Shown: piece by piece, positions 1-64,000 of the stretch
How the letters are laid out: the number at the start of each line of letters is the position of its first letter
Numbering within the stretch: the first letter of the stretch is position 1
From: Rhodoferax sp. TS-BS-61-7
Lineage (GTDB): Bacteria; Pseudomonadota; Gammaproteobacteria; Burkholderiales; Burkholderiaceae_C
Assembly: GCF_002943465.1 (NCBI RefSeq)
Contig: NZ_PTQY01000010.1
Coordinates: 1 to 64,000, forward strand
Direction: 5' to 3'
DNA: 64,000 nucleotides
Notes under the pieces: model-generated
Database searches by the model: none
The model's input: only the letters and a program-made list of their open reading frames with translations
Told to the model about the DNA's origin: nothing
Translations under genes and position numbers: made by a program

Positions 1-154
1 GCTGAGGTGGTTGTGGGTCATTGGCAAACCTGTCGGTGTAGGAACCAAAAGGCTAACCAATTCACTCCATCCTCAGCCCTTCGTCATGCGCTCATGAGGT
101 GTCGCAATTCGATTTGGAAATCAAGATTTCATCTAAAACTGGCCCCTCCACCGC
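1..154. other. Intergenic edge, no gene seen
   Basis: This stretch lies downstream of glgP. I find no convincing coding region or factor-independent terminator in it. A small palindrome (GAAATC, 2-nt spacer, GATTTC) lies near 117-130 but has no adjacent T-run. A 3' end of another gene may lie outside the window. Confidence 0.4.
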
Positions 155-2629
<2,475 letters not shown>

Positions 2630-2656
2630 GGTGTGGGCGTGTGGCGATAAGGGCCA

Positions 2657-4129
2657 TCAGGCCTGGGCAATCAGGTTTTGGTACAGCGCGACATAGTGCT
2701 GGGCAGCACTGGCCCAGTCGAAGGCAAGCTTCATGCCGGTCTGGCGCACGCGGCTCCATTCAGCCTTGCGGTGGTACAGCGCAAAGGCCCGGCGCACCGC
2801 GCGGCGGTACTGGGTTTCGTCCATGTCATCGAAGGCAAAGCCGGTAGCGGTGCGGTCGTCCAGGGTTTCCAGATCAGAGTCGACCACGGTGTCCGCCAGG
2901 CCGCCCACGCGACGCACCAGCGGCAGGCTGCCGTACTTCAGGCCATACATCTGCGTCAGGCCACAGGGCTCAAAGCGCGAGGGCACCAGCGTCACATCGC
3001 TGCCCGCAAAGATGCGGTGGGCAAAGGTTTCGTCGTACCCCAGCTTCACGGCCACGCGGCCCTCGTTCGCCTTGGCCTGGGCCACAAAGGCCTGCTCCAG
3101 CCCGGTCTCGCCACTGCCCAGCACCAGCAGCTGGCCACCGCGCGCGACGATTTCGTCCACCGCGGCCAGCACCAGCGGCAGGCCTTTTTGCTCGGTCAGG
3201 CGGCTCACCACGGCAAACAGCAGCGCATCGGGCTCCAGCGCTAGGCCCATTTCGGCCTGCAGCAAGGCCTTGTTCTGCGCCTTGCCGGTCATGTGGCGGG
3301 CGTCATAGGCATGCGCAATCAGCGCATCGGTGGACGGGTTCCACACACTGTCGTCCACCGCATTCAGGATGCCACTGAGGTGCTGGTGGCGCGCGCGCAG
3401 CAGGCCATCCAGCCCACAGCCCTGCTCCGGCCCCTGAATCTCCCGCGCATAGGTGGGGCTGACGGTGGTGATGTGGTTGGCGTAGAACAGGCCCGCCTTC
3501 ATGAACGAGAGCTGGCCGTGGAACTCCATGCCATGCACTTGGAAGGCGCCCCCGGGCAGGCCCAGGTCGCCAAAGTGCTCGGGGCCAAACACGCCCTGGT
3601 AGGCCAGGTTGTGCACGGTGTAAACCGATGGCACGCGCGGGCCCTGCCCCTCATTCCACAGCGCCAGGCTGGCCGGGGCCAGCGCGGCATGCCAGTCATG
3701 GCTATGCACCAACTGGGGGCGCCACTGTGCATCCAGCCCGTGCGCCACATGGGCGGCGGCCAGCCCCAGCGCCGCAAAGCGCCGGTGGTTGTCGCCATAA
3801 GCCTGCTTGTTGGCATCTTCATACGGATTGCCCGGCCGGTCATACAGGCCAGGGGCGATGAGCACATAGGCACCCAGCGTGCGCCCCTCCCGCGCCAGTG
3901 CGGGCAGCGTGCCATAGACCACCTCCACCCGCTCGCACCAGGGCATGGCAAAGCTGCCCACGGGCGTAGCCCCTTCCAGCCCTGCGCAGATGGCCGGGAA
4001 GCCCGGCAGCATCACGCGCACATCACAGCCCGCCTCCTGCAGGGCGGCGGGCAGCGCACCGGCAATGTCAGCCAGCCCTCCGGTTTTGAGCAGCGGAAAA
4101 ATCTCGGCACTGACTTGCAGGATGCGCAT
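2657..4129 (-). CDS. glgA: Glycogen (starch) synthase, ADP-glucose type
   Basis: This GT5 glycosyltransferase extends alpha-1,4-glucan chains with ADP-glucose. The N-terminus reads MRILQVSAEIFPLLKTGGLAD, whose KTGGL motif binds ADP-glucose. The C-terminal Rossmann half carries SRFEPCGLTQMYGLKYG, a typical GT5 nucleotide-sugar site. I chose the ATG at 4129 because it starts the conserved N-terminus; an in-frame TTG lies 15 nt upstream (4144). The protein is about 490 aa, normal for the family. It sits between glgC and glgP, separated from glgC by a repeat-filled gap of about 145 nt that could uncouple its expression from the upstream genes. Confidence 0.96.
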   Translation of the reverse strand: MRILQVSAEIFPLLKTGGLADIAGALPAALQEAGCDVRVMLPGFPAICAGLEGATPVGSFAMPWCERVEVVYGTLPALAREGRTLGAYVLIAPGLYDRPGNPYEDANKQAYGDNHRRFAALGLAAAHVAHGLDAQWRPQLVHSHDWHAALAPASLALWNEGQGPRVPSVYTVHNLAYQGVFGPEHFGDLGLPGGAFQVHGMEFHGQLSFMKAGLFYANHITTVSPTYAREIQGPEQGCGLDGLLRARHQHLSGILNAVDDSVWNPSTDALIAHAYDARHMTGKAQNKALLQAEMGLALEPDALLFAVVSRLTEQKGLPLVLAAVDEIVARGGQLLVLGSGETGLEQAFVAQAKANEGRVAVKLGYDETFAHRIFAGSDVTLVPSRFEPCGLTQMYGLKYGSLPLVRRVGGLADTVVDSDLETLDDRTATGFAFDDMDETQYRRAVRRAFALYHRKAEWSRVRQTGMKLAFDWASAAQHYVALYQNLIAQA

Positions 4130-4170
4130 GGGCTCTTTCTTCAAAATGACATTTACTCTTTCAGTGGCTG

Positions 4171-4282
4171 CGAGGAAGCGCCAAGCCAGGGCATCCCGTG
4201 GAACCGGCTTTGCCGGGCCACCGGGTGCGCCCCCCTCCCGCCAAAGGCGAGAGAGGGGGGAGACGCGCAGCGGCTCAGGGGG
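4171..4282 (-). repeat. GC-rich intergenic repeat between glgC and glgA
   Basis: This gap holds GC-rich hairpins: CCGGC-TTT-GCCGG at 4204-4216, and a longer imperfect stem of C-run and G-run arms around CGCC-AAA-GGCG at 4239-4249. Read on the minus strand, the element opens CCCCCTGAGCCGCTGCGCG, and its TGA is the glgC stop codon. From memory, repeats with this layout are common between genes in Comamonadaceae; only one copy is visible here, so the repeat status is recollection. It may slow or partly terminate transcription between glgC and glgA, or stabilise the upstream mRNA. Confidence 0.55.
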
Positions 4283-5579
4283 TGCTTAATTTCATCAGCA
4301 TGTCCTTGGTGACCAGCACCACGCCATTTTCGGTGCGCTCAAAGCGTGCGGCGTCGGCCACCGGGTCTTCGCCGATCACCAAGCCTTCGGGCACGGTGCA
4401 CCCGCGGTCGACCACCACGCGGCTCAGGCGGCAGCCACGGCCAATGGTCACTTCCGGCAGCAGCACGGCCTGGTCAATCACGCAAAAGGAATGCACCCGA
4501 ACACTGCTGAACAGCACCGAGTTGCTAACGATGGAGCCCGACACAATGCAGCCGCCCGACACCATGGTGTTGATGGCCTGGCCGTGCTTGCCATCGGCGT
4601 CCTGCACAAACTTGGCCGGTGGCAGCTGGCGCTGGCTGGTCCAGATGGGCCAGTTGGTGTCGTAAATGTCGAGCTCGGGGGTGACGGACGCCAGGTCCAG
4701 ATTGGCCTCCCAGAACGCATCGATCGTGCCCACATCGCGCCAGTAAGGGACGGCATCGGGTGTGGACGACACGCAGGACATGGAGAACGGATGGGCAATC
4801 GCCCTGCCCTCGCGCACCACGCGCGGGATCACGTCCTTGCCAAAGTCGTGGCTGGAGTTGGGGTTGGCGATGTCGTCTTCCAGCAGATCGTACAGGTACT
4901 TGGAGTCGAAGATGTAAATCCCCATGCTGGCCAATGACACGGCATCGTTGCCGGGCATGGGGGGCGGGTCGGCCGGTTTTTCCACAAACTCGGTGATCTT
5001 GCGGGTACCGTTCACCGCCATCACGCCGAAGGCACTGGCTTCGGCACGTGGCACCTCGATGCAGCCCACCGTGCAGCCCGCGCCGCTGTCCACATGGTCC
5101 TTGAGCATCAGCGAGTAGTCCATCTTGTAGACGTGGTCGCCCGCCAGCACGACCACGTACTCGGGCTTGCTGCTCTGGATGATGTCCAGGTTTTGGTAGA
5201 TGGCATCGGCCGTTCCGCGGTACCAGTGTTCTTCGTCCACGCGCTGCTGGGCGGGCAGCAGGTCCACCATCTCGTTCAGTTCCGCACGCAAAAAGCTCCA
5301 GCCGCGCTGCAGGTGGCGCAGCAGCGAATGCGATTTGTACTGCGTGATCACGCCAATGCGGCGAATGCCCGAGTTCACGCAGTTGGACAGCGCAAAGTCG
5401 ACGATGCGGAACTTGCCGCCAAAGTACACCGCGGGTTTGGCGCGGCGGTCGGTCAGTTGCTTGAGGCGTGAACCGCGGCCTCCGGCCAGCACCAAGGCAA
5501 TGGTGCGGCGCACCAGCATGTGGGGCTGCATATGGCGTTCTTGCTGCACAAGGCTGCGTGGGGTCTCTGTCGTGCTCAT
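4275..5579 (-). CDS. glgC: Glucose-1-phosphate adenylyltransferase (ADP-glucose pyrophosphorylase)
   Basis: This enzyme makes ADP-glucose from ATP and glucose-1-phosphate, the committed and usually allosterically controlled step of bacterial glycogen synthesis. The N-terminus has [21 protein letters not shown], the nucleotidyltransferase glycine-rich loop. GTADAIYQN and the [13 protein letters not shown] stretch follow, and the C-terminal part has the left-handed beta-helix pattern of GlgC. The ATG at 5579 is preceded by AGGAGA at good spacing; a longer reading from a TTG at 5618 lacks that support. The protein is about 434 aa, typical for the family. Pgm, just upstream in the operon, supplies its substrate. 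The stop codon lies within the downstream repeat. Confidence 0.96.
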
Positions 5580-5639
5580 GCTTGTCTCCTGTTCATTTTT
5601 AGTGGGGTCGTTCTGCAAAAAATCTCGAAATGGCTGCGG

Positions 5640-7286
<1,647 letters not shown>

Positions 7287-9377
7287 TTAAAGAGCGGTGG
7301 AGAGGCTGGCTGCGCTGGCCAGCATGAGGCTTTGGGCCGGCAACCACACCCGCGCGGGCAGAGGTAGATCGGGGCTGTTGCCGGTATCGGTATCCAGACG
7401 CAGCTGCCATGCAGTACCGGCAGGCGCTTGCGGTGGAACAAACTCTTGCGTCTGCGCCGTGGGGTTGCACAGCAGCAGACAGGCGGTGGCGCCCGGGGAG
7501 CCGGCGCTGAGCTGCAGCGCCAAGGCGTTGTCTTGCGGGTGGTGCCAGTCGGCATGCACCAGGGTCTGGCCCAGCGGGCCCCACCACTGGGCGACCGGGC
7601 CTGGACTAGGACCCGTGTCGTTGGCACCGCGCCACCAGGCCCGACTTTGCAGCACGGGCAGTTCGTGGCGCAGGGCAATGGCCCGGGCCACAAAGGCCGT
7701 CAGCGCGGCATCGGCCTGGTCCCAGTGCAGCCAAGTGGTCGGGTTGTCCTGGCAGTAAGCATTGTTGTTGCCGCCCTGGCTGTGGCCGAGCTCGTCGCCC
7801 GCCAGCAACAAGGGCGTGCCCAATGACCACAGCAGGCTGGCCAACAGCACACGCTTTTGGCGCAGGCGCTGGGCCTGCACCAGCGGGTCGTCACTGCGGC
7901 CTTCCACGCCGTTGTTCACGCTCAGGTTATGGCCATGGCCATCGCGGTTGTGTTCGCCATTGGCTTCGTTGTGGCGCTGGGCATAGCTCACCAGATCGTT
8001 CAGCGTGAAGCCATCGTGCGCGGTGACCAGGTTCACGCTGCTGTGGGCCGCGCGCAGCGTGGGGCTGAAGGCGTCGGCCGAACCCGCCAAGCGGTTCGCC
8101 AGGTCGGCCCGGGTGGCGTGGTGCTGCAACCAGGCGCTGCGCTGGACATCACGAAACCGGTCATTCCATTCCAGCCACCCCACTGGAAACGCGCCCAACT
8201 GGTAACCACCGGGGCCGATGTCCCACGGCTCTGCCACCATCAACCGATCGCGCAGCACCGGGTCTTGCGCCACCGCCATCAGGAAAGGGGCATTGGCCTC
8301 GAAGCGGTGCTGGCGGTCCGCACCTGCGCGTGCCAGCACGGGTGCGAGGTCGAAGCGAAAGCCGTCCACGCCAAACTCCTGCACCCAGCCACGCAAGCTG
8401 TCCATCACGGTGCGCAGCACCAGCGGGTGACTCAGGTTCACACAGTTGCCGCAGCCGGTCCAGTTGGCATAGAGCGCGGGGTTGGTGCTGTCCAGGTGGT
8501 AGTAGGTGGCATTGTCGATGCCACGCAGGCTCAGCGTGGGGCCCAGCTCGTCGGTCTCGCCCGTGTGGTTGTAGACCACGTCCAGAATCACCTCCAGCCC
8601 GGCCGCATGCAGCGCATCCACGAGCGCGCGGAATTCGCTGCGCGGGCTGGTGCCGGGTGTACCGCTCCAGTAGCGGTTCTCGGGCGCATTCCAGGCAATC
8701 GGGCTGTAGCCCCAGTAGTTGGACAAGCCCATGCGCAGCAGCCGTACCTCGTCGGCGCGGTGGGCCACGGGCATCAGGCTCACGGTGGTCACGCCCAGGC
8801 GCTGCAGGTGCGCGATGGCGGCCGGGTGAGACAAGCCGGCGTAAGTGCCGCGCAGCGCCTCGGGCACATCGGGGTGCAGGGCCGTAAAGCCTTTGAGGTG
8901 CAGCTCATAGAGCACGCGCTGCGCCGGGTCTATCTGTACCCGCCCCAGTGGCGCTGGCAAATCATGCACCACGCGGGCCTTGAGCGCGGTGGCAGCGTTG
9001 TCGCGGGTGTCGCGCTGGTGGGGATTGCCGGGCACATGGCCCACATGGATGTCATCGCCGTCGTAGCGCCCCACGACCTCACGTGCCGCCGGGTCCAGCA
9101 GCAACTTGGCGGGGTTGAAACGTTGGCCCTGTGCGGGGCTCCAGGGGCCATGCACACGCCAGCCATAGACCAGGCCCACCTCGGCACCGGGCAAGAAACC
9201 ATGCCACAAGCCATCGACCGGACCGAACATCACCAAGCGTTGCACCTCCCGCGTGGCGCTGGCATCAAACAAGCACAACTCGACAGCCTGGGCGTTAGGC
9301 GCGGCCAGGCAAAAGTTCACCCCCTGGTCGCGCAACTGCGCTCCGAGGGTGTGCGTTTGGCCGGGTTGCAAGGTCAT
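7287..9377 (-). CDS. glgX: Glycogen debranching enzyme (isoamylase type)
   Basis: This GH13 enzyme hydrolyses alpha-1,6 branches of phosphorylase-trimmed glycogen. The N-terminal CBM48-like region (VNFCLAAPNAQAVELCLFD) is followed by the catalytic barrel. The barrel carries DVVYNHTGE, the nucleophile region VDGFRFDLAPVLAR, the acid region MVAEPWDIGPGGYQLG and TAHDGFTLNDLVSY. I chose the ATG at 9377, 23 nt after the glgB stop, because the product then begins MTLQPGQTHTLGAQ and is about 696 aa, normal for GlgX. The reading frame stays open another 260 nt upstream, but that part lies antisense-like within glgB in a different frame and looks non-genuine. No strong ribosome site is seen. Confidence 0.94.
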   Translation of the reverse strand: MTLQPGQTHTLGAQLRDQGVNFCLAAPNAQAVELCLFDASATREVQRLVMFGPVDGLWHGFLPGAEVGLVYGWRVHGPWSPAQGQRFNPAKLLLDPAAREVVGRYDGDDIHVGHVPGNPHQRDTRDNAATALKARVVHDLPAPLGRVQIDPAQRVLYELHLKGFTALHPDVPEALRGTYAGLSHPAAIAHLQRLGVTTVSLMPVAHRADEVRLLRMGLSNYWGYSPIAWNAPENRYWSGTPGTSPRSEFRALVDALHAAGLEVILDVVYNHTGETDELGPTLSLRGIDNATYYHLDSTNPALYANWTGCGNCVNLSHPLVLRTVMDSLRGWVQEFGVDGFRFDLAPVLARAGADRQHRFEANAPFLMAVAQDPVLRDRLMVAEPWDIGPGGYQLGAFPVGWLEWNDRFRDVQRSAWLQHHATRADLANRLAGSADAFSPTLRAAHSSVNLVTAHDGFTLNDLVSYAQRHNEANGEHNRDGHGHNLSVNNGVEGRSDDPLVQAQRLRQKRVLLASLLWSLGTPLLLAGDELGHSQGGNNNAYCQDNPTTWLHWDQADAALTAFVARAIALRHELPVLQSRAWWRGANDTGPSPGPVAQWWGPLGQTLVHADWHHPQDNALALQLSAGSPGATACLLLCNPTAQTQEFVPPQAPAGTAWQLRLDTDTGNSPDLPLPARVWLPAQSLMLASAASLSTAL

Positions 9378-9400
9378 GCCGACTGATTTCGCTGGATCGT

Positions 9401-11581
9401 TTAAGGGGTCACGCGGGTGAGCACAAGGCATGCCAATGGCGGCAGGGCCAGCACCACCGACTGCACATGGTGGTGGGCCGCCACCGCATCGGTGCTCACC
9501 TCGCCATTGCCCACACCGCTGCCACCGTACACCACGTTGTCGGTGTTGATCAGCTCCCGCCAGGTGCCCATGACGGGCATGCCAATGCGGTAGCCATAGC
9601 GCGGCAAGGGCGTGAAGTTGCACACCACCACGACACATTCGCCCGCCAGGCCATAACGCACAAAGGCCACCACCGACTGGGCCGCATCCTCATGGGCAAT
9701 CCATGCAAACCCGCCACTTTGCACGTCCTGCTGGTGGAGCGCGGGAAAGGCCTGGTACACGCGGTTCAGGTCGCGCACCAGGCGCTGCACGCCCTGGTGG
9801 GCCGGCTGCTGCTCCAGCGACCAGGAGAGTTCGGACCCATCGGCCCATTCGGTCGGCTGGGCCAGTTCGCCGCCCATGAACAGCAGCTTCTTGCCGGGGT
9901 AGGCCCACATGAACCCGTAGAGCGCGCGCAAGTTGGCAAAGCGCTGCCAGTCGTCCCCCGGCATCTTGCCCAGCAGCGAGCCCTTGCCGTGCACCACTTC
10001 GTCATGCGAAAGCGGCAACACAAAGTTTTCGGTGAAGGCGTACATCAGCCCGAAGGTGAGCTGGTTGTGGTGGTGCCGGCGGTGCACCGGGTCCAGCGAC
10101 GCGTACTTCAGCGTGTCGTGCATCCAGCCCATGTTCCACTTGTAGTGAAAGCCCAGGCCACCGCTTTGCAGGTCTGCACTGGGGGGGCGGCTCACGCCGG
10201 GGAAGGCAGTGGACTCTTCGGCCAGCGTGATGGCCCCGGGCCGCTCGGTGCCCACGGTGTGGTTCATGCGGCGCAGGAATTCGATGGCCTCCAGGTTGTC
10301 GCGGCCACCATGTTTGTTGGGAATCCACTGCCCTTCGTCCCGGCTGTAGTCGCGGTACAGCATGGAGGCCACAGCGTCCACACGCAGGCCGTCAATGCCG
10401 TAGCGCTCCAGCCAGTACAGCGCATTGCCGACCAAGAAGTTGCGCACCTCGGTACGGCCAAAGTTGTAGATCAGCGTGTTCCAGTCCTGGTGGAAGCCTT
10501 CCTTGGGGTCGGCGTACTCGTACAGGTGGGTACCGTCGAATTCGGCCAGGCCATGTGCATCACTCGGAAAGTGCGCGGGCACCCAGTCCAGGATCACACC
10601 CAGGCCGGCGGCATGCGCAGCATCTACAAAGAACTTGAAGTCTTCGGGCGAGCCAAAGCGCGAGGTGGGGGCAAACAGGCCCAGCGGCTGGTAGCCCCAG
10701 GAACCGTCAAACGGGTGCTCGCTGACCGGCAGCAGCTCCAGGTGGGTAAAGCCCATCTCCTTGGCATAGGGCACCAGGGTGTCGGCCAGCTCACGGTAGC
10801 TGAGCCAGCGCCAGCCCTCGGCCTTGCGCCAGGAGCCCAGGTGCACTTCATAGATGCTGATGGGCTTGTCGAACGCATTGGCGGCGGTACGGTCGGCCCG
10901 CATGGGCAGGCGTGGTGGCAGCGGGTAGACCACGCTGGCGGTATCGGGCCGCAGCTGGGCGTGGAAGGCAAAAGGGTCGGCCTTGACGGCGATCTGGCCC
11001 TGCGCGCCCAGGATTTCAAACTTGTAGAGGTCGCCCTGGGCAACGTCGGGGATGAAGATTTCCCAGACGCCGCACTCGCGCCGAAAGCGCATGGGGTGGC
11101 GCCGGCCGTCCCACTGGTTGAACGATCCCACCACCGAGACGCGGCGCGCATTCGGTGCCCACACGGCAAAGCTGGCACCCGACACGCCGTTGATGCAGAC
11201 GAGGTGCGCGCCCAGGCATTCAAACGGGCGCTGGTGCGTGCCTTCGGCCAGCAGCCAAAGGTCCAGGTCTTGCAGCACCAGGGGAAAACGGTAGGGATCT
11301 TCGAGCAACTGCGTGGGACCATCGGCCCACTGCACGCGCAGTTGGTAGGCAAACGCGGTGGACTCGGCCAGCACGGCACCAAACACATCCGTGCCCACAA
11401 GGCGCGCCAGCGGGGCGCGGACCAAACCCGTAGCCCTGTCGATCAGCTCCACCTGCCCAGCACCGGGCAATAGCGCATGCACCGCCAGGCCGTCCGAGCG
11501 GATATGCATGCCCAGCACGCTAAAAGGATCGGTGTGCTCTGCCCGCATCAGTGCGGACAGATCGTGGTCTTGAAGCGTCAT
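9401..11581 (-). CDS. glgB: 1,4-alpha-glucan branching enzyme
   Basis: This GH13 enzyme creates alpha-1,6 branch points in glycogen. The 726-aa protein has an N1 module, a CBM48 ([16 protein letters not shown]), and a catalytic barrel with [20 protein letters not shown], the nucleophile region [33 protein letters not shown] (general acid) and [13 protein letters not shown]. This is full length. It is the first gene of the six-gene glg operon. The 190 nt upstream are AT-rich relative to the rest of the window and hold the probable operon promoter. Confidence 0.96.
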
Positions 11582-11643
11582 GGTATGGGGTGCGCCAACA
11601 TCCCGGATGCCAGCGTTTGTCTCTTGTTGACGAACAGCTTAGT

Positions 11644-11671
11644 ACATTATCAAGGGAGTTTATTTAGTCAA
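11644..11671 (-). promoter_or_regulatory. Candidate promoter of the glg operon
   Basis: Read on the minus strand, TTGACT (11666-11671) is followed by GATAAT (11646-11651, 14-nt spacer) or the overlapping TAATGT (16-nt spacer), about 65 nt before the glgB start. The surrounding 60 nt are clearly AT-richer than the coding DNA. The sub-optimal spacing leaves it unclear which hexamer is used, or whether another sigma factor acts here. Confidence 0.35.
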
Positions 11672-11768
11672 AACCCTTGGGCAAACTCCAGAAGTCAATT
11701 TGTAACCCGTTTTGTCGGAAGTTACCGACACTCGCGCAAGAGGGTATCGCGCGACAGTGACAGGCGTA

Positions 11769-12428
11769 TCAACGCTCATGCACCTTGCGCGCCAGTTTGC
11801 GCATGCGTTCATGCAACGTTATTTGTGCGTCATTGCAAGCAGCTGTGTCCAGCGGCTTGCCATCCACCCAGACGCGACCGGCCAAGCTGCGCTGCGCGGG
11901 TTTGTTGCCCTGGCAAATCGATGGCTGCGGTGCAGCTGGTGCAGAGGCCGCCAAGTCCAGCGACTCCTTGCGCAGGCGCTGCATTCTTTGTGCATCTGAC
12001 ACGTAGTTGCGCTCCAGGTGCACGACTTCGAGACGCTCCACGCCCTGTGCATCGCGCACCAAACGGCAACGGCCGTAGTCGCGCGGCAAGGCCAAGCGCA
12101 ACAACAGCCGGCTGCTGCGGTTCAAAACCTGCCCATCAATTAACGTAAAGCTGCGCTTGTCCTGGTCAAACACATAAATGGAATACAGGCCGGTTTGCGG
12201 GTTCTGCTCGGCAATGTCCACATAGCCGTTGCGCAGGGATCGCACCTCTTCTGGCGCCTGGTAGTGCTCAGTCTTGGTGGCCGTGCAGCGCTCCATCAGA
12301 CTCTCCAGCGTGCTGGCTTCGTACTGCTGGAGTGCCTGTTGGCTGTTGTTGAACTGCACAGGCGGCTGTGCAAACACAGCACCATGGACTAGCAAAAAGA
12401 CTGCGAATCGCGTGATTACCCTGATCAT
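11769..12428 (-). CDS. Hypothetical secreted protein
   Basis: I do not recognise the family. Starting at the ATG at 12428, the product (about 219 aa) begins MIRVITRFAVFLLVHGAVFAQ, a clear Sec signal peptide with probable cleavage after AVFA, so the mature protein should be periplasmic. The frame extends upstream to 12542, but that part would bury the signal peptide and overlap the next gene. The mature part is rich in Arg and Gln, with two cysteines in the C-terminal region (ICQGNKP, TAACNDAQ) and one in MERCTATK that could form disulfides. It lies alone between glgB and a divergent membrane gene. Confidence 0.6.
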   Translation of the reverse strand: MIRVITRFAVFLLVHGAVFAQPPVQFNNSQQALQQYEASTLESLMERCTATKTEHYQAPEEVRSLRNGYVDIAEQNPQTGLYSIYVFDQDKRSFTLIDGQVLNRSSRLLLRLALPRDYGRCRLVRDAQGVERLEVVHLERNYVSDAQRMQRLRKESLDLAASAPAAPQPSICQGNKPAQRSLAGRVWVDGKPLDTAACNDAQITLHERMRKLARKVHER

Positions 12429-12564
12429 TTTTGTAATAAAGCCGTGCAATTTGTTGAGAGAATGGCGTCGGCATTTTGTTGCCACTCCATAACAATAGCT
12501 TAGCGCCTTCCCGGCAGCGGCAGCCCTCGCTTTCTTGTTCATTGCACTTTACTGTCACACCACC

Positions 12565-12996
12565 ATGAAAACATCGATCCAGTTTCCACAATCCTCCTCA
12601 GGCGCCTATGTGGGTGCGACCTTTGTCTGCCTGGGCCTAGGCACCGCCGGTTTTTTGTTGGGCTTGTGGAATGCTGAAATGCAGCTGAACGAAAAAGGCT
12701 ACTACTTCACGCTGTTGGCCTTTGGTCTGTTTGCCGCGGTCTCGCTGCAAAAATGCGTGCGCGACAAACTTGAAGGCATTCCGGTGTCGGGCGCCTACTA
12801 CGGCATCTGCTACGGCGCCGTGGGTCTGTCGCTGCTCTTGCTGGCCACAGGGCTGTGGAACGCCACGCTGCTGTTGTCCGAAAAAGGCTACTACGCCATG
12901 TCCTTTGTGTTGGCACTCTACAGCGCCGTCACCGTGCAAAAGAATGTGCGCGACAAGAAGGATCAGGGCGCTGGCGAAAGCCGCGTAATGGAATAA
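12565..12996 (+). CDS. YiaA/YiaB family inner membrane protein
   Basis: This small integral membrane protein (about 143 aa) has four predicted helices arranged as an internal duplication. The first half contains GLWNAEMQLNEKGYYFTLLAF and ends SLQKCVRDK; the second has GLWNATLLLSEKGYYAMSFV and ends TVQKNVRDK. The GLWNA...EKGYY...QKxVRDK pattern is the YiaA/B two-helix repeat. The family's function is unknown; E. coli members have been linked with envelope and stress phenotypes. The start at 12565 removes an unlikely ten-residue extension. It is convergent with ygiQ, 21 nt away. Confidence 0.8.
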   Translation: MKTSIQFPQSSSGAYVGATFVCLGLGTAGFLLGLWNAEMQLNEKGYYFTLLAFGLFAAVSLQKCVRDKLEGIPVSGAYYGICYGAVGLSLLLLATGLWNATLLLSEKGYYAMSFVLALYSAVTVQKNVRDKKDQGAGESRVME

Positions 12997-13017
12997 ACAG
13001 GGCAGCCTGAGCCGCCC

Positions 13018-15447
13018 TCAGCGCAGCTTGCGACCCAGCTTGGCGCTGGGTTTGGCGGCGCCGGTCACCCGCGGGGGCAACCCGGTGTGCTGGGTCAGCA
13101 TGCGCCCCTTCACCGGTGCGGCAGCTTTGACTGGTGCCGCCGTCGAATTTTTCTTGCGTGCGCTCTGGTAACCCCCATCGCCCAGCGGCTGGAAGGTGGG
13201 AATCAGGTGGTGCTTGCCATTGCCCACCAAATCGGCACGGCCCATGGTCTTGAGCGCTTCGCGCAACAGCGGCCAGTTGTTGGGGTCGTGGTAACGCAAA
13301 AACGCCTTGTGCAGGCGGCGGCGCTTTTCACCACGCACGATGTCCACTGTTTCGTCGTCACTCTGCGCCGTGCGGTGCACACGTTTGAGCGTGTTGCGCC
13401 CGGAGTGGTACATCGCCGTGGCCGTGGCCATGGGGCTGGGGTAGAAAGTCTGCACCTGGTCGGCGCGAAAGCCATTCTTCTTGAGCCAGATGGCCAGATT
13501 CATCATGTCTTCATCGGTCGTGCCCGGGTGGGCGGCGATGAAGTAGGGAATCAGGAACTGCTTCTTGCCTGCTTCGGCACTGAACTTCTCGAACAGGGTC
13601 TTGAACTTGTCATAAGAACCGATGCCCGGCTTCATCATCTTGGTCAGCGGCCCCTGCTCGGTGTGCTCGGGCGCAATCTTCAGGTAGCCACCCACGTGGT
13701 GCTGCACCAGTTCTTTCACGTACTCGGGGCTCTTGACGGCCAGGTCGTAACGCAGGCCGGAGCCGATCAATATCTTCTTGATGCCCTTGAGCGCGCGCGC
13801 GCGGCGGTAGATCTTGATCAGCGGGTCGTGGTTGGTGCCCAGGTTGGAACAGATGCCGGGGTAAACACAGCTGGGCTTGCGGCAGGCGGCTTCGATCTCG
13901 GGGGTTTTGCAGCCCAGGCGGTACATATTGGCCGTGGGGCCGCCCAGGTCGGAGATGGTGCCGGTGAAGCCCTTGACCTTGTCGCGAATGTCTTCCACTT
14001 CTTTGATGATGGATTCTTCGGAGCGGCTCTGGATGATGCGGCCTTCGTGCTCGGTGATGGAGCAGAAGGTGCAGCCGCCAAAGCAGCCGCGCATGATGTT
14101 GACCGAGAAGCGGATCATTTCCCAGGCCGGGATCTTGGTCGCGCCGTCATGGCTGCCGTTTTCGTCGGCGTAGCTGGGGTGCGGACTGCGCGCGTACGGC
14201 AAGTCAAACACCAGGTCCATCTCGGCGGTGGTCAGCGGGATGGGGGGCGGGTTGATCCAGACGTCACGCGCCGTGGTGCCTTCGCCGTGCGCTTGCACCA
14301 GTGCGCGGGCGTTACCAGGGTTGGTCTCCAGGTGCAACACGCGGTTGGCGTGGGCGTAGAGGATGGGATCGCTCTTGACCTGTTCGTAACTGGGCAGGCG
14401 GATCACCGAACGGTCACGCGGTGGCACCTTGATCTTGCCCTTGGTACTGGCCAACGCGGGGTTGGCAAAGAATGTCAGCGGTGCGATGGCCGCGTTAACC
14501 TCAGGTTTTGAGTCTTTTTGGCCTCTAGCACCCGTGGAATCTGCGCGAACAGCTCCTGAATTAATAGCACCACCAGCCTCCGCAGCTTGGGCAACCGCCT
14601 TGGCTTCGTCTTCTTTGGCGCAAGTTGCGCCCTGCTCTGCCGCCTGCTCGCTGGTGGTCATGTAGGGGTTGACGTGGGCCTCCACGCGGCCCGGCTCGTC
14701 CACAGTAGTGGACGTAATCTCAAACCAACCCTTGCCGCTTTCATCGTCCGGGCGGCGCACAAAAGCGGTGCCGCGCACGTCGGTGATGTGCTCCACCGGT
14801 TCTTTGGCGGCCAGACGGTGGGCGATTTCGACAATCGCGCGCTCGGCGTTGCCGTACAGCAGCAGGTCGCACTTGGCGTCCACCACCACGCTGCGGCGTA
14901 CTTTGTCGCTCCAGTAGTCGTAGTGGGCAATGCGGCGCAAAGAGCCTTCGATGCCACCCAAGATGATGGGCACATCTTTAAACGCTTCGCGGCAGCGCTG
15001 GCTATAGACGATGGCGGCGCGGTCGGGGCGCTTACCGCCTATGTCGCCGGGGGTGTAGGCGTCGTCACTGCGGATCTTGCGGTCTGCGGTGTAGCGGTTG
15101 ATCATGGAATCCATGTTGCCGCTGGTCACACCCCAGAACAGGTTGGGCTTACCCAAGGCCTTGAAGGCCTCGGCGCTAGACCAGTCGGGCTGGGCAATGA
15201 TGCCGACCCGGAAACCCTGGGCCTCCAGCATGCGGCCGATCACGGCCATACCGAAGCTGGGGTGGTCCACATAGGCGTCACCCGTCACAAGAATGATGTC
15301 GCAGCTGTCCCAGCCCAGCACATCCATCTCTTTGCGGCTCATCGGCAAAAACTTGGCCGTGCCAAAACGGGCCGCCCAGTACTTGCGGTAGCTGGACAGC
15401 GGCTTGGCGGCGCGCGCGAAAAAGGAGACGTCGACTGGGGCGTTCAT
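13018..15447 (-). CDS. ygiQ: YgiQ family radical SAM protein
   Basis: This radical SAM enzyme has a UPF0313 N-terminal domain, and its substrate is not known. The [4Fe-4S] cysteines are C455, C459 and C462 ([10 protein letters not shown]) when counted from the ATG at 15447. The N-terminal domain shows [17 protein letters not shown], and the C-terminal tail is a basic DUF3362-like region. I chose the start that gives [24 protein letters not shown]; earlier codons run into the upstream intergenic region. At about 809 aa it is some 70 aa longer than E. coli YgiQ as I recall it. Part of the excess is a low-complexity stretch at about residues 275-320, of which residues 294-315 are a translated copy of the 65-bp repeat found elsewhere in this window. 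Confidence 0.92.
14504..14568 (-). repeat. 65-bp repeat, copy inside ygiQ (in frame)
   Basis: On the minus strand this reads GCTAT-N7-GGAGCTGTTCGCGCAGATTCC and then ACGGGTGCTAGAGGCC, matching the intergenic copies at 27730, 37130, 39811, 53306, 54867 and 23968 (reverse). It adds no stop codon and is translated as roughly [20 protein letters not shown]. Most other copies would carry a TAA or other disruption in the same frame, so this one appears to have been filtered for read-through. Confidence 0.75.
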
Positions 15448-15679
15448 GGGGATCCGGGGGGTAACCCTAGAGTGTAAGGTTTTGCGCGTGTCAGCGCAGC
15501 TTTTAGGGACAAGCGGGACGCCAGCACCGAAGCGCAATCGGAATTTTGTGCGCCGTTCGCCAGCGGAAAGCGCCAAATGCCCACATTTCCACGGTAAAAA
15601 CCCCAATGCACTGGAGTGGGGCGGCATCAAATTTGCTCTGCTTAGCCCGTAGAATGATTTTTCTTACATTTTCAAACCG

Positions 15680-15697
15680 CCGGGGATGCGTCTCCGG
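15680..15697 (+). promoter_or_regulatory. Leader hairpin before aotJ
   Basis: CCGGGGA (15680-15686), a TGCG loop and TCTCCGG (15691-15697) form a 7-bp stem with one G-U pair. It ends 7 nt before the aotJ ribosome site AAAGGA. This could stabilise the mRNA or modulate initiation. It is a structure seen by eye, not a recognised riboswitch. Confidence 0.4.
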
Positions 15698-15716
15698 TAT
15701 TTCAAAGGATCTATCC

Positions 15717-16559
15717 ATGAAGAAACTCCTGCTGGCACTGGCAGTGACCTCCGTTTTGGCGGCCTGCGGCAAAAAAGAAGAAGCCGCTCCCGCAGCCCCT
15801 GCTGCGCCTGCATCGGCCCCAGCTGCTGCTGCGCCCGCGCCTGAAGTGGGTCCCCTCAAAGTCGCGATTGACCCGACTTACGAACCCTTCACCTTCAAGT
15901 CTGCCGATGGCACCCCTACCGGCTTCGACGTGGATGTGGCCAACGCCCTGTGCGAGCAGATCAAGCGCAAGTGCGAGTTTGTGGAACAAGTCTGGGACAG
16001 CATGATCCCCGGCCTGAACGCCAAGAAGTACGACGTCATCATTTCCTCCATGTCCGCTACTGATGAGCGCAAGAAGGAAATTGACTTTACCGACAAGTAC
16101 TACCAAACCCCCAGCCGCATCGTGCTGAAAAAGGGCACCAAGTTCACAGACCTGGCTTCCTTGAAGGGCAAAAAAATCGGCGTTCTCAAGGGCAGCACCC
16201 AAGAAAAATACGCCATGGACAACCTCAAGCCCGTTGGCGTGGTGGTGAACTCCTACGAAGCGCAAGACCAGGTTTACCTGGACATCAAGTCCGGCCGTCT
16301 GGACGGTACCGTGGCAGACTTCCTGGAAGTGACCGGCGGTTTTCTCAGCAAGCCTGAAGGCGCCAAGTACGAATTCGTCGGCCCCGTGCTGAGCGATGTC
16401 AAGTATTTCGCAGGTGCAGCTGTTGCACTGCGCAAAGGCGAAGACAAACTCAAAGGCGAGCTGAACGAAGCCATCAAGACCATCCGCTCCAACGGTACTT
16501 ACAAGACCCTGAACGACAAGTACTTTGCCAAGTACAGCATCGACGTTTACGGCGAATAA
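15717..16559 (+). CDS. aotJ: Arginine/ornithine-type ABC transporter substrate-binding lipoprotein
   Basis: This binds a cationic amino acid (lysine/arginine/ornithine/histidine class) in the periplasm. The product is 280 aa. A lipoprotein signal (lipobox LAAC, Cys17) is followed by an Ala/Pro/Glu-rich linker and the class-3 solute-binding fold, with VAIDPTYEPFTFKSADG, GFDVDVANALC, WDSMIPGLNAKKYDVIISSMS and KKGTKFTDLASLKGKKIGVL. The start at 15717 has AAAGGA 8 nt upstream. It opens an operon in the order J-Q-M-O-P, the arrangement known for Pseudomonas aotJQMOP, which is the basis for the symbol. Specificity within the cationic group cannot be read from the sequence. Confidence 0.9.
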   Translation: MKKLLLALAVTSVLAACGKKEEAAPAAPAAPASAPAAAAPAPEVGPLKVAIDPTYEPFTFKSADGTPTGFDVDVANALCEQIKRKCEFVEQVWDSMIPGLNAKKYDVIISSMSATDERKKEIDFTDKYYQTPSRIVLKKGTKFTDLASLKGKKIGVLKGSTQEKYAMDNLKPVGVVVNSYEAQDQVYLDIKSGRLDGTVADFLEVTGGFLSKPEGAKYEFVGPVLSDVKYFAGAAVALRKGEDKLKGELNEAIKTIRSNGTYKTLNDKYFAKYSIDVYGE

Positions 16560-16573
16560 TCTTGTAACAGCTC

Positions 16574-16609
16574 AACACAACGGGGCGCATGATGGCGCCC
16601 CGTTGTGTT
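16574..16609 (+). terminator. Perfect 15-bp hairpin between aotJ and aotQ
   Basis: Arms 16574-16588 and 16595-16609 are exact inverted repeats of 15 bp around an ATGATG loop. No T-run follows, and the aotQ start lies only 17 nt downstream. Such hairpins after binding-protein genes commonly stabilise the upstream message or attenuate read-through, so that binding protein exceeds permease; that role is inference here. Confidence 0.7.
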
Positions 16610-16626
16610 AATTGCCCAAGCCTCTC

Positions 16627-17313
16627 ATGAATGCTTATTACGTCGCCATCCTGCAAGGCTCGGTCCTCACAGTCGGCGTCTCACTCTGCGCACTGCTGGT
16701 CGCCATTGTTTTGGGCCTGCTGGGTGCAAGTGCCAAACTTTCGGGCCGCCCGGTGCTGGGATCCGTGGCTGCGACCTACACCACCGTCATCCGTGGCGTC
16801 CCCGACCTGGTGGTCATGTTGCTGGTCTTTTATGGCGGCACCATCGGACTGAATCACCTGCTGGAACTCGCTGGCAGCAAAGCCACCGTTGACATCAACC
16901 CTTTTCTGGCCGGCGTCCTCACGCTCGGCTTTATTTATGGTGCCTACATGACGGAAACCTTCCGCGGCGCCATCCTCTCCATCCCCAAAGGCCAGATGGA
17001 AGCTGCCGTGGCCTACGGCATGCACCCGCTACAAGCCTTTGTGCGCATCACCCTGCCTCAGATGGTGCGTTACGCCCTGCCCGGCTTCACCAATAACTGG
17101 CTGGTGCTGATCAAGTCCACCGCACTGGTCAGCCTGATTGGCCTGAAGGAAATGACCTACCTCTCCAAACAGGCCAGCGCCGCCACCCGCTCGCCGTTTG
17201 CGTTTTTCCTGTTCACCGCAGCCTTATTTCTGATTTACACCACCATCTCCCTGTACGCGCTGCGCAAGCTCAATGCGCGCTACAGCCTGGGTGCAAAGCG
17301 GGGTGAATTATGA
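16627..17313 (+). CDS. aotQ: Arginine/ornithine-type ABC transporter permease (HisQ-like)
   Basis: This inner-membrane permease of the polar amino acid uptake family has about 228 aa and around five membrane segments. The family signature is present: TTVIRGVPDLVVMLLVFYGG near residues 50-70 and the ATPase-contacting EAAVAYGMHPLQAFVRITLPQ loop in the second half. I prefer the ATG at 16627, which starts MNAYYVAILQGSVLTV, over a TTG 15 nt upstream. The stop overlaps the aotM start by 4 nt (ATGA), so translation is probably coupled. It pairs with AotM and the ATPase AotP. Confidence 0.92.
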   Translation: MNAYYVAILQGSVLTVGVSLCALLVAIVLGLLGASAKLSGRPVLGSVAATYTTVIRGVPDLVVMLLVFYGGTIGLNHLLELAGSKATVDINPFLAGVLTLGFIYGAYMTETFRGAILSIPKGQMEAAVAYGMHPLQAFVRITLPQMVRYALPGFTNNWLVLIKSTALVSLIGLKEMTYLSKQASAATRSPFAFFLFTAALFLIYTTISLYALRKLNARYSLGAKRGEL

Positions 17314-18023
17314 AATGGCATGTGATTTTTGAGCCCCAGAACCTGGAGCTCTACGCCACCGGCATCCTCACTACGCTGGGGCTGTTGTTTTCGTCGCTGG
17401 GCATTGGTGCCGTGCTGGCGCTGATTTTTGCCCTGCTGCTGACCGGCCCCTGGGCGCCGCTGCGCTGGATCGTCGGGGCCTATACCTACGTGATCCGCGG
17501 CACGCCGCTGCTGATTCAGGTCTACCTGATTTATTACGGCCTGGGCCAGCTGGAGTGGATCCAGGCGCGCTGGGACGACGTTTGGCCCTGGACTCATTTC
17601 AAGGAACCCTTCTTCTGCGCACTGCTGGCCTTCAGCCTCAACACCGCGGGTTACACCGCCGAGATGCTGGCCGGCGCCATCCGCGAAACCTCGGCCGGCG
17701 AGATCGAATCGGCCCAGGCCTTTGGCATGAGCCGTTTCCAGGTCATGCGCCACATCGTGCTGCCCAGTGCGCTACGCCGCACCCTGCCCGCCTACAGCAA
17801 CGAGGTGGTCATGATGCTGCAAAGCACCAGCCTGGCCAGTGCCGTGCCCAGCATGCTGGACGTCACGGCGGCGGCCAGCCGCGTCTACTCCGACTACTAC
17901 CTGCCCTTTGAAGCCTACATTGCCGCGGCTGCCATTTACCTGGTGGCATCGTTCTGCCTGATTGGCATGTTCCGGTTGGCGGAGAAACAATTCCTGGCCT
18001 ACCTCGCGCCCCGCAAGCACTGA
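17310..18023 (+). CDS. aotM: Arginine/ornithine-type ABC transporter permease (HisM-like)
   Basis: This is the second permease subunit of the importer, 237 aa. It has the IRGTPLLIQVYLIYYGLGQ signature near residues 65-85 and the EIESAQAFGMSRFQVMRHIVLPSA loop that docks on the ATPase. The membrane segments are Leu/Ile-rich and the N-terminus lies close to the first helix, as in HisM. It overlaps aotQ by 4 nt and ends 6 nt before aotO. Confidence 0.92.
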   Translation: MKWHVIFEPQNLELYATGILTTLGLLFSSLGIGAVLALIFALLLTGPWAPLRWIVGAYTYVIRGTPLLIQVYLIYYGLGQLEWIQARWDDVWPWTHFKEPFFCALLAFSLNTAGYTAEMLAGAIRETSAGEIESAQAFGMSRFQVMRHIVLPSALRRTLPAYSNEVVMMLQSTSLASAVPSMLDVTAAASRVYSDYYLPFEAYIAAAAIYLVASFCLIGMFRLAEKQFLAYLAPRKH

Positions 18024-18029
18024 ACCGCC

Positions 18030-19160
18030 ATGCAACGCATTGACCACCCTCTGCTCTCCAACAGCCTAGGCAGCCACCGCAGCCTGAGCAGCTTCCATTA
18101 CGGCACGCCGGGCCACGGCCCCAAGGTTTACATCCAAGCCAGCCTGCATGCCGAAGAACTGCCCGGCATGCTGGTAGCCCACCACCTGCGCGCGCTGTTG
18201 GATGCCGCCGACACGGCAGGACAGATCTTGGGCGAGATCACCCTGGTGCCTGTGGCCAACCCGATTGGTCTGGCCCAGCGGGTCGATCACAAACCCATGG
18301 GGCGGTTTGAGCTGGCCAGCAGCGAAAACTTCAACCGCCACTACCCCGATCTAGCCAAGGCCGTGTTGCCCAACGTACAACGCCAAATGGGCCCGGACCC
18401 CGCGGCCAACGTGGCCACGGTGCGCCGTGCCATGGGCGACTACCTACGTCAATGGCAACCGGAGACTGAGCTGCAGAGCCTGCGCCGCAGCCTGCTCACG
18501 CTGGCACACGACGCGGACTACGTGATCGATCTGCACTGCGACTGCGAAGGTGTTCTGCACTTCTACACCGAAGAACCGTGCTGGCCGCAACTCGCGCCGC
18601 TGGCGCATTTGCTCAAGGCACGCGCAGTGCTGCTGGCCAAAAACTCAGGCGGCGGACCGTTTGACGAATGCCTGTCCGGCGCTTGGTGGCAACTGGCGGA
18701 GGCCCTGCAAGCGGCGGGACTCTCCGCCCCCCTGCCCCAGGGCTGCAACAGCACCACCGTAGAACTGCGTGGTGAGGCCGATGTAACCCATGCCTGCGCG
18801 CAAGAAGACGCGCAGGCCGTGTGGGCCTTTTTGCAGCACATTCAGGCCCTGGGCTGCGCGCAGCCTCCCGTAATTCCGGCCGCCCTGTGCCCGGCCACGC
18901 CTCTGGCGGGCTCCGAGACCCTGCGCACGCCGGTGCCCGGCGTCGTGGTCTACATCGCCGATGTGGGCCAGCGCCTGCACATGGGCGATCTGGTGGCCGA
19001 AGTGATTGACCCGATTGCCAACACCACCCACCGCGTGGTGGCCGGTGTGGATGGGGTGTTGTACGCCCGCGTGCGTGACCGTTATGCCCTGTCCGGCGCC
19101 GAAATCGGCAAAATTGCCGGCACCACCCCTTTTCGAACCGGAGACTTGCTGGGCGCCTGA
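18030..19160 (+). CDS. aotO: Succinylglutamate desuccinylase/aspartoacylase-like protein of the aot operon
   Basis: This is a zinc metallohydrolase-fold protein of 376 aa (M14/AstE-AspA superfamily). The metal-binding HxxE pair is visible in ASLHAEELPG near residue 45, and a third ligand is likely in YVIDLHCDCEG in the middle. A carboxy-terminal beta-rich region (VPGVVVYIADVGQRLHMGDLVAEV) resembles a lipoyl-like barrel seen in this subfamily. A homologous gene, aotO, sits at the same position in the Pseudomonas aot operon, where its function is, to my knowledge, not established. Its constant association with the importer suggests it deacylates an imported N-acyl or modified amino acid, but this is inference. 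Confidence 0.8.
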   Translation: MQRIDHPLLSNSLGSHRSLSSFHYGTPGHGPKVYIQASLHAEELPGMLVAHHLRALLDAADTAGQILGEITLVPVANPIGLAQRVDHKPMGRFELASSENFNRHYPDLAKAVLPNVQRQMGPDPAANVATVRRAMGDYLRQWQPETELQSLRRSLLTLAHDADYVIDLHCDCEGVLHFYTEEPCWPQLAPLAHLLKARAVLLAKNSGGGPFDECLSGAWWQLAEALQAAGLSAPLPQGCNSTTVELRGEADVTHACAQEDAQAVWAFLQHIQALGCAQPPVIPAALCPATPLAGSETLRTPVPGVVVYIADVGQRLHMGDLVAEVIDPIANTTHRVVAGVDGVLYARVRDRYALSGAEIGKIAGTTPFRTGDLLGA

Positions 19161-19202
19161 ACGCCCAGCCGCCCCGACCCAACGCGCCCCACTGTTTGCA
19201 CC

Positions 19203-19979
19203 ATGACTACCAAGCCCCTCAAACTCCAGGTCGAAAACATCCACAAACGTTTTGGTGACAATGAAGTGCTCAAAGGCGTTTCACTGTCCGCCCATGCGGG
19301 GGATGTGATCAGCATCATCGGCAGCTCCGGCTCCGGCAAAAGCACTTTTCTGCGCTGCATCAACATGCTGGAAAAACCCCACCAAGGCCGTATCCACGTG
19401 GCGGGTGAAGAGCTGAAACTGGTGGCTGCCCCCAACGGCGAGCTGTCGGCACAGGACCCCAAACAACTGCAGCGCCTGCGCACCAAACTGGCCATGGTGT
19501 TCCAGCACTTCAACCTCTGGGCCCACATGACGGTGCTGCAAAACATCATCGAAGTGCCGGTGCATGTGCTCGGCATCCCCAAAGACCAGGCGGTGGACAC
19601 GGCGCGCAAATACCTCACCAAGGTAGGCCTTTCCGGTGTGGAAGACCGCTACCCCGCCCACATGAGCGGTGGCCAGCAACAGCGCGTGGCGATTGCGCGC
19701 GCTTTGGCGGTGGAACCCGAAGTGATGCTGTTTGACGAACCCACCAGCGCACTCGACCCCGAACTGGTGTCCGAAGTACTCAAGGTCATGAAAAACCTGG
19801 CGCAAGAAGGCCGCACCATGGTGGTCGTGACCCACGAAATGGGCTTTGCCCGTGAGGTGGCCAACCACCTGGTGTTTCTGCACAAGGGCCTGGTGGAAGA
19901 AGAAGGCCACCCCGCCGAAGTGTTGGCCCACCCCAAGAGTGAACGCCTGGCCCAGTTCCTGTCGGGCAGCCTAAAGTAA
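19203..19979 (+). CDS. aotP: Arginine/ornithine-type ABC transporter ATP-binding protein
   Basis: This ATPase energises amino acid import through AotQ/AotM. The product is 258 aa. Walker A is GSSGSGKST near residues 39-47, the signature is [15 protein letters not shown], Walker B is [12 protein letters not shown], and the switch histidine lies in [12 protein letters not shown]. The ATG at 19203 follows a 42-nt gap after aotO. The high similarity to HisP/GlnQ-type ATPases and the operon position make the assignment clear. Confidence 0.94.
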
Positions 19980-19996
19980 ACCACGGGCCACCGCCC

Positions 19997-22042
19997 ATGC
20001 CCACCCGCGCAACCTCCAGCCTGTTTGAGCAGTTGCCCATTGGGGCCTACCGCTCGCGGGTGAATGGGCAGTTGCTGCAGGTGAATGCCGCATTTTTGCG
20101 GCTCAATGGCTACCGAAGCCAAGAGGAGATGCAGGCCGACCCCGCGGCCCACCGCAACCCCTATCTCCAGCCTCAGCGGCGTGAACGTTTTGCCGAGCTG
20201 ATGCGTGAGCATGGGCAAGTGACCAACTTTGTGTCAGAGATGGTCCGCCTCAAGACTGGCCAACCCATGTGGGTGCGCGAACACGCCCACGTGATGCGCG
20301 ATGAACACGGCGAAGTGCTCTTCTATGAAGGCACCGTAGAGGACATCACGCCTGAGCGCGCCTCGCGCGCCGCACTGCGCAAGAGTGAAGCCCTGCTACG
20401 CAACGTGCTGCAGACCATTCCTGATCAGGTTTGGCTCAAAGACATTGACGGGGTGTACCTGACATGTAATGAGTCATTCGCCACCAAGGTGGGCATACGC
20501 CCCGGAGACATCATCGGCACCCGTGACGCCCACTGGGTGGAAGAGTCGGTGGCAGCCAGTTTTCTGGCTTCCGACCGTTGGGCTATCCAGGCAGGCAAGT
20601 CCGTCACCTTTGAAGAAAGCAGCCCCACCAGCATCAACCCCCAGGGCGAGCTGTTTGAAGTCACCAAAACCCCCATGCGGGATTCCGATGGCAACATCAT
20701 TGGTGTGTTGGGTATGTCACGCAACATCCAGGAGCGCAAAGTGGCAGAAGCCCTGTTGCGTGACACCACCGAACAGCTGGAGCTGGCCATCATGGGCGCA
20801 GACTTGGGCCGCTGGGACCACGACCTCACCAGCGAGCGCGGTTACTACCTGGACGAACGCGCCTGCCAGATGCTGGGGCGTAACCCGCAAGAGAGTGAAC
20901 TGGCCCGCGCCTGGGGCCACCTGGTGCACCCCGATGACCTTCCCTCGGCCATGCAGGCCATGCGTGCCCACCTGACGGGTGCATCACCCGCCTACCAGGC
21001 CGAGTACCGTGCGCGACACACCGATGGTCGCTGGATGTGGCTCAGTAGCCGGGGCAAAGTGGTGCAGTTCAGCAAAGATGGGGCACCCCAACGCATGGTG
21101 GGCACGCTGATGGACATCTCCGGGCGCAAACAAGCCGAAGCCCAGCTGTACGCCACCCAAGCGGAGCTGGAGGCCACCCTCAAGGCCCTGCCCGACCTGC
21201 TGTTCGAATTCAGCGCCGACGGCCACTACCGTGCGGTGCACAGCCAAAACACCGGCCTTCTGGACCGCCCACCCCAGGTGCTGCTGGGCCGCTTGATCAC
21301 CGAAATGTTGCCCAAGGAAGCCGCGGACACCTGCATGGCCGCGCTGCGCGAGGCTCAGGCCAGCGGCCGCTCCAACGGCCAGCAATACAGCCTGGAATTG
21401 CCAGCAGGCAAACTGTGGTTTGAGCTCTCGGTGGTACGCAAACCCACGGTGCCCGGCGAAGAAGAACGTTTTATTGCCATTGCCCGCGACATCAGCGAAC
21501 GCAAAAGCGCTGAGGAGGCGATTCGCCACCTGGCTTTCCACGACACCCTGACGGGCCTGCCCAACCGCCGCCTGCTGACCGACCGCCTGCAGCGGGCCAT
21601 GGGCACCAGCCAGCGCAAAGGTGAACACGGCGCGCTGATGTTTCTGGATCTGGACCAGTTCAAGCAGCTCAACGACACCTACGGCCACGACGTGGGCGAC
21701 CTGTTGCTGCAAGAGGTGGCACGGCGCCTACAGCAAAGCATCCGCGCTGTGGATACCGTGGCCCGCCTGGGTGGCGACGAGTTTGTGGTGCTGATCCAGG
21801 ACCTGAGTGCCGACATTGACGAAGCCAGCATGCACGCCACGACCGTAGGCCACAAAATTCTGGCGAGCCTGAACGACCCCTATGTGCTCAACCAGCGGCC
21901 GCACGCCACCACACCCAGCATCGGCATTACACTGTTCAAAGGCGAAGACACTGCGCCCAATGAGCTCCTGAAACAAGCCGACACCGCCATGTACCAGGCC
22001 AAGGCCAATGGCAGAAACACCCTGTGTTTCTTTAAACCGTAA
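19997..22042 (+). CDS. Diguanylate cyclase with four PAS domains
   Basis: This soluble 681-aa protein has no membrane segment. It carries four successive PAS modules (about residues 8-117, 133-245, 258-380 and 385-508; the third is a PAS_3 type with RWMWLSSRGKV) and a C-terminal GGDEF domain (about 515-681). The active site RLGGDEF is intact near residue 592. The inhibitory I-site RxxD (RAVD) lies five residues before it, so feedback inhibition by c-di-GMP is expected. No EAL domain is present. The start is 17 nt after the aotP stop, so it is probably co-transcribed with the amino acid importer. That position suggests c-di-GMP output tied to amino acid supply, which is inference. Confidence 0.9.
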   Translation: MPTRATSSLFEQLPIGAYRSRVNGQLLQVNAAFLRLNGYRSQEEMQADPAAHRNPYLQPQRRERFAELMREHGQVTNFVSEMVRLKTGQPMWVREHAHVMRDEHGEVLFYEGTVEDITPERASRAALRKSEALLRNVLQTIPDQVWLKDIDGVYLTCNESFATKVGIRPGDIIGTRDAHWVEESVAASFLASDRWAIQAGKSVTFEESSPTSINPQGELFEVTKTPMRDSDGNIIGVLGMSRNIQERKVAEALLRDTTEQLELAIMGADLGRWDHDLTSERGYYLDERACQMLGRNPQESELARAWGHLVHPDDLPSAMQAMRAHLTGASPAYQAEYRARHTDGRWMWLSSRGKVVQFSKDGAPQRMVGTLMDISGRKQAEAQLYATQAELEATLKALPDLLFEFSADGHYRAVHSQNTGLLDRPPQVLLGRLITEMLPKEAADTCMAALREAQASGRSNGQQYSLELPAGKLWFELSVVRKPTVPGEEERFIAIARDISERKSAEEAIRHLAFHDTLTGLPNRRLLTDRLQRAMGTSQRKGEHGALMFLDLDQFKQLNDTYGHDVGDLLLQEVARRLQQSIRAVDTVARLGGDEFVVLIQDLSADIDEASMHATTVGHKILASLNDPYVLNQRPHATTPSIGITLFKGEDTAPNELLKQADTAMYQAKANGRNTLCFFKP

Positions 22043-22049
22043 AAAGCCC

Positions 22050-22979
22050 ATGTTGAATTTTCTGCCCGCGCCCCTGCTGGGGGCACTTGCATTTGCCCTG
22101 CTGCTGCTCAACATCCTGTTCTGGGTGCCGCTGCTGCTGTGTTTTGCTGCCATCAAGCTGGTGCTGCCCTTCAAGGCCGTACGCATGGCCATCGACCCGG
22201 TCTTGCTGTTCATCGCAGAGGGTTGGATCAGCTGCAACAGTGGCTGGATGGCACTGACCCAACGCACCACCTGGGACGTGCAGGGCCTGGACGGGCTGGA
22301 CCGCGACAGCTGGTACATGGTGAGCAGCAACCACCAGTCCTGGGTGGACATCTTTGCGCTGCAGCACCTGTTGAACCGCCGCATCCCGCTGCTCAAGTTT
22401 TTTCTCAAACAGCAGCTCATCTGGGTGCCCATCATGGGCCTGGCCTGGTGGGCGCTGGAGTTTCCGTTCATGCGTCGGCACAGCGAGGCGTACCTCAAGA
22501 AACACCCCGAGATGCGTGGCAAGGACCAGGAAACCACCCGCAAGGCCTGCGAGAAGTTTTCGCTCATCCCCACCAGCGTGATGAACTTTCTGGAAGGCAC
22601 CCGTTTCACGGCAGCCAAACATGCCAAGCAAGAGTCGCCCTACCAGTACCTGCTCAAACCCAAAGCCGGTGGTTTGGCGCTGGCACTGCAGGCCATGGGT
22701 GACAAGTTCCAATCCATTCTGGACGTGACGATTTATTACCCCGCAGGCGTGCCCACGTTCTGGGGCTTTTTGTGTGGCAAGGTACCCCGCATGGTGGTGC
22801 GTGTGCGCGCCATTCCCGTGCCGCCCGAATTGCTGGGTGGCGACTACGGGCAAGACCCCGTATTCCGCGCCGCCTTCTCGGCCTGGGTGGCCGAACTCTG
22901 GCGTGCCAAAGACGCCCAACTGGCGGCCTTGCGTCAGGCCAATACATCCGACATCTCCTCGTCATCTGTGCGCGGCTAA
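22050..22979 (+). CDS. 1-acyl-sn-glycerol-3-phosphate acyltransferase family protein (YihG-like)
   Basis: This is a PlsC-superfamily acyltransferase of about 309 aa, inserted in the inner membrane by an N-terminal hydrophobic segment. The catalytic NHxxxxD motif is SSNHQSWVD near residue 92, and the substrate-binding EGTR motif occurs as NFLEGTRF. The C-terminal half (VTIYYPAGVPTFWGFLCG) matches the YihG/YihG-like subgroup rather than the housekeeping PlsC. It begins 7 nt after the diguanylate cyclase stop and probably belongs to the same transcript. The acyl acceptor is unknown. Confidence 0.85.
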   Translation: MLNFLPAPLLGALAFALLLLNILFWVPLLLCFAAIKLVLPFKAVRMAIDPVLLFIAEGWISCNSGWMALTQRTTWDVQGLDGLDRDSWYMVSSNHQSWVDIFALQHLLNRRIPLLKFFLKQQLIWVPIMGLAWWALEFPFMRRHSEAYLKKHPEMRGKDQETTRKACEKFSLIPTSVMNFLEGTRFTAAKHAKQESPYQYLLKPKAGGLALALQAMGDKFQSILDVTIYYPAGVPTFWGFLCGKVPRMVVRVRAIPVPPELLGGDYGQDPVFRAAFSAWVAELWRAKDAQLAALRQANTSDISSSSVRG

Positions 22980-23004
22980 GCCGCGTACCCACGCCCCATC
23001 TGCC

Positions 23005-23922
23005 GTGCCTTTTTTTACCCGTCCGCGCACCGTTTTTTTACTTGCCAGCCTGTGTTGCCTGCTTTGGGGCAGTGCCTACCCGGCCATCAAACAGGGCTAC
23101 GCGCTGCTGGCGATTGGCCGCAGCGACCTGGCCGCACAAATGCTGTTTGCCGGCTACCGTTTTGTCGGTGCCGGGCTGTTGCTACTGGTGTTTGCAAAGC
23201 TCTCGGGCAAATCGCTGGCACTGCAACGCACCCAGACCGGGCAGATGGTGCTGCTGGGTGTGCTGCAAACCACGCTGCAGTACATCTTTTTCTACATCGG
23301 CCTGGCGCACACCACCGGGGTCAAGGCGTCCATCCTCAATGCCTCGGGCGTGTTTTTCAGCGTGCTGCTGGCGCATTTTGTGTACCACAACGACACCCTG
23401 ACCTGGCGCAAACTGATGGGCTGCGCGCTGGGTTTTGCCGGGGTGCTGGCGGTCAACATCGGCGGGTTACTGGGCGGTGCGGCCACTGACGGTGAGTTCA
23501 CGCTGCTGGGCGAAGGGTTTATTGTGCTGGCGGCGTTGGTGCTGTCGGCGGCATCGCTGTATGGCAAACGTCTGTCCCAGGGCATGGACTCGGTGGTCAT
23601 GACCGGCTACCAGCTCGGCATCGGCGGTGTGGTCTTGGTGCTCATTGGCTGGGTGGCGGGCGGGCAGATTGCCGCGTTCACGCTGGCGCCCAGCCTGCTG
23701 CTGGTCTACATGGCCCTGCTGTCGGCCGTGGCGTTTGCGCTGTGGGGCGTGTTGCTCAAGTACAACCGGGTCAGCACCGTGGCGGTGTACAGCTTTTTGA
23801 TCCCCGTGTTTGGCGCCTGCCTGTCGGCGTTGTTTTTGGGCGAATCGCTGCTGGAGTGGAAATACCTCGTGGCCTTGCTGCTGGTCAGCGTGGGCATTTG
23901 GTGGGTTACACAAGAAAAGTAG
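23005..23922 (+). CDS. EamA/DMT family transporter
   Basis: This is an inner-membrane drug/metabolite transporter of about 305 aa with ten hydrophobic helices in two EamA repeats. The product starts at a GTG (23005), giving MPFFTRPRTVFLLASLCCLLWGS. The conserved LLWGSAYPAIK opening of the first repeat is seen, and the second repeat has AVAFALWGVLLKYNRVSTVAVYSF. It follows the acyltransferase by 25 nt. The substrate cannot be inferred. The last codons and stop fall in a sequence that resembles the end of the reverse-oriented 65-bp repeat. Confidence 0.85.
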   Translation: MPFFTRPRTVFLLASLCCLLWGSAYPAIKQGYALLAIGRSDLAAQMLFAGYRFVGAGLLLLVFAKLSGKSLALQRTQTGQMVLLGVLQTTLQYIFFYIGLAHTTGVKASILNASGVFFSVLLAHFVYHNDTLTWRKLMGCALGFAGVLAVNIGGLLGGAATDGEFTLLGEGFIVLAALVLSAASLYGKRLSQGMDSVVMTGYQLGIGGVVLVLIGWVAGGQIAAFTLAPSLLLVYMALLSAVAFALWGVLLKYNRVSTVAVYSFLIPVFGACLSALFLGESLLEWKYLVALLLVSVGIWWVTQEK

Positions 23923-23968
23923 CCACTGCGCCCATGGATATTGCGCGAGCAGCTACTAAATTCATAGC
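23910..23968 (-). repeat. 65-bp repeat, copy between convergent genes
   Basis: On the minus strand it begins GCTAT-GAATTTA-GTAGC and continues TGCTCGCGCAATATCCATGGGCGC. It occupies the gap between the EamA gene and the oppositely oriented OmpA-like gene. The distal end is degenerate and runs into the last codons and stop of the EamA gene. Confidence 0.7.
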
Positions 23969-23976
23969 AATTTGAC

Positions 23977-24888
23977 TTAACGCTGCTGGGTCTTGCCGGT
24001 GTCGTCGGACAGCACAATCTCCACACGGCGGTTCAGCTGGCGGTTGGCGGCGGTGTCATTGGCCGCCACCGGGTACGACTCCCCGTAGCCGCGCACGCTG
24101 ATGCGTTCGCTGCCAATCCCCATCTGCAGCAGCGCCTCACGCACCGTCATGCCACGGCGCTCCGACAGCTGCTGGTTATAGGCATCGGCCCCGGTGCTGT
24201 CGGTAAACCCTTCCACCAGCACATTGCGGCTGGGGTTTTGCTGCAACACATCGGCCAGCTTTTGCGCGCTGCGCGTGCCGCCCGCGGTCAGGCTGGCCTT
24301 GTCGCTGCCAAACAGCACATCCCCCAGGGTGATGACCATGCCACGCTCGGTTTTCTTGGCAGACAGATCGGCCAACTGGCTCTCCAGCAGTGCGGCACGG
24401 GTGTTGGCATCGATGGTGGCCTGGCGCGCCACATTGGCCGTGTGCTGGGCATCGGCGGCCTGGCGCTGCGCCGCTTCTGCGTTGGCCTGCGCCTGCTGTG
24501 CGTTGGCGTTGGCCTGGTTGGCTTCATTGGTGCGTTGGGTCAATTGCATCTGGTCGCGCTCCCGGGCGGTGCGGGCCATATCGGCCTCGGCTGTTTTTTG
24601 TTTCACCACCTCTTGCGTGAGGGCAATTTTTTGCTGCGCCACATAGGCCAGTTGGTCCACCTTCTCGGGGCTGGCGCTCTGCACGGCCGCAATATTGGCC
24701 TGCTGCATGGCGTCGCTGGCCAGTTTCATTTCCAGCGCGGCGTAGTTGCCCACGTCGGGGTTGCGCTGGGCCTGGGCGTAGTCGTTGCGGGCGCTTTCCA
24801 GCAGCGTGGTGCTGGTGGGGGCCGACGCACAAGCGCCCAACAACACGGCAATGGCCAGGGCGGCGGGGGTCAGGTAGAGGTGTTTCAT
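23977..24888 (-). CDS. OmpA family lipoprotein with DUF4398 domain
   Basis: This outer-membrane or periplasmic lipoprotein has 303 aa. A lipoprotein signal (lipobox LGAC) is followed by a DUF4398 region and a long Gln/Ala-rich coiled coil (about residues 100-170). An OmpA C-terminal peptidoglycan-binding domain ends the protein (VLFGSDKASLT...VLVEGFTDSTGADAYNQQLSERR...NRRVEI). The ATG at 24888 follows AAGGAA. The next upstream gene encodes a second DUF4398 lipoprotein. The architecture suggests the coiled coil spans the periplasm while the OmpA domain grips peptidoglycan. Confidence 0.9.
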   Translation of the reverse strand: MKHLYLTPAALAIAVLLGACASAPTSTTLLESARNDYAQAQRNPDVGNYAALEMKLASDAMQQANIAAVQSASPEKVDQLAYVAQQKIALTQEVVKQKTAEADMARTARERDQMQLTQRTNEANQANANAQQAQANAEAAQRQAADAQHTANVARQATIDANTRAALLESQLADLSAKKTERGMVITLGDVLFGSDKASLTAGGTRSAQKLADVLQQNPSRNVLVEGFTDSTGADAYNQQLSERRGMTVREALLQMGIGSERISVRGYGESYPVAANDTAANRQLNRRVEIVLSDDTGKTQQR

Positions 24889-24940
24889 GGGATGTTCCTT
24901 AAAAGGGGGGAAAAGTCGTTGGGTGGTTTGAGGCGGCGCG

Positions 24941-25327
24941 TTACTTGACCGCATTGGCGCGGTCCAGCTCCTCGCGCAGCACGCGGATGTCGTCCTGCAG
25001 TGCATCGGCCACGGCCTGCGCCTTGGCCGACTTGGCTTTGCTCTGGGCCAGCTTGGCGTCGGCTTGGGCCTGGGTGGCCAGTTCGGTGGCACCCTTGTAG
25101 TCGCGGTCCGCCATGGCTTTGTTGGCCAGGGTCAGCTTCTCGCGGGCGGCCGCCATTTCGACCGGGGCGAACTGCAGGCCGTCGGCACCGGCGGCGTTGT
25201 CCACCGCCTCTTTGGACACCGCCACATTGGCGGTGGCGTCGGTTTGCGTGCGGGTGGCACAGCCAGCGCTGGCCAGAACGACCAGGGTGCAGGCCAGCAA
25301 CAGGCGGGGCATGGGGATTTTCTTCAT
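24941..25327 (-). CDS. DUF4398 lipoprotein
   Basis: This small lipoprotein of about 128 aa starts MKKIPMPRLLLACTLVVL with lipobox ASAGC. The mature part is a helical DUF4398 domain (FAPVEMAAAREKLTLANKAM) ending in an Ala/Lys-rich coiled coil. It has a strong ribosome site (GGAGAGAAGAAG). It lies 52 nt upstream of the OmpA/DUF4398 gene on the same strand, so the two are probably translated together and may interact. Function is unknown. Confidence 0.85.
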   Translation of the reverse strand: MKKIPMPRLLLACTLVVLASAGCATRTQTDATANVAVSKEAVDNAAGADGLQFAPVEMAAAREKLTLANKAMADRDYKGATELATQAQADAKLAQSKAKSAKAQAVADALQDDIRVLREELDRANAVK

Positions 25328-25364
25328 CTTCTTCTCTCCGGTGAACCAGGGACCGGTGGTCCCT

Positions 25365-26243
25365 TTATTGGTAGTTGGCAACCCCATCGGTCGACAGGGC
25401 GTGGGTGACGTGCTGGGGGACCACCAGCACGCCCTGGCCGTTGGGGATGGCCTGGATCTGCATGACCGGGGCCGCGCCCTGCACGCCCCCAAACATGGTG
25501 GCAAACGCGGCATCGGCCGCATCGCGCCCGGTGGCAAAACGCACAAACCCCATGGGAATGGCCGTGCCCGAGGGGTCGAACAGGTACCAGCGGTTGCCCA
25601 CAAAGGCCTCCACGTAGGCATGGAAGTCCGTCGGACCCAGCGCCGGGTCGGCGCCATAGTCAATGCCGGTGGCAAAACGCGCCGGGATGTTGACCCCGCG
25701 GCACAGCGCAATCATCAGGTGGGCAAAGTCACGGCACACGCCCACCTCATCCACCAGGGTGTCCAGCGCCGTGGTGTTGCCGTTGGAGGTGTTGGAGCGA
25801 AACGCCACGCGCTGGGTGACCCAGTTGCTGATGGCCTGCACCCGGGTGTAGCCCTGTGGCAGGTGGCCAAACTCTTTCACTGCCAGGCGGTGCAAGCGGT
25901 CGGACTCGCAGTAGCGGCTGGGGTAGATATACGGCAGCACCGAGCCAGGCAGCTGGGCCACCGTCATCTCGGGAATGTCCAGCGGCTGCGCCACATCGTG
26001 GGCCAGGTCCACCACGGCCTCGTAACGCACCGTCAGTGGCCCGGCCAGCGCCTTGATGCGCAGGTAGCGGTTGTGGGTGGCCGTGTCGGTGTACATCTTG
26101 GGCACCACCTGCTGGCTGGTGGTGAGCAACTCGTTCACCACCGTCTGGTGGGCCGTTTGCGCGGCGTGGATGGTGAAGATGAAGTCACACCCGGGCGCGG
26201 CGATGTTGTAGTTCAACACGATGGAAAAGCTCAGTCGCAGCAT
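25365..26243 (-). CDS. Transglutaminase-like cysteine protease-fold protein
   Basis: This cytosolic-looking protein of 292 aa has an N-terminal beta-rich domain and a transglutaminase-like core. The catalytic triad is visible: Cys in EVGVCRDFAHLMIALCR, His in TDFHAYVEAFVG and Asp in WYLFDPSG. There is no signal peptide. Such proteins in proteobacteria are often linked to peptide or amide cleavage, but the substrate is unknown. It is immediately upstream of the two DUF4398 genes (38 nt) and may form one transcript with them. Confidence 0.87.
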   Translation of the reverse strand: MLRLSFSIVLNYNIAAPGCDFIFTIHAAQTAHQTVVNELLTTSQQVVPKMYTDTATHNRYLRIKALAGPLTVRYEAVVDLAHDVAQPLDIPEMTVAQLPGSVLPYIYPSRYCESDRLHRLAVKEFGHLPQGYTRVQAISNWVTQRVAFRSNTSNGNTTALDTLVDEVGVCRDFAHLMIALCRGVNIPARFATGIDYGADPALGPTDFHAYVEAFVGNRWYLFDPSGTAIPMGFVRFATGRDAADAAFATMFGGVQGAAPVMQIQAIPNGQGVLVVPQHVTHALSTDGVANYQ

Positions 26244-26536
26244 GGGGGTTCCGGTAAGTCATACGAAGCCGTTGGCATACCGGTTGGCATGTGCAGCAAG
26301 GTTGTGGTGCAAGCATGGGGCTGCTACCCCGGCCTGCCAAGCGGCGAAGGCCGCCACTTGCCGTAGTCGCAGTCCTACGCCTGCCCCCACTGTCAGCGCC
26401 CTCCTACACCGCGCCGGCCTGTGGGCCGACCGGCCCGCGGCACACAGGCCGATTCCGACAGCGCGTGGCCCTGCGCACAATGAACCAGAGGCCCCCACAA
26501 CGGCTGCTTCACCATCCCCCCACTTCAAGGAATCCC
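26244..26536. other. Divergent intergenic region
   Basis: This 293-nt gap separates the transglutaminase-like gene from the YqjD-like gene, which are divergent, so it should hold both promoters. I see a hairpin-forming CGTAG-N8-CTACG at 26362-26379 and a GC-rich stretch after it, but no clear promoter hexamers and no convincing gene. Confidence 0.4.
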
Positions 26537-26815
26537 ATGAAAACAGACACCATCACCACCCAAATCAACGACGCTGCCAACCAAGTGGCGCCCCTGCTGG
26601 ACCGTGCGACCGAACAGGCCAACACCCTGGCCCAGCGTGGCCTGCATGCCGTGCAAGACAGCGCGCTGCAACTGCGCGAAAAAGCCGCCCACTCGGGTGA
26701 AGTGACCGTACGTTATATTCAGAACGACCCGGTCAAGGCCGTGCTGATTGCGGCAGCCACCGGTGCAGCGCTGATGGCCCTGGTGGGCCTGATAAGCCGT
26801 TCACGCACCCACTGA
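26537..26815 (+). CDS. DUF883/YqjD-ElaB-like membrane-anchored protein
   Basis: This small protein of 92 aa has an amphipathic helical N-terminus and a C-terminal membrane helix (VLIAAATGAALMALVGLI) followed by RSRTH. The layout matches YqjD/ElaB proteins, which in E. coli anchor ribosomes to the inner membrane in stationary phase. The ATG at 26537 follows AAGGA. It is the first gene of a three-gene set with a YqjE-like and a YqjK-position gene. Confidence 0.82.
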   Translation: MKTDTITTQINDAANQVAPLLDRATEQANTLAQRGLHAVQDSALQLREKAAHSGEVTVRYIQNDPVKAVLIAAATGAALMALVGLISRSRTH

Positions 26816-26844
26816 ATCCACCCAGCGCACAGGACCCAGGCACC

Positions 26845-27234
26845 ATGCTGCACCCGCTCTTTCATCTGATCGCAAGCCAACCGCAATTGCTGGGTGACCA
26901 TGCACAGGCCTATGGGGAGCTGATCAGTACCGAGCTGGCCGCACAAGCGACTGCCCTGAAGCGCCGCGCACTGTTTGGCGCCATGGCCTTGTGTTTTTTG
27001 GGCGTCGCCATCGTGCTGGCAGGTGTCGCACTGATGCTGTGGGCCACGCTGGTGCCAGCGCCTGCGCAGGCCACTGTATGGGTACTGGTTCTGGTGCCTG
27101 CGGCCCCTACCGTACTGGCGTTGGCGTGTTACCTGAGGGCGCGCACCGGCGGTGCCACCGACGATCCTGCTTTTGCTGAATTGCGCCGCCAGGTGCAAGC
27201 CGACATGGCATTGCTGCGCGGGTTGGGCACATGA
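26845..27234 (+). CDS. YqjE-like phage-holin-family membrane protein
   Basis: This 129-aa protein has two membrane helices (ALFGAMALCFLGVAIVLAGVAL and ATVWVLVLVPAAPTVLALACYL) and hydrophilic ends. The N-terminus (HAQAYGELISTELAAQATALKRR) is an amphipathic helix as in the PF07332 family. It lies directly after the YqjD-like gene and overlaps the next gene by 4 nt, the arrangement of the E. coli yqjDEK stress-response locus. The exact role is unknown. Confidence 0.8.
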   Translation: MLHPLFHLIASQPQLLGDHAQAYGELISTELAAQATALKRRALFGAMALCFLGVAIVLAGVALMLWATLVPAPAQATVWVLVLVPAAPTVLALACYLRARTGGATDDPAFAELRRQVQADMALLRGLGT

Positions 27235-27713
27235 GCGCCCCGCAGCTCACGCCGGTGGAGCGTCTGGCCTTGTCGCGCGAACGTTTGCGCGTGGCCATGG
27301 CCCACAACGCGGCCACCCGCGCCTCCGGCCGCGCCGCGCCGGGTGCAGGCCTGCTCGACATTCTGAAAACCGCCCTACCCGGCGCCAACGTGTGGATCGA
27401 CACGTTGGGCCCCACTCTGAAACAGTGGTGGACACGCCACCCCCTGCATTCCAGCGGTGTGCTGGCTGGCGACGTGGTGCGCACCGTGCTGCGCCCCATG
27501 GCACAGCGCCACCCCGTGGCGCTGGTGACCGGCGCCGTAGTGCTGGGGGCGGTGCTGATCTGGAGCCGTCCGTGGCGCTGGGCATTCCAACCCCGCAACC
27601 TGCTACCGACCTTGGGCCCGGCGCTGCTGTCCAGTGTGCTGGCCTCTGGGGCGGTGCAATCATGGATTGCATCCATCCTTGCCAAGGACCAGGAGCCCCC
27701 GGCATCGGAATAA
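27231..27713 (+). CDS. YqjK-position membrane-associated protein, hypothetical
   Basis: This 160-aa protein has an Arg/Ala-rich N-terminal half and two hydrophobic stretches (VALVTGAVVLGAVLIW and LGPALLSSVLASGAVQSWIASIL). I do not recognise a named domain; the assignment rests on its position as the third gene of the yqjD-yqjE-like set and the 4-nt overlap with the gene before it. The start MSAPQLTPVERLALSRERLR is plausible. Confidence 0.65.
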   Translation: MSAPQLTPVERLALSRERLRVAMAHNAATRASGRAAPGAGLLDILKTALPGANVWIDTLGPTLKQWWTRHPLHSSGVLAGDVVRTVLRPMAQRHPVALVTGAVVLGAVLIWSRPWRWAFQPRNLLPTLGPALLSSVLASGAVQSWIASILAKDQEPPASE

Positions 27714-27729
27714 ATATCCGGCATGAACT

Positions 27730-27790
27730 GCTATTCAATTGATAGCTGCTTGCGCTTATTCCGCCTTGGCTAGAGGGGCTTTTGACACAT
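27730..27790 (+). repeat. 65-bp repeat, copy after the YqjK-position gene
   Basis: GCTAT-TCAATTG-ATAGC followed by TGCTTGCGCTTATTCCGCC and TTGGCTAGAGGGGC. This copy sits between the convergent YqjK-position and amidohydrolase genes, near the former. Its distal part leads into an open coding fragment described next. Confidence 0.75.
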
Positions 27791-27931
27791 TTTCTCGAAC
27801 GAGTGCTCCCTACCCATCCCGAACTCTTCGCTACGTTCCGGGGGGCGATGGAAACCACTGCAAAGGTAGCCAAGCGCCGGGATTCGTTGGCCAAGAAGCT
27901 GCCTGGCTTGGGGGTGGACCTCTCTGACTGA
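27743..27931 (+). pseudogene. Possible gene remnant (C-terminal fragment)
   Basis: One plus-strand frame is open across the intergenic gap and ends at a TGA at 27929. The last 45 residues look protein-like, with a balanced helical composition: FLERVLPTHPELFATFRGAM, then a Lys/Arg-rich RRDSLAKKLPGLGV and DLSD at the end. The only ATG is at 27848. The 5' part is 65-bp repeat sequence, so this may be a gene whose front was lost. I do not recognise the family, and it may be fortuitous. Confidence 0.25.
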
Positions 27932-27964
27932 GCGGGGCTCACGACTGATCCGCTTTGTCACCAC

Positions 27965-28798
27965 TCACCACCCTAACAATTTAGCCGGTGCATCCCACAT
28001 CATCTGCCGCACCTCGTCCGGGCTGAACCATTGCTCGGTCAGGCGCAGCAGGGTGCCGTAGTCCAGCCGGTAGGGCGCGCGCAGGTAGGGCCAGTCGGAG
28101 GCCCAGATGCAGCGCTGCGGGCCAAACGCATCGAGCACGCGGCGCACGTGGGCGCGGGCATCGTCAAACGGGTAGGCCTGGTGCGAGAATTTGGCAAAAC
28201 CCGAGAGTTTGATGACGGCACGACCGCTCTCGCCCAGGTGCAGCAGTGCCCGTAGGCCCGGCGCATCGGGGCCATCGGCCAGATCGGGCCGGCCGCAGTG
28301 GTCAATCATCACCTGCACGCCTGATGCTTCGATCATCGGCAGGAAATCCAGCAGCAGGTCTTTGCTGACCTGGAACTGCGCCCACATGCCCAGCACGGCC
28401 AGGCGTGCGAGCAGCGGACCGATGTCCTGGTAATAGGCAAAACCATGCAGCGCGGCGTTGAACGCGATGCCCACAATGCCTTGGACCTGCAAATCCTGGA
28501 GTTCGGCGGTGGAAGTATTGGCCGGCACCACGGCAATGCCCTTGAAGCGACCCTGGCCGCGCGCAATGGCGTCCAGCAAACAGCGGTTGTCATTGCCATA
28601 CCCCGAGTTGGGGCCGACCAGCAGCGCATACCGCACGCCATAGGCGTCGAGCACGTGCTGAAAGTAATCGGCCGTGCCAATCTCCTGCCCGGTGGGGTGG
28701 TACGGGATGTCGGCCCCATAGGCAAAGTGCGCCGGGTCCAGCACATGGCAGTGCCCGTCGATCTTGGGAATATCAAAAATGCTCACGCCCTGCCCCAC
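27965..28798 (-). CDS. Amidohydrolase family protein (LigI/2-pyrone-4,6-dicarboxylate hydrolase-like)
   Basis: This metal-dependent TIM-barrel hydrolase has 277 aa. The metal-binding HxH motif is in KIDGHCHVLDP near residue 15. Further catalytic-site features are VMIDHCGRPDLADG, VIKLSGFAKFS and CIWASDWPYL. This set is typical of the lactonase-type amidohydrolases related to LigI. It lies last in a probable three-gene set with an AroE-like dehydrogenase (9 nt away) and an ABC binding protein, all facing an IclR regulator. It probably opens a lactone in aromatic or hydroaromatic acid breakdown; the substrate is not known. Confidence 0.8.
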   Translation of the reverse strand: MGQGVSIFDIPKIDGHCHVLDPAHFAYGADIPYHPTGQEIGTADYFQHVLDAYGVRYALLVGPNSGYGNDNRCLLDAIARGQGRFKGIAVVPANTSTAELQDLQVQGIVGIAFNAALHGFAYYQDIGPLLARLAVLGMWAQFQVSKDLLLDFLPMIEASGVQVMIDHCGRPDLADGPDAPGLRALLHLGESGRAVIKLSGFAKFSHQAYPFDDARAHVRRVLDAFGPQRCIWASDWPYLRAPYRLDYGTLLRLTEQWFSPDEVRQMMWDAPAKLLGW

Positions 28799-28807
28799 CT
28801 TGTTTAT

Positions 28808-29647
28808 TTAGAACGTAGCCTGCACGGCGGCGCGCAGCTCCGGCGTGATCTCGGGCAACACGCCAAACCAGGCCTGGAAGGCCGGGCGCGCCTGGTTCAG
28901 CAGCATGCCCAGGCCGTTCACCGTCTGGTGGCCGCGCTGGCGGGCTGCGGCCAGCAAGGGGGTTTCCAGCGGGATGTAGATCGCATCCGACACCATGGCC
29001 GAAGCGGGCAAGTCGTCCAGCTGCACATCCAGCGCGGGCTGGCCGTGCATGCCTTGCGTGGTGGTGTTTACCAGCAGGCTCACGCCAGCCATGGCCTGGT
29101 TGCGTTCGGCCCAGGGCACCACAGTCACGCGGTCGCCAAAGGCGTCTTTCAGGGCCTGCGCTTTCTCCAGTGTGCGGTTGGTAATACGCAACTCGGGCAC
29201 ACCTTCGTCCAGCAGCGCCACCACAATGGCGCGGGCCGCGCCGCCCGCACCCAGCACTAGCGCGGGGCCAGCGTCACCGCGCCAGCCGGGGTTGGCGTCG
29301 CGCAGGCTCTGGATGTACCCAATGCCATCGTTGTTGACGCCCAGCAGGCGGCCGTCGGGCTGCACCACCACGGTGTTGATGGCGGCAATGCGGCGGGCCT
29401 GCGGGTGCAACTCGTCCATCAGCTGCATGGCATTCACCTTGTGCGGCACGGTGATGTTGCAGCCCGCAAAACCCAGCGCCGGCAGCCCGCGGATGGCCGC
29501 CTCCAGCCGGTCCGGCTGAACCGGGAGCTGCACATAGGCGCCCTTGAGCCCGTGCTTGGCAATCCAGTGGTTGTGGATCACGGGCGAGCGGGTGTGCGCC
29601 ACGGGCCAGCCCATGACACCGGCCAGTACAAAGCGTTGTTCAGACAT
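28808..29647 (-). CDS. Shikimate dehydrogenase family protein (catabolic paralog likely)
   Basis: This NAD(P)-dependent oxidoreductase of the AroE/quinate dehydrogenase fold has 279 aa. The substrate site is recognisable (SPVIHNHW, NITVPHKVNAM with the catalytic Lys, NNDGIGYIQSL) and so is the cofactor loop VLGAGGAARAIVVAL. The N-terminus (GVMGWPVAHTRSPVI) differs from what I expect of a housekeeping AroE. Its partners are an ABC binding protein, a LigI-like hydrolase and an IclR regulator, which favours quinate/shikimate or related catabolism. Whether another aroE exists is not visible here. Confidence 0.82.
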   Translation of the reverse strand: MSEQRFVLAGVMGWPVAHTRSPVIHNHWIAKHGLKGAYVQLPVQPDRLEAAIRGLPALGFAGCNITVPHKVNAMQLMDELHPQARRIAAINTVVVQPDGRLLGVNNDGIGYIQSLRDANPGWRGDAGPALVLGAGGAARAIVVALLDEGVPELRITNRTLEKAQALKDAFGDRVTVVPWAERNQAMAGVSLLVNTTTQGMHGQPALDVQLDDLPASAMVSDAIYIPLETPLLAAARQRGHQTVNGLGMLLNQARPAFQAWFGVLPEITPELRAAVQATF

Positions 29648-29678
29648 GCAGTTTTTTCCAGAGTGCGGGTTAACAGGT

Positions 29679-30815
29679 TTACTTTTTGTTCAGCGGCGGC
29701 AGGGTTTCGGCCACCACGGTTTTGCCATTGCGGATTTCGGTGATAAAGCTCTCGCGGTCGATGTCGCCTTTGTCATCAAAACACACGTCCATCAAGATGC
29801 CCGTCTGTTGTTTGGCCGAGAAACAGCTGTTGCGAATGGCGGCGGCCACGGCCTTGCGGTCCAGCTTGCCAGCCTTCTCAATCGCGGCCTTGAGCACGTA
29901 CATACCGGTGTAGCCCTTCACGCCATTGTGGTCGGACACCGAGTTGTAGATCGCCTGGTAACGTTTGCCAAAGTCTTGCAGCTGGGGCGCCTCCACCGTC
30001 AGGCCCACGTGGGCCACGGCGCCGTTGGCAGCCTCACCGGCCAGCTCCACCACCTTGGCGCTGGTCAGCGTGGTTTCGCCAATGATGGGTTTGTTCCAGC
30101 CCTGTTTGCGCAGTTCGCGCAGCAGGCGGGCCGACTCTTCTTCGTTGGTATAGGCAAACACCGCATCTGCGCCCGACTGCTTGGCCTGGATGACGGCGGC
30201 CGAGAAGTCGATGTGACCGGACTCGGTGGAGATTTCGGCCACCACCTGGGTGGGCGAGTTGGCCAGCAGCTGTTTGATGGTGGTTTGCCCGCCCTTGCCA
30301 AAGTCGTTGTTCACGTAGATGACGGCCAGTTTTTTGGACTTGGCATTGATGTAACGCGCCAGCTTGGGGAAGGCAATGCTCTGGCCAAACGAGGTGCGGA
30401 ACACATAAGGGTTGCCCTGGGCGGTGATGCTGCCGGCCTCGCCACCGGTGAAGTTGGGCGTTTCGCCACGGCGGCTCTCGGCCATGGACACCATGATAGA
30501 ACCCGAGAACACCGGGCCAAAGATGGCGAACACCTCGTTGTCGATGGCCTTTTGCGTCAGGCCTTTGGCCACGCCGGGCTGGCTTTGGGTGTCTTCGGTA
30601 GTGAAACTGATCTTGCGACCCAGAATGCCACCCGCGGTGTTGATCTCCTTGATGGCCATCTCCACACCATTCTTGAACATGGTGCCCGAGGTGGTGCCCG
30701 CACCCGAGAGCTCCACGATGTTGGCGATCTTGATGTCCTGGCTGTGGGCCTGGAAAGAACAGGACGCCAGAACCCCGCTCAGGGCGAATCGGGCCAGTGT
30801 GTGCATGCGTGTCAT
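29679..30815 (-). CDS. Liv-type ABC transporter substrate-binding protein (orphan)
   Basis: This is a periplasmic binding protein of the branched-chain amino acid/amide class, 378 aa. A Sec signal ends near SFQAHSQ, followed by the typical DIKIANIVELSGAGTTSGTMFKNG start of the LivK-like fold; IFGPVFSGS and GYTGMYVLKAAIEKAGK are also typical. Related binding proteins often carry aromatic or dicarboxylic compounds. No permease or ATPase gene is near it, so it must use components encoded elsewhere. It is the promoter-proximal gene of its set, 31 nt before the AroE-like gene. Confidence 0.88.
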   Translation of the reverse strand: MTRMHTLARFALSGVLASCSFQAHSQDIKIANIVELSGAGTTSGTMFKNGVEMAIKEINTAGGILGRKISFTTEDTQSQPGVAKGLTQKAIDNEVFAIFGPVFSGSIMVSMAESRRGETPNFTGGEAGSITAQGNPYVFRTSFGQSIAFPKLARYINAKSKKLAVIYVNNDFGKGGQTTIKQLLANSPTQVVAEISTESGHIDFSAAVIQAKQSGADAVFAYTNEEESARLLRELRKQGWNKPIIGETTLTSAKVVELAGEAANGAVAHVGLTVEAPQLQDFGKRYQAIYNSVSDHNGVKGYTGMYVLKAAIEKAGKLDRKAVAAAIRNSCFSAKQQTGILMDVCFDDKGDIDRESFITEIRNGKTVVAETLPPLNKK

Positions 30816-30978
30816 GAAGGTCTCCTCGTTGGTCTTGGGTGGTGCCGCGGCGCGGTGTGCTGCCCGGCTACTTTACGAAGCAAATGCCACACGCCCGTGG
30901 GGAGGAAGCCATTTCTGTGCGATTATCAAACGCAAGCGAGCGATGAATAAACGTTTCTAGGGGAAGTACGTAGAGCCC

Positions 30979-31794
30979 ATGAACACCCACACAGACGACA
31001 CCACGCAGGACAGCGCCCTGCCCGCTGGCAAGACCAGCAAACTGCTGGCGCGCGACTGGATTGCCGGCCTGGAGCGCGGCATTTCCGTCATCGAAGTGTT
31101 TGACGAAGAACACCCCCGGCTCAGCGCCAGCCAGGTGGGCGAACGCTGTGGCCTGGCCCGCACCGCCGCGCGCCGCTACCTGCTCACGCTGGAGCACATG
31201 GGCTTTGTGGCCACCGACGGCAAGCACTACTGGCTCACCCCGCGCGTGATGCGCCTGGGCCAGCACTACCTGGCCTCGGCCCGGCTGCCGCGCATTGCGC
31301 AGCCGTTTTTACAGCGCATATCGGCCGCCACGCAAGAGATTGCCTACCTAGCCGTGCTGGACGAGGGCGAGATCGTCTACGTGGCGCGCAACGGCCCCAA
31401 CCGTGTGATGAACTCCGGCTTTGTGCTGGGCGCGCGTGTCATCAGCCATGTGACCGCGGCCGGCCTGCTGCTCATGGCGCATCAGCCGGTGGACTACATC
31501 CGGCAATGGCTGTCGCAGCGCGAGCTGTCGGCCTTCACGCCCCACACCATCACCGACAAGGCCCAGTTCCAGCAGAACCTGGCCACCTTCAAACGCCAGG
31601 GCTGGGCCATTTCCGAGCGCCAGTTCGACCTGGACTGCCGCGGTGTGGCCGTACCGCTGCGCGACATGAAGGGCGACATCCAGGGCGCCTTGAGCATCGT
31701 CATGCCCATCCACTACGAGACCACCGACACCGCCGTGCAGCGCGTGCTGCCAGCGCTGCAGGGGGCCGCGCAGTCGCTGCGCAACATGATCTGA
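30979..31794 (+). CDS. IclR family transcriptional regulator (PcaR/PobR-like)
   Basis: This 271-aa DNA-binding regulator has an N-terminal winged helix (about residues 28-90, LSASQVGERCGLARTAARRYLLTLEHMG) and an IclR effector domain (EIAYLAVLDEGEIVYVARNG, SERQFDLDCRGVAVPLRDMKG). The PcaR/PobR group usually senses aromatic-acid intermediates. It is divergent from the binding protein/AroE-like/amidohydrolase set with a shared 163-nt region, so it probably controls those genes. A ribosome-site-like GGGGAAG lies upstream of the ATG. Confidence 0.88.
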   Translation: MNTHTDDTTQDSALPAGKTSKLLARDWIAGLERGISVIEVFDEEHPRLSASQVGERCGLARTAARRYLLTLEHMGFVATDGKHYWLTPRVMRLGQHYLASARLPRIAQPFLQRISAATQEIAYLAVLDEGEIVYVARNGPNRVMNSGFVLGARVISHVTAAGLLLMAHQPVDYIRQWLSQRELSAFTPHTITDKAQFQQNLATFKRQGWAISERQFDLDCRGVAVPLRDMKGDIQGALSIVMPIHYETTDTAVQRVLPALQGAAQSLRNMI

Positions 31795-31880
31795 TACTGG
31801 GTAAAAAGCCGCCCGCATGTGTGCACGCGCAGCAACTGCCAATGGGTGCTGGTGCTAGACTGGTTACACAAGAGGTACAC

Positions 31881-31901
31881 GTTGCCCACCACAAGGGCAA
31901 C
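31881..31901 (+). promoter_or_regulatory. Leader hairpin of the membrane diguanylate cyclase
   Basis: GTTGCCC and GGGCAAC form a 7-bp stem around a 7-nt loop. The ribosome site AGGAAGGA lies just 3' and could pair weakly into a second stem (CCGC near 31902 with GCGG near 31924). It may tune translation of the gene. I compared it with the known GEMM c-di-GMP riboswitch layout as I remember it and do not see a match. Confidence 0.3.
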
Positions 31902-31932
31902 CCGCCTTGCAGTCAGGAAGGATGCGGCCTAG

Positions 31933-33741
31933 ATGAAGTTCTGGAAGAGCCAACCATCGCGTTTTAGCCTCTACCTGTACTTGATGCTCAGCATCGTTTG
32001 TTTGCTGGTCGTCAGCTTTGTGGTTCTGGCCTATGGGCAAGCGAAGTACGAGCGTGCGCTGGAAAACAGAATGTTGTCCATCCGCCTGGCCGAGGAGCTG
32101 CGCCAATCCTCCAACGACCTGACCCGCCTGGTTCGGGCCTATGTCACCACCGGCAACCCGGCGTTCAAAGAGCAATTCCAGGCGGTGATCGACATTCGGG
32201 ATGGCAACCGCCCCAGGCCGCTTAACTACAGTCTGGCGTACTGGGATTTCAAAGCCATCAAGGCGGCTCAGCAGCCAGATGCAACCGAAGCACAAGGCGA
32301 TGCCGTCCCCCTGCTTGAACTGATGCGCAAGGCAGGCGTCACCGATAGCGAGCTGGAAAACCTCAAGAAGTCAAAGGCCAGTTCCGATGCGCTGGTTCAC
32401 ATAGAGCACCAGGCCATGGCCTTGATCGAAGAAGACTCGCCCACCAATCCCCTCAAGCGGGAGAAGGCCTTGAAGATGCTGGTGGATGACCATTTTCTGT
32501 CGATCAAGGCCGAGGTCATGCAACCGATTGTGCTGACCGAAGGCCTGATCACCCAGCGAACACAAGCCGCCGTGAACGAAGCCCAGCTGCGGCTAAAGAT
32601 GGCCATCACTTCGCTGTTTGTGTTTGGCGCTTTGTTGGTTGTCCTGATTGTCAAGCTGCGGCAACAACTTCAGATGATCATCGGTTGCTCGATCCCGGAG
32701 CTACAAAAAACCATTGCCAACTTGGGCAGTGGAGATTTTGTATCCCCGATCGAGGTGGACCAGGGGCGTGCCGACAGCGTGCTGGGCTGGATTGCACAAA
32801 CACAGCGTAAGCTGGCAGAGCTGGATCTGATGCACATCAAAGCCATCGTTGACTCTTCCGACGACGCCATCATCAGCAAAACGATGCAGGGCATCATTGC
32901 AAGTTGGAACCATGGTGCCGAAAAGATATTCGGCTACACGGCCAACGACATGCTTGGCAAACCCATGCAAACCATCATTCCAGACGACCGCCAACACGAA
33001 GAGCCCGAGATTCTGGCCCGTATTGCCCGGGGCGAGAAGGTGGACCACTTTGAAACCCAACGACGCCACCGCGACGGCCATTTGGTGGATGTCTCCGTCA
33101 CTATCTCGCCGGTGTACGACCCGAAAGGCCGGGTCATTGGCGCCTCCAAGATTGCCAGGGACATCTCCAAAGCCAAGGCCGCAGAAGCAGAAATCCACCG
33201 GCTGGCGTTTTACGACACACTCACCGGCCTGGCCAACCGCCGCCTTCTCATGGACAGGTTGCACCTAACCCTGGCCAAGGCCACACGTGACAAGACCGGC
33301 TTTGCCGTCCTGTTTCTGGACCTGGACAACTTCAAGTCACTGAACGACACCCAGGGACACGAGGCCGGTGATGTCTTGCTCAAAGAAGTCGCCAAACGGC
33401 TGAATACCTGCGTGCGCGAATCTGACACCGTGGCCCGCTTTGGCGGCGACGAGTTCGTGATGATTTTGAACAGCAAGCACGAGAACACCGAGCATGCAGG
33501 CGACTGGGTGGAAGCGGTGACACAAAAAATCATCACCAGTTTGGCGCTCCCCTACCAGATTCTGGACATCTCCCATGCGTGCACCACCAGCGTGGGCGCT
33601 GCGGTGTACACCGGCCAGCCCTGCACCGCCAGCGACCTGCTAAAACAGGCAGACCAAGCGATGTACGAAGCCAAATACGCTGGCAAAAATGGCTATCGGA
33701 TTTTTAAGCCAAGTTTGGAAAAGTCAGGCGCTGCACCCTAG
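31933..33741 (+). CDS. Membrane-bound diguanylate cyclase with periplasmic sensor, PAS and GGDEF
   Basis: This 602-aa inner-membrane protein has one helix near residues 12-34, a periplasmic alpha-helical sensor region (about 35-215), a second helix (about 220-243) and a HAMP-like stretch. A PAS domain (about 295-420, DSSDDAIISKTMQGIIASWNHG) and a C-terminal GGDEF domain (about 425-590) follow. RFGGDEFVM is intact near residue 504, and an I-site RESD lies five residues before it, so both activity and feedback inhibition are expected. There is no EAL domain. It is the second diguanylate cyclase in the window and stands alone. The signal is unknown. Confidence 0.9.
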   Translation: MKFWKSQPSRFSLYLYLMLSIVCLLVVSFVVLAYGQAKYERALENRMLSIRLAEELRQSSNDLTRLVRAYVTTGNPAFKEQFQAVIDIRDGNRPRPLNYSLAYWDFKAIKAAQQPDATEAQGDAVPLLELMRKAGVTDSELENLKKSKASSDALVHIEHQAMALIEEDSPTNPLKREKALKMLVDDHFLSIKAEVMQPIVLTEGLITQRTQAAVNEAQLRLKMAITSLFVFGALLVVLIVKLRQQLQMIIGCSIPELQKTIANLGSGDFVSPIEVDQGRADSVLGWIAQTQRKLAELDLMHIKAIVDSSDDAIISKTMQGIIASWNHGAEKIFGYTANDMLGKPMQTIIPDDRQHEEPEILARIARGEKVDHFETQRRHRDGHLVDVSVTISPVYDPKGRVIGASKIARDISKAKAAEAEIHRLAFYDTLTGLANRRLLMDRLHLTLAKATRDKTGFAVLFLDLDNFKSLNDTQGHEAGDVLLKEVAKRLNTCVRESDTVARFGGDEFVMILNSKHENTEHAGDWVEAVTQKIITSLALPYQILDISHACTTSVGAAVYTGQPCTASDLLKQADQAMYEAKYAGKNGYRIFKPSLEKSGAAP

Positions 33742-33769
33742 GCAAACTCTGGCAGCACCGCTTGCGTGG

Positions 33770-34258
33770 CTACAACTGAGCCAGAGGAATGCTGCCCGCG
33801 TCCTCATCCGTTGCCAACAACTGCACCAGTTTTTCCAGATCGCGGTTCAGGTTGGCCAGAGTCGCATCATCCAGCTGCCGCAACGCGTCGGGCAACACGC
33901 CTTCAAACGGGCCGGGCATTTTTTTCAGCGCCTTTTTGCCTGCCGGTGTCACGCGCAACTCCACCACCCGTTTGTCACCATCGGATTTGGACAGTGTGAT
34001 CAGCTCTTTTTTGAGCAAAACCTTGGCCAGGTTGCTGGCGGTGGACTGGTGGATGTCCATATGGGTGGCAATGTCGCCGACACCCAGCCCGGGGCTTTTC
34101 TGGATCAGGCTCAGTGCCCAGACCTGGGCGCCGCCCAAACCGGTCTCTTGCTCCACCTGCCGAAAGTGCGTTCTGACCGCGTTAAACACCACCCGAAACT
34201 GCCGCAGTGCCTGCGCGGCGCTGTCACTGGGGTTGGCAGTTGGCTTGGAATTTTTCAT
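33770..34258 (-). CDS. MarR family transcriptional regulator
   Basis: This dimeric winged-helix repressor has about 162 aa. The helix-turn-helix and wing are seen in GVGDIATHMDIHQSTASNLAKVLLKKELI, followed by SDGDKRVVELRVTPAGKKALKK. I chose the ATG at 34258; a GTG lies two codons earlier. It follows a DapB-like oxidoreductase on the same strand (about 60 nt). The long inverted repeat at 35104-35144 upstream of that gene is a natural candidate operator for it. Confidence 0.86.
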   Translation of the reverse strand: MKNSKPTANPSDSAAQALRQFRVVFNAVRTHFRQVEQETGLGGAQVWALSLIQKSPGLGVGDIATHMDIHQSTASNLAKVLLKKELITLSKSDGDKRVVELRVTPAGKKALKKMPGPFEGVLPDALRQLDDATLANLNRDLEKLVQLLATDEDAGSIPLAQL

Positions 34259-34317
34259 GGGCACACAGAGACGGTGAATGTGCCCGAATCATACGGTGGG
34301 GCACCGTAGCGGCGCGG

Positions 34318-35070
34318 CTAGTGGGCCCCGCCCGCCAGGATTTGCGCGCGCACCCGCTTCATCAACACATCGTCAAACGTGTAAAAACCATTGGGGCAAT
34401 TGCGCAGTTCGTTCAGGGCAAATGCGGCCCCCGTGCCAAAGGCTTCGCGCTTGATAGAGTCGTGGATCAGCCGCACGGTTTGGTACGGAAAGCCAAAGAT
34501 CACCTCGTGGTGCCCCACGATGCCCCCCAAGCGCATGGACGTGATTTTGTCGCCGCCCACGTCCAGGCTCTCGGCAATTTTTTTGGCCGTGCCGGACACC
34601 TCCGGCTTGTCCCGAAAATGCTGCTCCAGAATTTCGACATCCGCAAACGGCGCAATCTCCCGCAACAGCCGTGCGGCCATGATCAGAAAGTTGATGCCCA
34701 CGGTGATGTTGGGTGAACACAGCACCTTGGCATGCGCCCCCAGTGCGCGAATGCGGGCCAACTGGTCATCGTCATACGACGAAATCGCCGTTACCAGCGT
34801 CAGCCCTCTGCGTTTGACCTCTTCCCCGTAGATTGCCGCCGACGCTGCATTCGAAAAATCTACCAAGGCATCCACCGGGTGCTGGTCCAACCAAGCGGGC
34901 AAGCTGTCCTGCGACAACGCGGTAACAGGGATGCTGGCCCCACCCAACTCCACGGATACCGGCTTGCCACTGCGCGTGGCGATCCACTGCAGCGCGTAGC
35001 GCGGGTCTTCGCTCAACACCTGGGCCACCGCGCTACCCGCCTTGCCATATCCGATCAGTCCTACTTTCAT
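34318..35070 (-). CDS. DapB-like NAD(P)-dependent oxidoreductase (paralog)
   Basis: This 250-aa protein resembles 4-hydroxy-tetrahydrodipicolinate reductase. It has an N-terminal Rossmann region (MKVGLIGYGKAGSAVAQVL) whose glycine loop departs from the usual GAxGRMG form. The C-terminal substrate domain has the paired histidines in IVGHHEVIFG and the stretch SPNITVGINFLIMAARLL. The ATG at 35070 has a perfect AAGGAG ribosome site. It is probably a second DapB family member, since lysine synthesis normally needs one copy; the context (MarR, ClC transporter) does not point to lysine. The substrate is unknown. Confidence 0.72.
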   Translation of the reverse strand: MKVGLIGYGKAGSAVAQVLSEDPRYALQWIATRSGKPVSVELGGASIPVTALSQDSLPAWLDQHPVDALVDFSNAASAAIYGEEVKRRGLTLVTAISSYDDDQLARIRALGAHAKVLCSPNITVGINFLIMAARLLREIAPFADVEILEQHFRDKPEVSGTAKKIAESLDVGGDKITSMRLGGIVGHHEVIFGFPYQTVRLIHDSIKREAFGTGAAFALNELRNCPNGFYTFDDVLMKRVRAQILAGGAH

Positions 35071-35103
35071 GTCGGTCTCCTTGTGGTTGTGACTCATGCC
35101 ATT

Positions 35104-35144
35104 TACATTGGTACAAATATAACAAATACATTTGTACCAATGTA
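35104..35144. promoter_or_regulatory. Long inverted repeat, candidate MarR operator
   Basis: TACATTGGTACAAAT (35104-35118) and ATTTGTACCAATGTA (35130-35144) are exact inverted repeats of 15 bp with an 11-nt AT-rich spacer. Each arm itself contains the near-palindrome TTGGTACAA. It lies between the divergent DapB-like gene (ATG 35070) and the ClC gene (possible starts 35144-35180). Such symmetry suits a dimeric regulator such as the neighbouring MarR protein, probably with two bound dimers. Confidence 0.7.
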
Positions 35145-35164
35145 TGATTGACCCCAGCGATCAC

Positions 35165-36496
35165 ATGGACGGCAACACGATGCGGCAGCCCCCCCACATT
35201 TATTCGGCGTTTAGAAACGAGCTGTACGACGCCCACCTCTGGCGCGGGCGTGCCCTGTTCATCACCTTTGCCGCGCTGGCTGGCCTCACCGTGGTCGGCT
35301 TCACGTGGTTGACCGAACACGCGCTCGCCCTGTTCTTCAAGGTGCAGTCCGGCCACTGGTGGGCGCCGCTGCTTTGGACACCGCTCACCGCGGCCGCCAT
35401 CGTCTGGCTTACCAAGCGCTACGTCCCGGGCGCGGCCGGGTCCGGCATTCCGCAGGTCATGGCGGCACAAGACCCCGCGGTTACCGAGGGCACGCGTGGC
35501 CTGTTTGTGTCCCTGCGCTTGGCACTGGCCAAGGCGGTGCTCACCGCCTGGGGCCTGCTGGGCGGCCTGTCGCTGGGGCGCGAAGGCCCGTCGGTGCAGA
35601 TTGCGGCGGGCGTCATGCACAGCGTGCGCCGCTGGTTACCCAAGCGCTCCCAGATCAGCGAACACAGCCTGCTGGTGGCCGGTGGTGCCGCAGGCATTGC
35701 GGCTGCGTTCAACACGCCGCTGGGCGGCGTTATGTTTGCCATTGAAGAGCTGACCCGCAAACCCGAGCACCGCAACCACGGCCTCACCATCGCCGCCATC
35801 GTGCTGGCGGGGCTGATGGGCATCTCGGCCTATGGCAATGGCAGCTACTTTGGCATCATTCGGGTGGAAGGTTTTGGCTGGGCCACGCTGCTGCCGGGCA
35901 TTCTGGTGTCACTGGCCTGCGGCCTGCTGGGGGGCTTGTTTGCGCGCTTGCTGGTGGTGTCTTTGGCCGGCCATTCGCTGGACTGGTTCAGCACACAACG
36001 CAAAGCCCGGCCGGTGGCATTTGCCGCAGCGTGCGGCCTGGGCGTTGCCGTTATTGGTGTGGTAACGGCAGGCGACACCTTTGGCAGCGGCTATGCGCAC
36101 ACCAAGGCGTCGCTGGAGAACACTGGCGACACCAGCTCCCTGTATGTGTTGCTCAAGTTCGTCACCACCTGGCTCACCGCCTGGGCCGGTGTGCCCGGTG
36201 GCATCTTTGCGCCGTCGCTAGCCATTGGCGGTGCCGTGGGCGGCGATGTGGCGCAATGGACCTCGTACGCCAACCCGCCCACCCTCATCGCCCTGGGCAT
36301 GGCCGCGTTTTTGGCCGCTGTGACCCAAGCCCCACTCACCGCCTTCATCATCGTTATGGAAATGGTGGACGGCCACGCGCTGGTGCTGAGCCTCATGGCC
36401 AGCGCCTTGTTTGCCAGCGCCGTGTCGCGCCTCATCAGCGCGCCCTTGTATGCGTCGCTGGCGGAGCTGCAACTGACTCGCCTGCCCAAAGCCTAA
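35165..36496 (+). CDS. ClC family chloride channel/exchanger
   Basis: This integral inner-membrane protein has about 443 aa with many hydrophobic helices. The selectivity signatures are visible: GSGIPQ near residue 90, GREGPSVQI (the gating Glu in GREGP) and GGIFAPSLAIGG. An internal-gate EE pair occurs in FAIEELTRK; two acidic residues at that position are characteristic of Cl-/H+ exchangers such as ClcA. GSGIPE is the more usual first motif; here the last residue is Gln. I placed the start at 35165, but ATG 35144 and 35180 are also possible and none has a strong ribosome site. Confidence 0.85.
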   Translation: MDGNTMRQPPHIYSAFRNELYDAHLWRGRALFITFAALAGLTVVGFTWLTEHALALFFKVQSGHWWAPLLWTPLTAAAIVWLTKRYVPGAAGSGIPQVMAAQDPAVTEGTRGLFVSLRLALAKAVLTAWGLLGGLSLGREGPSVQIAAGVMHSVRRWLPKRSQISEHSLLVAGGAAGIAAAFNTPLGGVMFAIEELTRKPEHRNHGLTIAAIVLAGLMGISAYGNGSYFGIIRVEGFGWATLLPGILVSLACGLLGGLFARLLVVSLAGHSLDWFSTQRKARPVAFAAACGLGVAVIGVVTAGDTFGSGYAHTKASLENTGDTSSLYVLLKFVTTWLTAWAGVPGGIFAPSLAIGGAVGGDVAQWTSYANPPTLIALGMAAFLAAVTQAPLTAFIIVMEMVDGHALVLSLMASALFASAVSRLISAPLYASLAELQLTRLPKA

Positions 36497-36505
36497 GGTT
36501 TCGTT

Positions 36506-37102
36506 ATGGTCCGAGAATTGGGTACCCCAGCCCCCCTATCCCCTTGGCGCTGCTACACGCTGCGCAGCCTGCACACGGCCTTGTTGGTGTCCACCGCGTT
36601 GTTGACCCCGGGCTGGGCTGCCGCACAAACCCCAGGCTGCGGCAACGTGTGTGAACTGTATGGTGGCTTGCTGATGGCGCCTGAACGCGATGTGATTGGT
36701 AGCATCCGCACCCTGGAAAAAGTGGCCAAACCCCTACCCGGCCCGCGCAACACCCGCGGCCGCTGGATCCAACGCAGTGTCTACCTGGGAACCGAAGCAT
36801 TTGACAGTACGTTTTATATAAAAAGCGGGCTGGTGCAACGCATCGAGCTGGTCAGCACCGCGTCCGAAGCCCAGTGCCGCACCCGCACGCCATGGGCGGC
36901 AATGCTTGCCACCCTGCAAGCCTGGCAGGGACAAGAAGCCACTATCAGTGGTGAGTTCAGGGTCGGCGACGGCATCCAGCAGTCTGCCCATGTGGTTGCA
37001 GGCGACGTTGGTGTGTCCGTCTACCTGTCGCTCACGCCCACCTCCTGCGCGACCACCGTCGCGTTCAAAAAACACGACGCCAAAGACGCATCAGAGCTGT
37101 AG
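36506..37102 (+). CDS. Hypothetical secreted protein
   Basis: This 198-aa protein, which I do not recognise, has a hydrophobic signal region (SLHTALLVSTALLTPGWAAAQ) near residues 22-42. Mature-region cysteines in GCGNVC and at SEAQCRTR and TSCATT could form disulfides. The body is beta-rich. It begins 10 nt after the ClC stop on the same strand, so the two are probably co-transcribed. No ribosome site is obvious and the true start may be a few codons downstream. Confidence 0.55.
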   Translation: MVRELGTPAPLSPWRCYTLRSLHTALLVSTALLTPGWAAAQTPGCGNVCELYGGLLMAPERDVIGSIRTLEKVAKPLPGPRNTRGRWIQRSVYLGTEAFDSTFYIKSGLVQRIELVSTASEAQCRTRTPWAAMLATLQAWQGQEATISGEFRVGDGIQQSAHVVAGDVGVSVYLSLTPTSCATTVAFKKHDAKDASEL

Positions 37103-37129
37103 ACAGCGCGTCATACAACGTTGCGAAGC

Positions 37130-37196
37130 ACTATCAAATCAGTAGCTGCTTGCGCATATTCCACGAGGGCTAGCTGCCAATTTTCCCCTCAAACCG
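37130..37196 (+). repeat. 65-bp repeat, copy between convergent genes
   Basis: ACTAT-CAAATCA-GTAGC then TGCTTGCGCATATTCCACGA and GGGCTAGCTGCCAATTTTCC. The final CCCTCAAACCG runs into the TGA stop of the facing tartrate-type dehydrogenase, so the element and the gene end overlap. Confidence 0.75.
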
Positions 37197-38268
37197 CCTC
37201 TGTAATCGCCTTGCCCACGTCGGTGGTGCTGGCCGTGCCGCCCATGTCGGGCGTGCGCGGGCCGGTGGCCAGGGTGGCTTCAATGGCACGCAGGATGGCG
37301 TCGTGGGCCTGGGTGTGGCGGGTGTCGCCGTTGCCCAAAAAGTCCAGCATCATCGCGCCCGACCAGACCATGCCAATCGGGTTGGCAATGTTCTGGCCGT
37401 AAATATCAGGCGCCGAGCCATGCACTGGCTCAAACAAGGACGGGAAGGTGCGCTCCGGGTTCAGGTTGGCCGACGGCGCAATGGCAATGGTGCCGGTGCA
37501 GGCCGGGCCCAGGTCCGACAGGATGTCGCCAAACAGGTTGGAAGCCACCACCACGTCAAAACGCTCCGGGCTCAGCACAAAACGCGCCGCCAGAATGTCG
37601 ATGTGGTACTTGTCCCAGCGCACATCGGGGTAGCGCTGGGCCATGGCCTCCACGCGCTCGTCCCAATACGGCATGCTGATCGCCATGCCGTTCGATTTGG
37701 TTGCCGAGGTCAGGTGTTTTTTGGGCCGCTTCTGCGCCAGTTCAAACGCGTACTGCACGATGCGGTCCACCCCCTTGCGCGTGAAGACCGACTCTTGCAA
37801 CACCGTCTCGCGCTCGGTGCCCTCAAACAGGCGCCCGCCGATGGCGGAGTATTCGCCCTCGGTGTTTTCGCGCACCACGTAAAAATCAATATCGCCCACG
37901 CTACGGTTGGCCAGGGGGCACGGCACGCCGGGCATCAGGCGCACGGGGCGCAGGTTCACGTACTGGTCAAACTCACGGCGAAACTTGAGCAGCGAACCCC
38001 ACAGCGAAATGTGGTCCGGCACCAGCGCGGGCCAGCCCGCCGCGCCAAAGTAAATGGCGTCAAAGCCCTTGAGCTGCTCAAACCAGTCGCTGGGCATCAT
38101 CTGCCCGTGCTGGCGGTAGTAGCCGCAGTGGGCCCAGTCAAAGGTGGTGAACTCCAGGGCGATGCCGAACTTGCGCGCGGCGGCCTCGACGACGCGCAGG
38201 CCCTCGGGCATGACTTCGTTGCCAATGCCGTCTCCGGCGAGGACGGCGATGCGGTGTGTGCTGTGCAT
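37189..38268 (-). CDS. Tartrate/D-malate dehydrogenase family protein (TtuC/DmlA-like)
   Basis: This NAD-dependent beta-decarboxylating dehydrogenase of the isocitrate/isopropylmalate fold has about 359 aa. Key features are the opening HRIAVLAGDGIGNEVMPEG, the phosphate/substrate stretch YVVRENTEGEYSAIGGRL, the catalytic region SATKSNGMAISMPYWDERV, the metal aspartates in VVASNLFGDILSDLGPA and the cofactor site EPVHGSAPDIYG. I set the ATG at 38268; earlier codons read into the divergent promoter region. A divergent LysR regulator is 110 nt away. It probably acts on D-malate, tartrate or a related hydroxyacid; I cannot tell which. Its stop codon is shared with the repeat. Confidence 0.85.
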   Translation of the reverse strand: MHSTHRIAVLAGDGIGNEVMPEGLRVVEAAARKFGIALEFTTFDWAHCGYYRQHGQMMPSDWFEQLKGFDAIYFGAAGWPALVPDHISLWGSLLKFRREFDQYVNLRPVRLMPGVPCPLANRSVGDIDFYVVRENTEGEYSAIGGRLFEGTERETVLQESVFTRKGVDRIVQYAFELAQKRPKKHLTSATKSNGMAISMPYWDERVEAMAQRYPDVRWDKYHIDILAARFVLSPERFDVVVASNLFGDILSDLGPACTGTIAIAPSANLNPERTFPSLFEPVHGSAPDIYGQNIANPIGMVWSGAMMLDFLGNGDTRHTQAHDAILRAIEATLATGPRTPDMGGTASTTDVGKAITEAV

Positions 38269-38378
38269 GGGTGCTGCTTTCTGGGTAAAGGTGCAGCCCC
38301 TAGGCCGCATGCAGGCATGGTATTTCTGGCCTTCTATCCCTACAATCCGCCAAAACATGGCTTCATAAGACACGAATC

Positions 38379-39314
38379 GTGAACAATCAGCCCCTGCTCG
38401 AAGACATGCGCCTGTTCTGCGCCGTGGTGCGCACCCAGTCGTTTGCGGCGGTGGCGCGCGACTTGGGCCTGTCCAATGCCGTCATCAGCAAACGCATCAA
38501 CCTGCTGGAGCGTGCGCTACAGGCCAAACTCCTGCACCGCACCACCCGGCGCCTGACGGTGACCGAGCAAGGCGACACCGTCTACCAGCGCGCCACGCGC
38601 ATTCTGGAAGACGTGGACGCCATGGCCCAGGCCATCACCACCCACCGCGAGGCCCCCCGCGGCCTGCTGCGCCTGTGCAGCAGCTCAGGCTTTGGCAGCC
38701 GCCAGCTGGCCCCGGCCCTGGCAGCCCTGGCCAAGCGCTACCCCACACTGGAGCTACAACTAGAACTGCTGGACCGCCCGGTGGACCTGGTGGGCGAAGG
38801 CTTCCAGCTCGACATCCGGGTGGGGCAAGTGCAAGAGCCGCACCTCATCACCCGGCGCATTGCCCACAACCAGCGCGTGCTGTGCGCCGCCCCCAGCTAT
38901 GTAGCCCAACACGGTGCGCCCCAAAGCCTGCAAGCGCTGGCGCAGCACCAGTGCCTGGTCATCCGCGAGCGCGACCAGGACGTAGGCCGCTGGACCCTGG
39001 ACGGCCCGCAAGGGCCAGAGACCGTCAAGGTGACGGGCGCGCTATCGGCCAACAACGGCGAGGTGGTGCACCGCTGGGCCATCGAAGGGCTGGGCATTTT
39101 GCTGCGCTCCACCTGGGACGTGGGCCCCAGCATCGCGCAGGGCACGCTGGAGCGCCAGCTGCCCGACTACGCCCAAGAGGCCCCCGTGTGGGCCGTGTAC
39201 CCCACACGCCTGGCCCACTCGGCCAAGGTGCGGGTGTGTGTGGAGTTTTTGGAAGCTTGGTTTCGAGACACTGACTTGGGCGCGACTGTGCGCTTGCCCA
39301 AACCAACACGGTAA
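38379..39314 (+). CDS. LysR family transcriptional regulator (DmlR-like)
   Basis: This 311-aa regulator starts at a GTG. It has an N-terminal helix-turn-helix (MRLFCAVVRTQSFAAVARDL, SNAVISKRINLLERALQAKL) and a LysR substrate-binding domain. It is divergent from the dehydrogenase gene and probably activates it. The C-terminal effector domain contains GLGILLRSTWDVGPSI, typical of the DmlR/GcvA-like group. Confidence 0.85.
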   Translation: MNNQPLLEDMRLFCAVVRTQSFAAVARDLGLSNAVISKRINLLERALQAKLLHRTTRRLTVTEQGDTVYQRATRILEDVDAMAQAITTHREAPRGLLRLCSSSGFGSRQLAPALAALAKRYPTLELQLELLDRPVDLVGEGFQLDIRVGQVQEPHLITRRIAHNQRVLCAAPSYVAQHGAPQSLQALAQHQCLVIRERDQDVGRWTLDGPQGPETVKVTGALSANNGEVVHRWAIEGLGILLRSTWDVGPSIAQGTLERQLPDYAQEAPVWAVYPTRLAHSAKVRVCVEFLEAWFRDTDLGATVRLPKPTR

Positions 39315-39331
39315 GGGGGTGGCGCAAAGCC

Positions 39332-39700
39332 TCAGGCCATGGAGTGCAGGCCGACCTTGTTGCCCTCGGAATCTAGAAAGTGCGCAAAGAAGCCGAAGTC
39401 GTTGCCAATTTCGGTCTTGGGCACCACGATGCGGCCGCCTGCGGCCTCCACACGCCCCAAGATCGGGGCCAGGTCCGCGCCTGCGTTGAGGTACACCACC
39501 GTGCCATTGGCTGATGGCTGGCTGCTGCCATCGAAAACAATGGCCCCGCCAACCGAAGCCTGGTCGGCAGGGAACATTCCCATCACCGTGGGCCCCATGT
39601 CCATTCGTTCAATCTTGGTCCCTAAGATGGCCTCGTAAAACGCTTGCGCGCGGCGGAAATCGGACACGGGAATCTCAAACCAATTCAGGGCGTTGGCCAT
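39332..39700 (-). CDS. VOC family (glyoxalase-fold) protein
   Basis: This small soluble protein of 122 aa belongs to the vicinal-oxygen-chelate superfamily. It has ALNWFEIPVSDFRRAQAFYEAIL at the start and GRIVVPKTEIGNDFGFFAHFLDSEGNKVGLHS at the end, the paired beta-alpha-beta modules of the family. The ATG at 39700 follows AAGGAGA. It is convergent with the LysR gene (17 nt). The substrate is unknown; many such proteins are resistance or lyase-like enzymes. Confidence 0.85.
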   Translation of the reverse strand: MANALNWFEIPVSDFRRAQAFYEAILGTKIERMDMGPTVMGMFPADQASVGGAIVFDGSSQPSANGTVVYLNAGADLAPILGRVEAAGGRIVVPKTEIGNDFGFFAHFLDSEGNKVGLHSMA

Positions 39701-39810
39701 GGGAATCTCCTTGGGGGTGAGGTGGAAAGGCTTGCGTGTAGTGCCTAGCGTTTGCATTATGCGCAAGGGACAGACCGGCAGTATGACGCCGCCGAACATG
39801 ACTGCAATTT

Positions 39811-39877
39811 GCTATTTAATTTATAGCTGCTTGCGCAATATTCATAAGCGTTACAGGCCATTTTTGCATTCAAACGC
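39811..39877 (+). repeat. 65-bp repeat, copy between VOC and phnX genes
   Basis: GCTAT-TTAATTT-ATAGC then TGCTTGCGCAATATTCATAAG and CGTTACAGGCCATTTTTGC, ending CAAACG. This is the best-preserved copy and the only intergenic one not between convergent genes: both neighbours are on the minus strand. It marks the edge of the phosphonate cluster. Confidence 0.75.
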
Positions 39878-39971
39878 GCCATGCCAACGCCCACTTTCTT
39901 TGCCACCCCACCCTCTTCCGCTCGTGCCTCACCGCAAAAAAGGCTCGGCGATTGACTGAAGGCGACAGATG

Positions 39972-40871
39972 TCACGAAGCATCGATAGCGACCGCGTTCC
40001 GCGTTGGAGTGCTGTCATCGAGAGTCGAAACCAAACGCTCCCCGCGGGCCAGCCGTTGTTGGATGTCGTCCAGCACCGGTAGCAGGTCCGCGACCGAGTC
40101 GACAACATAGTGCGCTCCAGCGCCATATAGCTTGTCGGCCGCCGCCGTGCGTCTTGCGATCTGCTGCTCCTCTGAAAGAGCCTGCCAGTCCGCGAGCGAT
40201 AGGCCCATGGCGTTTCCGCTGACGCACACGCCCACGGTCCAAGTCCCTGCATTGAGCCCTTCTTCGATGCCAACTTCCGTGTCATCCACTTTGACGACGG
40301 TCGAGGGCCAGCAAATACCCAGCTCTGCGAAAGTGCGCCACATCATCAGGGGGGTGGGACGGCCGGTGACGAGATCTCCTGCGCACACCAGGCTGTCGGG
40401 CACAAAACCGCCACGGGCGGCGATTGCTGACACCACCTCCATGATTGGCCGGTTATAGCCTGTGGTGGAGCCGACTTTGAGGCCCCGTTCACGCAGGGCA
40501 GCCACAACTTCTAGCGCTCCCGGAATGAAGTCCGAGAAGTCAGGCACCACGGCCGCGTTCATCGGCGTGAAAACCTCGTAGAGGCGGTCTACATCAGCAT
40601 CGCTCATGGGCTGGCCGTATCGGGCCAGCCACTGCGTGGCCACGTCGGGCAGAAGCCCTAAGGCGCGGATGTGGTCCCACTTGGCCATGCCCATGGGGCC
40701 TCGCGCCTGTTCGATGCTAAGTGTGATGCCGAACTGCTCAAACAGGCGCACAAAGGCGCCCATGGGCGCGCGGGAGCCGAAGTCCAGCAAAGTGCCTGCC
40801 CAGTCGAAGACGACTGCGCTCAATTGGTCCTGGGCGGTGGAAACGGGGGAGGATTGGAGGGTGGTCTTCAT
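39972..40871 (-). CDS. phnX: Phosphonoacetaldehyde hydrolase
   Basis: This HAD-superfamily enzyme cleaves phosphonoacetaldehyde to acetaldehyde and phosphate, completing 2-aminoethylphosphonate use. The product is about 299 aa. The nucleophile motif is AVVFDWAGTLLDFG and the Schiff-base Lys cap region is ARGPMGMAKWDHIRAL. GLKVGSTTGYNRPIM and VVKVDDTEVGIEEGLNAG supply the later HAD motifs. I placed the start at 40871 (MKTTLQSSPVSTAQDQ). It is the last gene of the phn cluster, 25 nt after the FAD oxidoreductase. Confidence 0.94.
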   Translation of the reverse strand: MKTTLQSSPVSTAQDQLSAVVFDWAGTLLDFGSRAPMGAFVRLFEQFGITLSIEQARGPMGMAKWDHIRALGLLPDVATQWLARYGQPMSDADVDRLYEVFTPMNAAVVPDFSDFIPGALEVVAALRERGLKVGSTTGYNRPIMEVVSAIAARGGFVPDSLVCAGDLVTGRPTPLMMWRTFAELGICWPSTVVKVDDTEVGIEEGLNAGTWTVGVCVSGNAMGLSLADWQALSEEQQIARRTAAADKLYGAGAHYVVDSVADLLPVLDDIQQRLARGERLVSTLDDSTPTRNAVAIDAS

Positions 40872-40896
40872 GGAATGGTTTGAGAATTGGAGACAG

Positions 40897-42045
40897 TTAC
40901 CAGGCAGCGAACACGTCTTCGGCGATGCCGAAGGCAGTACTCGCGCCGGTTCCGCTGGTGACGAGGACGAGGCGCGTGGCATCGTCCAGGGAGTCGATCA
41001 GGCAATCGCGGGTTGCTGAAGACGGGTAGGTGCCGACCCACCGTGCGGTCACCGTGGCCTGTTGAAGCTTCAGCGTCTCGCGCAGGTGGCGCAGGATCAG
41101 TGCATCCACATGCTCCTGCGCGAAAGGTTCGGGCGCCGCGCCGTAGTGATGGGAGTCGCCCACGACCAGCGAACCATCGGCGCTTTGCACCACGATGAGG
41201 TGGATACCGTGGGCCAGCGATTCGGCCTCTTCGCGCTGCAGTTGAGCCAGCAGCGCTGCGGACTCGGGCAACTGGCTGTAGCCGTGGTAGCGCACCAGGC
41301 TCAGATCACCCATCACGGATCCCGGCAGCCGGAACCCCGGCTCCGGCGTGACACGCAGCATCTGCAATTGGCAAAGGCGCAACTCTTGCTCAACCAGCCG
41401 ATCGGCGAACAGTCCATGCAGCTCAGTGTTGGTGCAGATGGCCACGCGCTCCGCGTGCAGCACGCTACGTGAGGTGCAAACGCGTGGAGTGTCCACTTCC
41501 AGCACGGCTTCGCCGAAGCGAAAAACAACGCCGTGTTGCTCAGCCAGCCAGCGCGCGAGCAGGCCAATGGCTGTGCGTGATTCCACGCGCAGGTCGTGCG
41601 GGCTGTAGAGCACGGCCCGCGCTTCGTCCAGTTGCAGAACCGGCGCACGCTGACCCGCTTCGGCCGGAGTAAGCAGTTCACAGCCGTCACCCATCTCGGT
41701 GCGCATGAACGCGTCCAGGACCGCGTGGGCCAGCGGCCGCCGCGCGCTGAGATACAGGCCGCGGTGCAAAACCTCGATGCCGGCTTGCGGGGCTACCGCG
41801 TCCCAGACTTCGCGGGAGCGGCGCGCCCGGCGCCACGTGCTACCGGCCCCCTGGCCGGTGACGGTGATGAAGCCAAAGTTGCGGATCGACGCGCCGACGC
41901 AGGCCGCGTCGCGCTCGACCACGCAGACCTTGAGGCCTCGGCATGCCGCCGTATAGGCATGGGCCAGACCGACGATGCCGGCGCCCACGACGATCAGGTC
42001 GAAGTGCAAGCGTTCGCTGGTGGATGTGTGAAGGATGTTTGTCAT
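40897..42045 (-). CDS. FAD-dependent oxidoreductase, phosphonate-cluster type (PbfC/PbfD-like)
   Basis: This glycine/sarcosine-oxidase-like flavoenzyme has about 382 aa. The FAD-binding start is LIVVGAGIVGLAHAYTAAC with a later FAD region near the C-terminus (VTSGTGASTAFGIAED). Closely related oxidases are frequent in phosphonate clusters; from memory, published work assigned some (PbfC/PbfD) to oxidation of 2-aminoethylphosphonate or its N-methyl form to phosphonoacetaldehyde. No PhnW transaminase is present, so this enzyme probably supplies phosphonoacetaldehyde to PhnX. The start is separated by 1 nt from the preceding stop, so translation is coupled. Confidence 0.85.
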   Translation of the reverse strand: MTNILHTSTSERLHFDLIVVGAGIVGLAHAYTAACRGLKVCVVERDAACVGASIRNFGFITVTGQGAGSTWRRARRSREVWDAVAPQAGIEVLHRGLYLSARRPLAHAVLDAFMRTEMGDGCELLTPAEAGQRAPVLQLDEARAVLYSPHDLRVESRTAIGLLARWLAEQHGVVFRFGEAVLEVDTPRVCTSRSVLHAERVAICTNTELHGLFADRLVEQELRLCQLQMLRVTPEPGFRLPGSVMGDLSLVRYHGYSQLPESAALLAQLQREEAESLAHGIHLIVVQSADGSLVVGDSHHYGAAPEPFAQEHVDALILRHLRETLKLQQATVTARWVGTYPSSATRDCLIDSLDDATRLVLVTSGTGASTAFGIAEDVFAAW

Positions 42046-42046
42046 T

Positions 42047-43141
42047 TCAAGCCTCGGTGAGATGAGCGCCAATGAAGTTGCGCCCACGTGTGCCCGTGAG
42101 TGCGTGTGCGACCATCCGTTCGGCCTCGGTGTCCGACACGCCGTAGTCGGCGAAGCGCGTACCTACACCGAGCCCTTCGATAAAGGCCGAAAGACGCCCC
42201 GGTGCTTCGGTTAGCGGGCCGAGCGCTTGGGCCAGCACAGCATCACGTTGGGCATCACGCCCGATGGCCCGTGCCAGCACCAGGGGCAAGGGAAAGGCGC
42301 AGGCGATTCCGTGCGGCAAACCATGGCGCAACGTCATTTCATAGGAAATCGAATGCGCCAGGGCTGTGCGCGTATTGGAGAAAGCCATGCCTGCCTTGAG
42401 CGCGGCCAAGGCCATTCGACCTCGCAGTTGCACGTTGTGCAGCGCACCCATCAACGCAGGAAGCGTGGTGAAAATATCCTGAACTGCGGCTACAGCGAAG
42501 GTGTCGGATAACGGATTGGCGTTGACGTTCCAGATCGCTTCCAGCGCATGCGACAAAGCATCGAGCCCGCTCTGCAGCGTGACGGAAGCAGGCAGCGACA
42601 GCATAAGCTCCGGGTCGAGCAGCGCAACCGATGGCCAGGTCTGCGGCAGATGCAGCGAATATTTTTTCTGTGCCGCTTGGTCCCAGATCGTTGCCCAAGG
42701 TGTCACCTCGCTGCCTGTGCCTGCGGTGGTGGGCACGGCAATGAGCGGCTTGAGCCGCGTCGGCGTGAAGTGCTTGCCGGCAGCGAGTGCTTCGACGAGT
42801 TCGTCAAATCCGCCATCCTCCGTGCCCACCATCAACGCTTTGGCGGTGTCGATGGCGCTGCCCCCACCCAGGGCGATGAGCAGGTCGGCCTGCTCCGGGG
42901 CGCCCCAGAAGGATTCGTAGAGCGCGCGCAGTTCGCGCACATCGGGATTGGGCCGCACGTCGTCGATGACCTGGACCAGCGAGGGACCCAGAAGCCGCTC
43001 GATCCGCTGCACCAGCCCCAGTGCGCGGGCTTCCGGGAAAGTGACAAGTGCCGCTTTGCGGCCTTCGACCAGTTCAGGCAGTGATGCCAGCGAACCGGCT
43101 CCGTAGATGCTGCGAACGGGGTTAAAAAAATCGTTAGCCAT
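42047..43141 (-). CDS. Phosphonate-associated iron-containing alcohol dehydrogenase
   Basis: This Fe-ADH superfamily protein of 364 aa has cofactor stretches ADLLIALGGGSAIDTAKALM and TTAGTGSEVTPWATIWD. The metal histidines lie in ALSHALEAIW, ALAHSISYEM and RHGLPHGIA. A phosphonate-associated Fe-ADH subgroup is known from such clusters, where it may reduce or oxidise phosphonoacetaldehyde or a hydroxyethylphosphonate. The substrate is not shown by the sequence. It sits between phnA and the FAD oxidase with short gaps. Confidence 0.87.
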   Translation of the reverse strand: MANDFFNPVRSIYGAGSLASLPELVEGRKAALVTFPEARALGLVQRIERLLGPSLVQVIDDVRPNPDVRELRALYESFWGAPEQADLLIALGGGSAIDTAKALMVGTEDGGFDELVEALAAGKHFTPTRLKPLIAVPTTAGTGSEVTPWATIWDQAAQKKYSLHLPQTWPSVALLDPELMLSLPASVTLQSGLDALSHALEAIWNVNANPLSDTFAVAAVQDIFTTLPALMGALHNVQLRGRMALAALKAGMAFSNTRTALAHSISYEMTLRHGLPHGIACAFPLPLVLARAIGRDAQRDAVLAQALGPLTEAPGRLSAFIEGLGVGTRFADYGVSDTEAERMVAHALTGTRGRNFIGAHLTEA

Positions 43142-43149
43142 GGATTGTT

Positions 43150-44400
<1,251 letters not shown>

Positions 44401-44479
44401 TCAAAAAGGCAAATGAACGGGCACTCGCGCATGGGCACAGTGCGTGCCTGGCCAAAGCCAGGTGCGCGGCAATACGCGG

Positions 44480-45310
44480 TCAGATGAAGCGCTTGCGCAC
44501 CTTGGCCGACACCACGTCGATCAGCGACACCGTGACCACCAGGATCAGCAGCACTGCTGCAGTCTGGCCGTACTGGAAGCTGCGGATCACCTCGTACAGC
44601 ACCACACCGATGCCGCCCGCCCCTACCATGCCAACCACCGAGGCCGAGCGCACGTTCGACTCGAAGCGGTACAGCGTGAAGCTGAGCCACAGCGGCAGCA
44701 CCTGCGGAATGACACCATGGATCACCTCCACCAAGCGGTGACCGCCGGTAGCGCGGATGCCTTCGACCGGGCGCGGGTCGATGGCTTCCACGGACTCGGA
44801 GAACAGCTTGGCCAGCGTGCCGGTGGTGTGGATCGCCAGGGCCAGCACCCCCGCGAAGGGGCCGAGCCCGACGGCGACGATAAACAGCATCGCGAACACC
44901 ATCTCGTTGATGGCGCGGCAGGCGTCCATCAGGCGGCGCATGGGTTGGTACACCCAAGCTGGCGCCACGTTCGAAGCACATAGCAGGCCTGCGGGTACGG
45001 CGGCCACCAGGGCCAGTACCGTACCCCAGATTGCGATGTGCACCGTGACCAGCATTTCCTTGGCGTAGATTCGCCAGTCGCGGAAGTCCGGTGGAAAAAA
45101 GTCGCTGGCGTAAGTGCCGATGTTGCCGGCGTCGCGAACCAGGTCCAGCGGCCGGATTTCGGCGCCGCGCCAGGCCCAGGCAAGCACGCCAAACACGGCC
45201 GCCCACACCACGTAGGTCAATACGCCTGGGCGTTCGCTTTCGGCGCGTGCCCGCAGGCGCTCCAGTGCAGCCGTGCTGGGCACGGCGCGGTCGAAGGTCG
45301 TGGCGTTCAC
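44480..45310 (-). CDS. phnE: Phosphonate ABC transporter permease
   Basis: This inner-membrane permease of the phosphonate/phosphite ABC family has 276 aa. It has a predicted N-terminal cytosolic stretch followed by membrane helices, with the ATPase-contact loop [21 protein letters not shown] and the [21 protein letters not shown] signature. It starts at a GTG that overlaps the phnD stop (GTGA), so translation is coupled. Confidence 0.93.
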
Positions 45311-46257
45311 AGCTTCAAGGCCGCCAGCTTGGCGTCAATCTCAGCCAATTGCTTGGCACGCGCCGCAACGTCCAGCGAGGCGTCGTTCTCGACCTTGCTA
45401 CGGTCCTTGAACAGCTCCAGTTGTCGAATCGGTACCAGTTGTTCGTTACTGGACTCACGGAAGCCGCCGTAGTTGTAGATGTTCTTGAGGATCGTCTTTT
45501 CTTGCTCGTCGGTCTTGGCGTAGTTCAGAACAAAGCTCTTGATCTTGGCCTTGACCGCCGGGTCCAGGTCCTTGCGCCAGACAAAGGGGTCGCTCGGGAT
45601 CAGCGGGCTTTCCCATAGCACACGCAACTGGCTGGCCAACTCAGGCTTGTTGGCCTTGAGTTTGTCCAACTCTTCGGTGTTGTTGGTCGCCACGTCAACT
45701 TGGCGGGCCAGGACGGCCTGAATGTTGGCGCCATGGCTGGCATTACGTGCCGTCTTGAAGGCCGTGCGGTAGTCGATCTTGTTCTGGGAGAACAGGTAAA
45801 AAGTCGGAACGAGAAAGCCGGAGGTGGAGTTTGGGTCGCCAATACCGAAGTTCAGCGACTTGCCGTTCTTCACCACGTCGTCCCACGACTTCAGCGGGCT
45901 GTCTTGGCGCGTGATCAGCAAGCTTTTGTAGCCGAAGCTGCCGTCGGCAAACATAACCTGAGCAAAAACCTCACCGTTGGCGCGGTCCACGGCTTCCATG
46001 GCCGCTTTGTTGCCGTACCAGGCGACCTGAATCTTGTTGAAGCGCATGGCTTCGATGACGCCCGCATAGTCGGGAGCATAGAAGGACTTGACGCTCAGGC
46101 CTGTCTTTTTCTCCATGTCCTTGAAAAAGGGCTCCCAGCGTTCACGCTGGGTCGAGGCCGAGTCAGTGGCGATGATGCCGAAATTGATCTCCTGCGCGTT
46201 GGCGAGGGCAGCGGCGGCCGACAGGGCGGCGATGGCAAGGGTGCGGAGTTTGAACAT
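45307..46257 (-). CDS. phnD: Phosphonate ABC transporter substrate-binding protein
   Basis: This periplasmic binding protein of the PhnD type has 316 aa. The signal peptide ends near ALANAQ, then [23 protein letters not shown] opens the phosphonate/phosphite-binding fold; [15 protein letters not shown] and [18 protein letters not shown] are further PhnD-like features. The ATG at 46257 follows AAGGAAATTTC. It is the second gene of the transporter order phnC-D-E. Confidence 0.93.
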
Positions 46258-46303
46258 GAAATTTCCTTTTGGGGTTGGGATGAAAGGGAGGCGAGTTCTG
46301 GCG

Positions 46304-47134
46304 TTAGGCCGCCAGCGCCAGCGGGGGTCTGTCGCTAACGGGGGTTTCAGTGCCGGGTTCGTGCAGCAGTTCTGCTGCAGCTGTGCCATAGAGGTTCTGC
46401 AGGAATGCCGGCGTCAGCGCATTGCTGGGGCCGTCATAGACCAGAGCGCCATCGCGCAGAGCAACCACGCGGTCGCAGTAACGCTGCGCCAGTGCCACGT
46501 GGTGCAAGCTCACGACCAGCGTCATACCTGACTCACGGTTCAAGGCCGACAGGTGCTCCATCACGCGGTGGGTGGACTGCGGGTCCAGGGACGCGACCGG
46601 CTCATCAGCCAGTACCAGTTCGGCGCCTTGCAGGAGAACGCGGGCGATGGCGGCACGTTGCTGCTGCCCACCCGAAAGCGTGGATGCGCGCTGGAAGGCT
46701 TGTGGCATCAGGCCAATGGCATCAAGTGCGTCCAAGGCCCGCGCTTGGTCGGTTTGGTCGTATCGGCCGGTCAGTGCACGCCACAGCGGCGCCTCCGCGG
46801 CCAAGCCCGTCATCACGTTGTTCATCACGCTCAGACGGCCGACCAGGTTGAATTGCTGAAAAATCACGCCGATGCGCCGCCGTAGGGCGCGGATGTCTGG
46901 GCTGAGCCGACCCTTTGCCTGCAGCAACTGGCCGAAGGCTTCGATACGGCCACCATCCGGGTCGGTGGTTTCGAGCCCGCACAGGCAGCGGATCAGCGTC
47001 GACTTGCCTGAACCGGAGGCTCCCAGCAACGCCACGCGCTCACCGCGCCGGACCTCTAAAGACACATTGCGCAGTGCCTGATGACTGCCGTAACTTCGAT
47101 TGACAGAGCTTGCGCTCAAGACGATGGGATTCAT
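46304..47134 (-). CDS. phnC: Phosphonate ABC transporter ATP-binding protein
   Basis: This ATPase subunit of the phosphonate importer has 276 aa. Walker A is GASGSGKST, the signature is LSGGQQQRAAIARVL, and Walker B is LVLADEPVASLDP. It is the first gene of the phn operon, 168 nt from the divergent LysR regulator, so its promoter lies in that shared region. It is 46 nt upstream of phnD. Confidence 0.93.
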   Translation of the reverse strand: MNPIVLSASSVNRSYGSHQALRNVSLEVRRGERVALLGASGSGKSTLIRCLCGLETTDPDGGRIEAFGQLLQAKGRLSPDIRALRRRIGVIFQQFNLVGRLSVMNNVMTGLAAEAPLWRALTGRYDQTDQARALDALDAIGLMPQAFQRASTLSGGQQQRAAIARVLLQGAELVLADEPVASLDPQSTHRVMEHLSALNRESGMTLVVSLHHVALAQRYCDRVVALRDGALVYDGPSNALTPAFLQNLYGTAAAELLHEPGTETPVSDRPPLALAA

Positions 47135-47247
47135 GAAATTGGGGCCTCACAACAGGAATGACGGCAGTGTTTCGGCGCCCCATGACGGTTTAGTGACAAC
47201 CAAAGTCTCTTGAGCTATTTAGTTCATTCAAAAATTTGTCATCAACT

Positions 47248-47258
47248 ATTGATTCAAT
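47248..47258. promoter_or_regulatory. LysR-type palindrome upstream of phn genes
   Basis: ATTGATTCAAT is a perfect 11-nt palindrome in the AT-rich region between phnC and the divergent LysR gene. Short interrupted dyads of this kind are typical recognition boxes of LysR proteins. Its position about 45 nt before the regulator start and about 115 nt before phnC fits autoregulation plus activation. Confidence 0.4.
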
Positions 47259-47302
47259 CTATGTGTTCATCTAGCCCAACCTGAGTCCGCCTCCAAACAT
47301 TC

Positions 47303-48187
47303 ATGCGACTGACACAACTGCGCTCCTTCCACGCGGTGGCCACCACCGGCAGCTTCACTGCGGCGGCTCGAAGCCTGCATGTCAGCCAGCCCACGGTGAC
47401 GACTCAAGTGGGCCAACTGGAAGTTCTCTACGGTGTCGAGCTCTTCCACCGCGCGGGGCGCGGGGTTCGCCCCACTGAGATGGGCGAACACCTGATGACC
47501 TTGTCTCGGCAGATCTTTGGCTTGGAAGCGGAGGCCGTGCAGTTGCTGCGAGAGTCGGGGGTGCTTCGCACTGGCCACCTGCGTGTGGCGGCGGTCGGAC
47601 CGTCGCACGTCACGCGCATGCTGGTGGCGTTCAACCAGCGCTATCCGGGCATCAAGGTATCGGTGAGCACCGGCAATTCGCAAGAGGTGCTGGACCGCCT
47701 GGCGGATTACAGTGCCGATGTAGGTGTACTCGCGCAGGTTGCTCGCGACGAGCGCTTCGTATCCGTGCCATACAGCGAGCATGCAGTGACGATCATTTGT
47801 TCGGCGCAGCATCCCTTTGCAAAGCGGCGCAGCATCCGCATTGGCGAGTTGCAGGGCGAGAGGCTAATCCTTCGCGAATCGGGTTCTACGACCCGCAAGG
47901 CCATCGAGACGGCACTGGAGGTGGCGGGTGTAAAGCCCGATGTCGTTATGGAGATCGCCAGCCGCGAGATCATCCGCGAAGCGGTGCTTCAAAACGTCGG
48001 TGTGGCGGCCGTCTCAGAGGTGGAGTACGTGCCAGGTCCCGGATTGCGCGCAGTGCGGCTTAACAACGCCAAGGTACGCACCTATGCGCACGTGGTTTGT
48101 TTGTCAGAGCGTCAGAACAGCGCCATGGTTCGTGCCTTTGTGCAATGCGCGCAGGAAACCCGGCCTTTGGGGGAAGTCGGCGCTTAG
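47303..48187 (+). CDS. LysR family regulator of phosphonate catabolism
   Basis: This 294-aa LysR regulator has an N-terminal HTH (MRLTQLRSFHAVATTGSFTAAARSL, SQPTVTTQVGQLE) and an effector domain containing GHLRVAAVGPSHVTRMLVAF and RESGSTTRKAIETAL. A LysR subgroup is known to accompany 2-aminoethylphosphonate genes. It is divergent from phnC and should activate the phn cluster when the phosphonate or an intermediate is present. Confidence 0.88.
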   Translation: MRLTQLRSFHAVATTGSFTAAARSLHVSQPTVTTQVGQLEVLYGVELFHRAGRGVRPTEMGEHLMTLSRQIFGLEAEAVQLLRESGVLRTGHLRVAAVGPSHVTRMLVAFNQRYPGIKVSVSTGNSQEVLDRLADYSADVGVLAQVARDERFVSVPYSEHAVTIICSAQHPFAKRRSIRIGELQGERLILRESGSTTRKAIETALEVAGVKPDVVMEIASREIIREAVLQNVGVAAVSEVEYVPGPGLRAVRLNNAKVRTYAHVVCLSERQNSAMVRAFVQCAQETRPLGEVGA

Positions 48188-48572
48188 CAGCATGCGTTCG
48201 AACCGTCGCTCCCCACTAACAGATATGAAAACCCTGCTTTTGATTTCGATGACTCGATCGACATGTTGTGGTCACACACAGCATCGACCGTCCACTCCCC
48301 TCAGAATTCTTTCAGCCAAGGAGGATCAAGTGGAAAAACTGTATTAACGTGTCGAAAGTTCAGGAATGGTCGGCAGTGGTTACTGTTGACGAACATGGGG
48401 TGCGAATAGTGCTGAGCAAAGTCCTTTGGACACGTTCGCGTGGACGCGCATTAGTGGCAATAGCTTATGTTGAGTAGCGCGTCGGGGGGCTAAATCCTAC
48501 AAGCGGACATAGACAATCCGCCACCCAAAACGGGCCTTCATATCTTGTATCTCACCGCGCAATAGGGAACAT
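48188..48572. other. Intergenic region with an orphan ribosome site
   Basis: This 385-nt gap lies between the convergent LysR and DUF4405 genes and is noticeably less GC-rich than its surroundings. A near-perfect Shine-Dalgarno AAGGAGG (48318-48324) is followed by a GTG at 48330, but the frame stops after five codons (TAA at 48345). I see no good gene; a plus-strand reading frame at 48268-48477 has no coding character I trust. It may be decayed sequence. Confidence 0.4.
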
Positions 48573-49265
48573 TCAAGCCCGATGTCCCAGGTCGCGCCTA
48601 TAGCGCCCCAGCCATTGCATCATGAAATGGGTAAGGAATATGCACAGACCCATGACGGCCAGGCAATGGCCAAAGAAGCCCGCGACGGACTCTTCAAAGT
48701 TCCACCAATCCAGCGTCATTTGAAATAAAAGCCGGTAGCGCAGGTTCAAAGCCAGCGCGCTGTAGATTCCCTGGGCGGCAATAGTTGTAGCAACCAGGCG
48801 CAGGATCACCGTACGCATTGCACTCGGCTTCGCAATGCGAAACAACCTGCTGGCGACAGCCATCAACAGTGGCCAGCGCAGCCCCAGATGGATGGCCACG
48901 ATGACCAGCAGCCAATAGGCAACTCCAACGTGGATTTGCCGCGCAGTGAAATCGTCATCGAGGCGAAGTCCGGCAAACAGCGTCTCGGAAATCACCAGAC
49001 TGGTCGCCAACAGCGCCAACATTCCGGTCAGCAGAACCAAGGTCAAGGCAATGTTGAACTTGCCGCGCTGCACACCTGGTCCCTTATTCGCCAGCGTGGC
49101 GAACCAGCGTCTATGGAAGATATTGTGAACAACGATCAACAGGAACATGCCGGTCCCGGCCATTTCATGCGCCGCATTGCCCTGCCAATAGTAGGCAAAA
49201 GCAAACAGCAGCAAGCCGGCAGCCACACCGTCCAGCGCCAGCCGAAGGAAAAAGACACGGTTCAA
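48573..49265 (-). CDS. DUF4405-like haem-binding membrane protein
   Basis: This inner-membrane protein of about 230 aa has four to five helices. Histidines lie in helix segments: AAHEMAGTGMFLLIVVHNIFHRRW and QIHVGVAYWLLVIVAIHLG. Paired helix histidines suggest b-type haem ligation, as in cytochrome b561-like proteins. I chose the TTG at 49265, which has GGAAGGA eight nt before it; the reading frame runs further upstream without a convincing start. It follows the cytochrome P460 gene on the same strand, so it may pass electrons from it. Confidence 0.68.
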   Translation of the reverse strand: MNRVFFLRLALDGVAAGLLLFAFAYYWQGNAAHEMAGTGMFLLIVVHNIFHRRWFATLANKGPGVQRGKFNIALTLVLLTGMLALLATSLVISETLFAGLRLDDDFTARQIHVGVAYWLLVIVAIHLGLRWPLLMAVASRLFRIAKPSAMRTVILRLVATTIAAQGIYSALALNLRYRLLFQMTLDWWNFEESVAGFFGHCLAVMGLCIFLTHFMMQWLGRYRRDLGHRA

Positions 49266-49291
49266 AGCAGGGTTCCTTCCGATCTGCCGGC

Positions 49292-49789
49292 CTATTCCAC
49301 CGGCTTGCCGCGGAACTCGGACAAGCGTTTGGCCGTGTACAGGTACTGGCTGTCTTTCTGCGACGCATGGCAGGCCATGCAGCGCGCGGTGTTTTCCTGC
49401 AGGTTGATGGTCCGGTCTGGTTTGAACCACTGGTACTGCCAATCGCCGGTGCGGCGGCGTTCCTCAAAGTCATTGCCCCAACCTGCGCCTTTCTCCATCA
49501 CGAAGTAGCGAAAAATCTTCTCGTCCCGGTAGTCCGCCAGCACGAAATGTGTGCCGTTGGGCACTGGCAGGCCTTTCTGGATGGCCTCGATGGCCGCGCG
49601 TGTGGTGGAGATGTGTTCCGTCACCTCGCCGCGGCGCACGGTGGTGTAGTGCACCAATTCGTCCAGCTTGGGAAAGGTAACGCGGTTGGGCTCTGCCTGC
49701 GCCTGCAGGCCTGCAAAGCACACGGCCAGGGCGACGCCTATGGTCGCCAGTGCGCCCAAGCGTACAAATGTCTTGGTGAATCGCTTCAT
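49292..49789 (-). CDS. Cytochrome P460 family protein
   Basis: This secreted haem protein has 165 aa. A Sec signal near residues 1-32 ends LQAQAEPNRV. A CxxCH haem c site is present in ARCMACHASQ near residue 138, followed by a C-terminal SQYLYTAKRLSEFR. Cytochrome P460 proteins oxidise hydroxylamine or detoxify NO-related species, with a Lys-haem crosslink; the Lys cannot be assigned here. Its ATG overlaps the stop of the alpha/beta hydrolase by 4 nt, so translation is coupled. Confidence 0.85.
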   Translation of the reverse strand: MKRFTKTFVRLGALATIGVALAVCFAGLQAQAEPNRVTFPKLDELVHYTTVRRGEVTEHISTTRAAIEAIQKGLPVPNGTHFVLADYRDEKIFRYFVMEKGAGWGNDFEERRRTGDWQYQWFKPDRTINLQENTARCMACHASQKDSQYLYTAKRLSEFRGKPVE

Positions 49790-50850
49790 GGAGTTTTCCT
49801 GAGTTGTTGTTGCCAGAATTGCGTAGCGTGTTCAACCCAGCCCTGCGCCGGGGTGCCTTGGCCGGTGCCGAACCCGTGCGCCACGCCAGGGTAGGTGTGG
49901 AACTCCACCGGGGTTCCTATTCGCCGCAGCGCGTTCAATCGGGTTGCCATGGCCGCAGGCGGCGCAATGCCATCGCGCTCGCCCACCACCACAAACGTGG
50001 GCGGCTCGGACGCGGCCACCTCTGTGTGGCTGGTGTACGCCATCACCACCACCGATGGCTTGGGCAAGTGCTGCCCGCCAATGGCCGCCGCCATACGTGC
50101 GCCCGCAGAACTGCCCCACAGCGAGTAGCCCGCGGTGCTGACCTGCAGCGCGCTGGCGTTCTGGAAGATGTAGGAAACCGCGGTGGCGACGTCTTCTGTC
50201 GCCACCTGTCCGCCTTCGCCCGCGCGGTACTTCAGCACGAAGGCATTGAGCCCCTGCTGGCTGATCGCTTGGGCGTACGGAAAGCCTTCATGCACCGAGC
50301 CCACATAGGCGAAGCCGCCGCCGGGTGCAATGACTGCGAAGGGGGCACCGGGCTTGCCCCGAAAGAAGAAGAGCCCGGTATGGCGCAAGGCAGGGTGGGC
50401 CAGTTTCTCGCCTTCGGTGTGGAAGTCATAGAACACGGTGCGGCCCGCGTTGGTGTCGTCCACCATGCGGTTCAGTGCGCCCACCACCACGCCAGGGTTC
50501 ACCTCGCTGTGGTACGGCAAGAGTTGCCCGATGTCGGCCAGCGGCATGGCCGCGTCGTAGGCCCGCCCATCCCACGGCAACAGGCGCGGGCCAAAGCCGC
50601 GAAAGGCAGGATGACTCAGCAAGGTGCCTAGGCTGTCCGTTGGGCGCAAGTGAGGGAACTGAGGCTGGACACCCCCCTCACGGGCCGCGTGCACCACCGC
50701 CCCTGCCATGGAGGCGAGCTCCACCTCCCGGGCCTCGCCCAAGGGCAAGGCCAGCAGCATGGGAATCACTCTGCTGGCCAGCTTCCGGGCGCGCACGGGC
50801 CAGCCCCATACGGCGATGGCTTTCCCGTTGGCTTGGGGTGTGCGCGCCAT
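49786..50850 (-). CDS. Alpha/beta hydrolase family protein
   Basis: This hydrolase of about 354 aa has a GGG-type oxyanion loop (PFAVIAPGGGFAYVGSVHEGFP). The nucleophile elbow is SLWGSSAGARMAAAIG and the C-terminal His region is HTYPGVAHGFGTG. The first roughly 130 residues precede the hydrolase core and contain no clear domain; a signal peptide may be present (ARKLASRVIPMLLALPLGEA). I placed the start at 50850 because the stop of the upstream aldo/keto reductase ends 7 nt before it. The substrate is unknown. Confidence 0.75.
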   Translation of the reverse strand: MARTPQANGKAIAVWGWPVRARKLASRVIPMLLALPLGEAREVELASMAGAVVHAAREGGVQPQFPHLRPTDSLGTLLSHPAFRGFGPRLLPWDGRAYDAAMPLADIGQLLPYHSEVNPGVVVGALNRMVDDTNAGRTVFYDFHTEGEKLAHPALRHTGLFFFRGKPGAPFAVIAPGGGFAYVGSVHEGFPYAQAISQQGLNAFVLKYRAGEGGQVATEDVATAVSYIFQNASALQVSTAGYSLWGSSAGARMAAAIGGQHLPKPSVVVMAYTSHTEVAASEPPTFVVVGERDGIAPPAAMATRLNALRRIGTPVEFHTYPGVAHGFGTGQGTPAQGWVEHATQFWQQQLRKTP

Positions 50851-50857
50851 AGTCTGC

Positions 50858-52003
<1,146 letters not shown>

Positions 52004-52183
52004 AAGTAAGTCCTTCGGTTTGAATCTTTGGGATTTCTCTCTTGGGGAAGATGGCTGTGGCAGCCACTACCTCCTCGGTGTATGGGGCGAACTGTAAGCA
52101 GCCAACCCGCATCTGAATAGCTGCAAATCATTTGTTGGATTAGCATCCATAAAGGGATAATTAGTTGAAACAGAGGGGCACTA

Positions 52184-53173
52184 ATGGCCATCAACGAACT
52201 GCGTTCTGTGACGACATTCATCAAGGCTGCCGAGCTGGGCAGCCTGCGCAAAGCCGCGCAGGAGCTGGACATCAGTCCCCAGGCCGCCAGCAAGGCCTTG
52301 GCGCAACTGGAGAGGCATCTGGAGGCCCGGCTGTTCCACCGCACCACACGCGTCATGTCACTCACCGACGCGGGCCAGCGGCTGCTGGAAGATGTACAGC
52401 CCGCGCTCTTGGGGGTACAGCGCGCCCTGAAAAAAGCCAAGTCCACCACAGACGAGATTGCGGGCCCCCTGCGTATTACCGGCCCCCGCACCACGTTCCA
52501 GCCCATCCTCTGGCCCCTGATCGAAGAGTTTTGCGACCGCTACCCCGGCATCCAGCCCGATGTGCTGCTGGAAGACCGCGTGGGCAATTGGGTGGAGGAC
52601 CGCGTGGACGTGGGCTTTCACATGGGGCGCTCGCCGCACGAGGGCGTCATTGCCCGCAAGCTGTTCCCACTGCAGCTGCTGGTGTGTGGCTCGCCCGACT
52701 ACTTTGCGCGCTACGGCGTGCCCGATTCACTGGCGGCATTGGCCAACCACCGCTGCAGCGTGTTCCGGCACCCCGGTACCGGAAAACTCGCCCCCTGGCA
52801 CCTGCGGCTGGACCAGCAACCCATTGAGCAGCCCGTGGCTCCCGCCATCATCAGCAACGACGAAACGCTGGAGCTACACGCCGTACTGGCTGGCAAAGTG
52901 CTGGGGCAGCTAGCCGGTGCCACCGCAGCGCCCTACATACGCGCCGGCAAGCTGGTGCCCATTCTTTTGAACCACATGTCGGACGTTGGCAGCTACTTTG
53001 TGTACTTCGGCAGCCGCCAATCACAACCCGCCCGCGCCCGGGCATTTGTAGACCTGGTGGTGGAGCGCCTCACCGACAGCGCCACCTATGTGCTGTCCAA
53101 CAAGGAGCTGGCTCGCACTAAAGCACAGCTTCCAAACTTGGTGCGTGCATTCAAGAGCCTGGCCACCGGGTGA
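52184..53173 (+). CDS. LysR family transcriptional regulator
   Basis: This 329-aa LysR protein has an HTH near residues 1-62 (ELRSVTTFIKAAELGSLRKAAQEL, SPQAASKALAQLERHLEARL) and an effector domain with VFRHPGTGKLAPWHLRL in the second half. It is 180 nt upstream of, and divergent from, the exported aldo/keto reductase, so it probably controls that set of genes. The ATG at 52184 is not preceded by a strong ribosome site. Confidence 0.85.
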   Translation: MAINELRSVTTFIKAAELGSLRKAAQELDISPQAASKALAQLERHLEARLFHRTTRVMSLTDAGQRLLEDVQPALLGVQRALKKAKSTTDEIAGPLRITGPRTTFQPILWPLIEEFCDRYPGIQPDVLLEDRVGNWVEDRVDVGFHMGRSPHEGVIARKLFPLQLLVCGSPDYFARYGVPDSLAALANHRCSVFRHPGTGKLAPWHLRLDQQPIEQPVAPAIISNDETLELHAVLAGKVLGQLAGATAAPYIRAGKLVPILLNHMSDVGSYFVYFGSRQSQPARARAFVDLVVERLTDSATYVLSNKELARTKAQLPNLVRAFKSLATG

Positions 53174-53305
53174 AGTTGAAGTCAGTTGCGCTGTTGCCGG
53201 TAAGCCGACTTCATTGAGCACCCACAACCCCATCCAGATTCGCTGGCAATTGCGCAGCAGATCAACATAGCGCAACCGAGCAGCTTGCTTCACGCAGCCT
53301 CATCC

Positions 53306-53371
53306 GCTATCTATTTCATAGCTGCTTGCGCAATATCCACGGGCTTAAACTGCCAATTTATCTCCCAAACA
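53306..53371 (+). repeat. 65-bp repeat, copy between convergent genes
   Basis: GCTAT-CTATTTC-ATAGC then TGCTTGCGCAATATCCACGG and GCTTAAACTGCCAATTTATC. It ends with CTCCCAAAC. The TTA of this end is the TAA stop codon of the facing GlxA-type gene. Confidence 0.75.
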
Positions 53372-54365
53372 TCGCCCGATAATCCCGCGGCGACAGCCCC
53401 AGCTGTTGCTGAAAATGGTGCCGCAGCGCCTGCAGGCTACCCAGCCCCACCTCGGTGGCGATGCGCTCCACCGGCAGCGCGCTGCCTTCCAACAAGCGCT
53501 TGGCGTGCTCCACACGTTCGGCCACCACCCATTGGCCGGGGGACTGGCCGGTGAGCTCCACAAAGCGGCGCAAAAAAGTGCGCGGGCTCATGGCCACGCG
53601 GCTGGCCATCTGGTCTACCGTCCACGGCGCTTGCAAATCAGTGCGTATCTGCTCCAGCAGTTGCACCAGGCGCTGGTCGCCGTCTTGCGGCACGGGGCGC
53701 TCAATGAACTGGGCCTGGCCACCGCTGCGATGTGGCGGCATGACCAGGCGACGCGCAACGCTGTTGGCGGCGTCCACGCCAAAGTCGCTACGCACGATGT
53801 GCAGCATCAGGTCCATGCCCGCGGCACTACCGGCAGAGGTGTAGATGCGCTCGCCCTCGGCATACAACACGCTGGCGTCTACCTCCATGCTCGGGTGCCG
53901 GGCCTGTAGCGCCTTGGCGTAGCGCCAGTGGGTGGCGGCGCGCTGGCCGTCCAGCAGGCCGGTGGCGGCCAGCACAAAAGCGCCGGAGCAGATGGACGCC
54001 AGCCGCGCGCCGCGCTGCCAGGCCGCTCGCAAGCGCTGGCTGAGTTCGTCTGGCACGGGTACCTGCGCGCCCTTCCACCCGGCCATGACGATAAGGTCGG
54101 CCTGCTCCAGCAGGCTGGCGTCACCATCGCTAGTGAACTGCAAGCCGCCGTGCGCGCGCAGCGGGCCGGGTTCGATGGCGGCGCTAGCAAAGCGGTACCA
54201 GCCGGGCCCCATCTCAGGCCGGGCCAAGCCAAATATCTCGGCCACGATGGAGAACTCGAAGGTGCACAGGCCGTCGTACACCGGGGCGACGACCAGCGGG
54301 CCGGTAGTGGTGTGCGCAATTTGCGTGCTGGGCGCAGTGGCAGATTTTGGCGTGATTTTTGTCAT
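53358..54365 (-). CDS. GlxA/FtrA family transcriptional regulator
   Basis: This 335-aa regulator combines an N-terminal class I glutamine amidotransferase-like domain (LVVAPVYDGLCTFEFSIVAEIFGLA; SICSGAFVLAATGLLDGQRA near residue 145, with the Cys at the conserved position) and a C-terminal AraC-type HTH (TVDQMASRVAMSPRTFLRRFVELTG). Such FtrA-like regulators often pair with a rhodanese gene, which is divergent here (80 nt). The effector is unknown. Its last codons and stop come from the adjacent 65-bp repeat. Confidence 0.86.
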   Translation of the reverse strand: MTKITPKSATAPSTQIAHTTTGPLVVAPVYDGLCTFEFSIVAEIFGLARPEMGPGWYRFASAAIEPGPLRAHGGLQFTSDGDASLLEQADLIVMAGWKGAQVPVPDELSQRLRAAWQRGARLASICSGAFVLAATGLLDGQRAATHWRYAKALQARHPSMEVDASVLYAEGERIYTSAGSAAGMDLMLHIVRSDFGVDAANSVARRLVMPPHRSGGQAQFIERPVPQDGDQRLVQLLEQIRTDLQAPWTVDQMASRVAMSPRTFLRRFVELTGQSPGQWVVAERVEHAKRLLEGSALPVERIATEVGLGSLQALRHHFQQQLGLSPRDYRAMFGR

Positions 54366-54445
54366 AAATGTCTTTTACGCCAATTGTAGGAAGCAGCCTG
54401 CGCCAACACCATAGGGGCATCGAATCACCCACCGGAGAACCTCAC

Positions 54446-54844
54446 ATGCCGACCGCAGTCACCGCCATTCCCGCCGCCCCTTCCGCCTTGGCCGAGGCAC
54501 ACTTTGCCGCTGAATTCACCTTTGAGGCCGACTGCTGGGACACCCACGACGCGCTGGCCCAAGGGGCCGACTTTGTGCTGCTGGACGTGCGCTCCCCTGC
54601 CCTGTTTGCACGCGGCCATGTACCCGGCGCCATCAATCTGCCGCACGGCAAGATGGTTGAAAGCAAGATGGCCCATTGGCCGGCCGACACCCTGTTTGTG
54701 ACCTACTGCGCCGGGCCCCACTGCAACGGTGCGGCCCGCGGCGCGCTGCGACTGGCACGCCTGGGGCGGCCAGTGAAGATCATGGCGGGTGGCATTACCG
54801 GCTGGCTGGACGAAGGGTTTGCACTGGCCACGGGCGAAGCATGA
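54446..54844 (+). CDS. Rhodanese-like sulfurtransferase domain protein
   Basis: This cytosolic single-domain rhodanese has about 132 aa. The active-site loop is FVTYCAGPHCNGAARGALRL with the catalytic Cys in TYCAGPHC; the opening stretch is ADFVLLDVRSPALFARGHVPGAINLP. It is divergent from a GlxA/FtrA-type regulator, a frequent pairing, and is probably its target. The start follows CCGGAGAAC. Confidence 0.88.
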   Translation: MPTAVTAIPAAPSALAEAHFAAEFTFEADCWDTHDALAQGADFVLLDVRSPALFARGHVPGAINLPHGKMVESKMAHWPADTLFVTYCAGPHCNGAARGALRLARLGRPVKIMAGGITGWLDEGFALATGEA

Positions 54845-54866
54845 GCGTTGCTTACCCCGTCAATAC

Positions 54867-54933
54867 GCTATGGTATTGATAGCTGCTCGCGCAATAGCCA
54901 TAAGCGCTAGAGGCCAATTTGGCACTTAAACAC
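54867..54933 (+). repeat. 65-bp repeat, copy between convergent genes
   Basis: GCTAT-GGTATTG-ATAGC then TGCTCGCGCAATAGCCATAA and GCGCTAGAGGCCAATTTGGC. It ends ACTTAAACAC; the TTAAAC part is the TAA stop of the facing FeS-type photolyase gene. Confidence 0.75.
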
Positions 54934-56503
54934 CCTGTGCCAGCCGGTGCTGCGCGGCTTGCTGGCGGATGGCGTCACGCGCGCTATCGTCCAGCCGAGC
55001 CACGTTTTTGAGCTGCATGGCCATGCGGGCGTTGGGCTTGAGCAATGCTTCGTGCTGGATCAAAAAGTCCCGATACAGCGTGGTGAACGGGCAGGCTTGC
55101 GGGCCGGTGGATTGGGCGGGGTCGTAGCGGCAGCCCTGGCAGTGGTTGCTCATGCGTTGGATGTATTTGCCGCTGGCCACATAGGGTTTGCTGGCCATCA
55201 GCCCACCGTCGCCAAACTGGCCCATGCCCAGTGTGTTCGGTAGCTCTACCCACTCCACCGCGTCGACGTATACCGCCAAGTACCAGGTGTGCACGGCTTG
55301 CGGCCGCACCCCCAGCAGCAGCGCATACAGCCCGGTCACCATCAGGCGTTGGATGTGGTGGGCGTAGCCGTGCTCCAAGGTTTGGCCAATGGCGTCTTTG
55401 AGGCAGGCCATGTCGGTGTCACCGGTCCAATACCAGGCGGGCAAGTCGGCCTGCGCGCCCAGCGCGTTGCGCTCCAGGTAATTGGGCATTTGGGTCCAGT
55501 AGATGCCGCGCACGTATTCGCGCCAGCCCAAGATTTGCCGCACAAACCCCTCCACCGCCGCCAACGGCGCGTGGCCCGTACGGTAGGCGTCTTCGGCGGC
55601 TTGCACCACTTCACGCGGGTTGATCAGCTTGAGGTTGAGCGCGCAGCTCAGGTGCGAGTGGTAAAGCCAGGCCTCGCCCGCCCACATGGCGTCTTCATAC
55701 TTGCCAAACAGCGGCAAGCGCTCGGTGATGAAGGCGTGCAGGGCCTGCAGCGCCTGCGGGCGCGTCACCGGCCAACCAAAACTGTGCAGCGTGCCGGGGT
55801 GGCTGGCAAAACGTGTGTTGACCAGGGTGATGACGTCTTGCGTGACGGCGTCCGGCGCAAAGCGGATGGGTGGCGGCACCTGCTGCGGCCCGGCCTTGCC
55901 AAAGGACTCACGGTTGTCGGCGTCAAAGTTCCACTGCCCGCCCACAGGGGCTTTGCCGTCCATCAAGATGCCATGTTTTTGGCGCAGCGCGCGGTACCAG
56001 TACTCCAGGCGCAGCTGTTTGCGGCCCTGGGCATGGGCCGCAAACTCACGCACGGTGCTGAAGAAGTGTGTGTCGTCGCGCAGGTCCAGCGGCAGTTGGT
56101 GCTGGGTGGCCACGGTGCGCAGGCTGTGCAGCACGCGCCAGTCGCCCGGCGCGGTGAGCACCAGGCCTGCAGGCTGCAGCGCGGTAATGTCCCGCTGCAG
56201 CACGGTGGCCAGCGTGCCAGGGTTGTTGTTGTCGTCCAGCGCGGTGTAGCGCAGCGGCAGGCCACGTGCGCGCAAGTCCTCCGCAAAGTGGCGCATGGCG
56301 CTCAAAAACACCGCCGTGCGCTGCTTGGCAGACCACACATGGGTGGACTCATCTGCCACCTCGGCCATCCACTCCACGTCTTGCGCCGGGTCAAAACCGT
56401 CGAGTGCGGACGACTCCGCATCCAACTGGTCGCCCAGCACGATGACCAAGTGGCGCACCTGGGCGGGCATAGGCGTGGCAGGCATTGCGTTCAGTGAGTT
56501 CAT
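54926..56503 (-). CDS. FeS-BCP-type photolyase/cryptochrome (PhrB family)
   Basis: This FAD-binding photolyase of the bacterial Fe-S class has 525 aa. The N-terminal alpha/beta domain begins VRHLVIVLGDQLDAESSALDG, typical of this class, which can bind a lumazine antenna. The C-terminal FAD domain has four Fe-S cysteines in MACLKD, NHCQGCRYD and QACPFT. The ATG at 56503 overlaps the DUF2256 stop (ATGA). Its stop lies in the 65-bp repeat. Members repair (6-4) photoproducts or act as blue-light receptors; which applies here is not shown by the sequence. Confidence 0.88.
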   Translation of the reverse strand: MNSLNAMPATPMPAQVRHLVIVLGDQLDAESSALDGFDPAQDVEWMAEVADESTHVWSAKQRTAVFLSAMRHFAEDLRARGLPLRYTALDDNNNPGTLATVLQRDITALQPAGLVLTAPGDWRVLHSLRTVATQHQLPLDLRDDTHFFSTVREFAAHAQGRKQLRLEYWYRALRQKHGILMDGKAPVGGQWNFDADNRESFGKAGPQQVPPPIRFAPDAVTQDVITLVNTRFASHPGTLHSFGWPVTRPQALQALHAFITERLPLFGKYEDAMWAGEAWLYHSHLSCALNLKLINPREVVQAAEDAYRTGHAPLAAVEGFVRQILGWREYVRGIYWTQMPNYLERNALGAQADLPAWYWTGDTDMACLKDAIGQTLEHGYAHHIQRLMVTGLYALLLGVRPQAVHTWYLAVYVDAVEWVELPNTLGMGQFGDGGLMASKPYVASGKYIQRMSNHCQGCRYDPAQSTGPQACPFTTLYRDFLIQHEALLKPNARMAMQLKNVARLDDSARDAIRQQAAQHRLAQGV

Positions 56504-56658
56504 TTTTTGGCCCTGCAGGCGTCGGAGCAGTAGCGCACCGCGTCCCAGTTTTTGGCCCAGGCCTTGCGCCAGGTCATGGTGCGGCCGCACACGGTGCACG
56601 GTTTGCTGGGCAGCGACTGTTTGTTGCCCTTGAAGCCGTTTTTGGCATTGTTGTTCAT
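56500..56658 (-). CDS. DUF2256 domain zinc-ribbon protein
   Basis: This 52-aa protein contains CTVCGRTMTWRKAWAKNW and YCSDACRAKK, a four-cysteine zinc ribbon. DUF2256 proteins often occur beside photolyases; their function is unknown. Its stop overlaps the FeS-type photolyase start, and its ATG is 16 nt after the photolyase (PhrB-like) stop, so it links the two photolyase genes in one operon. Confidence 0.88.
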   Translation of the reverse strand: MNNNAKNGFKGNKQSLPSKPCTVCGRTMTWRKAWAKNWDAVRYCSDACRAKK

Positions 56659-56674
56659 GGGTGCCTTGCGGGTG

Positions 56675-58231
56675 TCAGCCAAACAGGTCGCCCTGGGGCG
56701 ATGGCGTGTCGGCGGTTTTGGCACGGGGCTTTGCAGCCAACTTGCGCCGCTGGCCAGAGGGCGGCAGGCCGCTTTTGCGCGAGCCGTGCCGTGCCTGCAC
56801 ATCGCCCGCCTCTGCACGCGCCTCCTGGGTTTGGCGCAGGCCGTACATGCGGTCTTTGGCAGCCTTCATGGCACGTTTGTCATCCACCACCGGGGCTGGG
56901 TAGTCGGTACCTATGTGGCAGCCCGCCATGTTCTGCACGCTGGCGTCCATCTTCCAGGGCTCGGCCAGATACGGCAGTGGCACGCGGGCCAGCTCGGGCA
57001 CCCAGCGGCGGATGAACACGCCCTCGGGGTCCTGGTCTTGCGCCTGTTTGGTGGGCGAGTACATGCGCAGCGTGTTGATGCCGGTGGTGCCGCTTTGCAT
57101 CTGCATCTGGCTCCAGTGGATGCCGGGCTCAAAGTCCAAAAACTGCCGCGCCAAAAACAGGCCCGGCTCGCGCCAGTGCAGCCACAGGTGGTAGCTGGCA
57201 AAGCTCACCAGCATGGCGCGCATGCGAAAGTTCAGCCAGCCCGTAGCCCGCAGCGAGCGCATGCAGGCGTCCACCATGGGGTAGCCGGTGCGGCCCTCAC
57301 ACCAGGCGGCAAAGTGGTCGTCGTTGAAGTCGTCTTCCCGCAGGCCGTCGCACACGCGTGCAAAGTTGTAGAACTCAATGCCTGGCTCGTCTTCCAGCTT
57401 TTGCATAAAGTGGCAATGCCAGCGCAGCCGCCCGGCAAAGCCGCGCAGCGCGTGGGCCAAGGTGCGGTCGGGGGTGGTGGCAATCGTCACCTCGGTAGCT
57501 TGGTGCACCGTGCGCAGGGAAAGCGTGCCAAAAGCCAGGTGCGGGCTCAGGCGGCTGCAGCCGTCTTGGGCCGTGAGTGGGCTGGAGAGGGCCTTGCGGT
57601 AGTCGTACCCCCGCTCGGCAAAAAACGTCTGCAGGGTGCGGCGTGCGGCTTTTTCTCCGGCGCGCTGAAGCTGCCTGCCATGCGGCGCAAAGCCCAATTC
57701 GGCCAACGTGGGCAGCGCGGGCTGGTCCAGCGGCGCAGCGGTGGCAAACCCGCCCTCCAGCAGTTGCAAGGGCGCATCCATGCGCGCCTGCCAGCGCCCT
57801 GCCCAGCCGCTGCGGCTGCGCAGGCGGCGCACCACACCGGTCTGGGTGAATTCTTGCCACGCCACCTGGTGCGCCTGGCACCACTGACCCACCTGCACAT
57901 CGCGGCGGTAGCTCCAGCCGGGGCCGGTTTCCTCGTGGCTCAGCAGTTGGCCAAAGCCCAGCTCGGCATGCAGCGCGGTGAGCACCGGGAGCGTTGAGCC
58001 CATGCGCACCAGCAGCGGCATGCCACGCGCGGCCAGCGCGGCGCGCAGCTCGTCCAGGCAGCGCAACACAAAGTCCACGTGCTGCGCATCACACTCGGGG
58101 CTTTGCAGCCATTCGGGTTCGATGATGAAGAGGCCCGCTGCATCGCCGCAGCGCTGCGCCGCAACCAGGGGCGCATGGTCGTGCACACGCAGGTCGCGCT
58201 TGAACCAGACCAGGGCGCGCAGGGCCTGCAT
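56675..58231 (-). CDS. phrB: Deoxyribodipyrimidine photolyase / cryptochrome-class flavoprotein
   Basis: This FAD-binding photolyase-type protein has 518 aa. The photolyase domain starts LRALVWFKRDLRVHDHAPLV. Downstream features include HETGPGWSYRRDVQVGQW, LRWHCHFMQKLEDEP, GYPMVDACMRSLRATGWLNFRMRAML and WSQMQMQSGTTGINTLRMYSP. The last 70 residues form a basic, disordered tail ending QGDLFG. It lies 18 nt after a chalcone-isomerase-like gene and starts the photolyase-DUF2256-photolyase run. It may repair CPD lesions or act as a blue-light receptor. Confidence 0.88.
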   Translation of the reverse strand: MQALRALVWFKRDLRVHDHAPLVAAQRCGDAAGLFIIEPEWLQSPECDAQHVDFVLRCLDELRAALAARGMPLLVRMGSTLPVLTALHAELGFGQLLSHEETGPGWSYRRDVQVGQWCQAHQVAWQEFTQTGVVRRLRSRSGWAGRWQARMDAPLQLLEGGFATAAPLDQPALPTLAELGFAPHGRQLQRAGEKAARRTLQTFFAERGYDYRKALSSPLTAQDGCSRLSPHLAFGTLSLRTVHQATEVTIATTPDRTLAHALRGFAGRLRWHCHFMQKLEDEPGIEFYNFARVCDGLREDDFNDDHFAAWCEGRTGYPMVDACMRSLRATGWLNFRMRAMLVSFASYHLWLHWREPGLFLARQFLDFEPGIHWSQMQMQSGTTGINTLRMYSPTKQAQDQDPEGVFIRRWVPELARVPLPYLAEPWKMDASVQNMAGCHIGTDYPAPVVDDKRAMKAAKDRMYGLRQTQEARAEAGDVQARHGSRKSGLPPSGQRRKLAAKPRAKTADTPSPQGDLFG

Positions 58232-58249
58232 GGCGATGGCCTGTGCGGA

Positions 58250-58855
58250 CTAACGCCGCGGTTCCGGCGCTTGCGCCAACAAAGCGGCGCGCAGCTCGGG
58301 GCGTTTGGTTTTGGGGTCCAGCCAGATTTTGAAAAAGGCTTCGCTAAAGGCCGCGTCTGCGGTTTCGCCTAGCAACTTGCCGTTGAGGAAGAAACGCGCG
58401 CCCTCCCCCGGCAGGTGCACACCCACCAGTTGGTCGCCCGACTTGACGTCCACAAACAGCGTCTCCATCCATTTGGACCACGCCAGGATTTGCTCTGGCG
58501 ACGAGGTGCTGATGCGCTGCAGCTCAATCAACGAGGTGTTGGTAATGTCGCGCCCCTTGATGGTCGTGGCGTACCGGATATCGAGCGCAAACGGGCGGGC
58601 GAAGCTGAAGGCTGCATCGGCGGCGGGCAGCCACAGCGTCGCGTCGTAGGCCTTAAAACCAAAGAACCGCAGCGTGCCAGTGCCTTTGGCTTGCCACTTG
58701 GGCCCATAAGGGGCCAGCTCGGCAGGGGCGGCCACTGTGGCCGGGGCAGCGGCGGGCGCGGCAGATTGGGCCCACACAGCCTGGGCAGACAGCAAAGCCA
58801 GGGCCGCGAACCAGGGCAACAGCAACCGGGCGGGCAATAGATGCAAGGGGTTCAT
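58250..58855 (-). CDS. Chalcone isomerase-like periplasmic protein
   Basis: This 201-aa protein has a Sec signal (LHLLPARLLLPWFAALALLSAQAVWAQ) and an Ala-rich linker, then a chalcone-isomerase-like domain (LRFFGFKAYDATLWLPA; ALDIRYATTIKGRDITNTSLIELQR; PGEGARFFLNGKLLGETADAAFSEAFFKIW). Bacterial members have no established isomerase activity. It is on the same strand as the photolyase genes and may be the first gene of that operon. Confidence 0.8.
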   Translation of the reverse strand: MNPLHLLPARLLLPWFAALALLSAQAVWAQSAAPAAAPATVAAPAELAPYGPKWQAKGTGTLRFFGFKAYDATLWLPAADAAFSFARPFALDIRYATTIKGRDITNTSLIELQRISTSSPEQILAWSKWMETLFVDVKSGDQLVGVHLPGEGARFFLNGKLLGETADAAFSEAFFKIWLDPKTKRPELRAALLAQAPEPRR

Positions 58856-58882
58856 GGGCGGATTGGGCTGGGCCCGGTTTAA

Positions 58883-58918
58883 AACCAAAAAGCCCAGGAA
58901 TGCAGTGCAGTCCTGGGC
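58883..58918 (-). terminator. Factor-independent terminator after the fasciclin gene
   Basis: Read on the minus strand, GCCCAGGA pairs with TCCTGGGC (58911-58918 and 58892-58899) around an 11-nt loop, followed by TTTTTGGTTTT. It lies just downstream of the fasciclin gene on its strand and before the chalcone-isomerase-like gene, so it separates the two transcripts. Confidence 0.85.
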
Positions 58919-58939
58919 AGCGAGCAAATCGGTCAGCGT

Positions 58940-59395
58940 TTACTTGGGCATGACCACGCTGTCGATCACGTGGATCACGCCGTTGTCAGCCACGATGTCG
59001 GTTTTGACAACCTTGGCGTTGTCCACCATCACCCCGCCGGTGGTGGAGATGGTCAGCTCGGAGCCCTGCACGGTTTTCACCTTGCCAGCACGCACGTCAG
59101 CCGCCATGACCTTGCCGGGCACCACGTGGTAGGTGAGGATGGCGGTCAGCTTGGCCTTGTCTTTCAGCAAGGCGTCCAGGTCAGCCTTGGGGATCTTGGC
59201 AAAGGCTTCGTCGGTGGGAGCAAACACCGTGAACGGGCCTTTGCCTTTGAGCGTGTCCACCAGACCTGCCGCGCCCAGCGCTGCGGCCAGAGTCTTGAAG
59301 CTGCCCGCACCTACGGCGGTATCCACAATGTCTTTGGCCTGGGCAGAGAAAGCCACACCCAAGGACAGAACAGATGCAATCAGAAACTTTTTCAT
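58940..59395 (-). CDS. Fasciclin (FAS1) domain protein, secreted
   Basis: This 151-aa protein has a Sec signal ([21 protein letters not shown]) and one FAS1 domain ([67 protein letters not shown]). Bacterial FAS1 proteins are surface or periplasmic adhesion-like proteins of mostly unknown role. The ATG at 59395 follows GGAGATATCG. A terminator lies just after it. Confidence 0.9.
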
Positions 59396-59557
59396 CGATA
59401 TCTCCGTGACGGTTAGATCAATCAAACGCACCAAAAATGTGGCGCAACCGGAATGTACATACCAATAAGTATCCATATGAACTTGATGGTATTTATTCAT
59501 CCAAATTGGTTTTGTTTTTGCCGGAGCCGGCACATTGACCACCCGACGGACCGGAAA

Positions 59558-59578
59558 ACCCTGCATCCACTACAGTGT
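59558..59578 (+). promoter_or_regulatory. Candidate CadR/PbrR operator
   Basis: ACCCT, 11 nt, AGTGT gives an imperfect dyad (4 of 5 positions) with the arm spacing of known CadR/PbrR operators as I recall them (ACCCT-N11-AGGGT). It lies 29 nt before the MerR-family start and could control the regulator itself. Confidence 0.4.
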
Positions 59579-59606
59579 CTAGTGCTACAGAAAAGAGGAG
59601 CCCGCA

Positions 59607-60074
59607 ATGAAAATCGGTGAACTGGCCAAGGCCACTGGCACACAGGTGGAGACGGTGCGCTACTACGAACGCGAGGGCCTGTTGCCCACGCCCCTGCGCA
59701 CCGAGGGCAACTACCGCATCTACGGTGCCAGCCACACCGAGCGGCTGTCCTTCATCCGCCACTGCCGCTCACTGGACATGACGCTGGGCGAAATCCGCAC
59801 ACTGCTGGGTTTTAAAGACGCGCCCGAGGACAACTGCGAACAGGTGAACGCGCTGCTGGACGAACACATAGGCCACGTGGCCCAGCGCATCAAGGAGTTG
59901 CGCGCGCTGGAGCGGCAGCTCAAAACCTTGCGCGAGCAGTGCCAGGTGACACAGGCCGCGGCGCACTGCGGCATCTTGAGCGAGCTGTCATCGGCAGCAT
60001 CCCGCGCCCAACCGGCACAGGCAGCAGCGGGCCATGTGCATGGCAGTCACGCCCGAGGACAGCGGGCGCGCTGA
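59607..60074 (+). CDS. cadR: Cd(II)/Pb(II)-responsive MerR family regulator (CadR-like)
   Basis: This 155-aa MerR family protein has an N-terminal winged helix (MKIGELAKATGTQVETVRYYEREGLLP, RIYGASHTERLSFIRHCRSLDMTL). The metal-site cysteines are placed as in CadR/PbrR (DNCEQVN near residue 77, then C in QCQVTQ and AHCGIL near 112-120). A C-terminal His-rich tail (HVHGSHARGQ) is as in CadR. No cadmium exporter gene lies next to it in this window. The target is unknown. Confidence 0.85.
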   Translation: MKIGELAKATGTQVETVRYYEREGLLPTPLRTEGNYRIYGASHTERLSFIRHCRSLDMTLGEIRTLLGFKDAPEDNCEQVNALLDEHIGHVAQRIKELRALERQLKTLREQCQVTQAAAHCGILSELSSAASRAQPAQAAAGHVHGSHARGQRAR

Positions 60075-60084
60075 CGCCCCCTCA

Positions 60085-61077
60085 TTACTCAATGCCGACC
60101 ATGCCCGCATCCGGGTAGCGCGCCCCGGCCACCTTGTCGGGGGCAAACATCTGATCTAGCTCGGCAACGTCTGCAGCGCTCAGTGTGATGTCTGTGGCCG
60201 CTGCGTTTTGCTCCAGGTAGGTGATGCGCCGGGTGCCGGGAATCGGAATGACATGCGGGTGTTTGTGCAGCAGCCAAGCCAGCGCAATCTGTGCGTTGGT
60301 GGCGCCACGTACCTCGGCAAAACGCCCCAGGGCCTCCACCAGCAGACGGTTAGCCGCTTCGGCATCACCGTTGATGCGCGGGAGGATCTTGCGGAAGTCG
60401 TTGCTGGCCAGCGCTGTGGTGTCCAGCGTGCCGGTGAGGAAGGCGCGGCCCAGCGGGCTGTAGGCCACAAAACTGGTGCCCAGCTCGGCACAGGTCTGCA
60501 GCATCTCCTGCTCGGGCTCGCGCGCCCACAGCGAATATTCGCTCTGCACAGCGGCAATCGGGTGAACCGCACTGGCCTTGCGCAAGCTGCCGGCCGACAC
60601 CTCGGACAGGCCAATCTGCCGCACTTTGCCGGCCTGCACCAGTTCGGCCATGGCACCCACCATCTCTTCCATCGGCACCTCGGGGTTGCGCCGGTGGCAG
60701 TAGTACAGGTCAATGGTGTCCACCTGCAGACGGCGCAGCGAAGCCTCGCAGGCGCTGCGGATGTAGGCCGGCGTGTTGTCGATGCGGCGCTCGTATTGAC
60801 CCTCCTGGCGCACGATGCCAAATTTGGTGGCCACCACCAGTTGCTGGCGCAGCGCCGGCCCGCTTTGGGCGATGAAGCGGCCCAGCAGGCTTTCGTTGTG
60901 GCCAAAGCCGTAGGTGTCGGCCGTGTCCCAGAAGTTGATGCCCAGCTCCAGCGCGCGCTGCAACGTGTGCAGCGACTGCGTGTCGTCGCTGGCGCCGTAA
61001 AACTCGCTCATGCCCATGCAGCCCAGCCCGAGGGCGGCCACGGGGGTATGGGCCTGGCCCAGGGTGCGGTGTTTCAT
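60085..61077 (-). CDS. Aldo/keto reductase family protein
   Basis: This cytosolic NADPH-dependent oxidoreductase has 330 aa. The catalytic Asp and Tyr are in NFWDTADTYGFG, Lys in VVATKFGIV and His in LYYCHRRNP. The cofactor-binding end is VIPIPGTRRITYLEQN. It begins with a 4-nt overlap with the ybgC stop and probably belongs to that transcript. It resembles YajO/YhdN-type reductases; the substrate is unknown. Confidence 0.87.
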   Translation of the reverse strand: MKHRTLGQAHTPVAALGLGCMGMSEFYGASDDTQSLHTLQRALELGINFWDTADTYGFGHNESLLGRFIAQSGPALRQQLVVATKFGIVRQEGQYERRIDNTPAYIRSACEASLRRLQVDTIDLYYCHRRNPEVPMEEMVGAMAELVQAGKVRQIGLSEVSAGSLRKASAVHPIAAVQSEYSLWAREPEQEMLQTCAELGTSFVAYSPLGRAFLTGTLDTTALASNDFRKILPRINGDAEAANRLLVEALGRFAEVRGATNAQIALAWLLHKHPHVIPIPGTRRITYLEQNAAATDITLSAADVAELDQMFAPDKVAGARYPDAGMVGIE

Positions 61078-61538
61078 GCGGGTGTCCTGTCATTGGTGGA
61101 ACTGGAGGTGGCGCCAATGGCTTGCAACACCTGTGCCGGAATGCGGCGCGGCTTGAGGGTCTCGGCCCGCACACAGCCAATACGAATGCGGCCCTGCGCC
61201 AGCAGCGTGTCGCCGCGCCAGGCCTCTTGCACCAGCGCCATGCTGGCGGCGCCCTGCTCGACCACCTGCACGCTCACGGTAATGAGGTCATCCAGCTTGG
61301 CCGGCGCAAGGTAACGCATCTGCACCTCAGCCACGATAAAGATGGCACCGGTCGTGTCACGCAGTGCCTGTTGCTCCACGCCCGCAGCGCGCAGCCACTC
61401 GGTGCGCGCACGCTCAAAAAACTTCAGGTAGTTGGCATAAAACACCACGCCGCCCGCGTCAGTGTCCTCCCAATAAATGCGAATGGAAAAAGGATTGGGG
61501 ATGTCGGGCACCGCAGCGGAACCTGCAGGTTGGCTCAC
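61074..61538 (-). CDS. ybgC: Acyl-CoA thioesterase, YbgC/4HBT family
   Basis: This hotdog-fold thioesterase has 154 aa. The catalytic Asp region is RIYWEDTDAGGVVFYANYLKFFERARTEWL, followed by a helical end. YbgC usually sits with the tol-pal genes, but those are not in this window. It starts at a GTG that overlaps the SRPBCC gene stop (GTGA), so translation is coupled. Confidence 0.87.
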   Translation of the reverse strand: MSQPAGSAAVPDIPNPFSIRIYWEDTDAGGVVFYANYLKFFERARTEWLRAAGVEQQALRDTTGAIFIVAEVQMRYLAPAKLDDLITVSVQVVEQGAASMALVQEAWRGDTLLAQGRIRIGCVRAETLKPRRIPAQVLQAIGATSSSTNDRTPA

Positions 61539-62002
61539 AGCGTCTGCGCCAGTGCCAGCAACTGGTCGGTGGCCACGCCCCAGCCTTCGTGAAAACCCAT
61601 GGCCTCGTGCTGGGCCTTGTCTTCGGCATTCCAGTGCAGCGCACGCGCGGTGTAACGTGTGTGGCCCTCAGCCGTGTCTTCCAGCGTAATCTCACCCACC
61701 ATAAACGGCTTGGCCGGCACCCAGCCCGCCTGAAACGCATCGGTAAACACCAGCTTGCGGCCCGGCACCAGCTCCAGAAACACGCCTTCGTTGGGTGCCT
61801 GCTCGCCGTTGGGACCCACCATGTGGGTGAAGAAGCGCCCGCCACTGCGCAGGTCCATCACCGCTTCGCTCACGCCCCAAGGCTTGGGGCAAAACCACTG
61901 CACCAAGAGCGCAGGTTCGGTCCAGCAGCGCCAGACTTTGGCAGGCGCGACAGGCAGGGTGCGCTCCAGCGTGAGGATATGTTCGGCAGTGGCAAGGGTC
62001 AT
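61535..62002 (-). CDS. SRPBCC/AHSA1 family protein
   Basis: This 155-aa START-fold protein of the AHSA1-like group has LERTLPVAPAKVWRCWTEPAL at the start, DLRSGGRFFTHMVGPNGEQAPNEG in the middle, then ARALHWNAEDKAQHEAMGFHEGWG. Many such proteins bind small hydrophobic molecules. It is the first gene of an SRPBCC-YbgC-aldo/keto reductase set with 4-nt overlaps. Function is unknown. Confidence 0.87.
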   Translation of the reverse strand: MTLATAEHILTLERTLPVAPAKVWRCWTEPALLVQWFCPKPWGVSEAVMDLRSGGRFFTHMVGPNGEQAPNEGVFLELVPGRKLVFTDAFQAGWVPAKPFMVGEITLEDTAEGHTRYTARALHWNAEDKAQHEAMGFHEGWGVATDQLLALAQTL

Positions 62003-62060
62003 GGTCGTGCTCCTGGGTTTTGGCCGCAGTGTAGCGGACACCGCAGCTTGACCTGGACGC

Positions 62061-62088
62061 AAAAAAAGCGGGCCGTTTGGCCCGCTTT
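62061..62088 (-). terminator. Factor-independent terminator after the small K/M/D-rich gene
   Basis: On the minus strand, AAAGCGGGCC and GGCCCGCTTT form a 10-bp stem around a 4-nt loop, followed by TTTTTTT. It lies just downstream of the 61-aa gene and ends its transcript before the SRPBCC gene. Confidence 0.9.
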
Positions 62089-62111
62089 CATCGTGAAGGC
62101 AACCCGCAGGT

Positions 62112-62297
62112 TTACTTCTTTTTCTCCATCATCTTTTTGCATTCCGCCTTCATCTTGTCGTCCGCTTTTTTGTCGTCCATCTTTTTGCATTCTTCCATTT
62201 TCTTATCGTCCATCGCGCCCCCGTGGGAGGCAGCGAGTGCGCTGAAAGACAGGGTGGCAAAGGTTGCGGCAATCACAACTGACAGTAGCTTGTTCAT
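62112..62297 (-). CDS. Small periplasmic Lys/Met/Asp-rich protein
   Basis: This 61-aa protein has a Sec signal (MNKLLSVVIAATFATLSFSALA) and a short mature part of repeated DDKK and KM units with two Cys (EECKKMDDKK, AECKKMMEKK). The pattern suggests metal or nucleic-acid binding, but I do not recognise a family. It has its own terminator (62061-62088) and stands alone. The charge is strongly mixed. Confidence 0.75.
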   Translation of the reverse strand: MNKLLSVVIAATFATLSFSALAASHGGAMDDKKMEECKKMDDKKADDKMKAECKKMMEKKK

Positions 62298-62364
62298 GGG
62301 TAAACTCCAATGACTCGATGGTTAGCTGCCACCACAATAGGTGACAACTCACTCTACAACACCC

Positions 62365-63555
62365 ATGGGAATCGTTTGGTTGACAGGTTCAAACCGCACT
62401 AGGGTTTACACGGGTGCCACCGCCAGCCTGCTGCTTGCGCTGGCCGGCGCAGCCCTGGCAGAGCCCTATACCCCGCGCAGTGACACCCAGGTGCTGGAGA
62501 AACTGCCCACCCGCCCCACCGACACCACGGCCAGCGAACTGGCAACGCTGCGCGCCGCCCTGGCACAGGCACCCAACGATGCACAACGGGTGAGCGACTT
62601 GGCCAGGCGTTACTTTGCGCTGGCCACCGCCCGGGGGGACCCGCGGTATGTCGGTTATGCCGAGGCCGTGGTGGGCCGTTTTGCCGGCCCCCTGACGCCC
62701 GACCTGTTCACCCTGCGCGGCATGCTGCGCCAGTACCGCCACGACTTTGCAGGCGCACTGCAAGACTTTGCCAGCGCGCTGCAACTGGACCCGGATTACG
62801 CAGTGGCCCACGCCTGGCGCGGTGCCATTTTTCTGGTGCAGGCCGACTACCACGCGGCGCGCCAGGAGTGTGCGTCGCTGCAGCGCCTGGGGCGCGACGC
62901 CCTGGCCGGTGGCTGCCTGGGATTGGCACAGGCCTACGGTGGACAGCTGGAGGCCGGCTACGCCACCTTGCAAAACGCACTGCGCCTGAGCCGTGATGCG
63001 GGTAACCGCCTGTGGCTGCTGACCCGCCTGGGTGAGGTGGCCGCCTGGCAAGGCCAGACGGCCAAGGCCCGCGCGCACTACCAAGAAGCCCTGGCGCTGG
63101 GCCGGGACGATGTGTACCTGCTGGCAGCGTGGTCCGACTTTTTGCTGGACACCGGGCAGGCCGCCGACGTGGTGAAGCTGCTGGCCGCCTGGGAGGCTGC
63201 CGACAGCCTGCTGCTGCGCCTGGCCGAGGCCGAAGTGGCCCTGCAACGGCCCGCCGCTGTGCGCCACCAAGACATGCTGCGCGACCGGTTTGCTGCGGCC
63301 CGCGCGCGCGGCGACACCACCCACCGCGCCGAGGAAGCCCGCTTTGAGCTGGTGCTGCGCAAAGACCCGAGTACCGCCTTGCGCCTGGCGCAAGCAAACT
63401 ACGCCATCCAGCGTGAACCCCGCGACGCCCGCGTGTTGCTGGAAGCGGCCAAAGCCGCCCAAGACCCGGCAGGCGCACAAGCCGCACGCGACTGGTTGGC
63501 TCGCAGTGGTTTTGAAGACAAACGCTTGCGCCGCCTGGCCGGAGACGCACCATGA
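62365..63555 (+). CDS. Tetratricopeptide-repeat protein, secreted
   Basis: This protein of about 396 aa has a Sec signal (TGATASLLLALAGAALAEPY) and an array of TPR-like helix pairs (about residues 60-380: DAQRVSDLARRYFALATARG, GALQDFASALQLDPDYAVAH, GQTAKARAHYQEALALGRDD). I prefer the ATG at 62365; the frame also opens at a GTG at 62341. It ends with ATGA overlapping the next start, so the two are coupled. It may be a periplasmic scaffold for the HupE-like protein; the partner is unknown. Confidence 0.78.
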   Translation: MGIVWLTGSNRTRVYTGATASLLLALAGAALAEPYTPRSDTQVLEKLPTRPTDTTASELATLRAALAQAPNDAQRVSDLARRYFALATARGDPRYVGYAEAVVGRFAGPLTPDLFTLRGMLRQYRHDFAGALQDFASALQLDPDYAVAHAWRGAIFLVQADYHAARQECASLQRLGRDALAGGCLGLAQAYGGQLEAGYATLQNALRLSRDAGNRLWLLTRLGEVAAWQGQTAKARAHYQEALALGRDDVYLLAAWSDFLLDTGQAADVVKLLAAWEAADSLLLRLAEAEVALQRPAAVRHQDMLRDRFAAARARGDTTHRAEEARFELVLRKDPSTALRLAQANYAIQREPRDARVLLEAAKAAQDPAGAQAARDWLARSGFEDKRLRRLAGDAP

Positions 63556-64000
63556 ACTGGCGAATCCTCTGGCGCGTGTGTCTGACCGCCTTGTGGCTAT
63601 GCGCCCTGCCCGCCTGGGCCCACAAGGCCAGCGACAGCTACCTGGTGCTTCAGGTTAACGGTACACAGGTGTCTGGACAGTGGGACATCGCACTGCGTGA
63701 CATCGACTTTGCCCTGGGGCTGGATGCCGACGGCAACGGTGACATCACCTGGGGCGAGCTGCGTGCCCGCCATGCCGACGTTGCGGCCTGGGCTACCAGC
63801 GCCCTGACGCTGGAGCGCGGCGGTACCTGCCCGCTACAAGTGACCCAACACCAGGTGGACACCCACACCGATGGCGCTTATGCCGTGCTCACCCTCTCGG
63901 GCCAGTGCCCGGCGGCCGGGGGCGACCTGGCCCTGCACTACCGCCTGCTGTTTGACCTGGACGCACTGCACCGTGGCCTGCTGCGGCTGGAGCTGGACGG
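63552..64000 (+). CDS. HupE/UreJ-like secreted protein with EF-hand loop (partial)
   Basis: The frame starts at 63552 and runs off the window without a stop (149 full codons seen). A Sec signal (CLTALWLCALPAWAH) is followed by a beta-rich extracytoplasmic domain with an EF-hand-like calcium loop at residues 55-67 (DADGNGDITWGEL). The start of the family known as HupE/UreJ-like in betaproteobacteria has this layout; its C-terminal membrane domain is beyond the window. It is translationally coupled to the TPR gene, so the two probably act together. The role is unknown. Confidence 0.72.
   Translation, partial: MNWRILWRVCLTALWLCALPAWAHKASDSYLVLQVNGTQVSGQWDIALRDIDFALGLDADGNGDITWGELRARHADVAAWATSALTLERGGTCPLQVTQHQVDTHTDGAYAVLTLSGQCPAAGGDLALHYRLLFDLDALHRGLLRLELD

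Follow-up and report, generated by a model that had tools for sequence, protein, structure and literature searches.

A segment of the radical SAM protein YgiQ of Rhodoferax sp. TS-BS-61-7 is best explained as the predicted translation of one member of a high-copy, 65-bp interspersed repeat found in the Rhodoferax/Curvibacter group of the Comamonadaceae, an explanation to which, taken as a whole, we assign a probability of about 0.7. The segment matches the repeat and lies in frame, further copies are located in other host genes, the presence of the copy in ygiQ is linked with genomes that bear the family, and dialects of the repeat are common to most of the in-gene copies.

A repeat copy is read in frame within ygiQ

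The host gene occupies positions 13018 to 15447 of the minus strand of the window (the whole 64,000-nucleotide stretch that was analyzed), with an ATG at 15447 and an ORF of 809 amino acids, and its assignment to ygiQ is borne out by the NCBIfam model SAM_YgiQ (score, 832 bits; cut-off, 462). The original prediction was that the repeat at 14504 to 14568 of the minus strand is read, in frame and free of stops, as YgiQ residues 294 to 315, and both the ORF translation and the profile match confirm this; nhmmer and the R1 model (a sequence-only model built from 44 copies, with the ygiQ copy left out) place the copy at 14504 to 14569 of the minus strand, in the sense orientation and in repeat frame +1. 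When the ygiQ copy was masked in training, an nhmmer profile built from copies in the same genome detected it with 66.6 bits (E = 3.5e-19), so that a chance match is excluded without recourse to self-training. Its R1 score of 70.8 bits is the highest among the 150 copies scored in this genome.

The copy is contained in a hypervariable linker, approximately residues 268 to 343 (14419 to 14646, minus strand), that was delimited from alignments of orthologous loci from which four rows with wrong ORFs (L024, L033, L045 and L048) were left out. The radical-SAM cysteines C455, C459 and C462 (14062 to 14085, minus strand) are located beyond this linker, as had been predicted, and all three are invariant in a 36-sequence YgiQ alignment (A2). 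A PDB sequence search with YgiQ returned matches in the radical-SAM core only, and an AlphaFold model derived from 36 sequences has a mean pLDDT of 48.9, too poor for placing the insert.

Other repeats were also observed in this linker. Within ygiQ of L012 (2278-2518), the linker contains a different repeat that has three further copies of 29 to 31 nt in its genome, and an inverted CCTCACCC-type repeat is present in L049 (742-1042), L058 (2278-2593) and L145 (1222-1585). The peptides encoded by these other repeats are VRPEPVEG and SPHPxPLPxGEG-like. A search for the CCTCACCC-type repeat elsewhere in G015 found none; outside ygiQ, it is present in L139.

The repeat family in the Rhodoferax genome

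The repeat is about 65 nt long, aligns in register and is nearly free of indels, with invariant blocks among variable columns and a mean GC content of 48% (138 copies from this genome). An internal indel was found in 1 of 140 copies from this genome, a count from which local alignments ending at indels may hide some; in the relatives G003, G007 and G026 there were none in 20 copies each, and in G009 there were five in 20. A BLAST search of positions 14480 to 14600 against the whole genome gave at least 40 matches among 145 candidates, all with E ≤ 3.7e-8, and an R1 search of the same genome scored at least 150 copies among 2,739 candidates, the matches listed having at least 50 bits.

The window harbors seven copies, the one in ygiQ included, or about one per 9 kb; by extrapolation from this density, the genome would hold several hundred. 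The other six are located at 23915 to 23969 on the minus strand (44.9 bits; outside genes by the codon test) and, on the plus strand, at 27729 to 27781 (weak and partial, 23.5 bits), 37131 to 37194 (58.9 bits), 39810 to 39875 (46 bits), 53306 to 53370 (44.6 bits) and 54867 to 54931 (51.9 bits). The copy at 39811, which begins GCTATTTAA, indeed has a stop in the ygiQ frame (GCT ATT TAA), as predicted.

No Rfam family matched the window at gathering score. A conserved hairpin or other RNA structure was considered and rejected: there is no covariation (404 of 500 shuffles scored as high), the pair 5-15 is broken in 28 of 44 copies, and RNAalifold retains only three pairs in the repeat.

Noncoding copies favor gene ends. 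Classified by the direction of the neighboring genes, 109 such copies comprised 59 tandem, 33 convergent, 5 divergent and 12 unclear cases; a crude control of 400 random noncoding-like 65-mers comprised 69 convergent, 68 divergent, 18 tandem and 245 unclear. REPs, a class of bacterial repeats, are associated with a RAYT transposase. The RAYT-type domain Y1_Tnp has one match in this genome (G000:C12:223407-223733), and the 3.3-kb stretch around this sole match contains a diverged copy of the repeat (L151:1121-1178, 30.6 bits). Y1_Tnp as a mobilizing partner is only a lead.

Copies of the repeat within other genes

The sample examined for coding copies comprised 143 distinct copies with E ≤ 1e-5, taken from the window and 119 stretches of the same genome; because a stretch was taken if it resembled the ygiQ copy or R1, the sample is biased toward consensus-like copies. 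A copy was considered coding if it was stop-free and contained in an ORF and if codon usage marked both of its flanks as coding in one and the same frame. Twenty-six of the 143 copies qualified, and removal of three with 24 to 30 bits left 23 copies (≥40 bits) in 22 genes. Neither the strong-copy counts nor the dialect test described below include the weak candidates of 24 to 33 bits, namely L114, L154 and L182 in this genome and L284 and L290 in G009.

The hosts named by NCBIfam or Pfam include the CCA-adding enzyme, KdtA, GluQRS, penicillin-binding protein 1C, UvrD, XdhA, ComEC, PgeF, a LysE-type transporter, 3-hydroxyisobutyryl-CoA hydrolase, MiaA, a urate oxidase N-terminal protein, SelO, an SbmA-type ABC transporter, ProA, a fatty-acid-hydroxylase/YhhN protein, GcvT, an AmiC-type amidase and an FAD-dependent protein. 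Twelve host proteins, YgiQ among them, score above the curated NCBIfam cut-off; KdtA, UvrD (cut by the stretch) and the LysE-type, SbmA-type and AmiC-type proteins score below it. At the cut-offs used, L171, which is Tex by eye, had no NCBIfam match, and L231, ImuB-like by eye, had no NCBIfam or Pfam match. In the ImuB-like ORF of L231, two copies in opposite orientations (471-532 and 1301-1359) are both predicted to be translated.

The 23 in-gene copies use three frames only: (+,1) in 13 cases, (-,2) in seven and (+,2) in three. The numbers of copies, out of the 143, in which each frame is open are 98 for (+,1), 87 for (-,2), 22 for (+,2), 22 for (-,1), 13 for (+,0) and zero for (-,0); thus, one frame per strand is often open, which would allow the repeat to survive at coding sites. 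In seven further entries, the flanks are coding in one frame and the repeat contains a stop (one of these, L095, is also listed as coding via another frame), and in 12 entries, the flanks are coding in different frames of one strand. Coding copies showed no overall difference from the others in closeness to the consensus (Mann-Whitney P = 0.48; 0.16 for copies of at least 46 bits). Among 117 noncoding copies, frame (+,1) is open in 76, compared with 60.5 (SD, 5.2) in column shuffles, an excess that we do not claim as selection; the other five frames are within about 1.2 SD.

In four relatives, 15 of the 79 copies with enough flanking sequence are coding (two of the 15 score below 40 bits), and they use the same three frames, five each. 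By eye, seven of these 15 are in hosts shared with the genome under study: the ImuB-like protein (L333/L231), XdhA (L313 and L292/L118), UvrD (L343/L004), urate oxidase (L308/L099), SelO (L279/L170) and ProA (L280/L175). The ygiQ copy, originally presented with no other such case known for this element, thus turns out to be one of many, with 22 host genes in this genome and 15 of 79 sampled copies coding in the four relatives.

Two further ORFs of this genome have the repeat at their N-terminal end. In L119 (approximately 253-303, minus strand), a copy opens a lipoprotein-like ORF (MFATKSGAARAILTGAIAAFLLMGC...), and because the copy starts the ORF, the signal peptide appears to be repeat derived. 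In L104 (1574-1640, minus strand), the repeat spells an N-terminal extension of an ORF that looks, by eye, like an Era-type GTPase, and this extension ends in GQKDSKPEV, nine residues that are identical in YgiQ.

The ygiQ copy occurs in genomes that carry the family

Of 39 genomes of the genus, 17, this one included, bear the family (at least 72 R1 matches at E ≤ 1e-6); of the other 22, two have one and six matches, respectively, and 20 have none. In an order-wide search with stricter filters, in which at most 17 candidates were scored per genome, 10 of 300 genomes had a match at E ≤ 0.001. These ten comprise five of the nine same-family genomes listed (this one included, and G208 with a single match at 1.9e-4) and five others with one match each, at 1.3e-4 or weaker.

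The linker of ygiQ could be read in 27 of the 39 genomes; the remainder are G013, G031 and G033, which bear the family, and nine without it. The copy is present in 12 of the 14 readable family-bearing genomes, this one included (G015 and G029 lack it), and in none of the 13 readable genomes without or nearly without the family (Fisher test, 6e-6 with kinship ignored). The alignment of related YgiQ proteins proposed originally thus shows, within the genus, the insert only where the genome carries the family. Among 80 named loci, a clear in-gene match was found in L073, L050, L009, L029 and L031 and a weak one in L081, and a profile search found no repeat match in ygiQ of the gammaproteobacterial loci among them. 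In the loci examined, no distant genus was found to have the same residues without a DNA repeat.

On a YgiQ tree (linker left out, quick search, 80 rows with ORFs picked by blastp), the copy is present in 17 rows, one of them weak (14 bits), and this label requires seven changes, of which at least four are forced by strongly supported branches. A single old insertion into ygiQ is therefore not established. All 16 scored ygiQ copies have the same orientation and frame (L009 and L130 represent one locus), and L051 contains, by eye, an apparent below-threshold remnant.

Species dialects of the repeat extend into genes

Between this genome and eight relatives, the insert has a pS of 0.12 to 0.42 and a pN of 0.08 to 0.39, compared with 0.41 to 0.54 and 0.03 to 0.07, respectively, in ygiQ outside the linker. 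Four pairs of relatives gave 0.18 to 0.36 and 0.15 to 0.26 for the insert and 0.43 to 0.57 and 0.01 to 0.04 for the gene, and the rest of the linker has a pS of 0.51 to 0.84 and a pN of 0.04 to 0.31. In all 12 pairs, which are nonindependent and offer 16 to 18 synonymous sites each in the insert, pS is lower and pN is higher in the insert than in ygiQ outside the linker, indicating that the insert is better conserved at the DNA than at the protein level.

These values bear on the possibility that the YgiQ residues are ancestral and functional and that the DNA repeat was seeded from them or resembles them by chance, a proposal that we consider highly improbable. The R1 rank of the ygiQ copy is consistent with it, being first in this genome and in G001, third in G020 and G030, fifth in G026 and seventh in G007, although the copies in G034, G009 and G003 are weaker (44.3, 32.4 and 31.2 bits); the high rank in those six genomes could reflect some peptide constraint, which would also count against the favored explanation. 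However, the residues are missing from ygiQ of every readable congener in which the family is absent or nearly so (13 of 13) and from that of the gammaproteobacterial loci examined, the repeat has at least 150 copies in this genome, and the pN of the insert exceeds that of the gene.

The repeat comes in species dialects, and a copy inside a gene tends to resemble the dialect of the genome in which it lies. Each copy was scored against profiles of the noncoding copies of each genome, with leave-one-out for the noncoding copies themselves. Noncoding copies were assigned to their own genome in 85 of 103 cases (30 of 40 for this genome, sampled from 117) and coding copies in 34 of 48, a number that none of 20,000 label shuffles reached (mean, 11.5; maximum, 25). 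By genome, the coding assignments were 14 of 23 here, 5 of 6 in G007, 6 of 6 in G009, 3 of 5 in G003 and 6 of 8 in G026; at positions shared by at least two genomes, 19 of 28 coding copies fit their own genome. Conversely, 14 of the 48 preferred the profile of another genome, including gcvT and miaA of this genome and ygiQ of G003. The clearest dialect is that of G009, in which a GCTCCCGCACTATCC variant is present in ygiQ and miaA and partly in gcvT. For example, YgiQ contains GAAPALS in G009 and GAVRADS in this genome, and SelO contains ELLPHYPRA and ELLAHIPRG, respectively.

Such dialects might also arise if the repeat were a functional DNA or RNA signal or a binding site, a fast-evolving partner of which selects the same changes at all copies, those in genes included, in a way similar to the dialects of DNA uptake sequences. 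This explanation, which overlaps the favored one, appears rather unlikely. The scarcity of indels (1 in 140 copies here, 0 in 20 in each of G003, G007 and G026, and 5 in 20 in G009), the invariant blocks among variable columns, the rarity of noncoding copies between divergent genes (5 of 109, versus 68 of 400 in the crude control) and the occurrence of dialect changes in particular columns all fit a shared partner, but a binding site of 65 bp would be long and a hairpin has no covariation support.

Repeat copies may replace native codons

The repeat had been thought to add about 22 residues to YgiQ, which does not hold when linkers are measured from NPY to the KV (or KM) ahead of the next conserved block. 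The linker with the copy spans 82 residues in this genome, 65 in G026 and 63 in G025, compared with 69 in G018, 66 in G029 and 57 in Acidovorax, all of which lack the copy; the net lengthening is about 13 residues and, in some relatives, none.

Other hosts present a similar picture. The GcvT segment reads FPGADQILAAINHPAVGSRKRVGL and FPGADKILATLDHPVAGSRKRVGL in the repeat-free G018 and G032, respectively, and FPGATKILAALADSTGASGQKGTKKRVGL in this genome, a net gain of five residues; the ILA core is kept, its codons being ATT TTG GCG or ATT CTG GCG without the repeat and ATA CTA GCT here, a replacement of native codons. MiaA gains about five residues relative to the same stretch in G018. The CCA enzyme is longer by about ten residues net, and its version of a conserved motif that is TMNAIA in 1miv reads TINSIA. 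The repeat may have replaced native DNA at once or may have been inserted and then trimmed.

The GcvT copies of this genome and seven relatives share the same start codon and a largely common 5' half that is unlike the family consensus, and one old event at this locus is therefore favored. This observation is of importance for the alternative of repeated independent insertion, in which the repeat lands preferentially in the ygiQ linker and in a few other loops, so that each lineage bears its own recent copy in its own dialect. The seven changes on the YgiQ tree (at least four of them forced by strongly supported branches), the low pS of the insert, the match of in-gene copies to their own dialects and the other repeats hosted by the ygiQ linker in other lineages (L012; the CCTCACCC type in L049, L058 and L145) can all be accommodated by such insertions. 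The shared start codon and nonconsensus 5' half of the GcvT copies, however, and the identical orientation and frame of all 16 scored ygiQ copies argue against them, and we regard this alternative as unlikely.

Under the favored explanation, that of a translated family member, the ygiQ linker, being tolerant, would have received a copy at the latest in the ancestor common to G003 and the clade of this genome. This copy would have been kept, being stop-free in that frame and tolerated by the linker, and would since have been rewritten along with the other copies, through gene conversion or another process with the same homogenizing effect. With such entry, retention and rewriting, the YgiQ repeat peptide would be mainly a by-product of a DNA element rather than a conserved protein module. 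The repeat itself is most likely mobile or formerly mobile, with continuing homogenization among copies; the homogenizing tracts would need to be short because GcvT keeps a largely locus-specific 5' half in all eight repeat-bearing genomes read.

Comparison with known repeat systems

The Rickettsia palindromic elements (RPEs) are short interspersed repeats that are translated in frame in several unrelated Rickettsia genes. The repeat described here resembles them in being in frame inside unrelated genes (23 copies in 22 genes) and differs in clade, in sequence and in having no conserved palindrome. DNA uptake sequences, of 10 to 12 bp, have species dialects and copies inside genes, two features that the repeat shares, but it is 65 bp long. 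The parallel with RPEs drawn in the original prediction holds, but not as the sole precedent: in-frame short repeats are already known also as intragenic REPs (PMC3733652) and BRE (PMC3110155).

The main text of the REP study (Di Nocera 2013, PMC3733652) mentions RPE-1, RPE-4 and RPE-6 and describes GTAG/CGTC REPs as high-copy palindromes of 20 to 40 bp that bear a GTAG or CGTC tag and are mostly located near gene ends, with some wholly within ORFs in several species; it contains no mention of Polaromonas, Rhodoferax, Delftia or Acidovorax. The repeat described here, in contrast, is 65 bp long and has no conserved hairpin. REPs are defined in the RepRanger description (PMC12306157) as palindromic and stem-loop forming, with 14 to 40 nt in E. 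coli, seldom overlapping coding regions and located near gene ends. The 65-nt repeat has neither the palindrome or stem-loop nor this length; as to coding overlap, its noncoding copies are more often convergent (33) than divergent (5; n = 109), yet 23 of 143 copies are in frame inside genes. BRE is described (Hot 2011, PMC3110155) as an interspersed repeat of beta-proteobacteria, including Comamonadaceae, that also occurs in genes; in Bordetella, it is 75 to 91 bp long, is partly tandem and has a mean GC content of 69% (63.7 to 78.9% in full-length copies), and none of the genomes listed there has more than 29 copies. With 65 bp, 48% GC and at least 150 copies, the repeat described here is distinct from Bordetella BRE in length and GC content, a separation made by description rather than by sequence.

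A search of the open-access literature, mostly outside subscription papers, found nothing on this 65-bp element or on dialects inside genes.

Implications

Protein segments are usually read as shaped by function and descent, whereas here a DNA repeat spells a segment in at least 22 predicted proteins of one genome, and this segment tends to vary with the species dialect of the repeat. In G009, for example, proline is found where this genome has arginine (YgiQ and MiaA) or alanine (SelO). We suggest tentatively, at odds slightly short of even, that the repeat family writes protein: a shift of dialect would tend to change the same repeat-encoded residues across about two dozen unrelated proteins per genome, and copies could replace native codons rather than only lengthen the protein. 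If this is correct, amino acid change would be concerted across unrelated proteins, gene trees and selection tests would be misled locally, and the family would provide a system for testing the entry of repeats into genes and their tolerance at such sites.
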